From the NCBI GenBank assembly GCA_001637315.1, contig LSZA01000007.1:1-64000 (forward strand): 64,000 nucleotides of DNA. The letters are read 5' to 3'. The notes under the pieces were generated by a model. That model worked only from the letters and a program-made list of their open reading frames with translations. It had not been told where the DNA came from and ran no database searches. The first letter of the stretch is position 1. Each line of letters opens with the position of its first letter. This document shows, piece by piece, positions 1 through 64,000 of the stretch. The stretch comes from Phormidium willei BDU 130791 (GTDB lineage Bacteria; Cyanobacteriota; Cyanobacteriia; Cyanobacteriales; Geitlerinemataceae). The position numbers were made by a program, and so were the translations under genes.

Positions 1-2
1 GA

Positions 3-51
3 GGGAACGGGGAACGGGGAACAGGGAACGGGGAACGGGGAACGGGGAATA
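3..51. repeat. Heptanucleotide tandem repeat (STRR type)
   Basis: Seven consecutive 7-bp units, GGGAACG with variants GGGAACA and GGGAATA, run from base 3 to 51 and may begin before the window. Short tandemly repeated heptanucleotides (STRR) are a known class in filamentous cyanobacteria. The same unit, GGGAACA, recurs three times at 2975-2995. Confidence 0.9.
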
Positions 52-65
52 GGAGAGAACGGGGA

Positions 66-99
66 CAAAAAAAATTCCTCCCGCATCACCAGGAGGAAT
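66..99 (-). terminator. Intrinsic terminator for the minus-strand SDR gene cluster
   Basis: ATTCCTCC (74-81) pairs perfectly with GGAGGAAT (92-99) around a 10-nt loop. On the minus strand the stem is followed at once by a run of T (complement of A66-A74). It lies about 310 bases beyond the stop of the SDR gene, in the right orientation to end that transcript. Confidence 0.65.
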
Positions 100-407
100 C
101 AAGAGGAACTGTCGCATCGAGTGAGGAAATTGCATCGAGGGCCTTATGCGGATTCAGGGCATCGCACCCAAGTCAAATTTTTACGTTTAGCAGAATCGAG
201 GAACTGAAGTTCCGCACTTAACTTAACCCGATGACTTGAGTATGACAGCGATCGCCCAACAGACGCAGTGATACGCATCCCGAGTCTCCGTGATACTGCC
301 GTAGATTTGAGGTGACGCACTCTGGGTTCTCTTGGTGATGCAATTGCGGAGTTGACGGTGATCTGACTCACAGTTTCTACTTAAGTAGTTTTCCTGAGTT
401 GTTTTCC
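100..407. other. Non-coding stretch, nothing recognised
   Basis: About 300 bases between the terminator and the stop codon of the SDR gene. Open frames here are short and show no recognisable protein motif. One HIP1 site lies near 245. Most likely it is 3' untranslated or intergenic DNA. Confidence 0.5.
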
Positions 408-1109
408 CTAGAGATCTCCGTACACGGGAACGGCTGCCCCACGTACATCTCGGGCGGCCTCGGAGGCGAGGAAACAAATCACGTCAGCCAGGGAACTCGG
501 TTTGACCCAACTGTCGGCGTTGTCATCTCCCATTGCGTCCCGGTTATTGGGGGTGTCAATGACGCTGGGAAGGACGCAATTGGCGGTAATGCCGGTGTTT
601 TGGGTTTCGGCGGCGATGGATTTGGTGAGGGCGACGACGGCGGCTTTGGCGGCACAATAGGCCGCTAATTGTGCCCCCGGTTCCACAGCCCCCCGTGAGC
701 CTACGGTGACGATACGCCCGTAGCCCTGTTGCCGCATTTGAGCCAAACTGTACTTACAGGCTAAGAAGGTGGTGTTGAGGTTGAGATCGAGGTCTTTGCG
801 CCAATCGCTATAGTCGTACTCATGAGTCGCCCCCATAGAGAAGCCGCCGACGAGATGAATTAAGACATCAACTCGCCCCATATCCTCAATGAGTTGGCGG
901 ACGGCACTTTCGTCGAGTAAGTCGAGGAGGACAAACTGGATTTTTGAGAAGTCCTCCGGGGACATCTGTTGTTTGAGGCGATCGACCTCGGTGGTGTTGC
1001 GGTAGGGAATGGTGACGCTGGCCCCCTGGGCGATAATTTTGGGGGTGACACCCATCCCTAAGCCTCCGGTTCCTCCGGTGAGTAAGACAGTTTGACCCTT
1101 CACAAGCAA
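408..1109 (-). CDS. Short-chain dehydrogenase/reductase (SDR)
   Basis: A 233-residue classical SDR, a Rossmann-fold oxidoreductase using NAD(P)H. The glycine-rich nucleotide-binding motif TGGTGGLG is at residues 11-18. The catalytic set is visible: Asn112 in NLNTTF, Ser138 in VTVGS, and Tyr151/Lys155 in the YxxxK motif YCAAK. Length fits the classical subfamily (about 250 residues). The substrate cannot be read from sequence. The closest general pattern is 3-oxoacyl-ACP reductase/FabG-like, but the GGFSMG stretch after the VDVLIHL strand is not diagnostic. It is followed on the same strand by the terminator at 66-99. The SIMPL gene lies upstream, 54 bases away, so the two may be cotranscribed. 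Confidence 0.88.
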   Translation of the reverse strand: MLVKGQTVLLTGGTGGLGMGVTPKIIAQGASVTIPYRNTTEVDRLKQQMSPEDFSKIQFVLLDLLDESAVRQLIEDMGRVDVLIHLVGGFSMGATHEYDYSDWRKDLDLNLNTTFLACKYSLAQMRQQGYGRIVTVGSRGAVEPGAQLAAYCAAKAAVVALTKSIAAETQNTGITANCVLPSVIDTPNNRDAMGDDNADSWVKPSSLADVICFLASEAARDVRGAAVPVYGDL

Positions 1110-1163
1110 ATTTCTCCCGTACTGAGGTTGAGTTCTAGTCTGTTCACTTCTAGTCTACGGAGA

Positions 1164-1886
1164 TTAGTAGCTCACTTCTAGGGTGACGGAGGCGGTGATT
1201 TGCTGTTCTCCGCCCTCAATGGGGGTTGAGGCATCGGCGGCCAGGGCTTCGGCCCGTCCATACATTACTGGGGGGGAACCGTACTGACTACCACTAATGT
1301 TGATGCTGACGACTTCTCGCCGTTGCAGGTTGAGGCTGGCGAGAACGACATCGGCTTGAGAGCGAGCGTCTAGGGTGGCTTCTTGGAGGGCGCGATCGCG
1401 GGCCTGGGCGATGGCGGCGTCACTGGCGACAAAGCTGACCCCGTTAATGCGGGTTGCACCTCGTGAGACGGCGGTATCGAGGAGTTCTCCGGCGGCGTCA
1501 GTCGAAATTTGGAAGCTGACGGTATTGGAGGCGCGATAGCCACTAATTACCTGTTGGTTGTCGCGACGGGTATAGATGGGATTGAGACGAACGCCGGTAG
1601 TTTGCAGTTTGTCCACATTGCGCGATCGCAGCAGTTCAACCACGGCCGAGGATTGACGAGCGGCCTGTTGTTGCGCCGCTTCAGCGGTCTCCGCATCGAC
1701 TTCAACGCCTAAACTCACCTGAGCGATGGTGGCGGGGATAAAGACAGACCCTTGGCCTTGAACGGTGAGGGTTCGCAGGGATTGTTCTTGGGCCATGACG
1801 GGGGGTTGAACCATAAGGGTGATGGTTCCAGAGGCGAGCATGAGGGCGGCTAGGGGGGTGAGTAAGCCTTGAGATAGACGATTCAT
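1164..1886 (-). CDS. SIMPL domain (DUF541) periplasmic protein
   Basis: A 240-residue secreted protein. The N-terminus (residues 1-32) is a typical signal peptide: MNR, a hydrophobic stretch, then a probable cleavage after VMAQ. The rest matches the SIMPL/DUF541 fold, with the family's typical start (TLTVQGQGSVFIPATIAQVSLGV), the YRASNTVSFQI strand in the middle and a final ITASVTLEVSY. SIMPL proteins are exported or outer-membrane-associated oligomers of poorly defined role; in some bacteria they are linked to oxidative stress. No enzyme motif is seen. It sits between fmt and the SDR gene on the same strand. Confidence 0.85.
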   Translation of the reverse strand: MNRLSQGLLTPLAALMLASGTITLMVQPPVMAQEQSLRTLTVQGQGSVFIPATIAQVSLGVEVDAETAEAAQQQAARQSSAVVELLRSRNVDKLQTTGVRLNPIYTRRDNQQVISGYRASNTVSFQISTDAAGELLDTAVSRGATRINGVSFVASDAAIAQARDRALQEATLDARSQADVVLASLNLQRREVVSINISGSQYGSPPVMYGRAEALAADASTPIEGGEQQITASVTLEVSY

Positions 1887-1970
1887 GGAAATTCTTCGTA
1901 ATAGGAATCAATAATCTTGATTCTGACCGAAGATACTTCTGTCTAGCCGCGAGACTGTGACAGAAGCTGA

Positions 1971-2969
1971 TCAGCCCAGATGCTCGCCAATTTCTAGGCG
2001 GGTTCCATTGGCAAAATCCCAGCCGGACTGGGTTTTCTTGCCTGCTAGTTGTACGTCATGGAGTAACAGGAGTCCAGATCCTGTTTGCAGGACTGGCCCC
2101 AAATTTTTGATAATCTGCACGACCTCTCCCGGTTTTGCCGATTCTGGCTTGAGGCGATCGCCCCAGGACTGTAATTGTCTGACCCACTCCTGAGGAAGTT
2201 GCTCATCATACTGCTCCGCGACGGGAACCGTGGCTTTGACTTTTAGGGATTGCTCTCGAAACTGGGTGACGGCATTGGGATAGAAGCCACGCACCTGATT
2301 ATGAAGGGCGATCGCCGGCCGCGTCCAATCGAGTTGATAGTCAGATTTCTCAATCAGTCGTGCATAGGTCGCCGCCTCATCATCTTGGGGGGTGGCTTGC
2401 AGGGTTCGGGCCTCTAATCCTTGCAAGGTCTCCACCAGTAGAGAACCACAGTCTTGAGCTAAACGGGCGGCGACATCCCAGGCGTTATCGAGTAAGTGAA
2501 TATCCAGAGACGACTTCAGTAACATCGCCCCCGTATCCATCCCTACATCCATCTGCATGGTGGTCATCCCGGTTTGGGGGTCTCCGTGGTACAGACACCA
2601 TTGAATCGGGGCGGCCCCGCGATATTTCGGCAACAGGGAACCATGGCCGTTAATACAGCCGAGTCGGGGCATCTCTAAAATCTCTTGGGAGAGAATTTGT
2701 CCATACGCCACAACAACAAAGACATCGGCTTGACTGTTTCGCAATTTGTCAAGGACTTCGACATCTTTCTTAATCTTTTGCGGTTGCCAAACGGGAATCC
2801 CGGCTTCTACGGCAACAGTTTTGACGGGGGAGGGAATCAAGGTTTTGCCCCGGCCTCGGCGTTTGTCGGGCTGGGTGACGACGGCTGACACCTCAAACTG
2901 GGGATGCTCGATGAGGGTTTTGAGGCTGGGGACGGCGAATTGGGGGGTTCCTAGGAAGATGAGGTTCAT
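1971..2969 (-). CDS. fmt: Methionyl-tRNA formyltransferase
   Basis: Transfers the formyl group from 10-formyl-tetrahydrofolate to Met-tRNA(fMet), making the bacterial initiator. The protein has 332 residues, the usual length. The N-terminal formyltransferase domain begins MNLIFLGTPQFAVPSL. The catalytic triad aligns with E. coli Asn106/His108/Asp144: Asn107 and His109 in INGHGSLLP, and Asp145 in DVGMDTG. The loop SLLPKYRGAAPIQW (111-124) is characteristic. The C-terminal domain (from about 215) is an OB-like tRNA-binding region. The start is supported by the conserved N-terminus. A short repeat tract (2975-2995) separates it from the OmpA-like gene upstream. Confidence 0.97.
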   Translation of the reverse strand: MNLIFLGTPQFAVPSLKTLIEHPQFEVSAVVTQPDKRRGRGKTLIPSPVKTVAVEAGIPVWQPQKIKKDVEVLDKLRNSQADVFVVVAYGQILSQEILEMPRLGCINGHGSLLPKYRGAAPIQWCLYHGDPQTGMTTMQMDVGMDTGAMLLKSSLDIHLLDNAWDVAARLAQDCGSLLVETLQGLEARTLQATPQDDEAATYARLIEKSDYQLDWTRPAIALHNQVRGFYPNAVTQFREQSLKVKATVPVAEQYDEQLPQEWVRQLQSWGDRLKPESAKPGEVVQIIKNLGPVLQTGSGLLLLHDVQLAGKKTQSGWDFANGTRLEIGEHLG

Positions 2970-2974
2970 GAGAA

Positions 2975-2995
2975 GGGAACAGGGAACAGGGAACA
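2975..2995. repeat. Heptanucleotide tandem repeat, three GGGAACA units
   Basis: Three perfect GGGAACA units fill the 32-bp gap between the start of fmt (2969) and the stop of the OmpA-like gene (3002). Unit and phase match the longer array at 3-51. Such a tract could affect the fmt leader, as it replaces a normal ribosome binding site region. Confidence 0.85.
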
Positions 2996-3001
2996 GGGGA
3001 A

Positions 3002-3931
3002 TTAGGGTCTAACTCGGATTTCGATGCGGCGGTTGCGTTGGCGGTTGGCGGGACTGTTGTTGCTGGTGGCGAAGCGACTGGACCCATAGCCGATACTGAC
3101 CCAGCGTAGAGGGGTGTCGGTATTGCTGGCGAGATATTGTTCGACTTGTTTGGCTTGCTCAAAGGTTTTGTCGAGGCTGGCATCGTTGTCGTCGGTTGCG
3201 TCGAGGTAGCCGCCAATGTAAACCGTTGCGCCTTCGAGGGTTTGTAGTTCGTCGAGGAGGCGATCGAGGATGCTGGCTCGGGTGGGATCGAGGACTTCGC
3301 CACTGTCGGAGAAGAGAATATCACTGGGAAGGGTCAGCCGTAGGGGCATTCCGGGGCTGAGTCGGGGAGGGGCGATCGCCTCGGGAGGGTCAACGATCGC
3401 CTGAAGTTCACTTAACTGAGTGGCAATCAGGGTCACTTGGGACTGAATATCGGTCTTTTGGGCTTCGAAGGTGTTTTCCTCGTCTGTTGTGCCTTCTGTT
3501 GCGTCTTCTGGGGCATCTGCGGGAGCCTCTTCGGGGGTCAGAGCCGCCAGTTGTCGATTCAGTTGCGTCACCTGCTCTTGTAACTGAACAATGGTGTCTT
3601 GAACTTGCTGGCGATCGAGGTCGGCGGGAGGGGGATCCGGGGTCGGTGATGATGGGGTCGGGTTCGTGATTTGGCGAATTTGGACTCGCCAGCGTTCACT
3701 GAGGGGTTTTTCGGGGTTGGCTTGCGGGGACCTTTGCGCCCAAACAACGCCGCCAATCACCCCTAGGCTGAGACTCACACCGAGGGTCAACAGGCGAACG
3801 ATCAAGATGGCGATCGCCCCAAGGCACGATCCTGACGAGGAGGACGCAGATGATGAGGCTGAGCGCCCGGCACGACGGCGATCGCGGCGGGAGCGAGCGG
3901 TGTTGGGATCTGGGGGAGGAGATTGGCTCAT
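3002..3931 (-). CDS. OmpA-family C-terminal domain protein, membrane-anchored
   Basis: A 309-residue protein: an Arg/Ser-rich cytoplasmic N-terminus (1-35), one transmembrane segment (about 36-65), a Pro/Glu-rich and coiled-coil linker (about 90-180, including QVTQLNRQLAAL), then an OmpA-like peptidoglycan-binding domain (about 195-309). The OmpA domain shows LPSDILFSDSG, a YIGGYLD turn and the closing NRQRNRRIEIRV signature. It probably tethers the inner membrane to peptidoglycan, in the style of MotB/Pal-type proteins; with a single TM and no plug motif it is not evidently MotB. It lies 7 bases downstream of the DUF4335 gene, so DUF3038-DUF4335-OmpA probably form one operon. Confidence 0.85.
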   Translation of the reverse strand: MSQSPPPDPNTARSRRDRRRAGRSASSSASSSSGSCLGAIAILIVRLLTLGVSLSLGVIGGVVWAQRSPQANPEKPLSERWRVQIRQITNPTPSSPTPDPPPADLDRQQVQDTIVQLQEQVTQLNRQLAALTPEEAPADAPEDATEGTTDEENTFEAQKTDIQSQVTLIATQLSELQAIVDPPEAIAPPRLSPGMPLRLTLPSDILFSDSGEVLDPTRASILDRLLDELQTLEGATVYIGGYLDATDDNDASLDKTFEQAKQVEQYLASNTDTPLRWVSIGYGSSRFATSNNSPANRQRNRRIEIRVRP

Positions 3932-3937
3932 AGGGGC

Positions 3938-5308
3938 TTAACGTCGTCCATCCCAGGGGCCAATTTGGATCGTCCCCCGAGGTGTAAAGACCACTCGAAA
4001 CTCAGCAATGGGAACTAGGGTAACGCGATCGTCTTGAATCTCGACTCCTGCGGCCGGATTGTATAGAGGTTCAATGGGAAGTTCGCCAAAATAGACGGAT
4101 GCGACATCCGAAAGGGGTTCATATTGAGTCATTTCCCCGTCCTCGGTGACGGCCAGACGATAGTCTAAATTGCGATCGAAGACCGGTGTGGTCTCCCATT
4201 CCTCATAAAGCGCATCACGCACCTCGAAGATGAGCCGATCAATGGTGGCGACATCGGTAATGCGAGGGGTGCGGCTAGAGCGAGAAATGCCATCCCAGGG
4301 ACTCACTTGTAAGACGCCATTGGGCCGAAAGACGACCTTATACTCAGCCAACGACTCCACAGCGGCGGTTCCGCCGTCTACCGGAAGATACAACAAGCTC
4401 GACAGGGGGGTTTCCCCGTCAAACTCGCGGGCGCGATCGCTATCTGGACGATAGCCTAAGATGGCGCCATCCTCCCCAACACTGACACGATAGACTAAAT
4501 CCTCGTCAAAGGTTGGGGGGGTCGTCCAGGCTTCGTCAATCTCGTGATAGAGCTTATAGCGCAATGCGGCCAGTAAGTCGGGATCTTCGATGGGGGTGAC
4601 GGTATCGGCTAACTGGGCGAGATCTTCACGGTCAGGATTGGCCAAGGGTTCCGGGGGCGAGTCGTTGGCCGTTGGGGTGGTGATGGCGTCGCTGAGTTGC
4701 TCGGTGTCTTCGAGGACATTCTCCCGAGGTTGTTCGACTTCGGGAACGGGTAGGGGAGACAAGGCGATCGCGGCCACCACTAGACTCGATAAGCCGATGG
4801 CGAAGGGGGCGGCCCGTTGGCTGACGGGTTCTTCGTTTTTCGCTTGGCGGCGGTTTCTCGGGAGTAGGTTGAGTTGGCGATCGGGAAGGGTGCGGCGATC
4901 GCTCAAGAGTTGATCGACCACGTCGACTAAGTCAAATAGTTGTAGGGTGGTCAGATCAATTTGCAGAGGTTCGGAGGTGCTTGCATCTTGGGGCGATCGC
5001 AGATTGAGGCGATGTAACCCTCCCTCTAGGGGTGTGAGGGTGACCCAAGACTGAGGGGATTGGACGGCTACCTTGCCCATTCCCAGGAAACTCTGGGTAT
5101 AGTCGCTGGTGGCGGCCACTAACTCATCGAGGAAATCCAGCCCCCCGCTGAGGGCATTGGGTTTGCCTAAAACATGACATTCAGCACTGACGAGAACGCA
5201 GAGGCGCGATCGCGTCGACTGCTGCGATTGTGAGTCGCCATGTGGCTCATCTAACCCTTCTACAATCAGGGTACATCCCGGTAAACTATACTTGCGCCGT
5301 ACAACCAT
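3938..5308 (-). CDS. DUF4335 family protein with internal duplication
   Basis: A 456-residue cyanobacteria-specific protein of unknown function. The N-terminal part (1-150) begins MVVRRKYSLPGCTLIVEGL and matches the DUF4335 type. A hydrophobic segment near 168-190 is likely a single membrane span. After an acidic linker come two related blocks of about 100 residues (about 245-345 and 355-456). Each has a helix (LYHEIDEAW / LYEEWETTP), a YR(V/L) strand ending EDG, and a closing strand with VVF and PWDG. The start codon overlaps the stop of the DUF3038 gene (TGATG), implying translational coupling. The OmpA-like gene follows after 7 bases. No catalytic motif is seen. Confidence 0.8.
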   Translation of the reverse strand: MVVRRKYSLPGCTLIVEGLDEPHGDSQSQQSTRSRLCVLVSAECHVLGKPNALSGGLDFLDELVAATSDYTQSFLGMGKVAVQSPQSWVTLTPLEGGLHRLNLRSPQDASTSEPLQIDLTTLQLFDLVDVVDQLLSDRRTLPDRQLNLLPRNRRQAKNEEPVSQRAAPFAIGLSSLVVAAIALSPLPVPEVEQPRENVLEDTEQLSDAITTPTANDSPPEPLANPDREDLAQLADTVTPIEDPDLLAALRYKLYHEIDEAWTTPPTFDEDLVYRVSVGEDGAILGYRPDSDRAREFDGETPLSSLLYLPVDGGTAAVESLAEYKVVFRPNGVLQVSPWDGISRSSRTPRITDVATIDRLIFEVRDALYEEWETTPVFDRNLDYRLAVTEDGEMTQYEPLSDVASVYFGELPIEPLYNPAAGVEIQDDRVTLVPIAEFRVVFTPRGTIQIGPWDGRR

Positions 5309-5916
5309 CAGACCTCTCCATCAAACAAACTCACCCAAAACCGAATTAAACCTGCGGTTCCGGTACAAAATAGTAACTTTTCTAGTAACTCAACTGCCAG
5401 ATTATCAAGCTTTTCGTCCGTGTCGTAAACCATCACCCCGGAACGACGGGGGTTCATGCGACTGCGGAAGTGGGTGCGAAAACGGGAGAGATAAACGGCT
5501 AACTGAGGATGTTTCTCTAAGGGCAGGTTTTGCTCCCGTAACTGCTGGGCCTCTTTGTTGAGTTGCCGTAGCTGTAGCATCATCGATCGCGCTAGCTGAC
5601 AGATAATGATGGTCAGGACTTTGGCTTCCTCTTGGGAGAGGGGACGGCGGCGACTGGCTCGCCGTAGGGGATTGGTATTGCGGATACGCCAAACCGTGAC
5701 GCGATCGCTCAACACCGAGTTGAGTTCCAATTGATGGGCCAGACTCAGGATTTTTTCAGATCCACTGAGATCGAGAGCCTCAATCGCCAACAACATCAAA
5801 TCGAGTTGGACACGAGTTCGCCGGGAACAGCCGTGATGAGTCACCGGCATATCCGGCAATTGCTGTTGTAGTGGCGTTAGGGTCGAATCGTGTGTTTGCG
5901 GAGGATTGGAGACCAT
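5308..5916 (-). CDS. DUF3038 family protein
   Basis: About 202 residues when started at the ATG at 5916 (MVSNPPQTHDS); an upstream frame extends to 6021 but has no family-like sequence. It matches the cyanobacterial DUF3038 type: RTRVQLDLMLLAIEALDL, the VWRIRNTNPLRR region and a C-terminal helix, ELLEKLLFCTGTAGLIRFWVS. Predicted soluble and largely helical; function unknown. It is the first gene of the DUF3038-DUF4335-OmpA-like run, and its TGA overlaps the ATG of the DUF4335 gene by one base. DUF3038 and DUF4335 genes are commonly neighbours in cyanobacteria, which suggests they act together. Confidence 0.78.
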   Translation of the reverse strand: MVSNPPQTHDSTLTPLQQQLPDMPVTHHGCSRRTRVQLDLMLLAIEALDLSGSEKILSLAHQLELNSVLSDRVTVWRIRNTNPLRRASRRRPLSQEEAKVLTIIICQLARSMMLQLRQLNKEAQQLREQNLPLEKHPQLAVYLSRFRTHFRSRMNPRRSGVMVYDTDEKLDNLAVELLEKLLFCTGTAGLIRFWVSLFDGEV

Positions 5917-6195
5917 GAGGCGCGAAGCTGACAGGTGAACGTGGTTAGTGGGCGATGCAAGGGGCCGATGCAACCCGGCGGTGGGCGGTGTAATGGGGCC
6001 ATGACTCGGCTGGTCGATCAACCGCTCAAAGCTAGATTATTACATTCTCGGCGATCGCTAACATTCCCGGCCCGTTTCCCCCGAGCCAAGTTGAACGCTT
6101 TAGCCCTGGAAGTTTCCTGATAGGATTTGTGGAGACTGATACCCATGTCCCCAGTCCGACGAGTTCATCGAAAGCGCGAGAAACCTACCATCATC

Positions 6196-6708
6196 ATGGA
6201 TCTAAAATCCCTCATCCGCGACGTTCCCGACTTCCCCAAACCCGGAATTGTCTTCCGAGACATCACCACCCTGCTGGCCGATCCCGAAGGACTCCGCTGC
6301 ACCCTCGATCGCCTCGTGGAACAATGCCGTCCACTGCGCCCCGATATTATCATTGGCATGGAGTCCCGTGGCTTTCTGTTTGGTGTGCATCTAGCCTACC
6401 GTCTCGGGGCCGGCTTTGTTCCTGTCCGTAAACCGAAAAAACTGCCTCGGGCGGTCCATCATGTTGAGTATGAGTTGGAATATGGCCGCGATCGCCTAGA
6501 AATCCATCAAGATGCCATTCAGGCGGGAGCTCGGGTCATCATCGTTGATGATCTCATCGCCACTGGGGGAACCGCCAAAGCCACCGCGCAACTGGTTGAA
6601 CACTCCCAGGGTGATCTAGTTGGCTTTGCCTTTGTCATCGAACTCAACGCTTTAGCTGGCCGCCAACAGTTACCTGACGTTCCTATTATCAGTCTCGTTC
6701 AATACTAA
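6196..6708 (+). CDS. apt: Adenine phosphoribosyltransferase
   Basis: Salvages adenine: adenine + PRPP gives AMP + PPi, in the cytoplasm. With the start at 6196 ([18 protein letters not shown]) it has 170 residues, the normal length. The open frame runs 69 bases further upstream, but that extension is not conserved. The PRPP-binding loop [14 protein letters not shown] is at 114-127, and [10 protein letters not shown] (54-63) and RKPKKLPR (78-85) are family landmarks. It reads divergently from the DUF3038 gene. The leader has no strong Shine-Dalgarno, which is common in cyanobacteria. Confidence 0.96.
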
Positions 6709-6756
6709 CTCCCCCCTTTGGACTAAGCTCACCGTTCCCCATGATTGACACTGTCG

Positions 6757-7812
6757 ATGACTTTTCCTTCCTCCTCAAGTTCTAAACCCAAACGTCCTCT
6801 CAGTCAACGTCTGACGGAGTTTTTCCAGAATGACACCACGATTTATGTCATTCAACGACTTGGACAAGGACTGTTAACTTTATTGATCGCTTCAATGTTA
6901 TGCTTCGCCGTCATGAAGTTAGCTCCTGGGGACTTTTTAGACACCTATAGTCAAAATCCAACGGTGTCTCAAGAACTCTTAGATGACTTAACGCAGCGGT
7001 ATGGCTTGGATAAACCGGCGATCACTCAATATCGCCTCTGGTTAACTTCAATTGTGACTCAGGGCGATTTTGGCTGGAGTTTAATGTATCAGCAACCGGT
7101 GACCACTTTAATTGGTAGTCGCGTGTTTAATACGTTGATTCTGTCAATTTTTTCTCTAATTATCACCTGGACAATTGCCATTCCCTTGGGAATTGTTGCC
7201 GCCGTTCGTCAAAATAGCACCATCGACCGAATTTTGCGGATTCTCAGTTATGGAGGACAAGGATTTCCGAGTTTTATTACGGCTCTGTTGTTACTTATTT
7301 TGGCGCAAAATCTTACTCCTTTAGTTCCCGTGGGAAATATGACTAGCGTTTTTCACGATGATTTATCAACAGTGGGTAAAGGGTTAGACATTCTTTGGCA
7401 CGCCTTACTTCCGACGTTGGCGTTGAGTATTACCAGTTTTGCTGGGTTACAACGTTTGATGCGTGGACAACTACTCGATGTGTTACGACAAGATTATATT
7501 CGCACGGCTCGCGCCAAAGGATTGTCAGAGAAAAAAGTCATTTATGTTCATGCGTTGCGCAATGCAATCAACCCAATGATTACGTTGTTGGGGTTTGAGT
7601 TTGCCGCTCTGCTAAGTGGCTCGTTTATTGCTGAGTTTTTCTTTAGTTGGCCAGGATTGGGGAAACTGATTCTTGAGGCACTTCGCTCTCAAGATCCCTT
7701 TGTGGTGATGGCTGGGTTGATGATGGGAGCCACCATGTTGATTGTTGGTAATTTGTTGGCTGACTTGCTCTTAAAAGCGGTTGATCCTCGCATTGAATTA
7801 AAAAATAATTAG
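6757..7812 (+). CDS. DppB/OppB-type ABC transporter permease
   Basis: A 351-residue inner-membrane permease for a dipeptide/oligopeptide/nickel-type ABC importer. The first transmembrane segment is near 33-55, followed by the N-terminal LAPGDF motif typical of DppB, and further spans after residue 120. The cytoplasmic EAA loop, DYIRTARAKGLSEKKV, lies around 248-263, and the C-terminus ends LLADLLLKAVDPRI, also typical. A second permease (DppC), ATPases and binding protein are not adjacent, so it must work with genes elsewhere, as is usual in cyanobacteria. Codon third positions look visibly A/T-richer than in apt and egtD. ATG at 6757 is preferred over the TTG at 6745. Confidence 0.92.
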   Translation: MTFPSSSSSKPKRPLSQRLTEFFQNDTTIYVIQRLGQGLLTLLIASMLCFAVMKLAPGDFLDTYSQNPTVSQELLDDLTQRYGLDKPAITQYRLWLTSIVTQGDFGWSLMYQQPVTTLIGSRVFNTLILSIFSLIITWTIAIPLGIVAAVRQNSTIDRILRILSYGGQGFPSFITALLLLILAQNLTPLVPVGNMTSVFHDDLSTVGKGLDILWHALLPTLALSITSFAGLQRLMRGQLLDVLRQDYIRTARAKGLSEKKVIYVHALRNAINPMITLLGFEFAALLSGSFIAEFFFSWPGLGKLILEALRSQDPFVVMAGLMMGATMLIVGNLLADLLLKAVDPRIELKNN

Positions 7813-7853
7813 CGGGGGATGGTTCGAGGATTGTTCTGTAGATCTGTTGGATA

Positions 7854-8138
7854 ATGATGTTTTCTGAAACCTATTATGTGTTGCGATCGCAGCAAGATGG
7901 CCAATATCTCGCCGCGCGCCCCGAGGTTGAGGGCGATCGCTATTTGTTGCTATTCACAGAGCATTTTGATGCCCTCAGCTATGTCAACCGCTTTGCGGAA
8001 GACTATAAAGCGCAAATTTCGGTCGAATCCCTCGCCACTCCCAGCCTAAAACCCCTACTTCAGCGTTGGGGATATGTGGGATTTGCCCTCGTGCGTGATC
8101 CCCTCTTACCTCGCTTGGAGTTTCTACGAGCTAGCTGA
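7854..8138 (+). CDS. Small conserved hypothetical protein
   Basis: A 94-residue soluble protein not recognised by motif. The sequence starts MMFSETYYVLRSQQDGQYLAA (two ATGs; either may be used) and ends GFALVRDPLLPRLEFLRAS. It has HIP1 sites and base composition like its neighbours and a plausible mixed alpha/beta pattern, so it is probably a real gene. It lies 41 bases after the permease gene and about 60 bases before egtD. The pattern Y-V-L-R-S-x-x-D-G-x-Y-L suggests a small cyanobacterial family of unknown role. Confidence 0.65.
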   Translation: MMFSETYYVLRSQQDGQYLAARPEVEGDRYLLLFTEHFDALSYVNRFAEDYKAQISVESLATPSLKPLLQRWGYVGFALVRDPLLPRLEFLRAS

Positions 8139-8198
8139 AATCTCCAACCCAGATGGCACAATGGATCGAGAACCCTTCCATAGCTGTTGCCATTGTTT

Positions 8199-9233
8199 AT
8201 GTCACCCTCTAATCTTCCCCATACTTCATTCTGTCGGGATGGCGATCGCCTCACGGTGACTCACCTCAGTCAAACCCGCCCTAACCCATCCCCAGCGGGG
8301 GCTGATGTCCGTGAAGGCTTGCAACAGATTCCTAAAACCCTGCCAGCTCAATACTTCTACGACGATCGCGGTTCCCAACTCTTTGAGCAAATCTGCGATC
8401 TCCCCGAATACTACCCCACTCGCACGGAAGCCAGTATCCTGCAAACCGCCGCCCCGGAAATCGCAAGCCTCACCGGAAACAGCGAACTGGTGGAACTCGG
8501 GAGTGGAAGTTCGACCAAAACTCGGCTTCTCCTCAATGCGTATTGCCAATCCCTCGCCCCCGAACGCTCTGCACTGATTTATCGTGCCATTGATGTCAGT
8601 GGAGGAATGCTGCAACAGAGCGCCCAAACCCTCCTCAACGACTATCCTCGGCTACATGTGCAAGGATTAGTCGGAACCTATGAACAAGCCTTAGATCACC
8701 TTCCCCCCACAGAAGCCGATAGCCGTCTGTTGCTGTTTCTCGGTAGCACCCTCGGTAACCTCCAACCCGACGCTTGTCAGCAATTTTTGCAACGGGTTAG
8801 CCAGGCCCTGCATCCTGGGGAGTATTTTCTCTTAGGGATTGATTTGGCTAAGCCGAAATCGATCCTAGAGGCGGCGTACAACGACGCTCAAGGAGTAACG
8901 GCTGCCTTTAACTTGAATATGTTGGCCCATCTCAATCGACGCTTTGAGGGTAACTTTAAGCTCGATCAGTTTGAACATTGGGCATTTTTCAACGAAAAAA
9001 ACTCCCAAATCGAAATGCACCTGCGCAGTAAGGTTTCTCAATCGGTTACCCTACGCCAGTTAGATCTAACCCTCGAGTTAGCCCAAGGGGAGACGATTCA
9101 AACGGAGATTTCTCGTAAATTTAAGTATCCTGATATTGTCGAGTCTCTGAACCAGGTTAAGTTAGAGACGGTTCATTGCTGGAGTGATCCACAGAACTGG
9201 TTTGCTGTGCTATTAACCCGTCGCCGTCCTTAA
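8199..9233 (+). CDS. egtD: L-histidine N-alpha-methyltransferase (EgtD family)
   Basis: Trimethylates histidine to hercynine with SAM, the first step of ergothioneine synthesis. The 344-residue protein (ATG at 8199; a TTG at 8187 is possible) shows family landmarks: YFYDDRGSQLFEQI (52-65), LPEYYPTRTE (68-77), and the SAM-binding motif VELGSGSSTKT (98-108). Later come LLLFLGSTLGN and LGIDLAKP. C-terminal SRKFKYPDI corresponds to the histidine-binding end of the family. The EgtB oxidase partner is not next to it. Histidine specificity is inferred from the family; related methyltransferases of the same Pfam group exist. Confidence 0.87.
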   Translation: MSPSNLPHTSFCRDGDRLTVTHLSQTRPNPSPAGADVREGLQQIPKTLPAQYFYDDRGSQLFEQICDLPEYYPTRTEASILQTAAPEIASLTGNSELVELGSGSSTKTRLLLNAYCQSLAPERSALIYRAIDVSGGMLQQSAQTLLNDYPRLHVQGLVGTYEQALDHLPPTEADSRLLLFLGSTLGNLQPDACQQFLQRVSQALHPGEYFLLGIDLAKPKSILEAAYNDAQGVTAAFNLNMLAHLNRRFEGNFKLDQFEHWAFFNEKNSQIEMHLRSKVSQSVTLRQLDLTLELAQGETIQTEISRKFKYPDIVESLNQVKLETVHCWSDPQNWFAVLLTRRRP

Positions 9234-9244
9234 CTAGATCAATT

Positions 9245-10072
9245 ATGAACCCTCACAAGACGATCAGGCTGAGTTTACTGGCGATCGCCCTATCTCTTGG
9301 CGGCTGTGACAGTACCCCCGATGCGACGATTTCCTCCGATAGCCGTACCCCGGAATCAGAACCCGAACAAGTCGTCGTTACCCCAGACGTATCCCCCCCA
9401 GACACATCATCCAATCCATCGCCAGAGGTATCACCGACTCCGGCTACCACCGCTGAAGCTTCTACTGACACCTCTCTCCCAACAGACAACTTAGCGGACA
9501 ACTTACTAAGAGTCGCGACGATTGAGGAAACACAAATGGGCGATTTGATGTGCTACGTCACCGTTACCAATTCCCAGGGAAATACTACGACTATTGGTGC
9601 GGAATACTCGTTTTGCGATGATAATGAGCAATTATTGGGTCGTACCGTAGGACTTGGGTATCGCGAAACCAGCGTCGCCGATTGTGAAAGTAATGAACCT
9701 TGTGGAGAAACTCGCCAAGAACTGTTACTGTCTGAGGTCATTAATCTGGGCCAGAATTGGTCTGTTCTCAGCAACGGAACTTGGCAAGTCATCGTCGGAC
9801 AAATAGAGACGTGGGATGGTGTCAATAATACAGGAGATCTGACCTATTATGGCTGTGACGATGAGAACAATTGTCTGGCGTTAGATGGCGGAGTTATCAG
9901 TTGTCGCGATGGTATGTGTAATCAAGGGTGGTCTCAAGGGGACTATAACTATGTTCTCTCAACGCCGATCGTTGAAGATGGCGGCGCTGCTACAAGTTTG
10001 CGGGTTTTGCGGCAAGGGGAAGAAATTCTCAATGTTCCTAATATGGAAATTGTTAACTCGAACTCCTCTTAA
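9245..10072 (+). CDS. Predicted lipoprotein, function unknown
   Basis: A 275-residue protein with a lipoprotein signal: KTIRLSLLAIALSLGGC, with the lipobox cysteine at residue 21. Residues 22-85 are a Ser/Thr/Pro/Glu-rich linker. The globular part (about 88-275) contains eight to ten cysteines, including CDD, CESNEPCGE, CDDENNC and CRDGMCNQG, suggesting disulfide bonds outside the cytoplasm. No enzyme or binding family is recognised. It starts 11 bases after egtD and is read in the same direction, so cotranscription is possible without implying a shared function. Confidence 0.75.
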   Translation: MNPHKTIRLSLLAIALSLGGCDSTPDATISSDSRTPESEPEQVVVTPDVSPPDTSSNPSPEVSPTPATTAEASTDTSLPTDNLADNLLRVATIEETQMGDLMCYVTVTNSQGNTTTIGAEYSFCDDNEQLLGRTVGLGYRETSVADCESNEPCGETRQELLLSEVINLGQNWSVLSNGTWQVIVGQIETWDGVNNTGDLTYYGCDDENNCLALDGGVISCRDGMCNQGWSQGDYNYVLSTPIVEDGGAATSLRVLRQGEEILNVPNMEIVNSNSS

Positions 10073-10176
10073 ATTAGGGTGGGTAGGGGCAAAACTGGAT
10101 CGGTTTAAAGGTCATGAGAGTACGATTGGTTGAGGGAGAATTAGAGGGATATGGGTTGGGGACATTAACGGTCACG

Positions 10177-10881
10177 CTAGAGGGTTTCAGGATCTACGCC
10201 AAGTTCCCGTAAGCGTTGGGCGAGGCGATCGGCTTTGGCCTGGGCCGCATCCCGTTCAGCTTGGGCCGCATCCCGTTCAGCTTGGGCTGCATCCCGTTCA
10301 GATTTAATTTCCTGTAACGTCTGAAAACGAGATCCATCGGGGCGATAGAGGGTTAATCCCTCCTCGGTCCACTCGAAGCGAATCCCCAAGCGAGGACTCA
10401 CCCAGTCCGACATCTGTTCAATGACGTTTAGACCCCGTTCCTCTCGTTGTAACCCACTCAAGTCATTGTGATCCGGGTCGTAGATATAGTACTCTTCGAC
10501 CCCAAATTCGTCGTAAAACTGCTGTTTCTGGGCCATCTCTTTGAGGGTGTTTCCGGGAGAGAGAATTTCAAAGACAACTTGCGGCGGGATATTGTTTTCT
10601 TCCCATTGTTTATAGGACCCGCGATCGCCCTTGGGTCGGCCGAACACCACCATTGCATCAGGGGCGCGACGGATACGATTATTTCCCTCGATGGGATACC
10701 AGAGTAAGTCCCCGGCCACAAACACCTCGGGGTTATCCGCAAAAATGAGGTCTAAGTTTTCTTTAATGATGACAATCCAACGAAACTGAAGGGTATTGTC
10801 GGCCATGGGCTGTCCGTCGCTGTCGGGGTAATGGATGGTTTGTTGGTTTGGGGTTGTCGGTTGCTGGGTTTGGGAAATCAT
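10177..10881 (-). CDS. Uma2 family (PD-(D/E)XK fold) protein, copy A
   Basis: A 234-residue member of the Uma2/DUF820 group, a restriction-endonuclease-like fold greatly expanded in cyanobacteria; biological role unknown. Family residues: Pro74-Asp75 in RRAPDAMVVF, Glu105 in VVFEILSPGN, Lys119 before FYDEFGVEEYYIYDP. The start at 10881 (MISQTQQPTT) is chosen because the downstream-lying paralogue uses the same one. The C-terminus carries three 7-residue repeats (ERDAAQA) forming a charged helix, then RLAQRLRELGVDPETL. About 93% identical over the core to the adjacent copy at 10929-11675. Confidence 0.87.
   Translation of the reverse strand: MISQTQQPTTPNQQTIHYPDSDGQPMADNTLQFRWIVIIKENLDLIFADNPEVFVAGDLLWYPIEGNNRIRRAPDAMVVFGRPKGDRGSYKQWEENNIPPQVVFEILSPGNTLKEMAQKQQFYDEFGVEEYYIYDPDHNDLSGLQREERGLNVIEQMSDWVSPRLGIRFEWTEEGLTLYRPDGSRFQTLQEIKSERDAAQAERDAAQAERDAAQAKADRLAQRLRELGVDPETL
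10241..10303 (-). repeat. 21-bp tandem repeat inside Uma2 copy A, three units
   Basis: Three consecutive 21-bp units (on the plus strand beginning TGGGCCGCATCCCGTTCAG) encode the ERDAAQA heptads of the C-terminal helix. The first two units are identical and the third differs at a few bases. The paralogue has five units at 10992-11096. Confidence 0.9.
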
Positions 10882-10928
10882 GGCGTTTTCTCTATTCATT
10901 CTCCATTAAGCGGACATTGACGGTCACG

Positions 10929-11675
10929 CTAGAGGTTTTCAGGATCAACTCCGAGTTCCCGTAAGCGTTGGGCCAGGCGTTTAGCCTCAGCCTGGGCCGC
11001 ATCCCGTTCAGTCTGGGCTGCATCTCGTTCAGTCTGGGCTGCATCTCGTTCCGCCTGGGCCGCATCCCGTTCAGCTTGGGCTGCATCTCGTTCGGCTTTG
11101 ATTTCCTGTAAGGTCTGAAAACGAGATCCATCGGGGCGATAGAGGGTTAATCCCTCCTCAGTCCACTCGAAGCGAATCCCCAAGCGAGGACTCACCCAGT
11201 CGGACATCTGTTCAATGACCTTAAGACTTTCTTCTCCTCGTTGCAGGCCACTCAAATCATTGTGGTCGGGATCATAGATGTAATACTCTTCGACCCCAAA
11301 CTGATCATAAAAATCCCGTTTCTGACCCATCTCTTTGAGGGTGTTTCCGGGAGAGAGAATTTCAAAGACCACTTGCGGTGGAATATTGTTTTCTTCCCAT
11401 TGTTTATAAGACCCGCGATCGCCCTTGGGTCGCCCAAACACCACCATAGTATCAGGGGCGCGACGGATGCGATTATTGCCCTCGACGGGATACCAGAGTA
11501 AATCTCCTGCGACAAAGACCTCGGGGTTATCGGTAAAAATGAGGTCTAAGTTTTCCTTAATGATGACAATCCAGCGAAACTGAAGCGTATTGTCGGCCAT
11601 GGGCTGTCCGTCGCTGTCGGGGTAATGGATGGGATGTTGGTTTGGGGTCGTCGGTTGCTGGGTTTGGGAAATCAT
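10929..11675 (-). CDS. Uma2 family (PD-(D/E)XK fold) protein, copy B
   Basis: A 248-residue paralogue of copy A, in the same orientation, with the same start MISQTQQPTT and the same putative catalytic set: Asp75, Glu105 and Lys119 (QKRDFYDQFGVEEYY). Over the first 200 residues about 14 positions differ, so the duplication is recent. The C-terminal heptad tract is longer, with five units (ERDAAQA or ERDAAQT), accounting for the extra 14 residues. The end RLAQRLRELGVDPENL is again shared. Function unknown, as for the family. The short intergenic stretches before both copies are also similar (GGCGTTTTCTC just upstream of each start). Confidence 0.87.
   Translation of the reverse strand: MISQTQQPTTPNQHPIHYPDSDGQPMADNTLQFRWIVIIKENLDLIFTDNPEVFVAGDLLWYPVEGNNRIRRAPDTMVVFGRPKGDRGSYKQWEENNIPPQVVFEILSPGNTLKEMGQKRDFYDQFGVEEYYIYDPDHNDLSGLQRGEESLKVIEQMSDWVSPRLGIRFEWTEEGLTLYRPDGSRFQTLQEIKAERDAAQAERDAAQAERDAAQTERDAAQTERDAAQAEAKRLAQRLRELGVDPENL
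10992..11096 (-). repeat. 21-bp tandem repeat inside Uma2 copy B, five units
   Basis: Five 21-bp units on the plus strand, each a variant of CTGGGCTGCATCTCGTTCAG. They encode ERDAAQ(A/T) heptads in the C-terminal helix. The difference of two units from copy A is a clean multiple of the repeat, as expected for slippage or unequal crossing-over, and keeps the reading frame. Confidence 0.9.
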
Positions 11676-11857
11676 GGCGTTTTCTCCGACTTCAAGGAAC
11701 GGCGATTGACTTCAAAAAATATGATTGAAGGTGACTCGATAAGCTGGATAATTTAGTTTTGTTCCTGTTTATTTTTGGAGATACTAATATTGTGTCTATA
11801 TCTAGTATAACCCAAAAATATTAAATTGGTGAGATTTTAATGAAGAATTTTAGTCAA

Positions 11858-12766
11858 TCATAATCGCCGCGATCGCCCCTTGTCAATGCCTTCTAATTCT
11901 CGCACATTTCGCCGTACAAATTGCATCAAACGATGGAAGTCTGACCGTTTCCAGAGTGGTTTTAATTCCAGGTCATCCATCGCTAGGGGAACATAAATTT
12001 CTGGGGCCAACTCTACGGCTTTCTCCAAAGACAGCATCGCCCCATCTAAATCCCCAGCTAAGACCGCACAACAGGCTTGATTGTACCAACTATAGGTATC
12101 CTCCGGTTCTAGGTCTAAACAGGCATCATATTGGGCGATCGCTGAGCGATAATCTCCCTGAATACGGTACAGTTCTGCCAACTTATAGCGAGTATCAAAA
12201 TCATCGGGTTCACTCTTCAAGGCTTCTCGATAGGCAATTCTGGCTTCTTCAAATTGCTCTAAATGCCGTAAACAATCCCCTTTACGGAACCAACTCCAAA
12301 AATCACTGGGTCGATTATCCAACGCTTCTTCATAACAGGACAAGGCGGCGCGATATTCTTGTAAGTACCGCAACGCATCCCCACGACGAAACCAAGCCCA
12401 GTAATCATGGGGGCGCAAGCGTAAGGCTTTATCAAAACTGGCGATCGCCCGCTCAAATTCACCCATCTCTTCCGATAAAATAATTCCACGATTGTACCAC
12501 GCCCAATAGTCCTTAGGTCGCTCATCAAGGGCTTGATCAAAACTGGCGATCGCCCGCTCAAATTCACCCAATTCAACTAACGTATTGGCGCGATGATAGA
12601 GCGCCCAGTAATCATGAGGGCGAGCCAGAACTGCTCGGTCAAAACAGGCGATCGCAGCCGTATAATGTCCTCGATTAAAAAATCGCTTTCCCTCCTTATA
12701 GCAAAGCCAATAATTTTCCCAGCGGGCTTCTAAATATGGTGTTAATCGGCTGTCATCTAAGGTCAT
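11858..12766 (-). CDS. Tetratricopeptide repeat (TPR) protein
   Basis: A 302-residue protein made almost entirely of TPR units of 34-35 residues, from about residue 20 to 270. The repeats are unusually alike: the motif DYWAWxxRG recurs (HDYWALYHRAN, KDYWAWYNRG, HDYWAWFRRG, SDFWSWFRKGD), as does FERAIASFD. Such repeats form a protein-binding superhelix; no catalytic domain and no signal peptide are visible, so it is probably a cytoplasmic scaffold. Its partner cannot be inferred from context: Uma2 genes flank it on both sides, in the same orientation. The C-terminus ends in a basic GRSRRL. Confidence 0.9.
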   Translation of the reverse strand: MTLDDSRLTPYLEARWENYWLCYKEGKRFFNRGHYTAAIACFDRAVLARPHDYWALYHRANTLVELGEFERAIASFDQALDERPKDYWAWYNRGIILSEEMGEFERAIASFDKALRLRPHDYWAWFRRGDALRYLQEYRAALSCYEEALDNRPSDFWSWFRKGDCLRHLEQFEEARIAYREALKSEPDDFDTRYKLAELYRIQGDYRSAIAQYDACLDLEPEDTYSWYNQACCAVLAGDLDGAMLSLEKAVELAPEIYVPLAMDDLELKPLWKRSDFHRLMQFVRRNVRELEGIDKGRSRRL

Positions 12767-12830
12767 TGTTATCGTGATTCACACAACGTAATTCATACCA
12801 ATGATTTTTTTCTAAAAAATCACTAGGGAT

Positions 12831-13403
12831 TTAGCCTAAAAAAACCTGGGCTGCTGTTAAGTTTAGGTCAGGAAGATTCAAGGATTCAATAGGAGTCTCC
12901 CCAGAAAATGTCCCCATCTCTTCATAAGTCCCTTCTCGTAACACCAAAATTAAAACTGTTTCAGCGTCCGGGTCGATCAGCCAATATTCTGGAATGCCAC
13001 AACTTTGATATTGAAAGCGTTTGGCGACATAATCTCGCTGTCGTTGCACCTCTCCGGGACTCACCACCTCAACCACCAATAGCGGCGGATTCATCGACAA
13101 ACGAACCGTATTGCGTCGGGCCAGTTGTTCGATATGTTCTTCTCGCAGAATCGTCAAATCAGGATAGCGATTTCTCGGTTCTCCCTGAACTTCAATCTCT
13201 AACCCTTGGCCACGGACTCGATCAATTCCAACTAAACCGGCAAAGTGGAGGAGGAGACGGTTGGCAATTTGAACATTTACACCAGATTCGGGGGGCATCT
13301 TAACTAATTGACCGTTATACAACTCATAGAAGCCTTCTAGGGACTCACTATAAACGAGATAGTCTTCAAAACTCTCAAATAATCGGGGTTGAACCTGTAC
13401 CAT
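12831..13403 (-). CDS. Uma2 family (PD-(D/E)XK fold) protein
   Basis: A 190-residue Uma2 protein when started at 13403 (MVQVQPRLFESFEDYLVY); the frame is open for another 69 codons upstream, but that part looks non-conserved and overlaps the aspA start region. Family residues: Pro81-Asp82 in RYPDLTILRE, Glu112 in VVEVVSPG, Lys128 (VAKRFQYQSCG), then IPEYWLIDP. It is only distantly related to copies A and B and lacks the heptad tail. The C-terminus LNLPDLNLTAAQVF is a common Uma2 ending. Function unknown. Confidence 0.85.
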   Translation of the reverse strand: MVQVQPRLFESFEDYLVYSESLEGFYELYNGQLVKMPPESGVNVQIANRLLLHFAGLVGIDRVRGQGLEIEVQGEPRNRYPDLTILREEHIEQLARRNTVRLSMNPPLLVVEVVSPGEVQRQRDYVAKRFQYQSCGIPEYWLIDPDAETVLILVLREGTYEEMGTFSGETPIESLNLPDLNLTAAQVFLG

Positions 13404-13509
13404 TGATTTAACTCCAGAAACCGTGAACATCCAGTTGGCTAGCCCTATACGTCCATTATCGCCGTTGCGATCGCCCAGCAACATGGCAAAATAATCCCAA
13501 GCCTCTAAA

Positions 13510-13553
13510 AACGCAAGTCCAACGCAAGCCCAACGCAAGTCCAACGCAAGCCA
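13510..13553. repeat. 11-bp tandem repeat abutting the aspA start
   Basis: Four direct 11-bp units, AACGCAAG followed by TCC, CCC, TCC and CCA, end one base before the ATG of aspA (13555). Units 1 and 3 are identical. They fill the position where a ribosome binding site would lie, and no AGGAG-like sequence is present. Confidence 0.93.
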
Positions 13554-13554
13554 G

Positions 13555-14967
13555 ATGACAGAGTATCGCATCGAAACCGACTCCATGGGCGATCGCCAGA
13601 TCCCCGCCAACGCCTACTATGGGATTCAGACCCTCAGGGCGATCGAAAACTTCCCCATCAGCGGACATCGGCCTCTCCCGGCCTACATCGAGGCCTGTGT
13701 TCTCATCAAAAAAGCCACCGCCACCGCCAACCGGGAACTCGACTGCATCCCCGCCGAGATCTCCGAAGCCATCATCACCGCCGCCGATGAAGTTCTGGCT
13801 GGACAATTGCGGGATCAGTTTGTCGTCGATATTTACCAAGCCGGGGCCGGAACCTCCCACCACATGAACGTTAACGAAGTTCTCGCCAATCGGGCCTTAG
13901 AACTTCTCGGAGAGGAAAAGGGCAGCTATCACAAAGTTAGCCCCAACGACCATGTTAACTATGGTCAGTCTACCAACGATGTTATCCCCACCGCCATCCG
14001 TATCGCTGCACTCCTAGCCCTGCATCGTCAATTCTTCCCCGCCTTGGAGGCCAGCGTCGCGACCCTCAACCGCAAAGCCGAGGAATTTCAGGATGTGGTG
14101 AAATCCGGGCGAACCCATATGCAAGATGCGGTTCCGGTACGCCTCGGGGAAGATTTCCGGGCCTGGGCCGTGATTCTTAACGACCATTTACGGCGCATCC
14201 GTTACGCCAGCGAAGACTTACATAGCTTAGGATTGGGAGGAAGCGCCTCGGGAACCGGACTTAATACTCATCCTCGCTATCGCTTCCGTTGCGCCGAACT
14301 CCTCGGCGAGTATATCGGACAACCCTTAGAAAGCGCCCCCCATCTCATGGCGGCCATGCAGAGTTTATCTCCTTTCGTGGCTGTATCCGGGAGTTTGCGT
14401 AATCTGGCCCAGGATTTAGTGAAAATCTCCCATGACTTGCGCCTGATGGATTCTGGCCCCAAAACCGGCTTGAAAGAGATTCAACTTCCCCCAGTTCAGC
14501 CGGGTTCCTCGATTATGCCAGGGAAGTATAACCCCGTGATGGCGGAAATGACCTCCATGGTGTGTTTTCAGGTGATGGGATTGGACCAGGCGATCGCCCT
14601 GTGCGCCCAAGCGGGACAATTAGAGTTAAATGTCATGATGCCCCTGGTGGCCTATGACTTGATTCATAGTATCGAGATTCTGGGGAACACCCTCGATGCC
14701 CTAAATCGTCGTTGTCTGGCGGGCATCAACGCTAATCGCGATCGCTGTCTGGGCTATGCTGAAGGGAGTCTCGCCCTGGTCACCGCCCTCAACCCCCACA
14801 TTGGCTATCTCAACGCCGCTGCGATCGCCAAAGAGTCCCTCGATACCGGCAAATCCCTGCGGGAACTGGTGTTAGAAAAGGAATTAATGCCCGAAGCCAA
14901 GTTAGCGGAGGTGTTGGACTTAGAGAAAATGAGTCAACTTCCTCCGAGTCTTGACGAACTCCCCTAA
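13555..14967 (+). CDS. aspA: Aspartate ammonia-lyase
   Basis: Converts L-aspartate to fumarate and ammonia, linking amino-acid nitrogen to the TCA cycle. The 470-residue protein has the fumarase/aspartase signature GSSIMPGKYNP at about 316-326, including the mobile-loop serine. The N-terminus (RIETDSMGDRQIPANAYYGIQTLRAIENFPISG region) and AGTSHHMNVNEV match aspartases more closely than class II fumarases. QSTNDVIPTA and SGRTHMQDAVPV are substrate-site blocks. The enzyme is a homotetramer in this family. Initiation is unusual: the leader is the 11-bp tandem repeat at 13510-13553. The next small gene starts 23 bases downstream. Confidence 0.95.
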   Translation: MTEYRIETDSMGDRQIPANAYYGIQTLRAIENFPISGHRPLPAYIEACVLIKKATATANRELDCIPAEISEAIITAADEVLAGQLRDQFVVDIYQAGAGTSHHMNVNEVLANRALELLGEEKGSYHKVSPNDHVNYGQSTNDVIPTAIRIAALLALHRQFFPALEASVATLNRKAEEFQDVVKSGRTHMQDAVPVRLGEDFRAWAVILNDHLRRIRYASEDLHSLGLGGSASGTGLNTHPRYRFRCAELLGEYIGQPLESAPHLMAAMQSLSPFVAVSGSLRNLAQDLVKISHDLRLMDSGPKTGLKEIQLPPVQPGSSIMPGKYNPVMAEMTSMVCFQVMGLDQAIALCAQAGQLELNVMMPLVAYDLIHSIEILGNTLDALNRRCLAGINANRDRCLGYAEGSLALVTALNPHIGYLNAAAIAKESLDTGKSLRELVLEKELMPEAKLAEVLDLEKMSQLPPSLDELP

Positions 14968-14990
14968 CCTTGTTGTTCAGGAGACTATCC

Positions 14991-15272
14991 ATGCAAAGTC
15001 AATATAGCGAAACTCAAATCACCTTCCATTACGAAAACGGCGGCGAGGAATCCTTTAGCGTTCCCCTAACCGCGCAACAAGTCTATCAACAACTACAACT
15101 GGCGATCGACTCACCGCTGTTAACCTTCCATCTTTATGATCGTAGCGTCACCATCCGCTTTGATCGCGTCCTGAAAGTCGAAGTCTTCCCGGCCTTCCCC
15201 GAAGTTCAGGGCGATGGCGTGTTTTCCGAGGCCCAGGTGGTGACGGCCATGCGTCGCGCCACCCGTCGGTGA
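14991..15272 (+). CDS. Small conserved hypothetical protein
   Basis: About 93 residues from the ATG at 14991 (MQSQYSETQITFHYENGG); an alternative start at 14970 would add seven residues. The N-terminal part reads like a small beta-rich domain (ITFHYENGGEESFSVPL, then TFHLYDRSVTIRFDRVLKVEVFP). A GGAG at 14979-14982 supports the 14991 start. No family is recognised with certainty. It lies between aspA and the glycosyltransferase (7 bases before the latter), so the three are probably one transcript. Confidence 0.7.
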   Translation: MQSQYSETQITFHYENGGEESFSVPLTAQQVYQQLQLAIDSPLLTFHLYDRSVTIRFDRVLKVEVFPAFPEVQGDGVFSEAQVVTAMRRATRR

Positions 15273-15279
15273 ACCCCCT

Positions 15280-16464
15280 ATGCGCTTAATTGTCGAAGGT
15301 TGGCGGTTTATTTCCCAATCCTACGCCGTCGTTAACCAGTTCCAACTCCTGGAACTCCTCAATCGCCCGGATGTGCAACTGTACCATCGGGAAATGCCCT
15401 ATTTGCAGGATTGGCAAGCCGCCACGGGACTGCTATCTGCGGCAGAGGAAGCCCGTTTACGGACGATTCCCGAACCGCCAGACTCCTTGCAAAGTGAAGC
15501 CGTCTTGCGGATGCACATGCCCTTCGACTTTTCCCCCTCAAACCATTCCCGCCATTTAGTGGTGTTTGGTTTGACGGAATATGGCAAAGTCCATAATGCC
15601 ATGATCCAATGTATGGGGGGGTCCGATTTTGGCCGGGTTCATCGCCAGAGTGAAGCCACCCTTCTCACCTCCTCCAATTGGTCCCGCCAGGGATTTATTC
15701 AGAGTGGCGCCGATGCTAACCGCATTCGGGTGGTTCCCCTGGGGGTGAATCCTCAGGTTTGTCATCCCCTCCCTGGGGAGGAACGCCAGGCCTTGCGTCG
15801 TCGTTTGGGGATTCAAGACTCGTTTATCTTCCTCAATGTCAGTTCCCAGCATCCCCGCAAAGGGATTCGCCCATTGCTGAAAGCCTTTGCCCAAGTGGTT
15901 CAGCGTCACCCTCAGGCGCGGTTGGTTTTGAAGGGAACGACGGGGTTATATGGGTCGCAAAAGTATGTTCAAGCGGCGTTAGAGGAGGTGTTAACGCCCC
16001 AGGAACGCGATCGCGTTTTAGCCAATTTAGCCTACATCGGACAAGACTTATCTTTTGCTGAAGTGGTCCAACTCTATCAAGCGGCAGATGCCTATATTTC
16101 GCCCTATTTAGCCGAGGGATTTAATTTACCGGTTTTAGAGGCGATCGCCTGTGGAACTCCCGTCATTTGTACCGCTGGCGGTCCCACCGATGATTTTACG
16201 CAATCCTCCTTTGCGATTAGAGTGACCGCTGAGCAAATTTGGCAAGAAATTTGTGGTGAACAACGACTTCTCTTTAACCCCGACATTGAGGCTTTAGTTG
16301 CCGCTATGGAACGAGTTATCAATGACCGAGAGTTCCGAGAAAACGCCAATCATTTGGGGTCTCAATTTGTTCACCAAAACTATACTTGGAGTAAAACCGT
16401 TGACCATTTAGTCAATGTGCTTTGGTCATCGATGGATCACTTTGCGGATGTTGTTCCTGTATAA
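15280..16464 (+). CDS. Glycosyltransferase family 4 (GT-B fold)
   Basis: A 394-residue GT4-type enzyme that transfers a sugar from a nucleotide donor. The C-terminal Rossmann half shows FLNVSSQHPRKGI (about 188-200), then LVLKG, and the donor-site motif AEGFNLPVLEAIACGTPVI around 283-301, in which the first Glu and the EAIACGTP segment are the GT4 signature. The N-terminal acceptor half begins LIVEGWRFISQSYAVVNQ and has no membrane segment. Acceptor and linkage are unknown. It follows the small gene by 7 bases and the next Uma2 gene begins 32 bases later. Confidence 0.9.
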   Translation: MRLIVEGWRFISQSYAVVNQFQLLELLNRPDVQLYHREMPYLQDWQAATGLLSAAEEARLRTIPEPPDSLQSEAVLRMHMPFDFSPSNHSRHLVVFGLTEYGKVHNAMIQCMGGSDFGRVHRQSEATLLTSSNWSRQGFIQSGADANRIRVVPLGVNPQVCHPLPGEERQALRRRLGIQDSFIFLNVSSQHPRKGIRPLLKAFAQVVQRHPQARLVLKGTTGLYGSQKYVQAALEEVLTPQERDRVLANLAYIGQDLSFAEVVQLYQAADAYISPYLAEGFNLPVLEAIACGTPVICTAGGPTDDFTQSSFAIRVTAEQIWQEICGEQRLLFNPDIEALVAAMERVINDREFRENANHLGSQFVHQNYTWSKTVDHLVNVLWSSMDHFADVVPV

Positions 16465-16496
16465 ATTCTAACAAAGCTAACTTTCAAGGAGTTACC

Positions 16497-17054
16497 ATGG
16501 TTGAAACGATCCAAAAATCTCTAAGCTTAACGGACTTTCTAGAACGTCCTGAAACCAAGCCCGCCTCGGAATATATCAACGGTAAAATCTCACAAAAGCC
16601 CATGCCTCAAGGCGAACATAGTCGTTTACAGTATAAACTGTGCTTTGCCATTAATGCTGTGACTGAACCCGCAAAAATTGCCCTAGCCTTCCCAGAATTG
16701 CGCTGTACATTTGCAGACCGTTCTCTTGTGCTGGATATTGCGGTCTTCCGCTGGCAACGCATCCCAAAAACCGACAGCGGACGAATTGCCAACCGGTTTA
16801 ACACCTATCCCGATTGGATGATTGAAATCCTCTCGCCTCAGCAAAGTACAACCCAGGTGTTAAACAAATTATTACAGGCTTGCCAACAGGGAACTCAGCT
16901 TGGCTGGTTGATTAACCCAGAAGAAGCAACGGTTCTAGTGATTAGCGAGAATCAACGCCTTGATGTCTTTAGCCAAGATGATCAACTGCCAGTTTTAGAA
17001 GGAATTGATTTGTCTGTAACAGTTGGTAATATCTTAGAATGGTTAACCATTTAG
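16497..17054 (+). CDS. Uma2 family (PD-(D/E)XK fold) protein
   Basis: A 185-residue Uma2 protein started at 16497 (MVETIQKSLSLTDFLERPE), preceded by AAGGAG at about 16486-16491. The longer open frame overlaps the glycosyltransferase gene and is not needed. Family residues: Asp80 in LVLDIAVFRW, Glu110 in WMIEILSP, Lys124 (QVLNKLLQACQQGTQLGWLINPEE). The tail ISVTVGNILEWL type ending is typical of one Uma2 subgroup. It is the only one of the four Uma2 genes here on the plus strand. Role unknown. Confidence 0.87.
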   Translation: MVETIQKSLSLTDFLERPETKPASEYINGKISQKPMPQGEHSRLQYKLCFAINAVTEPAKIALAFPELRCTFADRSLVLDIAVFRWQRIPKTDSGRIANRFNTYPDWMIEILSPQQSTTQVLNKLLQACQQGTQLGWLINPEEATVLVISENQRLDVFSQDDQLPVLEGIDLSVTVGNILEWLTI

Positions 17055-17183
17055 GGAGTTAAACCTAATCGAAAAAATGGTATTAAATTAATTTTCCTGG
17101 TCATTCAAAGTCATTCAAATCAAATTTATATCTAAAAAATAGGCAGAGTTTGGGTGTTCAGAATCCAGGCGTACGTCCCCCTT

Positions 17184-17936
17184 CTATTGCCACTTTCTGG
17201 CAATATAGACCCCATAACCAATGTAAGACTTATAGGTCTCGTAGAGGTCAATTTCTCGTTGTTCAGCCGCGACGATCGCGCGTGCTTCGTCGCTATTCTC
17301 ATGTCGAGTCAGGAACTCCTCAAATCGAGCCTGCATGGGTCGGTAATACTCATTCAACCAACACTGTTCTGGTAACACGAAGTACCCGACTGGCGAAAAT
17401 CCCTGTTTTTCTAAACTCTTGATCTTCGCCGAAGCGACATCGATTTCGGGATACTCACTATCCCAGTGCTTCTGGAGTTCTCTGGGTCGCGAATCTGTCA
17501 ACCATGTGATCTCGGAAGCCACGAACCAACCACCCGGCTTCAGAAAACGTCGCCACTCGGCTACACCCTTTTCAAATCCAATGTTGTAAATTGCCCCTTC
17601 AGACCAGATGACATCAAGTTCCTCGTCCGCAAAAGGTAGGTCCTCCATTGAGCGAGCAAGGGGCGATATTTTATGGGCGACCCCTGCCTTGTTAGCCCTT
17701 TGTGCGAGTACATCCAGAAAATCTTGAAGGAAATCGACCGCCGTCACCTGGGCATTTAAGAGTTGAGCCAGAACGATGGTGGATGCACCAGTACCGCAGC
17801 CAATATCTGCAATTTTCAGTGGGGCCGCTCGGTCAATTCGGGCTAGATTGAGAGCTAATTCTGTTTCCGCATTGCCACCTGGTCCTTGGCGATCGCCGCC
17901 TTTGTGTAAATCGATTAACAGTTGATAGTCAGCCAT
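17184..17936 (-). CDS. Class I SAM-dependent methyltransferase
   Basis: A 250-residue methyltransferase from the ATG at 17936 (MADYQLLIDLHKGGDRQGPGG). SAM-binding motif I is IADIGCGTG at 42-50, the motif II acidic residue is in VTAVDFLQDFL, and the post-motif region includes DLPFADEELDVIWSEGAIYNIGFEKG. The HKGGDRQGPG opening and the IWSEGAIYNIGF segment occur in a subgroup of small-molecule methyltransferases. The substrate is not deducible. It is flanked by non-coding gaps on both sides, so it is likely monocistronic. Its base composition is a little less HIP1-rich than the neighbours. Confidence 0.87.
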   Translation of the reverse strand: MADYQLLIDLHKGGDRQGPGGNAETELALNLARIDRAAPLKIADIGCGTGASTIVLAQLLNAQVTAVDFLQDFLDVLAQRANKAGVAHKISPLARSMEDLPFADEELDVIWSEGAIYNIGFEKGVAEWRRFLKPGGWFVASEITWLTDSRPRELQKHWDSEYPEIDVASAKIKSLEKQGFSPVGYFVLPEQCWLNEYYRPMQARFEEFLTRHENSDEARAIVAAEQREIDLYETYKSYIGYGVYIARKWQ

Positions 17937-18183
17937 GACTTTAGTCCTTATTATTTGAAAAGGTGAATGATAGATTAAACATGAATTAGCCAATCAACTA
18001 TCTTAGATTCAGCCAAGATTTAATTGACTATAAAACCCTAATTCCCTCATTTTAAAATCATTTAAAACCATGATACTCAGCATTTTGATATCAGATTTAG
18101 TACGATTCATCTTATGAAGGATTTGGGCAGATTTACGTTTTACAAGTTTAGAATTGAGCAACTTATCGTCCCGAATGTAACGG

Positions 18184-19146
18184 CTACGCTCGATTATAGC
18201 GGTCTAACACCGTCAATTGATGATACAACAATGCCATTTGCGGTAAACTTGCTCCAGCGGCGGTTCCGCGACGGAGGGGAGTCCCCACAATTGCCTCAAT
18301 TTCCAGCGGTCGTTTGCCCTCAAAGTCCAATTTCATACTGGTTAAATAGGGAGGCATCTTTTCGGTCGTGTTTAACATCTCCTCGACAAACGCTTCGGGA
18401 ATTTCTCGCCCACAAGCCTTCGCCCCCGCCACAACTTCAGCCATTAAAGAGTTCACCGCTTGACGACTATTCGGATCGCTAATCAGGCGATCGGTTTTGG
18501 CATCTAATACCACCGATAAGCCGTTAAAGGGAATGTTCCAAACCAGTTTTTTCCAACGGGCCAGCAATAAATCCTCGTGAAATTGCATGGGAATCTCGGC
18601 CCGCTCAAAATCCTGGGCGATCGCCCACATCCGGTCCGTCACCCCTTGCGGCCTATAATCCGGGTGATAGTCTCCGAGGGCGATCGCCCCATAATCCAAA
18701 TGACGAATCTGGCCGGGGCCAACCTTATTAGAACAGATAAAACACAATCCCCCGAGAACGCGATCGCCCCCCACCCACTCCGCCACCTCATCTTCAACCC
18801 CCAACCCATTCTGCAACACCAACACCACCCCATTGGGTTTCAATAAAGGCGGTAACAACTCTCCCAACACCTGATTCTGAGTCGTTTTCAGAGCTAAAAT
18901 GACCACATCACAAGTAGGCATATCGGCTACATCCCCATAAGCCTGAACCTCCCCTAACTGAAAATTCCCCCCAGGGGATTCCACCGTTAACCCCCGCTGA
19001 CGAATCACCTCATAATCGCTGCGGGTGAGGAAATGCACCTCCACCCCCGCCTGTTGTAGTTTCGCACCATAATAGCCACCAATCGCGCCAGTTCCGACAA
19101 TGGCGTAGCGACGGGAAGTTGAAGCCGATGGAGGAAATGATGCCAT
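18184..19146 (-). CDS. 2-dehydropantoate 2-reductase family protein
   Basis: A 320-residue ketopantoate reductase-type enzyme (PanE/ApbA), normally reducing 2-dehydropantoate to pantoate with NADPH for CoA synthesis. The NADPH-binding loop GTGAIGG is at 18-24. The conserved Lys appears in ARWKKLVWNIPFNGLSVVLDAKTD, and the C-terminal helical domain contains SMKLDFEGKRPLEIEAIVG with the usual Ser-Met...Asp pattern. Cyanobacteria often carry several paralogues, and a related oxidoreductase role is possible, so no gene symbol is assigned. It begins 19 bases after the stop of the upstream unknown gene (19166-19759), so the two may be cotranscribed. Confidence 0.87.
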   Translation of the reverse strand: MASFPPSASTSRRYAIVGTGAIGGYYGAKLQQAGVEVHFLTRSDYEVIRQRGLTVESPGGNFQLGEVQAYGDVADMPTCDVVILALKTTQNQVLGELLPPLLKPNGVVLVLQNGLGVEDEVAEWVGGDRVLGGLCFICSNKVGPGQIRHLDYGAIALGDYHPDYRPQGVTDRMWAIAQDFERAEIPMQFHEDLLLARWKKLVWNIPFNGLSVVLDAKTDRLISDPNSRQAVNSLMAEVVAGAKACGREIPEAFVEEMLNTTEKMPPYLTSMKLDFEGKRPLEIEAIVGTPLRRGTAAGASLPQMALLYHQLTVLDRYNRA

Positions 19147-19165
19147 AACTCAGTCCGATTGCAGT

Positions 19166-19759
19166 CTATTGAAAGCCTTGTTGCCAAACTCCAATATAAA
19201 CGTGGGTGTCACTTTCCCAAAAAATGACTCCCTCCATCGCCGCCAGTTGGAAGCGGTACTCTGAGATATCCCCTTCCCAGACGCGGTGAAATCCCAATTC
19301 GATCGCCTCATTGAGTTGACAGCCCAACATACTATCCAAGGTGGACAACACCAGAGGCCATTCTAAGCTATGGTGAAACGAGGCTTCAGTCTGCCGTAAA
19401 ACATTAGATTTATCATCAAACAACAATCCCAGACTGACCTGATTGGGAATTAGATAATAGACCAGGGCCGTACTGTTGCCCCAATACCCCCGTTGTACCG
19501 CCGCCGGAGCTCCAATCATCCGTTCAACCTGGGGTTTAGACGTTCCCGGCTGAAACCCCGGTAACCCGAAGCCACTCGGTTCATCCTCACAATGCAGTTG
19601 TTGAGGCACAACCTGGGGAATCCGCTCCCCTGGCGACTCTGTGGTTCTCACAGCCCCCAATTGACTCGACTCTCGGGCCATCCAGGATGGAGCCATCAGT
19701 AGGCCCATGACGATCGCCCAACCCATCAGACCCCGATAATACCGATCATTTACCCGCAT
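19166..19759 (-). CDS. Exported conserved hypothetical protein
   Basis: A 197-residue protein with an N-terminal hydrophobic segment (residues 9-25, GLMGWAIVMGLLMAPSW) that may be a signal peptide or anchor. The mature part has the pattern GFGLPGFQPGTSKPQVERMIGAPAAVQRGYWGNSTALVYYLIP, close to the small-lipoprotein 'SmpA/OmlA-like' arrangement in which GxS..EV...G.P precedes a Y-strand; this is only a resemblance. One CEDE and one GCQL cysteine could pair. Function unknown. Confidence 0.7.
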   Translation of the reverse strand: MRVNDRYYRGLMGWAIVMGLLMAPSWMARESSQLGAVRTTESPGERIPQVVPQQLHCEDEPSGFGLPGFQPGTSKPQVERMIGAPAAVQRGYWGNSTALVYYLIPNQVSLGLLFDDKSNVLRQTEASFHHSLEWPLVLSTLDSMLGCQLNEAIELGFHRVWEGDISEYRFQLAAMEGVIFWESDTHVYIGVWQQGFQ

Positions 19760-20063
19760 ACTCTCTAGAATTTGGTTAAATTAAGAGACGCTCCAACCGA
19801 TCCTGTTGCCCAGTTCAGGACACAGTGATGTCCCTTATTTTAAGGCCGTTAATCCCAATTTTTCAGCCGGAGGTGACCGCCTGAGCCGACCCAACAATGG
19901 TCATAAATTCAGCGGGTTAATTCAGCTAAGCATTCACCCTGGCGTCACGTTTTGACCTCAAATAGACTTGACAAAAATTACATTTTATGGTAAAAGGATT
20001 GAGCAATAAGAAGTGAGCAATGTTGACCATTTCAAGACCATCTGACCCGATAATTGCCGCCAC
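19760..20063. other. Divergent intergenic region
   Basis: About 300 bases between two divergently read unknown genes. It holds the promoter candidate at 19968-19996. The rest shows no reading frame of note and no clear repeat. Confidence 0.5.
19968..19996 (+). promoter_or_regulatory. Candidate sigma-70-type promoter
   Basis: A perfect -35 box TTGACA (19968-19973) is followed after 17 bases by TAAAAG (19991-19996), a 4/6 match to TATAAT. It points to the gene starting at 20064, with a leader of about 60 bases. Recognised by consensus only. Confidence 0.5.
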
Positions 20064-20651
20064 GTGTCTTCCCCAACCCTCAACTATCTGATTATCGATG
20101 ACCTTGAACAGCCCCCAGCGCAACGGGTGGGAACCTTAGTGCGCCTATCTGGGCGACGGGATAGTCCCAAAACCCGTCAAGGGGCGATCGAACTCGTGCG
20201 AAAATTATGGGAAGAGGATTTACTTCCCGCCGATCGCTTTGCCAACGGAATTCATCAAGACTCAATTATGGCCGTCTCCGAACCCACCGATACTCAAACC
20301 CTCCTTCCCGTCGAACGAGGCGCCCAGGAACTCTGTCAACTCCTGAGCCTACAAGTCACCCATCAACAAACCTGTCAGGAAGCACGCCCCCTCGTTAGCC
20401 TCGTGCAGGCCGTACTCGACAACGAGCGATCGCTCAGCCCCGAAGAACTCGAACTGGCCAGCGATCGCAAAACCGGCAAACTTCTGCAAAAAGTCGCCAG
20501 TAGCCACGCCGAACTGAGCCGCTTCCGCGACTCCATGAGCGGCGATGCACAACTCATCCTAGAAATTATCCGCGCCGAAACGCCGGGAGATGTCGCCATC
20601 GAATCCCCTGAAAGCGTCACCAACGGCGCGAGCAAAGCGAGCAAGGCTTAA
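20064..20651 (+). CDS. Conserved hypothetical protein, GTG start
   Basis: A 195-residue soluble protein beginning with GTG at 20064 (MSSPTLNYLIIDDLEQPPAQRVG). No family is recognised. The sequence is helical and charged, with ALELV-type helices (GAIELVRKLWEEDLLPADRFANGIHQ) and a Glu/Arg-rich middle, and its C-terminus is a low-complexity SKASKA. Third-position composition and HIP1 sites look like the neighbouring genes, so it is a native gene. It reads convergently with gatA, whose stop lies 17 bases further on. Confidence 0.65.
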   Translation: MSSPTLNYLIIDDLEQPPAQRVGTLVRLSGRRDSPKTRQGAIELVRKLWEEDLLPADRFANGIHQDSIMAVSEPTDTQTLLPVERGAQELCQLLSLQVTHQQTCQEARPLVSLVQAVLDNERSLSPEELELASDRKTGKLLQKVASSHAELSRFRDSMSGDAQLILEIIRAETPGDVAIESPESVTNGASKASKA

Positions 20652-20667
20652 CCCCCAGCCGAACCCC

Positions 20668-22131
20668 CTAAACCGAGAGTTTAGGGCTACGAGTATGCCA
20701 GAGCGTCGCCTGTTCATAAGCATTCGCAATCTCTAGGAGTCGTTCCTCCTGAAGCACATTGCCAATCATCTGCATCCCAATCGGTAACCCTTGACTATCA
20801 AAACCACAGGGAAGACTCAACGCCGGTAATCCCGCCAAATTCACCGGAATCGTCATCAAATCCGACAGATACATACTCAAGGGATCATCCGTCTTCTCCC
20901 CCGCCTTAAAGGCCGTCGTCGGCGAGGTGGGGGTAATTAGCACATCGGCTTGAGCAAACGCCTTCTGGAAATCCTGACAAATCAACGTCCGCACCTTCTG
21001 AGCCTTGAGATAATAGGCATCATAATAGCCCGCTGAGAGAGCATACGTCCCAATCACAATACGGCGTTTAACTTCCGGGCCAAACCCTTGAGCGCGAGTT
21101 TTCTCATACATCTCCAGCAGATTGTCTGCATCTTCGGCCCGTAGGCCGTACTTCACCCCGTCATAGCGAGCTAAGTTGGCCGAGGCCTCCGAGGGAGCAA
21201 TGATGTAGTAGGTGGGTAAGCCATAACTAAAGGTGGGACAAGAAATCACAGAAATCTCCGTTCCCAACTCTTGCAACACCTCGATCGCCGCTTTAACGGC
21301 TGTTTCCACCTCAGGATCGAGGCCCTTACCAAAGGTTTCTTGAATAATCCCTACCCGTAACCGTCCTTTCGGCTTGAGGTTGGGTTTCACGGCCCGGGAG
21401 TAATGGGGAATATCGACCTTGAGACTGGTCGAATCGCGGGGATCATAGCCGGCGATCGCCTCTAGCAACGTCGCTGCATCCTCAACCGTGCGCCCAAACG
21501 GACCAATTTGATCCAACGACGAGGCGTAGGCCACCAACCCGTAGCGCGAGACTAAACCGTAGGTGGGTTTCATCCCCACCACCCCACAGAACGAGGCTGG
21601 CTGACGAATGGAGCCGCCCGTATCCGAGCCTAACGCGACCACCGCTTCATCGGCCGCCACCGCCGCCGCTGAACCGCCAGACGAGCCACCGGGAACCCGA
21701 GAGACATCCCAGGGATTGGCCGTTACCTGATAGGCTGAGTTCTCCGTCGAACTCCCCATAGCGAACTCATCTAAATTGGTTTTACCCAACAAAATCGCCC
21801 CTGCCGCTTCTAGCTTCTCAATGACGGTGGCATTGTAGGGGGGAACGTAGTTTTCTAAAATCCGAGAACCACAGGTGGTGGGAACCCCACGCATACAGAG
21901 ATTATCCTTAATGGCGATGGGAATCCCCTCGAGCAGTCCAATGGACTCCCCCGCCGCGATTTTGGCATCCACTCGCCGCGCCTGGGCGATCGCCGCTTCA
22001 GCCGTCACGTGGAGAAAGCTGTGAAGTTGCGGTTCCAACGCATCAATGCGATCAAGGGTTTCCTGGGTCATTTCAACCGCCGATCGCTCTTTATTAATCA
22101 ATTCTCGGTGCAACTCACGAATGGATGCCAT
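20668..22131 (-). CDS. gatA: Glu-tRNA(Gln)/Asp-tRNA(Asn) amidotransferase subunit A
   Basis: The amidase subunit of GatCAB, which liberates ammonia from glutamine to convert Glu-tRNA(Gln) to Gln-tRNA(Gln); cyanobacteria depend on this route. The 487-residue protein has the Ser-cisSer-Lys triad of amidase-signature enzymes: Lys75 in IAIKDN, Ser150 in [14 protein letters not shown] and Ser174 in [11 protein letters not shown], with the spacing of known GatA. The start [11 protein letters not shown] is the normal one. gatB and gatC are not adjacent. Confidence 0.97.
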
Positions 22132-22220
22132 GCACGAACCTCTACCTTAGCGTGGACTTAAAAAACAAAAGTGATACCACTGTACTGTAACTCAGAGGAT
22201 GTCCCCTAGCCACATCGCGG

Positions 22221-22589
22221 TTAATCTTCATCGAGGGGTAAGCCCATGCGAACTTTCCCCTTCCCGAAATAGCGACCGAACTGAAGTTCATAGACTTCAT
22301 CTTCATCCTGGGTCTCGACCTCGATATCCGAACGAGGATAACTGACACAGAGGAGAGCATAGCCTTTTTTCTGGAGCGCCGGCGACAGGCCCATGGCTTC
22401 AGGTTGGTACAATTCCCCCGAGATTACCCGCACGGCGCACGTCGTACAAGCGCCGTTACGACAGGAGAAGGGTAAATCGACCCCCTGGTTTTCCGCCGAT
22501 TGCAGAATATAGCGATCTTCAGGAACCGTGACGGTGTAGTCTTTACCGTTTTGGCGATCGTGAATGCGAATTTGATGGGTACGAGTCAT
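22221..22589 (-). CDS. 2Fe-2S plant-type ferredoxin
   Basis: A 122-residue ferredoxin with the chloroplast-type cluster ligands Cys43, Cys48, Cys51 (CRNGACTTC) and Cys81. It carries one-electron transfers in the cytoplasm. The start at 22589 (MTRTHQIRIHDRQNGKDYTV) is preferred over 22601. It is longer than photosynthetic PetF (about 97 residues), with an extra C-terminal tail (YELQFGRYFGKGKVRMGLPLDED), and belongs with the 'long' cyanobacterial ferredoxins whose partners are not established. It is upstream of gatA by about 90 bases, in the same direction. Confidence 0.92.
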   Translation of the reverse strand: MTRTHQIRIHDRQNGKDYTVTVPEDRYILQSAENQGVDLPFSCRNGACTTCAVRVISGELYQPEAMGLSPALQKKGYALLCVSYPRSDIEVETQDEDEVYELQFGRYFGKGKVRMGLPLDED

Positions 22590-22762
22590 AGAGAGGATCA
22601 TCTGTTGTCCAATCTGAGCTTAGGGCAAAGTGGCGGGACACTACAACGGCATCGCTAGGCGCTCATTCTAACCCATTGAGCCTCAACCCTCACGGGCTGG
22701 GGATGTTGGGGGGCGATCGCCCAAACTTCGATGTCATTTTTCGCCACAAATCTCTAAAAGGC

Positions 22763-22791
22763 TTGGCGATCGCCAAAATCTCTGTTAAGAT
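22763..22791 (+). promoter_or_regulatory. Candidate promoter for tRNA-Ser
   Basis: TTGGCG (22763-22768) and TAAGAT (22786-22791) are separated by exactly 17 bases. They lie 38 bases ahead of the tRNA on the same strand. The -35 box overlaps a HIP1-like GGCGATCGCC, so its match is partly coincidental. Confidence 0.5.
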
Positions 22792-22829
22792 GGGAAAGCT
22801 ATGACTGAAAAACTCAAAACAGTCTCTGA

Positions 22830-22916
22830 GGAGAGGTGGCCGAGCGGTTTAAGGCGCAGCACTGGAAATGCTGTTTAGGGGCAACTCTAACGAGGGTTCG
22901 AATCCCTCCCTCTCCG
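22830..22916 (+). tRNA. tRNA-Ser (GGA)
   Basis: An 87-nt serine tRNA. Acceptor stem GGAGAGG (22830-22836) pairs with CCTCTCC (22909-22915), followed by discriminator G. Anticodon stem CAGCA/TGCTG (22857-22861/22869-22873) encloses the loop CTGGAAA with anticodon GGA at 22864-22866, reading UCC/UCU. T arm GAGGG-TTCGAAT-CCCTC is at 22892-22908. The long variable arm typical of serine tRNA lies between 22874 and 22891. The 3' CCA is not encoded (TTC follows), so it is added post-transcriptionally. Confidence 0.97.
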
Positions 22917-22920
22917 TTCC

Positions 22921-22958
22921 CACAGAAAAGACGCACCGTCTGGTGCGTCTTTTCTGTG
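22921..22958. terminator. Strong bidirectional terminator after tRNA-Ser
   Basis: A perfect 17-bp inverted repeat, CACAGAAAAGACGCACC (22921-22937), with loop GTCT, pairs with its exact complement (22942-22958). A T-run sits in the 3' arm on either strand. It lies four bases after the tRNA and 24 bases beyond the stop of the minus-strand EamA gene, so it can end both transcripts. Confidence 0.9.
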
Positions 22959-22981
22959 TTTCTGGCTGTTCTATACAAGCC

Positions 22982-24874
22982 TTAACCCTTACGAGCCAGC
23001 ATCATCCGCTCTAAACTCAAGGCCACCACACCAGCCGTAACCACTAACATCCCAAAAATTTGGTTACCCGTTAATTGCTCGCCAATTAAAAAGAAACCCA
23101 ACAACGCCGTCATCACCGGACCCGTTGCCCCAACAATCGAGGCCAACGAAGCCCCCGCATAGCGGATGGCAAAGTTGTTGAGAACATAGCTAATCAGCGT
23201 CAGCAGGCCCAACCAAAACCCGCCCCAGAGTAAGCCACCAATGTTTTGAGTCGGCAAGCTCATCGTCGCATCCAAGCGCTCAACCACCACTAAGCCGACA
23301 AAAGAAAAGACAAACACACAGACAAAATTCGCAAAGCTGAAGGAAATCGGGTGTAGTTGCTTCGAGGCAATCTGAGTCAGCAACACATATCCCGCAAAGG
23401 CCACCCCTGATCCTAACGCCGTCAAACTTCCCAAAACTAGCCCCCCACCGGCTAATCCTCCCGAGAAAATCGTAAAAATTCCGGGAACAGCCGATAAGCT
23501 GCCGATGAGGATCACCGCCATAATAACGGCTCGGGTGATGGTGGGTCGGGCGCCAAAGAGGAACCAAGCCCCCAACACGGTGACAATGGGGAAAATAAAG
23601 AATAGAGTAATCGCTACTGCCGTGGGAATGTTACCGATGGCAATATAAATCAAGACCTGCGAGGCAAACAGAGCCACACCACTCCAAACCACCTGATATT
23701 GCAGACGGCGGTTTTCAGGCCGTTGAAAGTCCTTCAATTCTTGCCACCATTGCGGATACAGCTGCATCGCCACCAATGGCATCAACACAACCACCACCAC
23801 CATCCGCATAAACAGAATCAGCATGGAGTTGCCCAAACTCGGGGAAATAATGCCTCCCCAAGTCACCCCTCCCCCGATGAGTTCCAGAATGGTCTGTTCA
23901 CTGAGAATCACCCGGATGCTGACATTAAACAGAGACAACACCGCCGAGTACAGCAGGGCCAGAATCAGTCCCGTTTGGACTTGAGAGGCCGGTTTAGGCG
24001 CGGGCGGTGGCGGTGCATCATTGGGGATGGGCTGATTCTCATCCACCTCTGACTCCAGGGCCTCAGGGGTGGGAACTGGAGGTGTCGGAACCAGGTTGTT
24101 GTCTTCCGTCGAGGGGGTTGGAGCATCGCTGGCAGGAGCCGAGGACTCAAGGCTAGGCGTTTCTGCGGCCCCGTTGCGGTAGGCCCGAGGAGATAGGCTC
24201 GGTCTGGTCGGTTGGCTGGCCTCGTCTCGTAATTCTTGGCCTAAACGACTCACGAGGGTATCAAGGAGTGCTTCCCCTTGTTGTTGTAGATTGTCGAGTT
24301 GATGCAGAGATTGCCAGAGATCACTGCGGTAGTTGCCCAGTTCCTGACTCAATCCTCGATAGGTTTGGTGGAAGCGGCTATCGACGGAATCTCGCAGGCG
24401 ATCGCCCTCATTTAAGGACGCTCGGGGACGGCTAGGAGGCAATTGGCGGGCCGCCAGTTCCTCGACGTGAGCGGAGAGCCGTTCTTCGAGACTGGCCGCC
24501 ACCAATTGCGCCAATTGTTGCACCCACACCTGACGCTCATCGTCTGATTCACTCAGCGCGGGGGGACGTTGGCCGGGAGAGAGTTGTTGATAGCGATCTT
24601 GCAGTTGGTTGATATCATCGAGCAGTCGTGTTTTCTCCGCTTGCAGACGGCTGACATCTCGCGTGAGTTGCACGATGAGATCCTGTTGTAGATGTTTGAG
24701 ATCCTCAGTCAGCTCGGTTAATACGGTTTCGACCGAGCGATCGCCGATACCGTCGGGGTTGGTCAATCGCGTTTCCCTTTGCTCCATAAGTCCTGAGTCC
24801 TTACTCTCTCCTATCAGTTCACTGGCGATCGCCTCAGAACGGTGTGACGGCTCCATTGCCCTCCGCTCGCTCAT
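22982..24874 (-). CDS. EamA/DMT-type transporter with long coiled-coil N-terminal domain
   Basis: A 630-residue fusion. Residues 1-230 are hydrophilic with predicted coiled coil (ELTEDLKHLQQDLIVQLTRDVSRLQAEKTRLLDDINQL region and a second stretch near 175-220). Residues 230-297 are Pro/Ser/Glu-rich. From about 300 a ten-helix drug/metabolite-transporter (EamA) part begins. It shows the two-fold repeat: the second EamA half includes GLLTLISYVLNNFAIRYAGASLASIVGATGPVMTALLG, typical of the family. Substrate unknown; the permease usually exports small metabolites. A second start is possible at 24856 (MEPSHRS). The long cytosolic N-terminus is much larger than standard EamA proteins (about 300 residues). 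Confidence 0.87.
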   Translation of the reverse strand: MSERRAMEPSHRSEAIASELIGESKDSGLMEQRETRLTNPDGIGDRSVETVLTELTEDLKHLQQDLIVQLTRDVSRLQAEKTRLLDDINQLQDRYQQLSPGQRPPALSESDDERQVWVQQLAQLVAASLEERLSAHVEELAARQLPPSRPRASLNEGDRLRDSVDSRFHQTYRGLSQELGNYRSDLWQSLHQLDNLQQQGEALLDTLVSRLGQELRDEASQPTRPSLSPRAYRNGAAETPSLESSAPASDAPTPSTEDNNLVPTPPVPTPEALESEVDENQPIPNDAPPPPAPKPASQVQTGLILALLYSAVLSLFNVSIRVILSEQTILELIGGGVTWGGIISPSLGNSMLILFMRMVVVVVLMPLVAMQLYPQWWQELKDFQRPENRRLQYQVVWSGVALFASQVLIYIAIGNIPTAVAITLFFIFPIVTVLGAWFLFGARPTITRAVIMAVILIGSLSAVPGIFTIFSGGLAGGGLVLGSLTALGSGVAFAGYVLLTQIASKQLHPISFSFANFVCVFVFSFVGLVVVERLDATMSLPTQNIGGLLWGGFWLGLLTLISYVLNNFAIRYAGASLASIVGATGPVMTALLGFFLIGEQLTGNQIFGMLVVTAGVVALSLERMMLARKG

Positions 24875-25221
24875 ATCGGCTTGCCCAACATCTTAAACGG
24901 TCTTTTGCCTCGATTGGAAGGGTATTTCTACAGCTTCTGACTCAAATCCCGCCCCTGGCCTCTTTATTCTGAACCCTAGACACAAAAAAGGCGCGGCTAT
25001 TGAGTGAAGCCACGCCCAAACGGTTGAGTTTCGGTTGAATTTAAAGGATGTTTACTAAAACAGGTGTTTATTAAAGAATGGTTAAGACCATGGCTCCAGT
25101 TTAGTCTAAATTTTTGTAAAAAACTAGCCCTGTCACATCGAATTATGTTATAGGGGTCATGACTTTTCCCTATGTCAAGGCCAATCTCAAGTCTCAGATG
25201 AGCTTCAATCCTCAATGTCTC
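24875..25221. other. Non-coding stretch with a minus-strand terminator
   Basis: About 350 bases between the SNase-type gene and the EamA gene. It contains the terminator at 24984-25016 and an AT-rich segment (about 25040-25160). No reading frame is convincing. It may be a long 3' untranslated region of the nuclease gene or hold a small RNA ending at that terminator. Confidence 0.45.
24984..25016 (-). terminator. Intrinsic terminator, minus strand
   Basis: Read on the minus strand, GGCGTGGCT (25016-25008) pairs with AGCCGCGCC (24998-24990), with one G-U pair, followed by six T (24989-24984). It lies about 205 bases beyond the stop of the nuclease gene at 25222. Confidence 0.8.
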
Positions 25222-26130
25222 TTAAGCTGGACCGGGAAGGTCGGAGAGTTGACCAAGATGCCGGATAATCATCTGAGGTAGGCCGCGATGTAGAGTAATC
25301 CGACCCCGAACATAGGCATAGCCTCGACCGCGACCGGCATAACGATGCAAGACTAAGCGCACCAACGCCTCCCCATCGGGGTTCGAGGCGGTAGGAATCC
25401 AAAACTTGAGAGGACATAGACGAGATCCCGTAAAAATAATTGCACCTCCCTCAACCTGCTTACGGATTCCCCCTTGAAGATCACAAAATACCGTCACCTC
25501 TCGCCCATCCTCGATCGCCTGCAACACCTGAGGATAGTCTAACTGCACCGAAATCGCGCCCGAGGCGGCTCCCCAGCGGCGAAAATCCTCAACAATCGCC
25601 GCCCGATAAGCCCACCAAGCCGAGAGACTGCAATAGTTGCGAGAGGCCCCGTGGGCGTTCACGCGGGGATTCCAGATTTTGCGCTGATAGGCCTGGGCTT
25701 CAAACTCCGCCAGAGTAAACGCCGTATCATACAAACGCGATCGCCCATACTTCGTAAAATAAGGACTCCAGCCCTGTTTAATCGTCAGCAGATTATAATG
25801 GCTGTCCCCTCGATGCACATAGCAAACCAAGCGGCTACAATTGCCACGATGCCACTGTAAACAGTCCCCTGGGGAATCATCCGTATCAAACTCTAAATCC
25901 ACCTGATAGAGATCGCCGTTGGCCTGGCGAAAATACTGATGGGCCATGTTATCAGCGGCAATCCCCGCCTCTGTAACCGGTTTAGCCGTTTCCGGTGCCG
26001 GATGAAGACTGCTTTCTTCAGTATCAACACAAATTAAACGAACAAACTCTTCTTGTTCGTCAATTTTGACCTTCAGGGTATCGCCATCGACGACTTCCGT
26101 CACTTGGATATCTCGCAGCCTTGTTCCCAC
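25222..26130 (-). CDS. Staphylococcal-nuclease (SNase)-like protein
   Basis: A 302-residue protein. The N-terminal third carries a thermonuclease-type OB fold: VVDGDTLKVKIDEQEEFVRLICVDTEES, where DGD, RLICVD and the following Glu align with the calcium and substrate residues Asp21/Asp40/Glu43 of staphylococcal nuclease, with Arg at the RL position. The fold is interrupted by an insertion carrying cysteines (CLQWHRGNCSRLVCYV) before LAEFEAQAYQRKIWN. The C-terminal half (about 180-302) is an OB-like or nucleic-acid-binding extension. No signal peptide. Nuclease activity is probable, but the second catalytic Arg (Arg87) is not clear. It starts 20 bases from the stop of tyrS on the same strand. 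Confidence 0.7.
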   Translation of the reverse strand: MGTRLRDIQVTEVVDGDTLKVKIDEQEEFVRLICVDTEESSLHPAPETAKPVTEAGIAADNMAHQYFRQANGDLYQVDLEFDTDDSPGDCLQWHRGNCSRLVCYVHRGDSHYNLLTIKQGWSPYFTKYGRSRLYDTAFTLAEFEAQAYQRKIWNPRVNAHGASRNYCSLSAWWAYRAAIVEDFRRWGAASGAISVQLDYPQVLQAIEDGREVTVFCDLQGGIRKQVEGGAIIFTGSRLCPLKFWIPTASNPDGEALVRLVLHRYAGRGRGYAYVRGRITLHRGLPQMIIRHLGQLSDLPGPA

Positions 26131-26149
26131 CTCGCTCTCGGTTCCCTCA

Positions 26150-27361
26150 CTAATCGCTCAAGCGTACAAACTTTTTCTTGCCAACCTGTAACACCTTCCC
26201 AGCTAAGTCTGCTGCCGACTCAAAACTGGCATTGACATCGGTTATGCGATCGCCATCTAAACGCACCGCACCCCCCTGAATTTGCCGGCGGCCCTCGCCA
26301 CTACTCTGACAGAGTCCACTGGCCCCTAGGATGTAAAACAGTTTGGCGGGAAACTCCACCCCTGACAAGGAAAACTCCGGCACCGCGTCAGCACCCGTTG
26401 ACATATCGCCCCCGACGAGAGACATCGCCGCCTGTTGGGCCTCTCGCGCGGCCGCCTCACCATGATATTGACCCACAATATCTAACGCCAAACATTTTTG
26501 GCGATCGCGAGGATTCTCAGGAAGTTGATCCAACGGCTGCTTCGTCAGGAGTTCAAAATACTGATTAATCTGAGAATCCGCCGTTTTCTCCAACTTGGAA
26601 TACATCGACAGCGCATCCTCTTGCAACCCCACATAGTTATTAAGAGACTTCGACATTTTTTGCACCCCATCCGTGCCAATCAAAATCGGCAGCAGTAGGC
26701 CAAACTGCGGGGTTTTGCCAAAATGTCGTTGTAAATCGCGACCGACGGCTAAATTAAACTTCTGATCCGTCCCACCGAGTTCAACATCGGCCTCAATTGC
26801 CACCGAATCATAACCCTGCATCAAGGGATAGAGAAATTCATGCAAGTAAATCGGATTTCCAGCATCATAGCGCAAGGAAAACCCCTCTTTGGCTAACATC
26901 TGCCCAACGGTCATGGTGGCTAACAATTCCAGGATTTTCGATAAATCCAAGTCACTCAGCCATTGCGAGTTATAGTGAATTTCTAAGCGGCCGGGGGTGT
27001 CAAAATCTAAAATCGGCCGCAGTTGTTGCAAATAGGTTTCGGCGTTTTCCTTCACCTGTTCGGCACTGAGTTGGCGGCGCACCTCAGATTTGCCCGTGGG
27101 ATCGCCAATGCGAGCGGTAAAATCGCCAATAATCAGAACCGCCGTATGGCCGGCATCCTGAAAAGCCCGCATTTTCCTGAAAGGGATACTATGGCCTAAA
27201 TGTAAATCTGAGCCAGTCGGGTCAATGCCCAGTTTAACTCGCAACGGGCGATCGCAACGAGTCAGCAAAACCTCTAGGTTTTCGTGTTCATCACTCGAGT
27301 CAGGACGATTGGGAAAAATCTCCTCCGTTCCTCGGTGTAGCCAAGATAAATCAGGGGTCAT
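26150..27361 (-). CDS. tyrS: Tyrosyl-tRNA synthetase
   Basis: Charges tRNA(Tyr) with tyrosine. A 403-residue class Ic synthetase with HLGH at 54-57 (HIGH motif) and KMSKS at about 234-238. The C-terminal part (from about 335) is an S4 RNA-binding domain: [27 protein letters not shown]. The sequence matches the TyrRS subgroup with an intermediate-length C-terminus. The start [14 protein letters not shown] is typical. The SNase-type gene follows after 20 bases. The region upstream (27362-27734) is shared with the divergently transcribed penicillin-binding protein. Confidence 0.97.
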
Positions 27362-27734
27362 AGCAAATGGGTCCGGAAAAATTGCGCGCTAGTCGTGATG
27401 AGGTGGCTATAATAGCAGACCAGATGGGCCAACTTGAAATTCTCATCGACGCGAACGGTCAACCCTCATTCGTGTTCCGGGTCAAGTCCTCTGTGTTTTC
27501 GTCAATCTCTCATGGGGTAGAATTCCATGGTGTAGAGTCGGTCCAGTCCCCTCGGTTCTAGGTGATCCCCCTAAAGGTCTGCGATTTGCGACCTGATGGC
27601 GATCGCACCCCAACCGGCAGATCACCCGGCAGACTAGTCTCAACACACATTCTCAAAACAAACGTTGGTAAGGAAGGCGCTTTGTGTCAGGTAACACCAT
27701 TCGGCAAAATCGAAACCAGAAAACCCAAATCCCC
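27362..27734. other. Divergent intergenic region, tyrS and PBP
   Basis: About 370 bases between two essential, divergently transcribed genes. A TATAAT hexamer at 27409-27414 is a candidate -10 box, but no 17-base-spaced -35 is clear in either direction. A small hairpin AGGTC/GACCT lies near 27573-27592. No gene recognised. Confidence 0.45.
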
Positions 27735-29615
27735 ATGCAACTGTTTCGCTTCGTGCAAGCCGTTGGCAAAGTCACGGCTAGCACCCTTCTCGGAACGACG
27801 TTGCTCGGAAGTTCAGTGGTCGCCGGGGGATTAGTGGGACTGGCGATCAGTTTTCGCAACCTCCCCGACGTGCGAGTGTTGCGCAGCTATATGCCCACGG
27901 AAACGAGCCATATCTATGATATCAATGGCGAGCTACTCCTGAGTATCCATGATGAGGCCAACCGGGAAGTCATTCCCTTTGAGGAAATCTCTAATAACCT
28001 CAAACTCGCCGTTCTCGCCATTGAAGATAGTCATTTCTTTGTTCATCAGGGGATTAACCCCGGTGCGGTGATTCGGGCGGCGTTGGCCAACTTAGAATCT
28101 GGGGAAACCGTTGAAGGTGCATCCACTCTAACGATGCAGTTGGTGAAAAACCTATTTCTGACCCCGGAACGGGAATTTAGCCGCAAAGTCGCTGAAGCCG
28201 TCCTCGCCATTCGCCTCGAACAGATTTTAGATAAAAACGAACTCCTGGAACTGTATCTCAACCAGGTCTATTGGGGTCATAACCTCTATGGGGCAGAAAC
28301 CGCCGCTCAGAGTTATTTCAACAAATCAGCCCGCGATTTGACCCTAGCCGAAGCGGCGATGATGGCCGGGTTAATTCAATCCCCTGAACGCTATAGTCCC
28401 TTTGCCGACTATCAACTGGCAAAACGGCAACAGGCGATCGTCATCAACCGGATGCTGGACCTCAAATGGATCACCCCTGAAGAAGCCCAGGAAGCTCGAG
28501 AACAGCCCATCCGTCTCGGCACGATTTCCTCGTTCCCCTCAAGTATCTCTCCCTATGTGACCGGAGCCGTTGTAGAAGAACTGACGCAACGCTTCGGGCG
28601 AGAGGCTCTCAGTAAAGGCGGAATGCGGGTGCAAACCACCGTTGACCTTAGCACTCAACGGATGGCGGAGCAAACGGTGCAAGATTGGCATACCCGCCTG
28701 TTCAACCAAGGACTCTATCGAGATTTTCAGCAGGGACAGTTAGCCTTGGCCGCTGTTGACCCACGCACGAACTTTGTCAAGGCGATCGTGGGCGGATATG
28801 ACTATACTCAGAGCGAGTTTAACCGGGCAACTCAAGCCCAGCGACAACCGGGTTCAGCCTTTAAACCCTTGGTGTATTACACAGCCTTTGCCACGGGAAA
28901 TTATGGGCCTGAGACCATTGTCAGCGATAGTCCGGTCAGTTATCCTGACGGCGACGGACTCTACCGGCCCGTGAATTATGGTGGCGGGTTTTCCGGAGCG
29001 GTGAGCATTCGTAAAGCGATTGAAGTGTCTCTGAACATTCCCGCTGTGACGATTGGCCAGGACATTGGCTTAAATCGAGTGATTGAGGTGTCGCGGCTGT
29101 TGGGAATTGAAAGTCCAATTGACCCGGTGATTTCTCTTCCTCTGGGATCGGTGGACTTAACGCCCCTAGAAATGGCGGGGGCCTTTGCCACCTTTGCGAG
29201 CAACGGTTGGCGCTCCGATACGACCCTAATTGCTCAAGTGACCGACAGTAAGGGAAATGTCATGCTAGACAACACCCCTCGCCCTCGCTTAGTCTTAGAT
29301 CCTTGGGCCACAGCGGCTCTGACGGATACCTTGCAAGGGGTGATCAACCAAGGAACCGCCACCTCAGCGAAACTCGATCGCCCAGCCGCCGGAAAAACGG
29401 GAACCACCTCGTCGCAGCGGGATATTTGGTTTGTCGGCTATGTGCCACAACTCTCTGTCGCTGTCTGGGCGGGCCATGACAACAATATGCCACTCTCCTA
29501 TGGGGCGACTGGAGGCGGATTTGTAGCGCCCGTCTGGCGCGATTTCATGCAGAAGTACTTGGCCAATGAGCCGGTTGAGAACTTCCGTTCACCGGCCGAG
29601 TTTGATCGTCCTTAA
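27735..29615 (+). CDS. Class A penicillin-binding protein (PBP1A-type)
   Basis: Bifunctional cell-wall synthase: an inner-membrane-anchored glycosyltransferase and transpeptidase, working in the periplasm. The 626-residue protein (ATG at 27735; a GTG start at 27684 would add 17 residues) has one transmembrane span around 14-42. The GT51 domain shows AIEDSHFFVHQGINPGA with catalytic Glu, then EGASTLTMQLVKNLF. The transpeptidase domain carries the SxxK motif in GSAFKPL (about 372-378), the SLN motif (SLNIPAV) and KTGTTSS at about 554-560. It lies tail-to-tail with the DUF1825 gene; the two stop codons overlap by four bases. Confidence 0.96.
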   Translation: MQLFRFVQAVGKVTASTLLGTTLLGSSVVAGGLVGLAISFRNLPDVRVLRSYMPTETSHIYDINGELLLSIHDEANREVIPFEEISNNLKLAVLAIEDSHFFVHQGINPGAVIRAALANLESGETVEGASTLTMQLVKNLFLTPEREFSRKVAEAVLAIRLEQILDKNELLELYLNQVYWGHNLYGAETAAQSYFNKSARDLTLAEAAMMAGLIQSPERYSPFADYQLAKRQQAIVINRMLDLKWITPEEAQEAREQPIRLGTISSFPSSISPYVTGAVVEELTQRFGREALSKGGMRVQTTVDLSTQRMAEQTVQDWHTRLFNQGLYRDFQQGQLALAAVDPRTNFVKAIVGGYDYTQSEFNRATQAQRQPGSAFKPLVYYTAFATGNYGPETIVSDSPVSYPDGDGLYRPVNYGGGFSGAVSIRKAIEVSLNIPAVTIGQDIGLNRVIEVSRLLGIESPIDPVISLPLGSVDLTPLEMAGAFATFASNGWRSDTTLIAQVTDSKGNVMLDNTPRPRLVLDPWATAALTDTLQGVINQGTATSAKLDRPAAGKTGTTSSQRDIWFVGYVPQLSVAVWAGHDNNMPLSYGATGGGFVAPVWRDFMQKYLANEPVENFRSPAEFDRP

Positions 29616-29935
29616 GGCTGTTGTTGCAGCTCGGCTTTCATGCGTTCGAGGGTCTCGTGCATCCGATCAAACATCTGTTGCGGCGTGATGCCAAACTGAT
29701 TGAGTTGGGTGTTGAGTTGTTGAACGGTCATTTGGGCCATGAAGTCTTCGGAAAGCTCAAAGCGCTTCATGAAGACCCGGTAACGTTCCATCATCTCTTC
29801 CATGCGCTCGATATATTGTTTTTTCCCCTCACGATCAAACTTGCCATACTTACTGCCAAGTTCTACCAGGGATTGGTAGTCTTCAAAGAGTTGTTTGGCT
29901 TCTTGTTGAACAATCTCAGAATCAAAAAAACCCAT
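29612..29935 (-). CDS. DUF1825 family protein
   Basis: A 107-residue cyanobacterial protein of unknown function, predicted all-helical and soluble. It matches the DUF1825 type: MGFFDSEIVQQEAKQLFEDYQSL, YIERMEEMMERYRVFMKRFELSEDFMAQMTVQQLNTQLNQFG. The length is normal for the family. Found in nearly all cyanobacteria and some plastid lineages, but without a defined role. Its stop codon overlaps that of the penicillin-binding protein gene. Confidence 0.93.
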   Translation of the reverse strand: MGFFDSEIVQQEAKQLFEDYQSLVELGSKYGKFDREGKKQYIERMEEMMERYRVFMKRFELSEDFMAQMTVQQLNTQLNQFGITPQQMFDRMHETLERMKAELQQQP

Positions 29936-30148
29936 GTTTAATGCCTTTGATATAACTCACGGTGTGATCTCTGCCGCCATTGGGTTTGGCAAGGTTGGTC
30001 AAAATTTGAAAGTTTGACCGATCGCACGAAACCCCTAAGGCTGACCCCAATCTGACTTATATCTTAAAACAGCCCTGTTGCCCTTGACTATGGGCGCAGG
30101 TCGGGAAAACCCAACCCCTGACTCATGAAGGAGTCAGTTTCAATCATC

Positions 30149-30799
30149 ATGACTGGTTATGGATTAGCGTTACATACCACCACCGCTCGGCTGGGCTTAG
30201 CGGTGAGTCAGGGAGACTCCTCTCATCCTCAGGCCCGCGCTCAAACCTGGCCCCTGGGGCGATCGCTCTCATCACAGTTACATGAGTATCTGCGGGAGTT
30301 TATCAGACCGCAACGCTGGCAGGATTTAGCCTTTTTAGCCGTGGCCAAGGGACCGGGAAGCTTCACGGGAACCCGTATTGGTGTAGTGACGGCCCGCACC
30401 CTGGCTCAACAGCTTGAGATTCCCTTATTTGCTCGCTCAAGTTTGGAAGTTATGGCTGAGTACCGCCGTCAGCAAGACAGCCGTATTCCTTCTAACTGCG
30501 ATTTAGCGGTGCAGTTAATGGCGTCTCGGGGACAACTGTTCACGGCTATCTACAAACCCACTGACAAGGGACCGGGGTTAACCACCTTAGTGACGGATAC
30601 AGCCCGCAGTTTTGAGGATTGGACGGCTTTGTTAGATCAATGGCGATCGCCCTACTACCTCATCAAAGCTGAAGAAGACGACCTCGCCGATTCCATCACT
30701 AGCCTTCTCGATTTAGCCCAACAAAACTACCAGGAAGGACACCGTCCCTCCTGGTTCCAAGCCCTACCGTTCTATGGACAACATCCCGTGGAACGCTAA
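30149..30799 (+). CDS. tsaB: tRNA threonylcarbamoyladenosine biosynthesis protein TsaB
   Basis: A 216-residue TsaB homologue (an in-frame ATG at 30125 would add eight residues). TsaB is an inactive ASKHA-fold partner of TsaD in making the t6A37 modification of ANN-decoding tRNAs. The N-terminus GLALHTTTARLGLAV and the segment LAFLAVAKGPGSFTGTRIGVVTARTLAQ match the family; the GPGSFTGxRIG signature is diagnostic. The C-terminal half is shorter and divergent, as usual for TsaB. Convergent with the M23 peptidase gene, whose stop lies about 30 bases downstream. Confidence 0.92.
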   Translation: MTGYGLALHTTTARLGLAVSQGDSSHPQARAQTWPLGRSLSSQLHEYLREFIRPQRWQDLAFLAVAKGPGSFTGTRIGVVTARTLAQQLEIPLFARSSLEVMAEYRRQQDSRIPSNCDLAVQLMASRGQLFTAIYKPTDKGPGLTTLVTDTARSFEDWTALLDQWRSPYYLIKAEEDDLADSITSLLDLAQQNYQEGHRPSWFQALPFYGQHPVER

Positions 30800-30829
30800 T
30801 CGGTTGTGGGCTGGCCACAGCGCCCTAAG

Positions 30830-32218
30830 CTAATCTGTCTCCACGGCTTGGGCGACTTGCATCTGGTTAATGAGATCATTGAGGGCCAGTTCGAGTTGAC
30901 GGCCGGGATCAAGATGAACCCAACCTTGTTCAGTCAGTTGTTTCACCTCAAAGTGCAGGTGAGGACCCGTCGAGTAGCCGGTATTGCCAACCCGGCCAAT
31001 CACTTGTCCCTGATGCACCTCTTGGCCCGGACGGACTAATAACTCAGACAAGTGAGCATAGAGAGTTTCCGCCGTTCCTTCATTATGTTCGAGGATCACC
31101 GTTAAGCCATAGCCTCCTAACATCTCAGCCATAGCAACTTTGCCCGAAAACGCTGCTAAGACTGGGGTTCCGGTGGCGGCGGCTACGTCGGTTCCGGCAT
31201 GAAACCGACGCACTCCGGCAATGGGGTGATGCCGCCAGCCGAAGAAGGAGGTAATGGGAGCGGGAATCGAGAGGGGGAAGATGAGACGGCGATCGCGGCT
31301 GCGGAAGCTCCGTTCTAAAGGTTGAATGGCCATATCCCGCAACAGTTGCGCTTCCATCTGGGCATAACTGACATCAACGGAGGGGATGCGGTTGGCATTG
31401 TTGGTCACTTGGCCACCGCTGCTGGGTTGAGAACTGGCGGTAAAGGCCGTCGAGGCCGGAACGGGGGCGGAGTTCCCTCGGTAGCTTGGAGATGAGGGGG
31501 CCGCTGGCGCCCGATTTCCCGAGGCGACTTGCGGTTGTTGAGGCAGGTTCGTGGGTGAACTGGGTTGAGGCTGAGCCTGAGTGGGGCGACAGAGTTGCCC
31601 TCTGACTCGCCCACTGACACGGGCTTCACAACCGCTGGAGCGTTCTTCAAAGACGACCACTTGGGAATCTTGAGAGGTGGTCGCCCCTAAGCTATAGTCG
31701 GTGTCGTCGATGTAGCTATGTTGGGGAGGTAAGTTGGGGCGATCGAGTTGAGGGCGATCGAGTTGAGGGCGATTGAGGGATTCTGGGGGAGCGATGGACT
31801 CCCGTTGAGGTTGGGCTTGAAAGACGGCATCGGGAGACACCCCTTGATGTGCCTCGGGGACGTTCTCCGGTTCGGGAGTGGCTCGGGGGGCTTCAATGGG
31901 CGCTTCAATGGGCGCTTCAATCGGGGCTTCAACGGGGGCTTGATAGCTGTTGTAATCGTGATCGCGATCAGCCGCCGGTTGGCTCGGCGGCGGGCTGTAA
32001 ACTGGCGCTGGAGCGACTGGCTCCGGGGCGTAATTGGGGGTGGCGTCTACCGGGGTAGGTGAGTGATCCGGGACCTTCTCTTGCAAGTGAAGCTCCGGAT
32101 TATAGGGACCTTTGGCGAAGACCACGCCACCGCCGAGTAGACCGAAGCTACCCAGCCAGCCGAGTCCTTGGACTAAAAAGGTGAGTGAGAGGGTTGTGTA
32201 AGTCGAACGTTTTTGCAT
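30830..32218 (-). CDS. M23 family (LytM-type) peptidoglycan peptidase
   Basis: A 462-residue protein. An N-terminal hydrophobic segment (about 11-32) is a signal peptide or anchor. A long disordered linker (about 40-280) rich in Pro, Gln and Ser has short tandem repeats (IEAP repeated, then QLDRP). The M23 domain occupies about 305-440: HAGTDVAAATGTPVLAAFSG with the HxGxD zinc-site motif, later YAHLSE, and HLHFEVK. These give the expected zinc ligands, so catalytic activity is likely. Such enzymes cleave peptide crosslinks in the wall or activate amidases. It is not adjacent to division genes. Confidence 0.93.
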   Translation of the reverse strand: MQKRSTYTTLSLTFLVQGLGWLGSFGLLGGGVVFAKGPYNPELHLQEKVPDHSPTPVDATPNYAPEPVAPAPVYSPPPSQPAADRDHDYNSYQAPVEAPIEAPIEAPIEAPRATPEPENVPEAHQGVSPDAVFQAQPQRESIAPPESLNRPQLDRPQLDRPNLPPQHSYIDDTDYSLGATTSQDSQVVVFEERSSGCEARVSGRVRGQLCRPTQAQPQPSSPTNLPQQPQVASGNRAPAAPSSPSYRGNSAPVPASTAFTASSQPSSGGQVTNNANRIPSVDVSYAQMEAQLLRDMAIQPLERSFRSRDRRLIFPLSIPAPITSFFGWRHHPIAGVRRFHAGTDVAAATGTPVLAAFSGKVAMAEMLGGYGLTVILEHNEGTAETLYAHLSELLVRPGQEVHQGQVIGRVGNTGYSTGPHLHFEVKQLTEQGWVHLDPGRQLELALNDLINQMQVAQAVETD

Positions 32219-32356
32219 ATCTCCCCGTAAGTTGCGATCGCCGCCTTGGTCATCTTGATCTGAGTCATCTTGATCAAGGATACAGGCGATCGCATCAATG
32301 ACATTGCGAATACAGCAATTTGTGCTGGACTTGGTACAAGCAAACCATCCCCTATC

Positions 32357-33019
32357 TTAAGGGAACCTCTTGAGAAATTGCTCATACTCGGGTTGAATCG
32401 CCTCAATTCCTCGATGTTCAAGTCGGTACAGCCCCCACTCGATGCCGACGAGGACTCGCGCTGCCAACATCTCCAAGGAACAGGGGGGGGATTCCGGGTG
32501 ATTTGCCCAAAATTGATGTAGGTTGATGCCCACATCAGGAACCCGATTGGTCCAGTTGACCCCAACGCCAATCACCGCTGTGGTGATGCGATCGCCCCTC
32601 AGACGTGTTTCGGTGAGAATCCCCCCCAGTTTACGACCCTGCAAGAAGATGTCATTGAGCCATTTGAGCGAGACGGGAATTTGTCCGTCTCGGAGGCTAC
32701 GAGCAATTCCCCAAGCACTGGCGATGGTGAGTTGAGAGCTATCCTGGGCCGCCAGTTTTGGCGTGGCGCACAGGGACAGGTATAAGCCACCGGGGTCAGA
32801 CAGCCAGTGACGGCCCCGTTGGCCCCGCCCTGATGTTTGACGTGAGGCCAAGATAACGGTTCCCGCCTTCTCACCGGTCTCTAGGCGGTCCCACAGGAGT
32901 TGATTGGTCGATGAAACCGTATCTTGGACGGTGATTTGAAAATAGCCTCTTAGAGCCGGTTCTAAGGTGGCGATCGCCGCCTCAATGCGGGGAATCGAAA
33001 GATTTGGAGTCTCACCCAT
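32357..33019 (-). CDS. birA: Biotin--[acetyl-CoA-carboxylase] ligase
   Basis: Attaches biotin to the carrier domain of acetyl-CoA carboxylase (and any other biotin enzymes). From the ATG at 33019 (MGETPNLSIPRIEAAIAT) it has 220 residues and no N-terminal DNA-binding domain, so it is a ligase-only form, as in other cyanobacteria; open frame upstream to 33079 offers alternatives. The motif GRGQRGRHW (64-72) binds biotinyl-5'-AMP, and LKWLNDIFLQGRKLGGIL includes the conserved KWxND. The C-terminal domain is short. The divergent gene pgeF begins about 95 bases away. Confidence 0.92.
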   Translation of the reverse strand: MGETPNLSIPRIEAAIATLEPALRGYFQITVQDTVSSTNQLLWDRLETGEKAGTVILASRQTSGRGQRGRHWLSDPGGLYLSLCATPKLAAQDSSQLTIASAWGIARSLRDGQIPVSLKWLNDIFLQGRKLGGILTETRLRGDRITTAVIGVGVNWTNRVPDVGINLHQFWANHPESPPCSLEMLAARVLVGIEWGLYRLEHRGIEAIQPEYEQFLKRFP

Positions 33020-33114
33020 CACGCCAGTTGCCCTAAATTCAAGTAGCATGGAACAGAATAGACTGCCAGCGCTCCTCACACAACTTGCTCTTTTTTTTAT
33101 TCTTGCAACGCCCT

Positions 33115-33897
33115 ATGGATGCTTGGCAATGGCAGACTTGGCAGGGAAAGCCCTACTTAACCTGTCATCTTCTTGACCCGTTTCCCCACGGTTTTTTTAC
33201 CCGAAATTTCTATCCCGATCGCCCCACAACCTTGGTCGAGAGTTTAACAACGGATGCCGTTGTCTATCGCACGCATCAGGTTCATGGCAATCGTATCGCC
33301 GCAACGGAGTCACTTCACCCCATCTCGGCGACGCATCGCGGCACCACCGAGGAGGCGGATGGACTGGTGAGCGATCGCCCCGGGGAATCCGTCTGGGTTT
33401 GTACGGCCGACTGTACTCCCGTCTTAATTGCGGATGTTGACCGAGGAGCTGTGGCAGCGATTCACTCCGGCTGGCGGGGAACAGCGGCCAAAATTGTTCC
33501 GGAGGCGATCGCCCAGTTCTGGAACCGTGGCAGCGACACGGCCAATCTTCGGGTGGCCCTCGGTCCTGCCATTTCTGGGGAAGTCTACCAGGTGTCGTTA
33601 GAGGTGGCGGCCCAAGTGGCGGCGACACTTTTGCCGGGAAATCCTCATCAGGAAGGTGAAGCCATGATTGCGGCCCTCTCGGATTTCGATGATCCCCCCG
33701 TCTTGCCCGATGTTGAACCGGGAAAAGTGCGGCTGGATGTTCGGCGGGCCATCATGCACCAACTTCAGCGGCTGGGACTGGCTCCCCAACAAATTGCCAT
33801 TTCCCCCCATTGCACTTACCGGGACGGCGATCGCTTTTTTTCCTATCGCCGCACCCAGCAAAAACAGGTGCAATGGTCAGGAATTGTCAATCATTGA
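33115..33897 (+). CDS. pgeF: Polyphenol oxidase family / purine nucleoside phosphorylase (PgeF/YfiH)
   Basis: A 260-residue protein of the YfiH/LACC1 family, whose members act as purine nucleoside phosphorylase or adenosine deaminase and are implicated in peptidoglycan editing. From MDAWQWQTWQGKPYL (33115), the zinc ligands are expected in VCTADCTPVLIAD (Cys) and VAAIHSGWRGTAAKIV (His), plus HQVHGN near residue 60. C-terminal ISPHCTYRDGDRFFSYRR is characteristic. The ATG at 33115 is a better start than the one at 33085. It lies divergent from birA and 3 bases before the stop of the YciI gene. Confidence 0.9.
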   Translation: MDAWQWQTWQGKPYLTCHLLDPFPHGFFTRNFYPDRPTTLVESLTTDAVVYRTHQVHGNRIAATESLHPISATHRGTTEEADGLVSDRPGESVWVCTADCTPVLIADVDRGAVAAIHSGWRGTAAKIVPEAIAQFWNRGSDTANLRVALGPAISGEVYQVSLEVAAQVAATLLPGNPHQEGEAMIAALSDFDDPPVLPDVEPGKVRLDVRRAIMHQLQRLGLAPQQIAISPHCTYRDGDRFFSYRRTQQKQVQWSGIVNH

Positions 33898-33899
33898 CG

Positions 33900-34169
33900 T
33901 CAATCATCGACCACCAAACACCATTCATAGAGATCGTAGGTAACGCAGTGGTTCAACACCAGGGGGTCTTGTTGGACAATGGCTTCGGCCTGTTGCATCG
34001 ATTCTGCTTCAAACAGTAACATCCCGCCGCCTCGACGGTTCCAGTAACCACTGCGGGCATGATGTCCCTTCTCGTTGAGGGCGTTGACATAATCAATATG
34101 GGCCGGAACATACTGATCAAAGGTGGACTTGTCTACAATCCCACTTTCAATTTTGGCAAACCAAGGCAT
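33900..34169 (-). CDS. YciI family protein
   Basis: An 89-residue YCII-domain protein with the ferredoxin-like fold. It includes VPAHIDYVNALNEKGHHARSGYWN, whose His and Asp in HIDY correspond to the conserved pair of the family, and PLVLNHCVTYDLYEWCLV at the end. Members may be small enzymes of unknown reaction (dechlorinase-type relatives exist), so no function is claimed. Convergent with pgeF: 2 bases separate the two stops. Confidence 0.88.
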   Translation of the reverse strand: MPWFAKIESGIVDKSTFDQYVPAHIDYVNALNEKGHHARSGYWNRRGGGMLLFEAESMQQAEAIVQQDPLVLNHCVTYDLYEWCLVVDD

Positions 34170-34251
34170 GACGGAAAGGCGCTAGTCCTGAACGCTAACT
34201 ACAGGTGACGCTCTCTACTGTACCGTACTGTGTTAATCACGAGTAGACAGC

Positions 34252-34278
34252 AAAAAAGCCCCGACCATCGGGGCTTTC
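34252..34278 (-). terminator. Intrinsic terminator of the cold-shock-type gene
   Basis: AAAGCCCCGA and TCGGGGCTTT form a GC-rich hairpin with a 3-nt loop; on the minus strand it is followed by TTTTTTG. It lies about 25 bases beyond the stop of the cold-shock-type gene. Confidence 0.9.
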
Positions 34279-34302
34279 AGAAATTCAGAGTTAACCTAAC
34301 GC

Positions 34303-34515
34303 CTAAATCACGGTGACGTTTTGGGCTTGAGGACCTTTCTGTCCTTGTTCAACGGTGAACTGGACTTTTTGACCTTCTGCGAGGGTTTTGAAGCCGTCGT
34401 CAACAATGGCTCGGAAATGGACGAACACATCAGGTCCGCCGTTTTCCTGGGTAATAAAACCAAATCCTTTCTCTTCGTTGAACCACTTGACGGTTCCGGT
34501 AACTTGACTTGACAT
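34303..34515 (-). CDS. Cold-shock domain protein
   Basis: A 70-residue single cold-shock domain, an RNA chaperone that binds single-stranded RNA and DNA. Starts at 34515 ([17 protein letters not shown]); the frame is open further upstream but that extension is not homologous. RNP1 KGFGFI is at 16-21 and RNP2 VFVHF at 30-34; the rest ([24 protein letters not shown]) is typical. Full cyanobacteria often use RRM-type RNA-binding proteins instead, so a true CspA-like gene is noteworthy but not rare. The transcript is ended by the hairpin at 34252-34278. The long region upstream (34516-34650) is its leader. Confidence 0.95.
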
Positions 34516-35321
34516 AATTGAGTGTATCCTGGGTAAAAACTGGATTTGGTCAAAGAAAACTTCAGAGTCTTCACGTAAAACTCCTGGGAGGGTTGGAAGC
34601 TCCGTGATTGATCGCGGAGAGGAAAACCGACTCAAGCGGCTTTAGCCGCCAGCACCCCCTTGCGGAATGGAGGGGTATGGTTGCCCCTCCATAGAGCTAT
34701 GGTTGGCTCCAACTCCCTTGCGGGGTAATGTTTGCTATGCGCTAACGCGCACGCTGCGCGAACGCTAATGTTCAGAGTCGGTACTTTCCCAATCGCACGG
34801 TCTTAACCCCTTAGGACTGTTTAACGATTCGGTTCTAGAGCCGGGAACTAGCACGCATTCCCAGGTAGGAACTTTAACTCTTGCTCTGAACGTAGCCAGT
34901 TAAGGCTTAAGCTGGTCAGCTATTCTGTTGCCGGGGGCACGAAGTCCCCGTGCTTCAGCCGGGGGTGCTGACGATGCGCTTGGGGTTCTAGTCCGTATCG
35001 TCGTTTCTTGACCGCTTTGGTGTTGATTGCCTATCCCCTCAAGACTCGAACTCAACCTTACCAATAAAACCTAAGAATTGTCAAGCCTTAATTTAGAAAT
35101 TTAGAGTCAACTTTCTCGAAGGTTTCCCACAAAATTGTTGGGCAAGGAGCCGTCATTTTTACCAAGCTTCGACCAACTTTCCTTAACGGGTGGGCAATCC
35201 AGGTTTGTGGGACTTCCAACTTTTCCCGGCAGCCACCCCAGCGTTGGGCAGAAAAATCGAGGGATTTTTAGGCAAAAATTCCCCAATTTGGGCGAATCAT
35301 TTCTAGCCCTTGGGCCGTAGC
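34516..35321. other. Large non-coding interval around the cold-shock-type gene leader
   Basis: About 800 bases without a convincing gene. The first 130 bases are the leader of the cold-shock-type gene and include an inverted repeat GCGGCT/AGCCGC (34636-34649). The central 321 bases are the structured element at 34650-34970. The rest, 34971-35321, includes a hairpin GACGATGCG/CGTATCGTC (about 34969-35004) and otherwise shows only AT-rich text. Confidence 0.7.
34650..34970 (+). ncRNA. Orphan structured element, candidate HEARO/omega-RNA-like RNA or IS200/IS605-type remnant
   Basis: A 321-bp block bounded by a perfect 10-bp inverted repeat, CAGCACCCCC (34650-34659) and GGGGGTGCTG (34961-34970). 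Inside are GGAGGGG/CCCCTCC (34669-34675/34684-34690), CCATAG/CTATGG (34689-34702), GTTGG/CCAAC (34702-34713), a GCGC palindrome cluster (about 34738-34765), GTTCAGAG (34770-34777) pairing with CTCTGAAC (34884-34891), CGGTTC/GAGCCG (34830-34843), GGGAA/TTCCC (34843-34862), CCAGTTAA/TTAAGCTGG (34896-34915) and GCACG/CGTGC (34937-34953). The nested arrangement suggests RNA structure. No ORF is inside. Strand is inferred and could be the reverse. Confidence 0.5.
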
Positions 35322-36818
35322 TTAGGCCGGTTTCGTGGCAAAGCGATCGCTGGCTTGACGAATTAACGATTGAACAAAGGCTTTACGACGATTTTTCTCA
35401 AACACCTGTTTCACAATCGCTGCAAACCGCTCCCCGTTGAGAATCGCGCCGCCCTCACGAGCGGCCAGTTCATCGCACTGCTCAAAATACTCAATTAAAC
35501 TCAACCCCGCAATATGCGTCAGGTACGCCGCACTCAACCCTTGAGTCGCGCCCCCAGCCACAAAGGTAATAGGATTGTGTTTCAAAGCCGTGGTGACCAG
35601 TTGAGTTGACACTTCGACTAACCCCAACTTCACCAAAACTTCCGCCAAGGTTTTCGCCGCCGCTTTCGCTTGGTCCAGTGATAACCGTTGCTGATAGATT
35701 TTGCCCAAGTTCATCACCAATTGCACATTGACCGCCGCCGTCGCCAATAAATCTAAACTGGGAACCGGATTCCCAAAGGCCGCCGCCGCTGCAATCCATT
35801 GGGATTGACGAATTAGGGGTAAGGCCCGCTGACGACGGAAACGGTTAATCTCCCGGCGGATGTCACCCCGTAAGGCTTGTGCGGCTCGGTAACGGGTAGC
35901 CCAGATCAGGCTGGGGGCATCTTGGTGCAGGGTCTCCAAACATTCACTCAGGGCCGCCAGTTCCGGGGCTGGGGTAGCGGTGGAGGTCTCAACGCTATTG
36001 TCGGGCTTATATTGGCGCACTTCAATGGGACTGGGGGCCGCCGCAATGGCGAGAATGCGATCGCCCCGGAGATAGGGTTCAGCTTGTTGACGAATCCGCC
36101 CTAAAATCTCAGCCTGTTGTTGGGGAGGATGGCGATCGCTTTGGTTCCACACTAAAATCAACGCCTGTCCTGTGGCTGTTATCCTCTCAACCCAATTCAG
36201 CTCAGATTCTCGAATATCGCCATCTACCACAAACACGAGGACATCCGCCTGTTGCACTTGGGTGAACAACGTCCCATCCTCTCGTTGCAGACATGGGGGT
36301 AATTCCTGAATCTCGACTTCTAACGTAGACCCCATCGCCAGTTCAGCCTCTAAGGCTGTCACCAAGGAGGTTTTGCCCACAGACTTACGGCCGGTCACAG
36401 CAATCTGAAGCGGTCGAGTTTCGTCGGTCGCCAGCAATCCCTCAAGCTGTTGCTCAAAAGTCTCCAGAGTCGAGGACGCGGCTGGGGATACCTCAGAAGC
36501 TACCTTAGAAGATCGGCCAGAAGAGGCATCGGATGACTCGGACAACCTCCGTTCAGAGGCTAAAACCTCTAGGCTGGCCCGAACGCGATTGAGGGCTTGC
36601 TCGACCTCAGCACGATTGATCCGAGTGGGGCGGGGTTGAGCCGTTGCTGGGGCCGTGTTACGCCCCAACCCCCAAATGACGACACCGACAATAATCAGTC
36701 CCCAAACACCCCAGTCCCCAAAATCGGTAAATCGATTGCCTAAACTGTCAAAAAGCCACAAGGCACCTGAGGCCCCAAGCCCAAAGACTAGAATTGGTTG
36801 CTTGACGATCCCTACCAT
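35322..36818 (-). CDS. DUF697-containing P-loop GTPase-like membrane protein
   Basis: A 498-residue protein. One or two transmembrane segments occupy about 10-50. The P-loop AVTGRKSVGKTSLVTAL (about 140-156) is a typical GxxxxGK(S/T). VLVFVVDGDIRESELNWVERI holds an aspartate at the G3 position but without the DxxG form, and WNQSDRH gives an NxxD-like G4 motif. The C-terminal DUF697 region (about 345-490) includes ALPLIRQSQWIAAAAAFGNPVPSLDLLATAAVNVQLVMNLGKIY. Such proteins probably act at the inner membrane; GTPase activity is uncertain. It may form one minus-strand unit with the nanE-like gene only if transcription crosses, since nanE lies downstream of its start region on the same strand. 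Confidence 0.8.
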   Translation of the reverse strand: MVGIVKQPILVFGLGASGALWLFDSLGNRFTDFGDWGVWGLIIVGVVIWGLGRNTAPATAQPRPTRINRAEVEQALNRVRASLEVLASERRLSESSDASSGRSSKVASEVSPAASSTLETFEQQLEGLLATDETRPLQIAVTGRKSVGKTSLVTALEAELAMGSTLEVEIQELPPCLQREDGTLFTQVQQADVLVFVVDGDIRESELNWVERITATGQALILVWNQSDRHPPQQQAEILGRIRQQAEPYLRGDRILAIAAAPSPIEVRQYKPDNSVETSTATPAPELAALSECLETLHQDAPSLIWATRYRAAQALRGDIRREINRFRRQRALPLIRQSQWIAAAAAFGNPVPSLDLLATAAVNVQLVMNLGKIYQQRLSLDQAKAAAKTLAEVLVKLGLVEVSTQLVTTALKHNPITFVAGGATQGLSAAYLTHIAGLSLIEYFEQCDELAAREGGAILNGERFAAIVKQVFEKNRRKAFVQSLIRQASDRFATKPA

Positions 36819-36901
36819 GATTACTCACCACAATGCTGCAACCCCACTTCGCCGGGGCTGCTTTCTATCCTATCGTTAAATGGATCATTGAGATGGCTTG
36901 C

Positions 36902-37588
36902 CTACTGCCCCAATATCGCCCTGTGATAGCGCTGAACTAAGATATCTATCCCCGTAATCGCGGTGCCAACGACAACGGCGTTAGCGCCGATTTCTAGGGC
37001 TTGTCGTGCCATCTCCGGTGAGGCAATCCCCCCTTCACAGATGATGAATCCCGGACAGGTGGCGACGATCTCTTGGAGTAAGTCCCAGGCCGGCGGACTT
37101 TTGGCCTCGGTGGCGGCGGTATAGCCGTAGAGAGTTGTCCCGAGGATCTCGATTCCGAGTTGGGCCGCTGTCTTAGCCGCGTTGAGGCTGTCAACATCTG
37201 CCATCATGGGGCTTTCCAACTCCGACTGGACTCGTTGCACAATCTCAGCTAGGGTTTCTCCCTGGGGACGAGGCCGTTCGGTGGCGTCGAGGGCGATAAT
37301 GTCGGCCCCGGCGGCGGCGATGGCCGCTGCATGGTGAAATTGTGGGGTAATGTAAACATCGCTATCGGAACAAACCTGTTTCCATAAGCCGATAATGGGG
37401 GTATTCGGGAGACGCTGACGAACCGCTTGCACATGGGCCGGGGTATCGACGCGAATCCCCACGGCTCCTTGGTTGACAGCGGCTTGGGCCATGGCCGCAA
37501 TGATGGTCGGATTGTGGAGGGGAGAGTCGGCGGGGGCCTGACAGGAAACGATGAGTCCGGCTTCTAGGGATGAAAGGGCGATCGCCAT
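36902..37588 (-). CDS. nanE: Putative N-acetylmannosamine-6-phosphate 2-epimerase
   Basis: A 228-residue TIM-barrel protein of the NanE family, which interconverts N-acetylmannosamine-6-P and N-acetylglucosamine-6-P. Landmarks: GLIVSCQAPADSPLHNP, GAVGIRVDTPAHVQAVR, GADIIALDATERPRP with the family's DAT.R.RP, and GANAVVVGTAITG at the C-terminus. No sialic-acid genes lie nearby; many cyanobacteria have nanE alone, so the physiological reaction may be in amino-sugar turnover. The gene reads away from the DUF697 gene (start of that gene 36818) with an 83-base gap. Confidence 0.9.
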   Translation of the reverse strand: MAIALSSLEAGLIVSCQAPADSPLHNPTIIAAMAQAAVNQGAVGIRVDTPAHVQAVRQRLPNTPIIGLWKQVCSDSDVYITPQFHHAAAIAAAGADIIALDATERPRPQGETLAEIVQRVQSELESPMMADVDSLNAAKTAAQLGIEILGTTLYGYTAATEAKSPPAWDLLQEIVATCPGFIICEGGIASPEMARQALEIGANAVVVGTAITGIDILVQRYHRAILGQ

Positions 37589-37809
37589 GGACAGTTCTCG
37601 AAGGCTTGGAGTGAAAATCGGCTTGAGGCTATTGTGCCAGAGTTTGGGGTGGGAAAGTGCGTTAAGGTGCGATCGCGGGAACCTTCCTCAATGGGTCTAT
37701 CTTAATGGGTGCAATCCTGATTTTTCTGATCCACGGCTCATTTTAAGGTATTGGAGAACGTATCTGAGCGATCGGGGAAGTTTCCCTGTCCACATCACAG
37801 CAACGGATT

Positions 37810-38565
37810 ATGACTGACAATTTCATTACTATTGATGACCAGGCAATTTCTTTAAAACAGGCTATTGGTTATCTCAATACGACGGGCGATTTACCGAAGT
37901 TTATTCAACGGATTCTCTACCGCCATATCATCGAGCAAACTCTGAGCCAACGCTTAGATATTGCCGTTGAACCTCAGCAAATTGAGCAGGCGATCGTGAA
38001 TTTTCGGGTTCAGAACAAACTCACGGATCCCAGTCGCTTTGAGGAATGGCTCAAATCTCAAAATTTGAGTTATGATGCCTTCCAAAAACGTGTCTCAGAA
38101 TCGCTGCGAGTTGAGCTACTCAAGCAGAAAGAAATTCAAAGTGATGCCCGTCAGTATTTCAACGACAACAAAGCGGCGTTAGACCGAGTTGTTTTGTCCA
38201 GAATTGTGGTTTTAGCTCAAACTTTAGCTATGGAAATTCAGCAACAGCTTACCGCTGGGTCAGCGACTTTTGAAGCCTTGGCAAAACAACATTCGATCAC
38301 CAATGACAGTTCTGTGGGCGGAACGATGGGAACCCTACAGCTAGGACAGTTGCCGCCGGAAATTCGCCAAAAACTCAATGGACGCAGCGCAGGTGATATG
38401 ATTGGTCCTCTGGAGGTGGAAGGACGCTACACAATTCTACGGATTGAACAAGTCCTTCCAGCCGCCTATGAAGGGGATCTGCGTAAACAACTCGAAGAGC
38501 GATTTTTCGCCCAATGGTTACAAAATCAACTCAAAGACCACGAAATTAAGCTCAATGTTGAGTAG
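37810..38565 (+). CDS. Parvulin-type peptidyl-prolyl isomerase-like protein
   Basis: A 251-residue protein of the SurA/PpiC type. Residues 1-110 form the helical N-terminal part (YLNTTGDLPKFIQRILYRHIIEQTL, FQKRVSESLRVELLKQKEIQ). Residues about 125-220 form a PpiC domain: VVLSRIVVLAQTLAMEIQQQL, FEALAKQHSITNDSSVGGTMGTLQLGQLPPEI, IGPLEVEGRYTILRIEQ. There is no signal peptide, so it appears cytoplasmic; cyanobacterial members next to HetC-type exporters act with peptide export, but no exporter is next to it. Isomerase activity is not certain. AT-richer DNA follows it. Confidence 0.83.
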   Translation: MTDNFITIDDQAISLKQAIGYLNTTGDLPKFIQRILYRHIIEQTLSQRLDIAVEPQQIEQAIVNFRVQNKLTDPSRFEEWLKSQNLSYDAFQKRVSESLRVELLKQKEIQSDARQYFNDNKAALDRVVLSRIVVLAQTLAMEIQQQLTAGSATFEALAKQHSITNDSSVGGTMGTLQLGQLPPEIRQKLNGRSAGDMIGPLEVEGRYTILRIEQVLPAAYEGDLRKQLEERFFAQWLQNQLKDHEIKLNVE

Positions 38566-38680
38566 GTCTTTTTCGTCTCGTTTTTAGTTTTATTGAATAC
38601 CCTCTACAGCCTATTTTTTTGTTTTAAGGTGGGCGGATTTAGGGGGTATTTTTTATGTTTGTTATTTACCGATTTTTTTA

Positions 38681-38709
38681 TTTACAAAGTCTTCGTCTTA
38701 TCGTAAAAT
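38681..38709 (+). promoter_or_regulatory. Candidate promoter of dnaX
   Basis: TTTACA (38681-38686) and TAAAAT (38704-38709), each a 5/6 match to consensus, are separated by exactly 17 bases. They lie 48 bases upstream of the GTG start of dnaX, in an AT-rich stretch (38570-38757). Confidence 0.6.
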
Positions 38710-38757
38710 AGAAAGTAATAAAAAAATATACCAAATCCCTAGTCTTCATTATCTCCC

Positions 38758-40884
38758 GTGGTTTACGAGCCTTTACACCACAAATATCGTCCTGCTACAT
38801 TTGCGGATTTAGTCGGACAGACGGCGATCGCCAGCACCCTAACGAACGCGATTCGTCAAGAGCGTATTGCCCCAGCTTACCTATTTTGTGGACCGAGAGG
38901 AACCGGCAAAACCTCTAGTGCGCGGATTTTCGCGAAATCGCTCAATTGCTTGAGCAGCGATCGCCCCACCGAAACCCCCTGTGGAACCTGTGACACCTGT
39001 CGCAGTATTGCCCGAGGCTCCTCCCTAGATGTCATCGAAATTGATGCCGCCAGTAACACCGGAGTCGACAACATTCGCGAACTCATTGAACGGGCGCAAT
39101 TTGCCCCGGTTCAAGCCCGTTATAAAGTTTATATTATCGACGAATGCCATATGCTGAGTACAGCGGCATTCAACTCTCTCTTAAAAACCCTAGAAGAACC
39201 GCCCGCTCACGTTATTTTCATCCTCGCCACCACCGACCCACAACGAGTCTTACCGACGATTATTTCCCGCTGTCAACGGTTTGACTATCGGCGGATTGCC
39301 CTAGAAGCTATGACTGGGCATTTACGCTACATTGCCCAACAAGAGGCGATCGCCATCAGCGACGAAGCCATTACCCTAATTGCCCAACTAGCACAGGGTG
39401 GCTTACGAGACGCCGAAAGTGTCCTCGATCAACTCAGTTTACTCCCCGAAGACATTGACGTTGAACGAGTTTGGGACCTCGTTGGAGCCGTTCCCGAGCG
39501 AGATTTGCTGACCTTACTTGAGGCGATCGCCGCCAACAATCCCCAGCGTGTCTTAGAACATTGTCGCTATCTGCTCGATCGCGGACGAGAACCCCCAATT
39601 GTCATGCAAAATCTCGCCGCCTTTTATCGAGATTTACTCATTGCAAAAACCGCTCCCCAACGCAACGATCTCGTCGCCGTCACCGCCAACACCTGGGAGG
39701 CCCTCTGTCACTTCGCCAAACAGTGGGATGAATCCCTGATTCTGGCCGGTTCCCAGCATTTACGAGCCTGTGATAGCCAAGTTCGCCAAACCACTCAACC
39801 CCGTCTCTGGCTAGAAGTGACCTTACTAGGGTTACTTCCAGGAAACTTACAGCGTCCAGCGATGGCTCAACCGGCGATGGCTCAACCGGCGATGGTTCAA
39901 CCGGCGATGGTTCAACCGGCCCAAACGCCAACCGTGCAGCCAGCCATCCCTCCAGCCGGTGTACCGCCAGCCAGTCCCACACCCGTCCCCGCGACGGTTC
40001 CTCAAACCTCAGCTCCTCCCCCCCCCGCCACCGCTTCTCCAGAACCCAGTAAAACCGCTCAAACCGCTCCTATGTCAGCGGTTCCCTCACCCATTCCCTC
40101 ACCCGTTCCCTCACCCGTTCCCTCGCCGAACATCAGCCCCGAGGAGACAGGAACCTACAATCTCCCTCAAGTTTGGCAACAGGTCATCGAACAACTCGAA
40201 CGACGAGCCACGAAAGAACTCTTACGCCAACAGGGTCACTTACTGAAATTTGACGGTCAAATCGCTCATATCGGCGTGCCGAAAGCTCTCATCAAAATGG
40301 CAGAAACGAAAGTTCCTGACATCGAAGCGGCCTTCGGCAAAATCTTAGACCAAACCATTCGCGTCAGCATCATCTCCTCTCAAGGACAGACCCGCCCACC
40401 AGCGCCGCAAATTGCCCCTAATCCAGCTTCTCCGGCGGCGATCGCCTCCCCCCGAGTGTCTGCTCAAGTCCCCCCTTCTCAGACCTCCTCAGCCACCGTA
40501 TCAGGCTCATTTGACGATTCCTCAACCACGACTACTCTGGACTCGCCTCCCTGGGACAATTCCCCCGCACCTTCCCAGACGGCACCGGCCTATCCGCCGG
40601 CAGGATCAGAGTCCAAGACACAAGTTGCAACCCCAGACTCCCCAAACCCAGCGATCTCCCAAAATGGCTCAGTCGCCCCAGACCCCCGAAATCCCCATCA
40701 AGATCCCCATCAAGATCCCCATCATCAGCCAGGGAGTCCTCATCCGGCTAATGCTGAGACCACTGAGGATAGCTCGGGTCGCACTTGGGACGCCGAAGAA
40801 CTCAACAACGTCGCTGAGCAATTTGCCCAATTCTTCAATGGAAATGTGGTGGACTTGGACGATGATCTCGATTTTGAAGTTTAA
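38758..40884 (+). CDS. dnaX: DNA polymerase III subunits gamma and tau
   Basis: The clamp-loader ATPase of the replisome. GTG start at 38758. Walker A GPRGTGKT is at 45-52, the zinc-binding cysteines Cys64, Cys75, Cys78 and Cys81 follow, and the DECH box is at 128-131. The AAA+ core ends near 360. The long C-terminal part (about 365-708) is a Pro/Gln/Ala-rich linker: AMAQPAMAQPAMVQP repeats (about 363-380), a folded block EQLERRATKELLRQQGHLLKFD (about 475-500), then further Pro/Ser-rich linker with repeated PHQDP. No frameshift signal or intein was seen in the AAA+ core, although some cyanobacterial dnaX genes hold inteins. Confidence 0.97.
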   Translation: MVYEPLHHKYRPATFADLVGQTAIASTLTNAIRQERIAPAYLFCGPRGTGKTSSARIFAKSLNCLSSDRPTETPCGTCDTCRSIARGSSLDVIEIDAASNTGVDNIRELIERAQFAPVQARYKVYIIDECHMLSTAAFNSLLKTLEEPPAHVIFILATTDPQRVLPTIISRCQRFDYRRIALEAMTGHLRYIAQQEAIAISDEAITLIAQLAQGGLRDAESVLDQLSLLPEDIDVERVWDLVGAVPERDLLTLLEAIAANNPQRVLEHCRYLLDRGREPPIVMQNLAAFYRDLLIAKTAPQRNDLVAVTANTWEALCHFAKQWDESLILAGSQHLRACDSQVRQTTQPRLWLEVTLLGLLPGNLQRPAMAQPAMAQPAMVQPAMVQPAQTPTVQPAIPPAGVPPASPTPVPATVPQTSAPPPPATASPEPSKTAQTAPMSAVPSPIPSPVPSPVPSPNISPEETGTYNLPQVWQQVIEQLERRATKELLRQQGHLLKFDGQIAHIGVPKALIKMAETKVPDIEAAFGKILDQTIRVSIISSQGQTRPPAPQIAPNPASPAAIASPRVSAQVPPSQTSSATVSGSFDDSSTTTTLDSPPWDNSPAPSQTAPAYPPAGSESKTQVATPDSPNPAISQNGSVAPDPRNPHQDPHQDPHHQPGSPHPANAETTEDSSGRTWDAEELNNVAEQFAQFFNGNVVDLDDDLDFEV

Positions 40885-40898
40885 GCCATTCAAAGCCA

Positions 40899-42326
40899 TT
40901 AATTGGCCTCCGAGACGCCCCGGTGAACCGTTTTGACCCATTTGAGCCGTTTGGGACGAACCGCCAGGCGAGCGGTGGTACTGGCCATGACTAACAGCCA
41001 ATGCAACATATACAGGGTTCCCTGAACGGTATCCCGCAACAACAGAGGCCAGGGTTGCCGTTGCTGGGTGACACGATTCACCCGTCGTAGGCCCAAGAAC
41101 ATCCAAACAAGGGACAGACTAATGGTTAGGGTGGTCATGGGGCTAAATAGGGGGAGACGGGTCCGCAGCAGGGACAGTAACAAATCCGGGAAGGCGGCGG
41201 TGGGGAGCAGATATTGAATCCAAAGGAAGACCAATAAATCAAACCGTTTTGAGAAACTTAGCCGTCGGCCGCACAGGAGTCGCCAGTAGTCGAGATAGCG
41301 TTGATAACCCCCTTCGGCCCAACGGGAGCGTTGATGCCACAGGGCCAGGGTTTCGGTCACGCCTTCTTCGCGAACGGTGGGCGTTGTCACACAGTCGATG
41401 TCCCAGCGGTCCAGATGTAGGCGTAGGGTGAGGTCAAGATCATCGGTGATGGTTTCTTCGTTGAAATAGCCGCAGCGTTCGAGGGCGGTACGGCGAATCA
41501 CCTGTCCGTTGCCTCGCAGTTCGCCGATTCCACCGACAGCCACCCGTTGTTCTTGTAGATAGGCATCTAAAATCATTTCTGCCCGTTGTCCCTGCGTCCA
41601 GAGGTTTTCAGCGGCGTTGCTGATGGCTTTGCGGACTTGTACGGCACCGATGCGATCGCGCTGAAAGAGGGGCAACACTCGCCAGAGGAAGTCGGCACTG
41701 ACTTGAGCATCGGCGTCAAAGATGGCGATGATGTCTCCTTGGGCGAGTTTGACGGCTTGGTTGAGCGCCCCGGATTTACCACCGCGAGCGCTGTGATCGC
41801 GATGGAGGACGTTGAGGCGATCGTATTTTTGACTTAACGTATCGAGCAGTTCTGGGGTTCCGTCACTACTGTTATCGTCGATGGCCCAAATCTCATAGCG
41901 ATCGCCGGGATAGTCAATCTGATCCAACATCTCAATCAGCGGGGTGATAGCCGCTTCCTCGTTTTTAGCTGGAATCAGAAACGAGACATAGGGTAGTGGA
42001 CCCTCGGTGGATAGGGGAATCAGTTGACGACGAGGGGGCGGCAGGATAATGGTTCTCAAGGCATGAACGCCCACGAGTCCCGTGAGTCCCCAGACCAGCC
42101 AGATTCCCCATGAGACAACATGTAGCCCGATGACAATCCCCCAAATGAGCAGTAACACCAGGGCCGCTTTGGCTCGTCGTCCGGCATAGCCTCGATAGGA
42201 GGAGGAGGATAACTCCCCCGAGGGGCTGACTGATGAGGGTGCCTCTATGGGGCGATCGGACAAAATTGTATGTAAGGGTTCCCATAACTGAGAGGGATTG
42301 CGATCAAACCAAAAATTTACGGGCAT
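40899..42326 (-). CDS. Family 2 glycosyltransferase, membrane-bound
   Basis: A 475-residue processive-type GT2 enzyme. Two N-terminal transmembrane segments (about 55-92), then the catalytic GT-A domain: YVSFLIPAKNEEAAITPL, AIDDNSSDGTPELL, GDIIAIFDADAQVSADFL (DxD near 205), TITDDLDLTLRLH (TED-like), and QRSRWAEGGYQRYLDYW (Q-R-x-RW). Four or so transmembrane segments follow to the C-terminus. This arrangement fits cellulose-synthase-like or N-acetylglucosamine transferases acting on an inner-membrane polysaccharide. No accessory genes are adjacent, so the product is unknown. Convergent with dnaX. Confidence 0.88.
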   Translation of the reverse strand: MPVNFWFDRNPSQLWEPLHTILSDRPIEAPSSVSPSGELSSSSYRGYAGRRAKAALVLLLIWGIVIGLHVVSWGIWLVWGLTGLVGVHALRTIILPPPRRQLIPLSTEGPLPYVSFLIPAKNEEAAITPLIEMLDQIDYPGDRYEIWAIDDNSSDGTPELLDTLSQKYDRLNVLHRDHSARGGKSGALNQAVKLAQGDIIAIFDADAQVSADFLWRVLPLFQRDRIGAVQVRKAISNAAENLWTQGQRAEMILDAYLQEQRVAVGGIGELRGNGQVIRRTALERCGYFNEETITDDLDLTLRLHLDRWDIDCVTTPTVREEGVTETLALWHQRSRWAEGGYQRYLDYWRLLCGRRLSFSKRFDLLVFLWIQYLLPTAAFPDLLLSLLRTRLPLFSPMTTLTISLSLVWMFLGLRRVNRVTQQRQPWPLLLRDTVQGTLYMLHWLLVMASTTARLAVRPKRLKWVKTVHRGVSEAN

Positions 42327-42643
42327 AGTGGGGGTTTGTTGTGCTGCATTCTCACGAAAAAGGGCTGTAGCTGTGAGACCAAGCTACAATCTCAAAATAT
42401 CTCAAAGTACTCTCTAGAATAAAATGCCATGCTTCGGGCAGTCGGTCAGTGAGGTGAATCAAGTACCGGTCTGGCCCAGGTCAAATCTCAGTCAAATCTA
42501 GGGAGGAGGCAGGTCTAGGTAACAGCTTGAGCCAGCCCTAGCTGACGAAGTGCGAGAGAGAACGGCGCTAGGGATAGAATGGCGTATGGTGGGTTGGCGG
42601 GTCTCGTCGATGCCACAAGCCGTTCCATTCTACTTCTCGTACT
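42327..42643. other. Divergent leader region before the EbsA-like gene
   Basis: About 315 bases. A direct repeat, GTCAAATCT, occurs twice at about 42479-42499. CCCTAGC (42536-42542) pairs with GCTAGGG (42567-42573) around a 24-nt loop. No promoter consensus is strong; a TAAAAT sits near 42420. Possibly the leader of the EbsA-like mRNA. Confidence 0.45.
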
Positions 42644-43021
42644 ATGTCACTGGAAAATCTGCAACCTGCCCCTAAGGCCAAAGTCATGGTCTATCTCCCT
42701 TACTATAAGACTAATAATCAGCGTAGTGCGCTGCCCTTAGCGATTGGGCTGTATGAGAAGGGAAATCTCGAAGGGGAACGCCGCATCGAGGGAGGCAAGA
42801 ATATTCCCTTTGTCGCCACCTGGAATGTGTCGAGTCTTCCGGCGGATCCAACCCGCTGCCGCTTACAGTTTGATGGGAATGCGGATTTGAGTTATGAGAC
42901 GACGATGGCGAATTATGAGTTTATTAACTTTGTCATCGAACTGCTGATTATTTTTAAGAAGTACCGGGTTGTGGACTTCTCGAAGGGGTTTTACCACAAA
43001 CTATTAGATGTGGATGAGTAG
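42644..43021 (+). CDS. EbsA-like type IV pilus-associated protein (tentative)
   Basis: A 125-residue soluble protein: SLENLQPAPKAKVMVYLPYY, GERRIEGGKNIPFVATWNVSSLPADPTRCRLQFDGNADLSYE, then a C-terminal helix with FINFVIELLIIFKKYRV. This resembles the cyanobacterial protein EbsA, a partner of the type IV pilus assembly ATPase and repressor of biofilm formation. No pilus genes are adjacent, so the name rests on memory of the protein's pattern. The length fits (about 120-130 residues). Divergent from the GT2 gene and followed, about 200 bases later, by the phosphotransacetylase-family gene. Confidence 0.6.
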   Translation: MSLENLQPAPKAKVMVYLPYYKTNNQRSALPLAIGLYEKGNLEGERRIEGGKNIPFVATWNVSSLPADPTRCRLQFDGNADLSYETTMANYEFINFVIELLIIFKKYRVVDFSKGFYHKLLDVDE

Positions 43022-43223
43022 TCCTCAACGGCTAGTCAGACCCAGATAGCAAGGATGTGGGCCGGAGTGGATTGACGTTGGCCCCAAACGGAGTAGGTCA
43101 CGGACGGTTGCCCTTGATACAGTTACTATGAAGTTTGACGGCTCACAGTAGATCGAACATTGAACACAGTGAAGGTGAGTTGTGTCTACAGCCATCTCAC
43201 AGCATGGAAAAGGAGTGTCTAGC

Positions 43224-44309
43224 GTGTCAAACCCCCCCAAATATCTAATCGTTGGCTCGATTGAACCCTGTAGTGGTAAGACATCTAGTCTGTTGGGACT
43301 AGCTCGTCAACTACGTCAACGGGGTCTGGAATTTGCCATCGGCCAACCCTTGGTTCCCGCCGTGAGTCAGTCCCCCTCGCCTGAGTTAAATGAGGCGGAA
43401 GTCAATTTTGTAGCTCAACAGCTACAACTTAGTGGCGATCGCATCCAAGCCCCAGTTCTGACTCTCTCGCCGGATCTGTTAGCCAAACGGCTACAAGGAC
43501 AGGATACGACGGACTACACTCAACAGGTTCGGGATTTACCCAGTCCTGATGTGGAGTTGGTGCTTTGGGAAGGACCGACGAGCTTATCGGAAGGACGCAG
43601 TTTTGGCCTAGCCTTACCGCAAATGGCTGAGTTGGTCGACGCGGCTGTGTTACTGGTGATTCGCTATCACTCGATGTTAACGATTGATCGCGTGTTATCG
43701 GCCAAGGCTCAGTTGGGCGATCGCCCCTTGGGCGTCATCCTCAACAATGTCCCCCTTGAGGAGTTGGATGAGGTGCACTCTCGGGTGCAGCCGTTTCTCG
43801 AAGAGTCTGGCATTACGGTGGTGGGAGTTTTACCTCATAGTGCGTTGCTACGCAGTGTCAGTGTTGAGGATGTGGTGAAAAACCTCAAGGCTGAGGTGCT
43901 ATGTGGTAAGGATCGTCTGGATTTGATGATTGAGAGCATCCAGATTGGGGCCATGAGCGTCAACTCGGCGGTGAAGTATTTTCAACAAAGTCTCAATACG
44001 GCCATTGTTACTGGGGGCGATCGCACGGATATTCAGTTAGCGGCTCTGGAAACGGCAACCCATTGTCTGATCCTGACGGGCCATCACCTGACTCCGAGTG
44101 ATTTAGTTCTCAATCGCGCTGAGGAAGTTGAAATTCCCGTGATCTCTGTCGAACGAGATACGTTAACCACGGTCGAAATTCTCGATGCGATGTTTGGACG
44201 CACCCCCGTGCGGGAACCCATGAAGCTTGACTATATTTATCAGATGGCTCAAGAACATTTGAATGTTGAGCGACTCTTGCAGATGTTGGAGTTGGGAAAC
44301 CCAGACTAG
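43224..44309 (+). CDS. BioD-like/phosphotransacetylase family protein with DRTGG domain
   Basis: A 361-residue protein from GTG at 43224, preceded by AAGGAG at 43210-43215, eight bases ahead; the earlier GTG at 43182 is less well placed. N-terminal P-loop (GSIEPCSGKTS, about 11-21) of the AAA_26/BioD-like kind, then LELVLWEGPTSLSEG. The C-terminal third is a DRTGG domain (GDRTDIQLAALETATHCLILTGHHLTPSDLVLNRAEE). Cyanobacterial members are annotated as phosphotransacetylase-like but lack the Pta catalytic domain, so a regulatory or nucleotide-binding role is more likely. The last 11 bases are followed by the DprA-like gene within 170 bases, in the same direction. Confidence 0.82.
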   Translation: MSNPPKYLIVGSIEPCSGKTSSLLGLARQLRQRGLEFAIGQPLVPAVSQSPSPELNEAEVNFVAQQLQLSGDRIQAPVLTLSPDLLAKRLQGQDTTDYTQQVRDLPSPDVELVLWEGPTSLSEGRSFGLALPQMAELVDAAVLLVIRYHSMLTIDRVLSAKAQLGDRPLGVILNNVPLEELDEVHSRVQPFLEESGITVVGVLPHSALLRSVSVEDVVKNLKAEVLCGKDRLDLMIESIQIGAMSVNSAVKYFQQSLNTAIVTGGDRTDIQLAALETATHCLILTGHHLTPSDLVLNRAEEVEIPVISVERDTLTTVEILDAMFGRTPVREPMKLDYIYQMAQEHLNVERLLQMLELGNPD

Positions 44310-44472
44310 AAACCAGACTAGAACCGAGACGGGTGGGGGAAAATACCCTAAGGCTGGCCTCCAGGAGCGGCCTGGGTTCTGGCCGAGCCAGTCAACTCTC
44401 CCCCCGTTCTTCCCCGCAAAAGCGTTCTGTCTGTTACAATACTTGCGTCGTTCAGTTCCCGTCGTACTGTCT

Positions 44473-44979
44473 TTGAGTCAAACTACAGAGACTTCCGAGA
44501 AAGTTGACGTTTTCCTACAAGAGCTAGCTGCGATTCAGCAGTCTGGTTCCAAACGCATCGCGATTCTCGGGTCGCGTCATGTTCCTATCACTCATCAACA
44601 TCTCATTGAGGTGATGAGTTATGCCCTAGTCCTGGGAGGGAATCGTTTGATTACCTCGGGGGCAACGGGGACCAATTCTGCGGCGATTCGCGGAGCCATG
44701 CGTGCTGATCCCAATCAGTTAACGGTGATTCTTCCTCAAAGCCTGAAACGTCAGGCCAATGAGTCACGCAAACAGCTTGAGCAAGTTATGCATCTGGTGG
44801 AGCATCCAGAACATGATGAGTTGTCGTTGGCTGAAGCGAGTGCTAATTGCAATTTGGAGATCATTAGCCGTTGTCAGCAATTGATCTGTTTTGCTTTCCA
44901 TGATAGCCACACCCTGCTCCAAACCTGTCGGGATGCCGAAGACCAACGTAAGATTGTGACGCTGTTTTATTTCGATTGA
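44473..44979 (+). CDS. DprA-like Rossmann-fold protein, TTG start
   Basis: A 168-residue protein related to the DNA-processing protein A (DprA/Smf) fold: KRIAILGSRHVPITHQHLIEVMSYALVLGGNRLITSGATGTNSAAI, in which the GSR and SGATGTN elements form the Rossmann nucleotide-binding part. The remaining segment ends ISRCQQLICFAFHDSHTLLQTC. It is much shorter than DprA (no SAM or winged-helix parts). Annotated in cyanobacteria as a 'DNA recombination-mediator protein A'; nucleotide or DNA binding is inferred. TTG at 44473 is chosen since the longer frame overlaps the upstream gene. Confidence 0.75.
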   Translation: MSQTTETSEKVDVFLQELAAIQQSGSKRIAILGSRHVPITHQHLIEVMSYALVLGGNRLITSGATGTNSAAIRGAMRADPNQLTVILPQSLKRQANESRKQLEQVMHLVEHPEHDELSLAEASANCNLEIISRCQQLICFAFHDSHTLLQTCRDAEDQRKIVTLFYFD

Positions 44980-45001
44980 TGCTTCAGCCGGGAATGCCTT
45001 G

Positions 45002-45430
45002 ATGTTAAGAGAATGGTCTGATTCATTGATCTTGCTGTTGGCGATCGCCGTTGCAGCGGTTTTGATCTATTTGCCTTATCTTTGGGTTGGCTATGCTCGC
45101 GTTCAGGTGGGGTATGATTTAGCGGCTCCTCGGGCTATGTTTGATCGCCTCCCGGCCTATGCACAACGGGCGACGTGGGCACACCAAAACTCATTTGAGA
45201 CGTTCCTCCCATTTACGGCGGCGGCCTTGATGGTCTACGTCACGGAGGCCGGCTCTTCGACAACGACTGGGGCGGCTCTGGTTTTTCTGGTGGCTCGTCT
45301 TCTCTATAGTGTCTGTTATATTGGCAACTTACCGCTGTTGCGATCGGCATCGTTCGTGGTGGGAACGATCGCAACGTTGGTACTATTTGCTCTAGGATTA
45401 CAGGGAGCGGGTCTTGATCTCGGTCTTTAA
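45002..45430 (+). CDS. MAPEG family membrane protein
   Basis: A 142-residue four-helix membrane protein of the MAPEG superfamily (microsomal glutathione transferase / eicosanoid-type), with ATG at 45002 (MLREWSDSLILLL). Residues: a first helix (7-28), YARVQVGYDLAAPRAMFDRLPAYAQRATWAHQNSFE with the family's R..AHQNxxE.F motif (about 58-68), then three helices (67-142). Function in cyanobacteria is unknown; glutathione conjugation is possible. It follows the DprA-like gene by 22 bases, so both may share a transcript. Confidence 0.88.
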   Translation: MLREWSDSLILLLAIAVAAVLIYLPYLWVGYARVQVGYDLAAPRAMFDRLPAYAQRATWAHQNSFETFLPFTAAALMVYVTEAGSSTTTGAALVFLVARLLYSVCYIGNLPLLRSASFVVGTIATLVLFALGLQGAGLDLGL

Positions 45431-46446
45431 GTTTGGTTGAGCCAGTCTGATGAGGATTGGCTCGACACTCGTTGCATCCCCAAGTTGGCACAGTCGGCGA
45501 AGGCGGCATCCGCCCCCTCGCTGAAGTCAACGACTCCAGGAATCACAACCGGCGAGGTACAGTCTTCGAGAAGATAGATTTTTTGGGCCATGATGTCGGG
45601 ATTTTGGGGATGGCGATCGCGGATTTCTTGCCCTAAATCCCGCACCGTCCAGGCGACACAATGACTTTTAGCCTGTCCGGCAATAATAAGCTGATCAAAG
45701 CTCAACAGATGCTCGATTAAAGCGGTATTGGCCTCGGCGATCGCCGTCCCATCGGCCGTTGTTTGCACCTCCGGTTTTAGCACTGAATAATTTTCAGTCA
45801 GGGGATGCATTCCTTTGAGTTCATAGCGTGTTGGACTGCGACGCACCAAACTATGAACAAAACAGGCTTCCTCAACGGCCGCCACTAAACTATGACCAAT
45901 GCTGCCAGTCATACCATGATACGCCCAAATTGTCAAGGGATATTTGCTCTCTTGAGTCAGTTGCCGGGCATAGTGCCGGGCATAGGCATCAGGGTCAATG
46001 TCAAGGGGCAACATCGGCACAATCTCAGGATTAATACGCCAGGTTCGGGCCTCAATATCCGCCAGTTCTAGGGTACTCATGGGAGCGGGATGCTCACCGG
46101 TGTCATTCACCCAAAAGGCAGGATGGAAAATCTGTAAGGCGCTGTGGGTGTCCATCGTGGCAATAATTTCAGTGATGTCTCCTAGATGACGATAGATAAA
46201 CTCACAAAGCCGTTGATTGTCCTCCACAGCCCCCCGGCCACTACGTCCCCCCACAAATAACTCAAAACCGGGAATACAAAACGTATTTTGCACATCAATT
46301 AATAGCAGTCCCAGTCGCCGTTTATCTTCGCTGGCGGGCCGGATCTGCTGCTGTTGTTGCCAATTGCGAGCATCTTGAGCGCGATCGCCGTAAGGAACTC
46401 GCCAAACCTCACCCACCGTTTCCCGATTAAACCAAGAAGGATACAT
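45427..46446 (-). CDS. Isochorismatase-like cysteine hydrolase
   Basis: A 339-residue protein (ATG at 46446, MYPSWFNRETVGEVWRV). The core (about 45-330) has the nicotinamidase/isochorismatase fold: Asp51 in LLLIDVQNTF, Cys263 in GQAKSHCVAWTV, and metal-site residues Asp99, His101 and His108 (MDTHSALQIFHPAF). A lysine for the triad is likely Lys168. The protein is longer than a simple nicotinamidase (about 210 residues), with an insertion around 120-200 that includes IWAYHGMTGSIGHSLV. Substrate is therefore uncertain. The stop overlaps the end of the MAPEG gene by four bases, tail to tail. Confidence 0.82.
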   Translation of the reverse strand: MYPSWFNRETVGEVWRVPYGDRAQDARNWQQQQQIRPASEDKRRLGLLLIDVQNTFCIPGFELFVGGRSGRGAVEDNQRLCEFIYRHLGDITEIIATMDTHSALQIFHPAFWVNDTGEHPAPMSTLELADIEARTWRINPEIVPMLPLDIDPDAYARHYARQLTQESKYPLTIWAYHGMTGSIGHSLVAAVEEACFVHSLVRRSPTRYELKGMHPLTENYSVLKPEVQTTADGTAIAEANTALIEHLLSFDQLIIAGQAKSHCVAWTVRDLGQEIRDRHPQNPDIMAQKIYLLEDCTSPVVIPGVVDFSEGADAAFADCANLGMQRVSSQSSSDWLNQT

Positions 46447-46517
46447 AAATAATGATTTGTAAATAGCGAATTGTTTAGAATTGCCAAAAATTGAATTATG
46501 AATTGTGCTTAATTCCA

Positions 46518-46561
46518 CAAAACCCAGCCCTTCAGCCAAGATGCTGAAAAACTGGGTTTTG
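46518..46561 (-). terminator. Terminator of the pnt operon
   Basis: CAAAACCCAG (46518-46527) pairs perfectly with CTGGGTTTTG (46552-46561), and inside it TTCAGC/GCTGAA (46531-46547) forms a second stem. It lies 18 bases beyond the stop of pntB on the minus strand; no long T-run follows. Confidence 0.75.
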
Positions 46562-46578
46562 TAGAACGAAACGGTCGC

Positions 46579-47991
46579 TTAGAGCTGTTTCACTTCAGCC
46601 ACAAGTTTCGAGACCATATCCTTGGCAGAGCCAAATAACATCATGGTTTTGTCGCGGTAGAACAACTCATTATCGACCCCAGCAAAACCAGTACTGAGAC
46701 CCCGTTTGATGACGATCGCGTGTTTAGCGCGATCGACCTGAATAATCGGCATCCCATAAATGGGGCTGTCTTTCTCAGTTTGGGCCGACGGATTCACCAC
46801 ATCATTCGCACCAATGACTAAGGCCACATCGGTTTCCTCAAACTGAGGATTGATGTCATCCATATCATAGAGCGCATCATAGGGAACATTGGCTTCAGCC
46901 AGTAGCACATTCATATGTCCCGGCATCCGTCCAGCGACGGGGTGAATCGCATACTTCACCTCAACCCCCATTTTGTCCAACTGATCAGCCAGCTCACGAA
47001 TCGAATGCTGAGCTTGAGCCACCGCCATGCCATAGCCTGGCACAATCACCACAGAACGAGCATAGCCGAGCATCATGGCGCATTCTTCGGGGTCAATGTT
47101 GCGAACCACTTTATCCCCTTGACTGCCCCCACCACCAGCCGCCGCCGTACCGCCGCCTTCTCCGGTTCCGAAGGCCGCAAACAAGACATTTGTCAGAGAG
47201 CGGTTCATGCCCTTACACATGATCACCGTGAGAATGATCCCCGACGCACCGACTAAGGCTCCGGCGATGATGAGCATATTATTCATCACCACAAACCCCG
47301 CCGCACTCGCCGCTAAGCCAGAAAAGGAGTTCAACAGGGAGATGACCACTGGCATATCGCCGCCACCAATGGGGATGACAAACATAATCCCGAGGACGAG
47401 GGAAATGGCCACTAAGCCCAAAAATAGGGATGGGGTGGGAGAGGTGGCCACTAGGTAACCGCTACCAATCAGGAAACTCACCAGCAAGGCGGCGTTAAAG
47501 GGCTGTTGCAGGGGGAAGGTAATCGGAGAGCCTGAAATCAGGCCCTGAAGTTTGGCAAAGGCAATCAGGGAGCCGGTAAAGGTGACGCCACCAATAAGCA
47601 CCCCTAACATCACTGTGATCGTTGACCCTGCATTTGGCTCAGCGGTGAGATCGAAGTAATGCCAAAACTCAGCCATAGCCACAAGGGCCGACGCTGCCCC
47701 GCCTAAGCCGTTAAAGAGTCCCACCAGTTGGGGCATAGAGGTCATGGCCACCTTTTGGGCCGTGATCGCACCAATCACCGAACCGATGGCGATGCCCACC
47801 AGAATCATTTGGTGATTGAGAACTTGGCGATCGAGTAGTGTGGCAACGATCGCCACCAACATGGCGATCGAGGCTAGACGATTCCCTTGACGAGCGGTTG
47901 CCGGTGAACCGAGGCGTTTCAAGCCAATAAAGAACAGGGAGGCGGCAACCAGATAGCTCAGTTGAATGCCTGTTGGCAAAAATTCGCTCAT
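46579..47991 (-). CDS. pntB: NAD(P) transhydrogenase subunit beta
   Basis: Couples hydride transfer between NADH and NADP+ to proton movement; this inner- or thylakoid-membrane subunit has nine or so helices (about 1-270) and the NADP(H)-binding domain dIII (about 290-470). dIII landmarks: GYGMAVAQAQHSIRELADQL, HPVAGRMPGHMNVLLAEANVPYD, DVALVIGANDVVNPSA and RAKHAIVIKRGLSTGFAGVDN. Length of 470 is normal. Start at 47991 overlaps the stop of pntA2 by four bases. Last gene of the pntA1-pntA2-pntB operon. Confidence 0.97.
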   Translation of the reverse strand: MSEFLPTGIQLSYLVAASLFFIGLKRLGSPATARQGNRLASIAMLVAIVATLLDRQVLNHQMILVGIAIGSVIGAITAQKVAMTSMPQLVGLFNGLGGAASALVAMAEFWHYFDLTAEPNAGSTITVMLGVLIGGVTFTGSLIAFAKLQGLISGSPITFPLQQPFNAALLVSFLIGSGYLVATSPTPSLFLGLVAISLVLGIMFVIPIGGGDMPVVISLLNSFSGLAASAAGFVVMNNMLIIAGALVGASGIILTVIMCKGMNRSLTNVLFAAFGTGEGGGTAAAGGGGSQGDKVVRNIDPEECAMMLGYARSVVIVPGYGMAVAQAQHSIRELADQLDKMGVEVKYAIHPVAGRMPGHMNVLLAEANVPYDALYDMDDINPQFEETDVALVIGANDVVNPSAQTEKDSPIYGMPIIQVDRAKHAIVIKRGLSTGFAGVDNELFYRDKTMMLFGSAKDMVSKLVAEVKQL

Positions 47992-48281
47992 GCTTTAGCC
48001 TCTTTTTTCTTGAACATTTGCAGCATACGGTCTGTGACGAGGAAACCGCCGACGACGTTAATGGTGGCGAAGACAACGGCCACCAAGCCGAGAATGACGG
48101 TAACGTTCCAATCGCGATCGCCCGCCACAACAATCGCCCCTAACAGTGCAATCCCAGAAATGGCATTCGCGCCAGACATGAGGGGAGTATGCAAAGTTGG
48201 CGGAACTTTATTGATGACCTCGAATCCGGCAAAGGATGCGAGGACGAAGATAAACAATGCAGCAATAATCGGATCAGTCAT
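47988..48281 (-). CDS. pntA2: NAD(P) transhydrogenase alpha subunit part 2 (membrane domain)
   Basis: A 97-residue membrane protein with three to four helices: MTDPIIAALFIFVLASFAGFEVINKVPPTLHTPLMSGANAI, then LLGAIVVAGDRDWNVTVILGLVAVVFATINVVGGFLVTDRML. It is the separate form of the C-terminal membrane part of E. coli PntA, as usual in cyanobacteria. The stop overlaps the pntB start, and the pntA1 gene lies 47 bases upstream. Together the three genes give a complete transhydrogenase. Confidence 0.96.
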   Translation of the reverse strand: MTDPIIAALFIFVLASFAGFEVINKVPPTLHTPLMSGANAISGIALLGAIVVAGDRDWNVTVILGLVAVVFATINVVGGFLVTDRMLQMFKKKEAKA

Positions 48282-48328
48282 ATCAAACGTCCTATGAGTC
48301 GAATTAGGATTGAGCCAGACGGAACTGG

Positions 48329-49471
48329 CTAGGCAGCCGACGGGGCACCGAGAGCCTGGCGTACCCGCTCATTGCGAATTTCCCCTTTAAAGGTGACACA
48401 AGTGGTGTCGGGGATATCATCTTCAAAATCCAGGTTGAGCTGATCGTCGTTGATCAGGTAGTCCAAGAAGGTTGAGATATTCTTGGCATACATCTGGCTG
48501 GCGTGAACGGGCATCGATGAGGGTAAGTTGATCGGGCCGATGAGGGTGACGCCATGACGCACGACATTGGCCCCAGCTTCGGTTCCTTCACAGTTACCGC
48601 CCTGTTGTGCCGCTAAATCCACCACAACTGATCCCGGATGCATCCGGGCAATCATGTCATCGCTGATGATGCGAGGGGCTTTTTTGCCGGGAACTTGGGC
48701 GGTGGTGATCACCACATCGGCTTGAGCGACACTATTGGAGATTGCCTCTTGGGTTTTCTGTTTCGAGGCTTCTGAGATTTCTTTGGCGTAGCCTCCTTTG
48801 GCAACGGTGTCTTCTTCGAGTTCAACCTCGACGAATTTGGCCCCGAGACTTTGCACCTCTTCTTTGACGGCGGGCCGGATATCGAAGGCTTCGACGACGG
48901 CCCCGAGACGACGGCTGGTGGCGATCGCCTGTAGCCCGGCGACCCCAGCCCCAACAATAAATACTTTTGCCGGGCGGATGGTTCCGGCGGCGGTGGTCAG
49001 CATCGGGAAAAATTTGGGTAAGGCTGAGGCCGCCACCAAGACGGCTTTATAGCCGGCCACCCCCGCTTGAGACGACAGAGCATCCATACTCTGGGCGCGA
49101 CTGGTGCGGGGAATCAACTCCATACTCAGGGCGGTAATGCCCCGTTGGGCGATCTGCTGCATCAATTCAGCATTGGCTAAAGGGTTGAGAAAACTAATCA
49201 GCGTGGTGTCGGCACTGAGGCGATCGACTTCTTCGGGAGTTGGCGGGGCAACTTTTAACAGCACATCATTCCCCTGCCAAATTTGATTGGGATCACAGAC
49301 AATCTTGGCACCGGCGGCTTCATAGGCCGAGTCAGGGAAGAAGGATCCTTCACCGGCTCCGGCTTCGATAGAGATATCGAGTCCTTTTTTGGCCAACCGA
49401 GCCACGATATCGGGAATGAGGGCCACTCGGCGCTCCCCGACCTCGATTTCTTTGGCAACTGCAACTTTCAT
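48329..49471 (-). CDS. pntA1: NAD(P) transhydrogenase alpha subunit part 1 (NAD-binding domain)
   Basis: A 380-residue soluble subunit with the NAD(H)-binding domain dI. Landmarks: MKVAVAKEIEVGERRVALIPD, the mobile-loop segment AQSMDALSSQAGVAGYKAVLVAA, the Rossmann loop VFIVGAGVAGLQAIATSRRLGAVVEAFDIRP and DVVITTAQVPGKKAPRIIS. Makes NADPH from NADH with the proton gradient (or reverse); in cyanobacteria it supports mixotrophic and low-light redox balance. First gene of the operon. The region upstream (49472-50096) must hold its promoter. Confidence 0.97.
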   Translation of the reverse strand: MKVAVAKEIEVGERRVALIPDIVARLAKKGLDISIEAGAGEGSFFPDSAYEAAGAKIVCDPNQIWQGNDVLLKVAPPTPEEVDRLSADTTLISFLNPLANAELMQQIAQRGITALSMELIPRTSRAQSMDALSSQAGVAGYKAVLVAASALPKFFPMLTTAAGTIRPAKVFIVGAGVAGLQAIATSRRLGAVVEAFDIRPAVKEEVQSLGAKFVEVELEEDTVAKGGYAKEISEASKQKTQEAISNSVAQADVVITTAQVPGKKAPRIISDDMIARMHPGSVVVDLAAQQGGNCEGTEAGANVVRHGVTLIGPINLPSSMPVHASQMYAKNISTFLDYLINDDQLNLDFEDDIPDTTCVTFKGEIRNERVRQALGAPSAA

Positions 49472-50096
49472 GAAGACTCCTCTACGGGTTTAATGCTGCG
49501 ATTTTAGCGGCGGGATGATTTGACGATCAGTTCGCGATAACCAAATTGATACGACAAATGATGCAACCCGTGATGCGACCGAAGACCTGTGGGCTAAGGT
49601 TAGCCGGCCTGCCGCTGAAGGACAGGGACGCGATCGCATCTGCCTTGATCTACTGGGAATGGTAGATCAATCTTTAGAAACTGGCACAGGCTCTTTAACT
49701 TGTCTTAAGACCAACAGTAATACTAAAAAGACGGCTGACCCGATCCTGAAGGGTCTAAAATGTCACGTGATTTCTCTCGTTTTGAGGTGGATTTCCCGAA
49801 GACCGTCGGCATTTTAGCTCCTGATTCCTTCGTTTAAATGTCGCCGTTGGCCAGCGGTTCTGGGCGATCGCGCTCACAGAACCCAATCTCTCTAATCCTT
49901 TGGGGATCATGACTTGGGGCGTTGGTCTGTCCCGATTCGGCCCCGAGAACGGCGATCGCCTCTCTTGTGAACTATCATGACAGTTGAGTCGGATTTTGAT
50001 ACATTCGTTAACACGGTAAAAAAACGATCGCATGACCCCGACTCGTCACGCCAGCTTTGTGATCTAGCGTTGCGATCTAAATACTTAGGAGTCCTT
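49472..50096. other. Divergent intergenic region with a hairpin
   Basis: About 625 bases between pntA1 and the DUF2808 gene. TTGATCTAC (49645-49653) pairs perfectly with GTAGATCAA (49662-49670); no T-run follows. The rest shows short open frames without recognisable motifs. It must hold the promoters of both flanking genes. Confidence 0.5.
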
Positions 50097-50657
50097 ATGA
50101 AACGTTGGTTATCTGCGAGTCTAATCATTGGTGCCTTAGCCGTTGCCGCTCCCCCCGAGGTGACGGCCCAGGGGTTACCCGGATTTACCCTGTTTGGGGG
50201 GCCACGGCGGGAAAATCAACTCGGGTTTCGCCTTGACTACGGCACGACTGGACATCCTCGCGATCGCTATCGTCTGCGGATTCCGGCCGAGAAAATGGAT
50301 TTTGCCGTCAACCAGCTCTCCATCACCTACCCGGACTATTACAACGGCGAGTTTGACATGACCTTAAACCCGGATCGCGATCCCGATCGCCAACCGGTTC
50401 AGGTACGGGTTCGAGAAAACGGCGATTATGAAGTCATCGCCCTCGAAGACGTAATTTGGGATCAAGAGAACCAGGTCATTGAAATTTACCCGATTGAGCC
50501 AATCGCAGCAGGGAATGATGTCGAAATCGTCTTCTCCAACGTCCGTAACCCTCGCTTTGGCGGGATGTACTACTTCAATGCACGGGTATTTAGTCCTGGG
50601 GATCTCCCTATGGCTCGCTATCTGGGCACTTGGGTGTTAAGCATTAGCCCCCGCTAA
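50097..50657 (+). CDS. DUF2808 family secreted protein
   Basis: A 187-residue exported protein. MKRWLSASLIIGALAVAAPPEVTAQG is a signal peptide cut near residue 25. The mature part matches DUF2808: HYRLRIPAEKMDFAVNQLSITYPDYYNG, VEIVFSNVRNPRFGGMYYFNARVFSPGDLPMARYLGTW. These beta-rich proteins are cyanobacteria-specific, probably outer-membrane or periplasmic, with no known reaction. The start at 50097 is preferred over the upstream in-frame ATG at 49977 because it gives a proper signal peptide and is preceded by AGGAG at 50086-50090. Confidence 0.9.
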   Translation: MKRWLSASLIIGALAVAAPPEVTAQGLPGFTLFGGPRRENQLGFRLDYGTTGHPRDRYRLRIPAEKMDFAVNQLSITYPDYYNGEFDMTLNPDRDPDRQPVQVRVRENGDYEVIALEDVIWDQENQVIEIYPIEPIAAGNDVEIVFSNVRNPRFGGMYYFNARVFSPGDLPMARYLGTWVLSISPR

Positions 50658-50868
50658 CCTCAATTCCAGCGGTGGCTCGGTACCCGAGATTGCTCCGGCT
50701 CTCAAGGATAGGTGTGATGGTAGCCTCATAACACCCTCATGACACCCTCATGACACTAGGTCAACAGGATTAGCTGAAACTCACCTCAACTTAACCCAGG
50801 ACAGAGCCGTCGCCCCCAGTTCGATGGTAGATTGCAGCTATCCCCAGTTCTGTCACCCTCCTACGGCT

Positions 50869-52563
50869 ATGTCCCTTTTGTCGAACATCGCCCCCAATGC
50901 ACCCACCCGTTCAATTGGGGGGATGATTGATACCCTCTATGACTACGTCGATTTCGTTCAACAAGGAGCGATCGCCAGTCTCCCACGGCCAGCCTGGGGA
51001 ACCAAGGTGGCGGTTATTGGCGCTGGTGCATCCGGGTTGGCCGCCGCTTACGAGTTATTGAAAATTGGGGCGCAACCCGTGGTACTTGAGGCTAGCAATC
51101 GCCTAGGAGGACGCGCCTACTCCCACAAGTTTCCCAACTCTGACATCTTGGCTGAATTCGGTGCCATGCGTTTTCCTCCTTCGGGAGGATTATTTTTTTT
51201 CTATCTCAACCAAGTTTTTGGGTTAACCGAACGCAGCCCCTTTCCTGATCCGGGTCAAGTCCCCACTCGTCTCTACTATGAAAATCGGATCATTGACTGG
51301 CCAACAGGAGAGGCAACGCCCAAGGATGCCAAATTTCGAGCCATTGGCCAAGCCTGGTCTCAATTCAGTAGTGGGTTATGGCAACCTTTACAAGAGGCTT
51401 GGCAGAGGCAGGATCGTGATCGGCTGCGACAAATTTGGCAGTCTTACATCGATCACTATAAGGATTTAACCTTTTACGAAGGGGTACGACAAGGAATTCC
51501 CCATTGGACTGACGAAGAATTGAACGCATTTGGTGCCTTAGGGATCGGCTCTGGAGGCTTTGGCCCCGTCTATCCTGCCAACTTCCTAGAAATTTTTCGC
51601 CTGATCGCCAACGGTTGGGAAAATCAACAACAGTTTCTGCCCTTTGGTATCAGTACGATGATGGAGAGGTTCTATCATCAATCCGTCACCCTCCCCAGCG
51701 GCAAGTCTGCCTCTCTGGCTTCCACAGAGGCAATCCGCTATCGCTCACGGGTCACGGCAATTAACTGGCATCAGGAGCAACCCCAAGTGACTTGGTGTGA
51801 TAGCCAGGGAACAACCCATCATCAATGTTTCCCGGCCGTGATTGTTGCCATCCCTACTCGCGCTATGGAACGGTTGGGTCTAACCTTAGGTGGTCCCGGT
51901 ATTCCGGTGGTTGATGAAGCGGTGAAAGTAGCTATTCGCAACCTCCACACGACGAACTCATCCAAACTCTTTATCCGCACTAAAACCAAGTTCTGGCTCG
52001 ATGATCCAACCTTTCCTCAAAATATCCAAACTGACGAATTGCCTCGGGGCGTCTATGCTTTGGACTACCCTCATCCTTACAACCCCGAGGACAACGGCGT
52101 GATCCTCATTAGCTATACCTGGGAAGATGACTCTAGTAAACTCCTGGCCTTGGATAAACAGGAGCGTTTGCAGTGTTTCCGTCAGGCGATCGCCAACGTT
52201 AGCCCCGAGTTTGCAGACCATTTACAGCCTCTACAGGGCGAAGATGATATCCTGTGTATAGACTGGGAGGTTGAGTCTGGTTATCAGGGAGCATTCAAAC
52301 TCCAATATCCCGGTCAAGATGCCCATCTTCATGCTCTTTACTATCAATTCCAAACAGCATTGTCTCCAGAGAGCGATCGCGGGATTTACTTAGCCGGAGA
52401 CGGCGTCTCCTGGGCCGGTGGTTGGATGGAAGGGGCATTGACAACAGGGATAAACAGTGCCTGTGCGGTAGCTTTGCGTCTTGGCGGTCGGGTGCGCCCA
52501 GGATCTCCGCTGAGCCAAAACCCTAATCTCTATCACTATGGCGATCGCCCAAGCAAACCCTAG
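50869..52563 (+). CDS. FAD-dependent amine oxidase, L-amino-acid-oxidase type
   Basis: A 564-residue flavoprotein from ATG 50869 (an earlier ATG at 50824 is possible). FAD-binding GAGASG at 51-56 in VAVIGAGASGLAAAYELLKI and the second dinucleotide landmark EASNRLGGRAYS. The C-terminal flavin-binding segment GIYLAGDGVSWAGGWMEGALTTG matches L-amino acid oxidases and tryptophan monooxygenase-type enzymes. Substrate residues include RFPPSGGLFFFYLN. No signal peptide or twin-Arg motif is evident. Substrate unknown; an aromatic or basic amino acid is likely from the family. Confidence 0.88.
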   Translation: MSLLSNIAPNAPTRSIGGMIDTLYDYVDFVQQGAIASLPRPAWGTKVAVIGAGASGLAAAYELLKIGAQPVVLEASNRLGGRAYSHKFPNSDILAEFGAMRFPPSGGLFFFYLNQVFGLTERSPFPDPGQVPTRLYYENRIIDWPTGEATPKDAKFRAIGQAWSQFSSGLWQPLQEAWQRQDRDRLRQIWQSYIDHYKDLTFYEGVRQGIPHWTDEELNAFGALGIGSGGFGPVYPANFLEIFRLIANGWENQQQFLPFGISTMMERFYHQSVTLPSGKSASLASTEAIRYRSRVTAINWHQEQPQVTWCDSQGTTHHQCFPAVIVAIPTRAMERLGLTLGGPGIPVVDEAVKVAIRNLHTTNSSKLFIRTKTKFWLDDPTFPQNIQTDELPRGVYALDYPHPYNPEDNGVILISYTWEDDSSKLLALDKQERLQCFRQAIANVSPEFADHLQPLQGEDDILCIDWEVESGYQGAFKLQYPGQDAHLHALYYQFQTALSPESDRGIYLAGDGVSWAGGWMEGALTTGINSACAVALRLGGRVRPGSPLSQNPNLYHYGDRPSKP

Positions 52564-52666
52564 TCAGTAGATACCTCGATTAAAATTTAATAAATTACGG
52601 ACGAAACCAGGTCATTGCCGTAAATACCCTTAGTGGCTCTCAGGCTGTGCCGGTGTTGACTTAAAT

Positions 52667-55600
52667 ATGGCCATTCCTCTCATCCCAGGCTACTCCATTT
52701 CCACAATCCTTCATAACAGTTCCAAGACTCGGGTCTATCGTGCCGAGCGGGATCAAGATGGCCAAGCGGTGGTGTTGAAAGTCTTAAAGCCCGATCAAGA
52801 TGGGGGACTCTATGACTGCCATCGCTATGAGCAAGAATACGAAATCCTCAAGAGCCTGAACCTAGAGGGGGTAGTCAAAGCCTATGACCTAATCTCCCAT
52901 CGCCGTTTACCGATTCTCATCCTAGAAGACTATGGAGGCTTAAGCCTATCTCAGTGGTATCTCCAGCAACCAACTCACTCCTGGACAACCTGCCTACGTA
53001 TCGCTGAAGAGATCGCGTTAATTGTAGCGGACGTTCACCGCTGTGGCGTTATTCATAAAGACCTCAACCCCGCCAATATTTTAATTCACCCAGAAACCGG
53101 TCAACTTAAACTCATTGACTTTGGCATTTCCAGCCGCTTTCGGCGCGAACACCCCAACCTCGCCCCACCCCAGAGCCTAGAAGGAACCCTCCCCTACTGC
53201 TCCCCAGAACAAACTGGGCGTATGAATCGCATCCTTGACTCTCGCAGCGATCTCTACTCACTCGGGGTTCTCTTCTACGAACTCTGTACCGGAACTCTTC
53301 CCTTTGAACATGACGATCCCCTGGAACTCGTTCATTGCCATATTGCTCAACCGCCTCCAACCCCTGAAGCTCCGGGATTACCCCCCCTTGTGGCCCAGAT
53401 TATTCTCAAACTCCTAGCCAAAAATGCCGAAGATCGCTATCAAACCGCCCGGGGGTTAGCCGAGGATTTACGGCGCTGTCGTCAAGCTTATGAGCAACAC
53501 CAGTCGATTGACCCCTTTCCCCTCGGGAGTACAGACCGTTGCGATCGCCTACAAATCCCAGAAAAGCTCTATGGACGGGACTTAGAACTTCAGCGACTAC
53601 AACAGGCCTTTGACCACAGCATCGGAGACCAGAGAAACCCAGATATCACCGCCGCCGCCTCACTCCTGCTGGTAACTGGGCCATCGGGGATGGGGAAATC
53701 TCGATTGGTGCAGGAAATCTACGCCCCAATTACCGCCGCGCGGGGCTATTTTGCCCGAGGTAAATTTGACCAGCTTCAGCGAGCCATTCCCTACGCCGGC
53801 CTGACTCAAGCCCTCTCAGATTTAGTAGATCATCTCCTCCTTGAAGGAGATGACCAGGTACAAATTTGGCGGGAAAAACTGAAAACTGCCCTGGGTCATA
53901 ACGCTCAAATTGCCGTCAAGCTTGTCCCCAATTTGGCATTCATCCTAGGGGAGGTGACCTCAGTCCCTGAACTCCCCGCCAGCCAATCCCTGGAGCGCTT
54001 CAACTTCGTCATCGAAAACCTACTACAGGTCTTTTCTCAACCCGAGCATCCCCTCATTTTGTTTCTCGATGACGTGCAATGGGCCGATGCAGATAGCTTA
54101 AAACTACTCCAGCGCGTCCTACTCAATGAACAAGGATTCGCCTTTTTGCCCATTGTCGCTTATCGCAACGATGAAGTCAGTCGAACCCATCCCTTAGCCC
54201 TTGTCCTCGACCACCTCGAACAGGCCGGGGTGGTGATCGAGCCGCTTGAGCTTCAGCCCCTCGACCTCAAGGCCGTGACTGAGCTGATCGCCGCTGCCCT
54301 TGAGCAAACCTTAGAACAGGTGAGTCCCCTTGCTCAAGTCATTGAGCGCAAGACCTCGGGAAACCCATTTTTCATGACCACGTTGCTGACAACCCTCTAC
54401 GAAGATGGGATCATTCGCTTCAATGACCGTCATGATGACCGGGCAACGGTCAATCCATGGTGTTGGGATCTCGCTGAGGTGGATCAGCACCTAGCCGATA
54501 ACCTGGTGGACTTAGTGATAGCTAATTTCCGTAAACTTCCACCAGAGACCCAACAGCTCTTGCAATTCGCCGCCTGCGTCGGCAACGACTTTAACCTCGA
54601 TCGCCTCAGCTCCCTGACTCAAGACTCGGTAGCTGTTATCATTCAAACCCTACTCCCCGCCATTGAGGCAAGATTTGTCATCGTGGATACTCAGTCCCAG
54701 AGGGAGGGACGAGTTAACCCCTATCACTTTGCTCATGATCGCCTACAAGAAGCCGCCTATGGATCAATGGAGGCTAACCGGCGGATTAAAACGCATTGGC
54801 AAATCGGTCAAATTCTGCTGTCAGAACTCGCCTGTGGCAACTCCCAGGCCACCTATTTTGAAATTGCGGATCATCTCAACCTGGGCCTCCCCCAGGTTGA
54901 TGACCCCAGCGATCGCACCCAGGTCAGCCGCTGTAACATTCTCGCCGCTCGTCAAGCTCGCTCAGCAGCCGCCTATCCCGCCGCTGCCAACTACCTGGCC
55001 GTGGCCCGAGAGCTGGAAGGAGACGAGCTTTGGCAACAGGACTACTCCTTCGCCCTGACCCTGTACCGTAACTCCGTCGAAGCAGAATATCTGTGCAGCC
55101 ATTATGACCAGGCAGCCCAGTTAGCTCAACAGGTTCACCAGCAGGCGCAAACCGTTTTGGATCGGGTTCCGGTTTGGGAAATTGAAATTCAGTTTTATAG
55201 CGTCCAAAACCAAATGCAGCAGGCGATCGCCCTCGGTCAGGCCGCCCTAGACCATCTCGGCATCACCGTCCTAGACAAGGCACCAGACTTAGGGGAGATC
55301 GAACAGTGGGATGCTCTGCCCCAATTAAGAGATGCAACAGCTCAGGCCGCCCTACGGATCGCTTTGGTGCTATTCAGTCCCATGTGCATCAGCAGTCCTG
55401 AACGACTGGCTCCCCTGAACTGGACCATGTTGGATCTATGCTGGCGCCATGGAAACTGTGCAGAAGGAGCCTTTGCCTATGCCTTTTGCGGCTTACTCCT
55501 GGGAACGCAAACCCTTGACATTCAACGGGGGTACGCCTTTGGCGAATTAGCTCGACGGGTCTTAGACCGCTACCCCAATCCGGCTGTGGACTGTAAAGTC

Positions 55601-58417
55601 TTGGAGTTGTTCCATGCCTTTATTCATCATTGGCAACGTCCCCTGAAATTTGCCCTGACGGGTTTGCGGGAGACCATCCAAATCGGCTTACAAACCGGGG
55701 ATCTCGAATTTACTGGCTATGCCATCCTTCACTATGGCTCGAACCTACTGTTGAGCGGCGAACCCCTCAGCCGCGTTGAAGCAGAACAACGAGACCTGAT
55801 CGCCCTGCTACGGCGATTCAACCAAACCTTTTCTCTGGCCTATGCCAGTCTCTGGACCCAAATGACCTTGAACCTCCAAGGTCACAATGCCAATCCCAGC
55901 GACTTGGCCGGGGAGTTGTTTGATGCCGCACCTCAGCAGGCTCAATGGGAAGAAGACAAGACTCACGGTGGGTTGTATAGTCTGCACCTAGTTCAGGGGA
56001 TGCTCCTGTATTTGCTTCGAGGAGATGGAATGGCCGCTCTGACTGCCTTGGAACAGGCTCGACCCTATCTCAACGCCATGGCAGGCTTATTACCCGCCCT
56101 GGAACTGCCCTTCTATGAGGCTCTGGCGGCTCTGAGGGTTTATCCAGACGCATCTGAGGCGCAACAGCCACTCCTTTGGACTCGGATTCTTGAGCAACGG
56201 GATAGCCTGGAGCGTTGGGCCGAGGCCAGTCCCAGCACCTTTGCCCATAAACGAGATCTCGTAGTTGCGGAAATGGCTCGGCTGTCGGGAGATGTCCTAA
56301 CGGCCGAGGCGGCCTATGAACAGGCTATTGAAGGGGCAGCTCTCGGGGAGTTTCTCCATGAAGAGGCCCTGGCGTGGGAGTTGGCGGGAGACTTTTATCG
56401 GGGCCGGGGACGCACTCGCATCGCTCAGGCCTATCTACAGTCGGCTTACGACACCTATCGCCGTTGGCAATCCCCCGCTAAGCTAGCTCAACTGGAGGCC
56501 GATTATCCCTTGGATTGGTTTACCTCCCCCGGCCCCAAGACCGCGACCCAGACCACGAGGCTGACCAGTAGCGGGAGTCAGAGTGGGGCATTGGATTTGA
56601 CGGCTGTGGTGAAGGCGGCCCAGGCGATCGCCCAAGAGATTGAATTGGACCGCTTGTTAGCGACGTTGATGCGAACTGTCCTTACCAGTGCTGGTGCTCA
56701 ATGGGGGGCCTTAGTGTTGCCACCGGGGAAGACTCGCCCGAACTGGACGATCGCCGTTGAGGGTCGCCTATCCGATGAACAGGAGCCAGAACAGGTGCAG
56801 GTGGAGGAGCGACCCCTAAATGGGACGTTGGCAACCTCCATTGTCTATTATGTGGCCCGAACTCAGAAACCTGTGGTGTTAATGGATGCCCGCAGCGAGG
56901 GCCGGTTTGCTCAAGATCCCTATTTGCTCAGTCAGCAACCGCGATCACTGCTCTGTTATCCCTTACGACATCAAAATGAACTGATTGGGGTCGTCTATTT
57001 GGAAAATAATCTCACGCCGGGAGCCTTTACGGTCGAACGGATTGAGTTGTTGCAGTTATTGTCCGGACAGGCGGCGATCGCCCTGACCAATGCCCAGCTT
57101 TATCAGGAAATTCGCAACAGTGAACAGCAACTGAAACAGTTTCTGGGGGCGATGCCGGTGGGCGTGTTTGTCGTCGATGCTCAGGGGCAGCCCTATTACG
57201 CCAATCAGACCGCTGAACGTCTTTTGGGCAAGGGGATTGTTGCCAAAAGCCGTCCTGGGGATTTGGCACAGATCTATCATGCCTATCGTGCCAGTGATGG
57301 CAACCCCTATCCCTCAGAGGCATTACCCTTAATGCGGGCGCTGCGGGGAGATTGCTCGGCGATTGATGACCTGGAAATTGATAATGGTCAGCGGCGTGTT
57401 CCCTTGGAGGTGTGGGGGACGCCTATTTTTGACGGGAAGGGTGAGGTTCTCTATGGGTTAACGGCGTTTCAGGATATCAGTGACCGTCGTCAGGCCGAGG
57501 CCGATCGCCGGGCCTTCGCCGATCATTTAAGTGCCCTGAACCAGGCCCATGCCCGCTTTGTGCCCCAGCAGTTTCTACAATTGCTCAACAAAGAAAGTAT
57601 CTTGGATGTGGACTTGGGCGATCGCCTGCAACGGGAGATGTCAGTTCTATTTGCCGATATTCGCAAATTCACGACTCGCAGTGAACAACTTTCCCCCAAG
57701 GAAACGTTTGCCTTTCTCAATCATTTTCTCAGCCAAATTAGCCCGGTGATTCAAGACCATCAGGGATTTATTGACAAGTATCTGGGTGATGGCATTATGG
57801 CCCTGTTCAGCGGTGGGGCTGACTCGGCGGTTCAAGGGGCGATCGCCATCTTGCAGCAATTGGCTCGCTTCAATCAGGAGAATCCGCAGATCCAACCCAT
57901 TGAGTTGGGGATTGGCATTCATACGGGCCCACTGATGTTAGGCATTGTCGGTGAAACCAATCGTCTCGATGGAACAGCGATTGGGGATACGGTCAATTCG
58001 GCGGCTCGTCTGGAACAATTGACAAAAGACTATGGCGCACCGCTACTGATTAGTCAACAAACCGTTGAGGGACTCGCTCATCCTGAAGCGTACCGGCTGC
58101 GTCGGCTAGGAGCGGTAACGGTAAGGGGGAAATCTCGCAGGACGACCCTGTATGAGGTGTTTGACGGGGACTCAGAGGCCCTGGGTCAGAAAAAACAGGA
58201 GACTCTCGCTACCTTTACTCAGGCCGTCCAAGCTTACGAACAGCAACAATGGACTGAGGCGATCGCCGGGTTCGAAGTGTGTTTAACGAGCTGTCCCGAG
58301 GACTCCGTGGCCCGACGTTACTGCGATCGCGCTAGGTTTGCCCATCACCAGGCCATCGAAGCCGCGAAAATTGCCAATCCCCTCAAACAGCCCGAGGAAT
58401 TTGCTGTAGAATGGTAA
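52667..58417 (+). CDS. Giant multidomain Ser/Thr kinase - ATPase - GAF - PAS - adenylyl cyclase
   Basis: A 1916-residue cytoplasmic signalling protein. Ser/Thr kinase domain (about 7-275): Lys38 in VVLKVLK, catalytic Asp132 in IHKDLNPAN, Asp151 in DFG. AAA/NACHT-type ATPase (about 310-570): Walker A GPSGMGKS at 338-345, Walker B FLDD with Asp468-Asp469. A long helical, TPR-like region follows (about 690-1290). GAF domain at about 1305-1475, PAS at about 1483-1608, class III cyclase at about 1640-1840, with metal-binding Asp1664 (FADIRKF) and Asp1708 (GDGIMAL). The C-terminal 70 residues are helical. Kinase/ATPase/GAF proteins of this 'PknK-like' layout are common in filamentous cyanobacteria; a cyclase at the end is less so. 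Confidence 0.95.
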
Positions 58418-58448
58418 ACTGCATGTTTGTCAACTACAACCTCAACCC

Positions 58449-58586
58449 ATGACCAAACGAACTTTCGGCGGAACCGTCCGCAAACGTAAACGGACCTCTG
58501 GCTTCCGCGCCCGGATGCGCATTAAAACCGGCCGGCGCGTGATCAACTCTCGTCGTCGTAAAGGACGGGCTCGGCTCTCGGTTTAG
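58449..58586 (+). CDS. rpmH: 50S ribosomal protein L34
   Basis: A 45-residue, highly basic protein, [23 protein letters not shown]... ending [11 protein letters not shown], the universal L34 pattern. It is near the 5' side of rnpA, as in most bacteria. Found directly in the sequence because it is too short for typical ORF cut-offs. It follows the kinase-cyclase gene by 31 bases and precedes the GTG of rnpA by 7 bases. Confidence 0.97.
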
Positions 58587-58593
58587 ACTCTCG

Positions 58594-58977
58594 GTGCTAC
58601 CTCACGCTCACCGACTTCGCCATTGGAAAGACTTTCAAACGGTGTATCAACGCGGCCAGCGGACTCGCAGCCGAGTTCTGGGACTGCGGGCTTATCGCGT
58701 CGATCATCGAGTTCATGAGGGGAACAGCATTGCTCAAGTTCCCCCGACTCGTTTTGGCATCAGTGTCGGCCGTAAAATCAGTAAAAAAGCCGTTGTCCGC
58801 AATCGAATTAAGCGATGCCTTCGAGCTGCATTGCGAGTGTTGCTGCCCCGAGTCTGTCCCGGTTGGGACGTGATTATCATCGCCTATCCCGACGCCAAAG
58901 AGTGCAATTCACGACACTTTCTGCAAGAATTAGAGCAGTTGTTGGCAAAAATCGAGGTACTCAATGGGCATTCGTGA
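58594..58977 (+). CDS. rnpA: Ribonuclease P protein component
   Basis: The protein subunit of RNase P, which trims tRNA 5' ends with the RNA subunit. 127 residues from a GTG at 58594 (MLPHAHRLRHWKDFQTVYQRG). The RNR motif is RNRIKR at 69-74 in VGRKISKKAVVRNRIKR. Length is typical. The stop overlaps the start of the next gene by 14 bases, so the two are translationally linked. Confidence 0.96.
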   Translation: MLPHAHRLRHWKDFQTVYQRGQRTRSRVLGLRAYRVDHRVHEGNSIAQVPPTRFGISVGRKISKKAVVRNRIKRCLRAALRVLLPRVCPGWDVIIIAYPDAKECNSRHFLQELEQLLAKIEVLNGHS

Positions 58978-59356
58978 GGAAGTCTTTTATGAAGGAGGTC
59001 CCCATATCGGCGACCTCGTTTTCAATATCTTAATTGGTTTAACGGTCATCGGCTTACCTCTAACCGTTGGCGCTGTCATCCGCGCCCTCTGGCTACGGTT
59101 TCGGATTACGAACCGTCGTCTGTCGGTGACGGGAGGCTGGATGGGACGCGATCGCACCGATGTGGTCTACTCAGAAATTCGCAAAATTGTCACCGTTCCC
59201 CGAGGCTTCGGACTCTGGGGCGATATGGTTCTCACCCTACAAGGAGGCAGCCGACTCGAACTGCGAGCGGTCCCTCAATTTCGAGAGGTGTACAATTACA
59301 TTCAAGAGCATTTATCTCCCGAGGCCCAACAAGTTAGTGGCTCTTTGGGACAATAA
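58964..59356 (+). CDS. PH-domain (bPH2-type) membrane protein
   Basis: A 130-residue protein with one transmembrane segment (about 15-42, LVFNILIGLTVIGLPLTVGAVIRALWL) and a C-terminal bacterial PH domain: RFRITNRRLSVTGGWMGRDRTDVVYSEIRKIVTVPRGFGLWGDMVLTL. It sits between rnpA and yidC, its usual place in cyanobacteria. Its role is unknown but the location suggests membrane protein biogenesis. Start ATG lies inside the rnpA gene. Confidence 0.87.
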   Translation: MGIREEVFYEGGPHIGDLVFNILIGLTVIGLPLTVGAVIRALWLRFRITNRRLSVTGGWMGRDRTDVVYSEIRKIVTVPRGFGLWGDMVLTLQGGSRLELRAVPQFREVYNYIQEHLSPEAQQVSGSLGQ

Positions 59357-59426
59357 TCCCCAAACCACAACTTTTCGATTGGCTCAGATTGACGATATCA
59401 CCGCGCAGAAATTGGCGTAAAACGTA

Positions 59427-60578
59427 ATGGATTTTGGTGTTGGTTTTCTCTCCAATAACGTAATGCTGCCGATCCTAGATTTATTCTATGGGATCGTGCC
59501 CAGCTACGGACTGGCAATTGTTGCCCTAACCCTTGTGATCCGATTCGCGCTTTACCCCCTAAGCGCTAAATCGATTCGCAGTATGCGTCGGATGCGAGTT
59601 GCGCAGCCGGCCATGCAAAAACGGGTTAAAGAAGTTCAAGAACGATATAAAGATGATCCGGCGAAACAGCAAGAAGAAATGAGTGCTGTTTACAAAGAAT
59701 TTGGCAATCCCCTCGCGGGCTGCTTGCCGATTTTAGTACAAATGCCGGTGTTATTTGCCCTATTTGCAACCTTACGAGGATCGCCGTTTGCTGACATCGG
59801 CTACCCAGTCGAGTTAGAAATTTTCCCTCGGGAACAGATCGAGCGCATTCAACCCCAGGTGTATACCAGCGATCCCAAAAATATCTATGTTACCGATGGT
59901 GTCCACCGTAAGGTGGCAGCCGTGTTACCGGCCGGAAATCGCCTGGTGGTGGGTGAAAAAACTCGCTTAGAGTTTCAATCGTTAGATGGAACGCCCTTGC
60001 AACAACTGCTTCAGGATTATGATAACCCGGATGTACAACCGCAATGGCAAATCAAAGACGGTGAAAATCGGGTGGCGATCGCCGAAGATGGCACCTTAGA
60101 AGCGTTGCAACCGGGAAAAGTGACCTTAGAAGGGAAAATTCCTGGATTAGCGGCGAATAAAGGCTTCCTGTTTATTCAAGCCCTCGGTCGAGTCGGTGCG
60201 ACTGGCGACAATGGAGAAATTCATTGGGATATCGTGGGTATGGTCTTGTTTTTTGGTCTGAGTTTATATCTCAACCAGGTTCTCTCAGGACAAGGGCAAG
60301 ATAGTAATGCCAATCCCCAGCAACAAACCATTAGTAAGCTCACCCCTGTGATCTTCTCGGGGATGTTTCTATTTTTCCCGCTTCCGGCTGGGGTATTGAT
60401 GTATATGGTGGTGGCTAACATCTTCCAAACTCTGCAAACTTTTATCCTGTCTCGGGAACCCCTACCTGAGAATCTGCAAAAAATTGTGGATGCTCAAGAG
60501 AAAGCCAAAGCGAAAGATGGATCTCGCCAAGAGTTACCGTTTGAGCCGAAACGCAAGAAAAAAGCCGGCCAGTCTTGA
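59427..60578 (+). CDS. yidC: Membrane protein insertase YidC
   Basis: A 383-residue YidC/Oxa1/Alb3 insertase. First transmembrane helix near 20-40 ([35 protein letters not shown], containing the conserved Arg of the groove at RFALYPL), then the cytoplasmic hairpin [56 protein letters not shown] is a family block, and two more helices follow (about 265-340). A long periplasmic or lumenal insertion (about 130-260) is typical of cyanobacteria. The C-terminus is basic (PKRKKKAGQ), for ribosome binding. It is followed by a terminator at 60596-60626; no jag/R3H gene is present. Confidence 0.96.
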
Positions 60579-60595
60579 ACCGATGAGTTGGGCCA

Positions 60596-60626
60596 AAAAC
60601 CTGTTCCGGCTCTCGGAACAGGTTTT
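60596..60626 (+). terminator. Intrinsic terminator after yidC
   Basis: AAAACCTGTTCCG (60596-60608) pairs perfectly with CGGAACAGGTTTT (60614-60626) around GCTCT. A 13-bp stem with T-ended 3' arm, 17 bases past the yidC stop. It ends the rpmH-rnpA-PH-yidC transcript. Confidence 0.92.
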
Positions 60627-60725
60627 GCTGCGGCTAGGGAATAGGTTTGAGAGGACGACAACAGATGTCATGGCGCCGATCGCGATCGCCTCGACCGAGT
60701 CATCACAGTTTGGGAGGACTTGACA

Positions 60726-61238
60726 ATGGAACCGATTTATGTTCCATCACTACTCAAAGCACCGGAAAAAACCGAGGTCATTGACTTTAAGCAGTTTATC
60801 GCGGAGTTGGAGACCTTGATGCCGGTGCAGGGGACAATATCCGTGAGCCATCAGGGAAGCTACTTGCAGGTTGCGGCCACCATCGAGGCGATCGTCACCT
60901 TGACCTGCGATCGCTGCTTACAAAACTATAACCACCGCCTGAACGTCTCCCCTGACGAGGTGATTTGGCTCGATGTCAACGCCGATCGCACCGATGATTT
61001 ACCCCTCGAACAAGAAGTTCTCAGCGAAGAACTGATCGAAAGCCTCCATCCCGAGGGAAGCTTCGATCCCGAAAATTGGCTCTACGAACAACTCTGTCTA
61101 GCACTTCCCCACCGCAAACTCTGTCGTCAAGACTGCGACGGTATTGAGGTAGACACCACCGCGCCAGCGCCAATCGATCGCCGCTGGGCCGCCTTGCAAG
61201 ATCTCCAAGGAAAACTTCCGAGTGAGCCAACTCCCTAA
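60726..61238 (+). CDS. DUF177 (YceD) family protein
   Basis: A 170-residue protein from ATG 60726 (MEPIYVPSLLKAPEKTEVIDF); the TTG at 60720 is less likely. The core (LTCDRCLQNYNHRLNVSPDEVIWLD) and the end CLALPHRKLCRQDCDGI match the DUF177/YceD family, whose conserved cysteine pairs may bind zinc. In other bacteria the gene precedes rpmF and it is linked to 23S rRNA or ribosome assembly; here L32 is not adjacent. Followed 3 bases later by the AAA ATPase, so cotranslated. Confidence 0.9.
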   Translation: MEPIYVPSLLKAPEKTEVIDFKQFIAELETLMPVQGTISVSHQGSYLQVAATIEAIVTLTCDRCLQNYNHRLNVSPDEVIWLDVNADRTDDLPLEQEVLSEELIESLHPEGSFDPENWLYEQLCLALPHRKLCRQDCDGIEVDTTAPAPIDRRWAALQDLQGKLPSEPTP

Positions 61239-61241
61239 AAC

Positions 61242-62765
61242 ATGAGCTTTAAAGACGAATTTGAACTGCTGCTACGAGCGCGTTACCCGATTCTCTACAT
61301 TTCCACCCTGGAAGAAGAACGAGTCGAAGCCAGTATTCGCCAATCGGCTCAAAGCCAAGGTAATCGTGCTGTCTATATTTGGGATTTTGTCGAGGGGTAT
61401 CAGGGTAACGCCAACGATGCCGGTAAAGCCCAACGCAATCCCCTGCAAGCCCTCGAACAGGTGGAAAAACTACCCGCCAATGCCCCGGCCATCTTTGTTT
61501 TGCGCGACTTTCATCGTTTCCTCGATGATATTTCCATCTCACGCAAATTACGCAACTTAGCCCGCTTACTCAAGTCTCAACCCAAAAACTTGGTGTTGCT
61601 GGCCCCAAATGTCACCATTCCCGAAGATTTAAGCGAAGTCTTGACGGTGATGGAGTTTTCTCTGCCAACCGCAGAGGAAATTCGCCGAGAAATTGAAGGA
61701 CTCTTATCCTCGACGGGCCGTCCCTTGGGCGATCGCCTCCTCGATGATATGGTGCGATCGTGTCAGGGACTCTCCCTAGAGCGGATTCGTCGGGTTTTAG
61801 CCCGGGCCATCGCCAGCCACGGCCAACTTGACCCCGAAGACGTTGACCTCATCCTCGAAGAAAAACGCCAAACCATCCGCCAAACCCAAATCCTAGAATT
61901 TTACGGGGCTACCGAAGAAATTAGCGATATTGGCGGCTTAGATAATCTCAAAGATTGGTTGCTGCGACGAGGAGGCGGATTCTCAGAAAAAGCCCGCGAG
62001 TATGGCCTGCCCTATCCCCGAGGTCTGCTGCTGGTGGGGATTCAGGGAACTGGGAAGTCTCTGAGTGCCAAGGCGATCGCCCATCACTGGCATTTACCCC
62101 TGTTGCGGTTAGATGTGGGGCGACTGTTCGCGGGCCTCGTGGGAGAATCCGAATCCCGCACCCGTCAGATGATTCAAGTGGCCGAGGCCCTGGCCCCCTG
62201 TATTCTCTGGATTGATGAAATTGATAAAGCCTTCGCCGGCCTCGGTGGAAAAGGAGACGGAGGAACCACCAGTCGTGTCTTTGGCACCTTTATTACCTGG
62301 TTAGCCGAGAAGGATTCCCCCGTGTTTGTCGTGGCCACAGCCAACGATATTCAGGTGTTACCGCCTGAAATGTTGCGCAAAGGTCGTTTTGATGAAATTT
62401 TCTTTGTCGGTTTGCCCAGCCAAGCCGAACGACGGGAAATCTTCGCCGTGCATCTATCCCGCTTACGACCCCATAACCTGGCCAACTACGATCTCGATCG
62501 CCTGGCCTATGAAACCCCCGATTTCTCCGGGGCCGAGATCGAACAGATGATTGTCGAAGCTATGCACATTGGCTTTAGTCAAAATCGTGACTTTACCACC
62601 CAAGATATCCTAGAAGCTGCCAGCCAAATTGTGCCGCTGGCTCGCACCGCTCAAGAACAAATCCAGTTTCTCCAAGACTGGGCCACCTCCGGGAAAGCGC
62701 GTTTAGCCTCCCGTCAAGGTAGTCTCTCAAGTCGTATCCAAGGACAACTACGGGGTGACTCATAA
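61242..62765 (+). CDS. Ycf46-like AAA family ATPase
   Basis: A 507-residue AAA ATPase similar to the Ycf46 group of cyanobacteria and plastids. The N-terminal region (1-230) is largely helical, with a P-loop-like but inactive section (FVLRDFHRFLDD; VVLAPNVTIPEDLSE). The AAA module holds Walker A GIQGTGKS at about 266-273 and Walker B CILWIDEIDKA at about 320-330 (Asp325, Glu326), GLGGKGDGGTTSRVFGTFITWLAEKD, ATANDIQVLPPEMLRKGRFDEI and the second-region Arg fingers. Role unknown; in some cyanobacteria linked to inorganic carbon or photosynthesis regulation. The SH3 protein follows after 15 bases. Confidence 0.9.
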   Translation: MSFKDEFELLLRARYPILYISTLEEERVEASIRQSAQSQGNRAVYIWDFVEGYQGNANDAGKAQRNPLQALEQVEKLPANAPAIFVLRDFHRFLDDISISRKLRNLARLLKSQPKNLVLLAPNVTIPEDLSEVLTVMEFSLPTAEEIRREIEGLLSSTGRPLGDRLLDDMVRSCQGLSLERIRRVLARAIASHGQLDPEDVDLILEEKRQTIRQTQILEFYGATEEISDIGGLDNLKDWLLRRGGGFSEKAREYGLPYPRGLLLVGIQGTGKSLSAKAIAHHWHLPLLRLDVGRLFAGLVGESESRTRQMIQVAEALAPCILWIDEIDKAFAGLGGKGDGGTTSRVFGTFITWLAEKDSPVFVVATANDIQVLPPEMLRKGRFDEIFFVGLPSQAERREIFAVHLSRLRPHNLANYDLDRLAYETPDFSGAEIEQMIVEAMHIGFSQNRDFTTQDILEAASQIVPLARTAQEQIQFLQDWATSGKARLASRQGSLSSRIQGQLRGDS

Positions 62766-62780
62766 CCACCCGTTTTTCCC

Positions 62781-63233
62781 ATGAATCTGTCCAATTTAGC
62801 CAAATTTATCCTCGGGTTTACCCTGGCCATCGCCCTCACTCTCGGTGGGGCGGTTGCTGCGTCCCTCTATCTGGTGGCCCGCTTGACGGCACTCCCCCCT
62901 AAACCCGAGTTTGATAGCCCCCAAGCCCCCAGCGCAACCCCAGTCAGCACAACCCCCACCCCAGAGGCAACCCCGGACCCCGAACCCACCCCAGAACCGA
63001 GTCCGACCCCAAACCCCGGACTCTATCAGGCTCGCGTCACCTGGCCCGAAGGCTTACTGCTACGAGACAACCCTAGTTACGATGCCGGCAGCTTGGGGGG
63101 CATTGCCTTTAATGAAACGGTAACAGTCTTAGAAAATGCCGAGAATGGAGCCTGGCAGCGGGTTCGCTCTGAGTCGAGTAATCAAGAAGGTTGGGTCGTC
63201 GGCGGCAACTTAGAGGAAATCTCTTCTCCCTAA
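62781..63233 (+). CDS. SH3-domain membrane-anchored protein
   Basis: A 150-residue protein. One transmembrane segment (about 9-34, FILGFTLAIALTLGGAVAASLYLV), a linker of Thr/Pro/Glu repeats (about 48-80, PTPEATPDPEPTPEPSPTP), then a bacterial SH3 domain (about 85-147): ARVTWPEGLLLRDNPSYDAGSLGGIAFNETVTVLE and GEGWVVGGN-like close. SH3 domains of this kind bind peptidoglycan or ligands at the wall. Its proximity to the AAA ATPase suggests one transcript but not a joint function. Confidence 0.88.
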   Translation: MNLSNLAKFILGFTLAIALTLGGAVAASLYLVARLTALPPKPEFDSPQAPSATPVSTTPTPEATPDPEPTPEPSPTPNPGLYQARVTWPEGLLLRDNPSYDAGSLGGIAFNETVTVLENAENGAWQRVRSESSNQEGWVVGGNLEEISSP

Positions 63234-63475
63234 GGGGCGGCGATCGCCATCTCAAATCGTAATTTCAAATCGCCATCTCAAAGATTAATTTCAACCCCTC
63301 TGATGCGTCCCCCCAAGGATGCTAAAATAGTTGGCAAGATGTATTCTCCACAATCTCGACCGGATTACCGGACTTCAGGACTCCCAAAGACCTGAGCCGG
63401 GGAATCCTGCATCGCCTCAACTCCTCCGATGGCAGGGGATGGAGCGATGATGACGTACTCTTACCTTGTTAAAGC

Positions 63476-64000
63476 ATGGCTACGCTGACCCCCAACTCTC
63501 GCGAACGCAAACTCTCAAAACTCGAAGGAATTAAAGAACGCAGCGCCTTTCTGCGTGAACCCGTTGCTACAGAAATCCTCGAAGATACCACCCACTTTAG
63601 TGAAGCCGGGATTCAGATCCTGAAATTTCACGGCTCTTATCAACAAGACAACCGAGATAATCGGGTTAAGGGACAAGAAAAGGATTATCAAATGATGATC
63701 CGTACCCGGAACCCCGGTGGCTTTATTCCGCCGCAGCTATACCTGACCCTCGATCGCCTGGCTTCCGACTACGGCAACGAAACGCTGCGAGTGACCACCC
63801 GCCAAGGGTTCCAACTTCATGGCATCCTCAAAAAAAATCTCAAAGCCACCATTAGCGCGATCGTGCGTAATCTCGGCTCAACGCTCGGGGCCTGCGGTGA
63901 CCTCAACCGTAACGTCATGGCACCTCCGGCCCCGTTTAAAAATCGCCCCGAGTATGCCGCCGCCTGGGAGTATGCCGATCGCATTGCCGATCTGCTCACA
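63476..64000 (+). CDS. sir: Ferredoxin-type sulfite reductase, 5' part only
   Basis: The first 175 residues of a sulfite reductase that makes sulfide for cysteine synthesis. From ATG 63476 ([21 protein letters not shown]). Landmarks: [37 protein letters not shown] with the nitrite/sulfite-reductase half-domain TTRQGFQ, and [23 protein letters not shown]. The latter pattern and the absence of an attached flavoprotein in the visible part suggest the ferredoxin-dependent kind. The window ends before the siroheme and 4Fe-4S cysteines. A TAAAAT near 63323 may be a -10 box, but its -35 is not clear. Confidence 0.92.

Follow-up and report, generated by a model that had tools for sequence, protein, structure and literature searches.

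We analyzed a 64,000-nt stretch of the Phormidium willei BDU 130791 genome (the window) and identified in it a 398-bp insertion, for which the best explanation is probably a non-autonomous IS200/IS605-type element, an ORF-less HEARO, that encodes a stand-alone IscB omega-RNA. We favored this explanation because the insertion matched the HEARO model over its full length, the genome carried IscB genes with a related omega-RNA, a relative retained the empty site, and the copies ended at GTGA. It drew further support from a conserved TTGACA hexamer upstream, a Y1 transposase gene in the genome, covariation in a 3' tail, the presence of a HEARO core upstream of nearly every testable tail of this kind, and the stand-alone omega-RNAs reported in PMC9581776. 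The pairings described in a first-pass annotation of the region were found again, but its boundary, its strand and its statement that no ORF lies inside or beside the block did not hold; the strand, the true ends, the neighboring cold-shock gene csp and the conserved tail had all been missed.

The HEARO core, the ends and the insertion site

The covariance-model search that the first-pass annotation had proposed returned the Rfam family RF02033 (HEARO) on the minus strand at 34972-34725, with the full model (positions 1-211) matched at 139 bits against a cut-off of 83, and the functional strand is the minus strand, which corrects the first reading. This HEARO/IscB omega-RNA scaffold (34725-34972) carried near its 3' end a GC-rich palindromic stretch of ~25 nt (34739-34765, minus strand), which appeared as an insert in the Rfam alignment, was present in some sister copies and was missing from L084 and L098. 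No iscB was found in or beside the element at 34575-34972; the ORF-less state of HEARO elements is already known. The HEARO/omega-RNA-like and IS200/IS605-type identities had been offered as alternatives, and both names are right for this ORF-less HEARO with IS200/IS605-like ends. The element is a new HEARO member that its tail sets apart as a variant. A TnpB guide RNA was rejected as its identity, as no tnpB-like ORF was seen around the locus when the ORF list was inspected by eye and the scaffold matched HEARO.

The block first described (34650-34970) folded better than its shuffles on either strand, with z-scores of -5.24 for the plus and -4.58 for the minus strand and none of 100 shuffles as good. 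The perfect 8-bp long-range pair GTTCAGAG/CTCTGAAC (34770-34777 and 34884-34891) was present and proved to be one long-range helix of the HEARO model, and an 8-bp repeat with arms at least 50 nt apart also occurred in 109 of 300 shuffles of the block. The perfect 10-bp repeat CAGCACCCCC/GGGGGTGCTG (34650-34659 and 34961-34970) was likewise there, within a 13-nt pair that was 92% complementary; it lay outside the HEARO model, with its left arm overlapping the first helix of the model, and repeats of 10 bp whose arms stood 100 nt or more apart turned up in 18 of 1000 dinucleotide shuffles of the block. Single repeats of this kind are weaker evidence than the folding of the whole block relative to shuffles. 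The 10-bp repeat had been taken to close the block, and as a boundary it was ruled out by the empty site described below, which set the ends at 34575 and 34972 and left the repeat internal.

The empty site was found in G002, a genome of the same genus, where the bases corresponding to 34973 and 34574 were directly joined (CTAGAACCCCAAGCGCATC followed by GTGAAGACTCTG) and the flanks were 97.5% identical over 40 nt and 96.3% over 326 nt. Since the G002 flanks join directly, the element spans 34575-34972 (398 bp, minus strand), with its 5' end at 34972 (GTCAGC...) and its 3' end (...TTTTAC) before GTGA, and was inserted exactly and without target duplication. All five same-genus csp loci that were aligned (G001-G005; G006, the sixth same-genus genome, was left out) were free of the element. 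HEAROs as a rule insert directly 5' of RTGA, and the GTGA at the right junction of this exact empty site conforms to that rule. The search for further copies and empty sites, another check proposed at first, also identified three more HEAROs in the genome and sister ORF-less copies that occupy different positions in G001 and G003. Sister ORF-less copies at other sites were 90 and 93% identical end to end. Sister copies started and stopped at the same points as the window element, and the copy of Arthrospira sp. PCC 9108 was also 398 bp long. All 10 ORF-less-type copies compared had GTGA at their right end, while the 17 left flanks compared (ORF-less and IscB-bearing copies) were all different. 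In the window's own genome the ORF-less type was represented by a single copy, which we counted against our explanation. One HEARO of G005 (L085) had a seemingly duplicated left end and first helix region.

The right end (34575-34649, minus strand) contained two hairpins, at 34636-34649 and 34600-34619, and these hairpin ends, together with insertion without target duplication, are features of IS200/IS605 elements. The element looks chimeric, since this right end was like the right ends of L109 and L110, which belong to another IscB subfamily, and, in inverted orientation, like the upstream ends of the TnpB elements L015 and L018 in the same genome.

Each of the three other HEAROs in the genome was followed by an open IscB gene of 423-431 aa with RRXRR and HNH domains, and one of them, at C32, had an omega-RNA 93% identical to that of the window over 210 nt. 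Their HEARO scores were 142.1, 160.2 and 162 bits. The lower score of the window copy, its lack of iscB and the palindromic insertion in its scaffold would fit an inert relic, a HEARO stripped of its iscB that survives as no more than a scar in the csp leader, and a Limnospira indica transcriptome paper (PMC8400943) regards HEARO RNAs as post-mobility remnants. We consider such a relic unlikely, as the sister ORF-less copies were nearly identical at other sites and the tail showed compensatory changes at many loci; these two observations together indicate that elements of this type have been mobile and under selection. A fourth RRXRR protein in the genome (L008, G000:C49:20104-20637; 433 aa) had no HNH match and no adjoining HEARO match, and matches of similar score occurred in G001, G003 and G006.

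A conserved 3' tail domain in place of iscB

The HEARO scaffold was followed, ahead of the right end, by a tail of 78 nt (34652-34729, minus strand), located where IscB-bearing copies have the start of iscB. The tail contained twin hairpins with the same loop, CAACCAUA: H2 (34693-34710, GGAGC-CAACCAUA-GCUCU), a covarying stem with a strongly conserved loop, and H3 (34669-34690, GGAGGGG-CAACCAUA-CCCCUCC), all on the minus strand. These were followed by H4 (34656-34667, minus strand, UUCC-GCAA-GGGG) and preceded by a hairpin region, H1 (34715-34726, minus strand, ACCCC-GCAA-GGG), which by eye corresponds to the presumed ribosome-binding region of iscB; at this place the IscB-bearing locus L003 reads, also by eye, ACCCAGAAATGGAG-AATCC-ATG. 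H1 was left out of the counted structure.

We aligned nine tails from four genera of four families, including that of the window, by MAFFT (alignment A2), and chose the structure after the sequences had been seen. In A2, 89.6% of the cells were paired and 12 double changes were counted against a shuffle mean of 3.9, while none of 500 shuffles reached the covariation score; the H4 stem and H3 failed in some rows (L118, L119, L120). A covariance model built from A2 (R1) gave 83 matches in 82 sources chosen for holding the tail, and it scored the window tail, which is among the nine model-building sequences, at 99.8 bits. The resulting alignment A6 (66 distinct rows) had 94.8% of its cells paired and 67 double changes against a shuffle mean of 16.4. 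H3 showed double changes at 2 of its 7 pairs in A6, and H4 entered the covariation counts on both alignments. Because A6 was aligned with R1 its counts lean towards the structure; A2, which was aligned independently, agrees. Compensatory base changes, whose absence the first-pass annotation would have held against its reading, are thus present in the 3' tail, the part in which we looked for them. Rfam scans named no family for the tail, and no description of such tails was found among the literature matches listed (titles and abstract openings), a scope outside which lie the founding HEARO and omega-RNA papers, which could hold one. The tail therefore appears to be an undescribed conserved RNA-like fold. 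Short ORFs in the tail, judged by eye, differed between copies, and an encoded peptide was rejected.

The tail pattern CAACCATAN{8,14}GGGGCAACCATACCCC was searched in a genome collection of 84,980 species and in viral contigs. This search identified 71 loci, all with cyanobacterial titles, and one viral contig (L321) with a HEARO core followed by the CAACCAUA tail. A HEARO core, whole or cut, lay directly upstream in 62 of the 63 testable loci when a nhmmer profile was used; 50 of these cores were at least 200 nt long and 12 were shorter (10 cut by the end of the stretch, L320 by an N run, and L312 at 172 nt). The remaining 10 of the 72 loci were six with less than 70 nt upstream, three with an N run, and L284, which had no core in the 187 nt available. 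An IscB fragment within 1.5 kb was seen at one of the 72 loci (L278), although at 44 of the 72 the sequence stopped short of 1.5 kb on one side or more, or contained N within that distance. Among 44 sources, R1 matched none of the 20 IscB-bearing or IscB-remnant loci. Across 388 genomes of the class, 31 had an R1 match at E of 0.01 or less, and 14 matches, in 7 genomes, exceeded 30 bits. Matches below ~30 bits were set aside; many occurred several per contig, among them seven in the 1.4-kb L189 with an array-like look. A weak R1 match in the window itself, at 59198-59294 (E 0.31), lay in no repeat.

We also asked on which strand the tail pairs are kept. G-T pairs outnumbered A-C pairs by 8 to 3 in A2 and by 29 to 19 in A6, and since the latter is not decisive this test does not prove an RNA role for the window tail; on the right-end hairpins it was uninformative, with just 3 distinct hairpins. 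The slight excess in A6 would be in line with a tail that acts as single-stranded DNA, a cis-acting part for the Y1 transposase, rather than as RNA, and so would two loci that R1 identified, L179 and L181: the tail persists in the former although the HEARO core is mostly missing, and in the latter it adjoins the right end. Both elements retained tail and right end and had lost most or all of the core. A role as DNA nevertheless seems improbable to us, about as much as a relic does, as the tail was absent from the 20 IscB-bearing or IscB-remnant loci, which have such ends too, and as the pseudoknot tails of other ORF-less HEAROs (see below) had G-T but no A-C pairs on the RNA strand.

The csp leader, the guide and the proposed mechanism

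The block had been described as having no ORF inside or beside it; we found that csp, which encodes a 70-aa cold-shock domain protein (34303-34515, minus strand; PF00313, 107.3 bits), starts at 34515 on the same strand as the element, with 59 bp from its ATG to the element. The gene gave the best of three CSD matches in the genome. The Rfam cspA thermoregulator family RF01766 matched 34251-34585 on the minus strand (93.6 bits, cut-off 78), covering the csp leader and gene; apart from the first 11 nt of the match, which lie inside the element, the element is outside it. Thus the adjoining csp leader and gene resemble the family, whereas the HEARO element breaks up the leader and does not belong to the family. 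Upstream of the insertion we noted a putative csp promoter (35055-35084, minus strand) with TTGACA at 35084-35079 and, by eye, a -10 hexamer TAAGGT at 35060-35055. The TTGACA was invariant in all six csp upstream regions aligned, with -10-like hexamers behind it by eye, and a scan with a generic promoter consensus did not flag the site. The insertion is thus in sense orientation within the presumed leader of csp, and a conserved promoter-like site lies upstream of it.

According to PMC9640706, an omega-RNA has at its 5' end a guide of ~16-17 nt, and its target must adjoin a motif. Because the element is inside the csp leader, its 5' guide would be csp-leader sequence, presumably the 16 nt adjoining the HEARO 5' end (34973-34988, minus strand). 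The same 16 nt, followed by GTGAAG, were found in the G002 empty site. In its own genome the guide had one exact match (this locus), one site with one mismatch (at C125) and five with two mismatches, while the reversed pattern used as a control gave 4 matches in all. We counted the one-mismatch site at C125 against our explanation.

Candidate partners for a stand-alone omega-RNA are encoded elsewhere in the genome. A Y1 transposase gene was present at C13, beside a TnpB gene, along with a weak Y1 match at C88. Stand-alone omega-RNAs can work with IscB, so that a downstream iscB is not required, according to PMC9581776. We propose that a Y1 transposase, for which the C13 gene is the candidate, could move the element in trans, and that the csp promoter would transcribe it, or that an RNA would be cut from the csp transcript, as guide, scaffold and tail. 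A genomic IscB may bind this omega-RNA in trans and cut alleles with an empty csp leader, in which the target is followed by GTGA. If IscB cuts empty csp alleles, the element would therefore be kept and copied back; retention of IS200/IS605 elements by the cutting of empty sites is described for TnpB in PMC11870625. The tail would most likely stabilize or finish the stand-alone RNA, or bind a partner via its two CAACCAUA loops. The insertion might instead have come to regulate csp by extending its leader RNA and so altering cold-shock expression; in favor of this, it lies in sense inside the leader, with a conserved promoter-like site on one side and the genome's best cold-shock domain gene on the other. 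Such a role seems very unlikely, because the csp loci of the five same-genus relatives aligned lack the insertion and the site thus gives no sign of conservation.

Other ORF-less HEAROs and known systems

The element resembles the HEARO RNA (RF02033) and IscB omega-RNAs in its full-length match, the 5' position of its guide and its insertion before GTGA, and differs from them in having no iscB and in carrying a conserved tail domain after the scaffold. Like the stand-alone omega-RNAs of PMC9581776 it has no effector gene attached and an effector elsewhere in the genome; unlike in that work, whose accessible text mentions no tail domain, trans activity is here inferred. With IS200/IS605 elements that carry TnpB it shares the absence of target duplication, subterminal hairpins and a right end similar to the upstream end of TnpB elements in the same genome, whereas it lacks tnpA and tnpB and has an IscB-type guide RNA at its other end. 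A 343-nt HEARO RNA from Limnospira maxima, studied by cryo-EM in PMC12286853, is longer than the 211-position Rfam model. Both it and the window RNA are cyanobacterial HEAROs, and the Arthrospira copy is of the same 398-bp kind with the tail; the 343-nt RNA may or may not contain a tail of the window type.

We also surveyed HEAROs in 59 genomes, comprising the window's own and its relatives. Among the matches listed, 75 of 150 HEAROs lacked a listed IscB match in the 900 nt that follow, an approximate count. As about half of the listed HEAROs thus lack a listed iscB, stand-alone omega-RNAs may be a common form in these bacteria. IscB fragments were found after all in 7 of 60 such ORF-less HEAROs examined. 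The remaining 53, sorted by eye, comprised 23 whose tail was window-like except for having a single middle hairpin, 13 ending in a pseudoknot, two further kinds with 7 and 5 members, and 5 that were unclassified or cut. Rfam scans of 12 ORF-less loci with other tails named HEARO as the sole family. RNAalifold on the 23 tails of alignment A4 gave double changes at 2 of 13 pairs, with the second hairpin shifted by MAFFT, and was counted as no support.

The H-type pseudoknot tails came from G015, G044 and G051 (L200, L209, L210, L218, L219, L221, L223, L230, L231, L237, L242, L245, L249). In the 12 of these 13 that were aligned (L231 was left out), 180 of 180 cells were paired and 36 double changes were counted against 11.0 in shuffles, while further pair types (18 against 18.5 in shuffles) showed no excess. 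The strand test was clear, with 11 G-T and no A-C pairs on the RNA strand. A further long structured tail, TTATGCGTACAGGGTTG...GGCGGTAATG, was seen behind the ORF-less HEAROs L194, L195, L205, L206 and L212 (G014, G044, G047). When these five tails, which make up the fourth kind, were folded, double changes occurred at 7 of 38 pairs.

We tentatively suggest, as a possibility for which the odds are below even, that the stand-alone omega-RNAs of cyanobacteria may be a distinct class of trans-acting guides that gained 3' domains of their own in place of iscB, rather than mere deletion products. Such domains (twin CAACCAUA hairpins, the pseudoknot and others) might stabilize the RNA or recruit a partner, and the RNA described here might have captured a cold-shock leader as both promoter and guide. 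Such a capture would tie RNA-guided cutting to cold shock. If they have conserved 3' domains of their own, the loops and the pseudoknot would be handles on how a guide RNA is made and kept without an effector gene, and on why such elements spread. The csp insertion offers a clean natural case, since relatives retain the empty site, the guide is an exact match to one of these sites, and the genome carries iscB at other loci. By eye, another type of tail was seen in G044 alone (L216, L227, L228, L240, L241, L244, L248).
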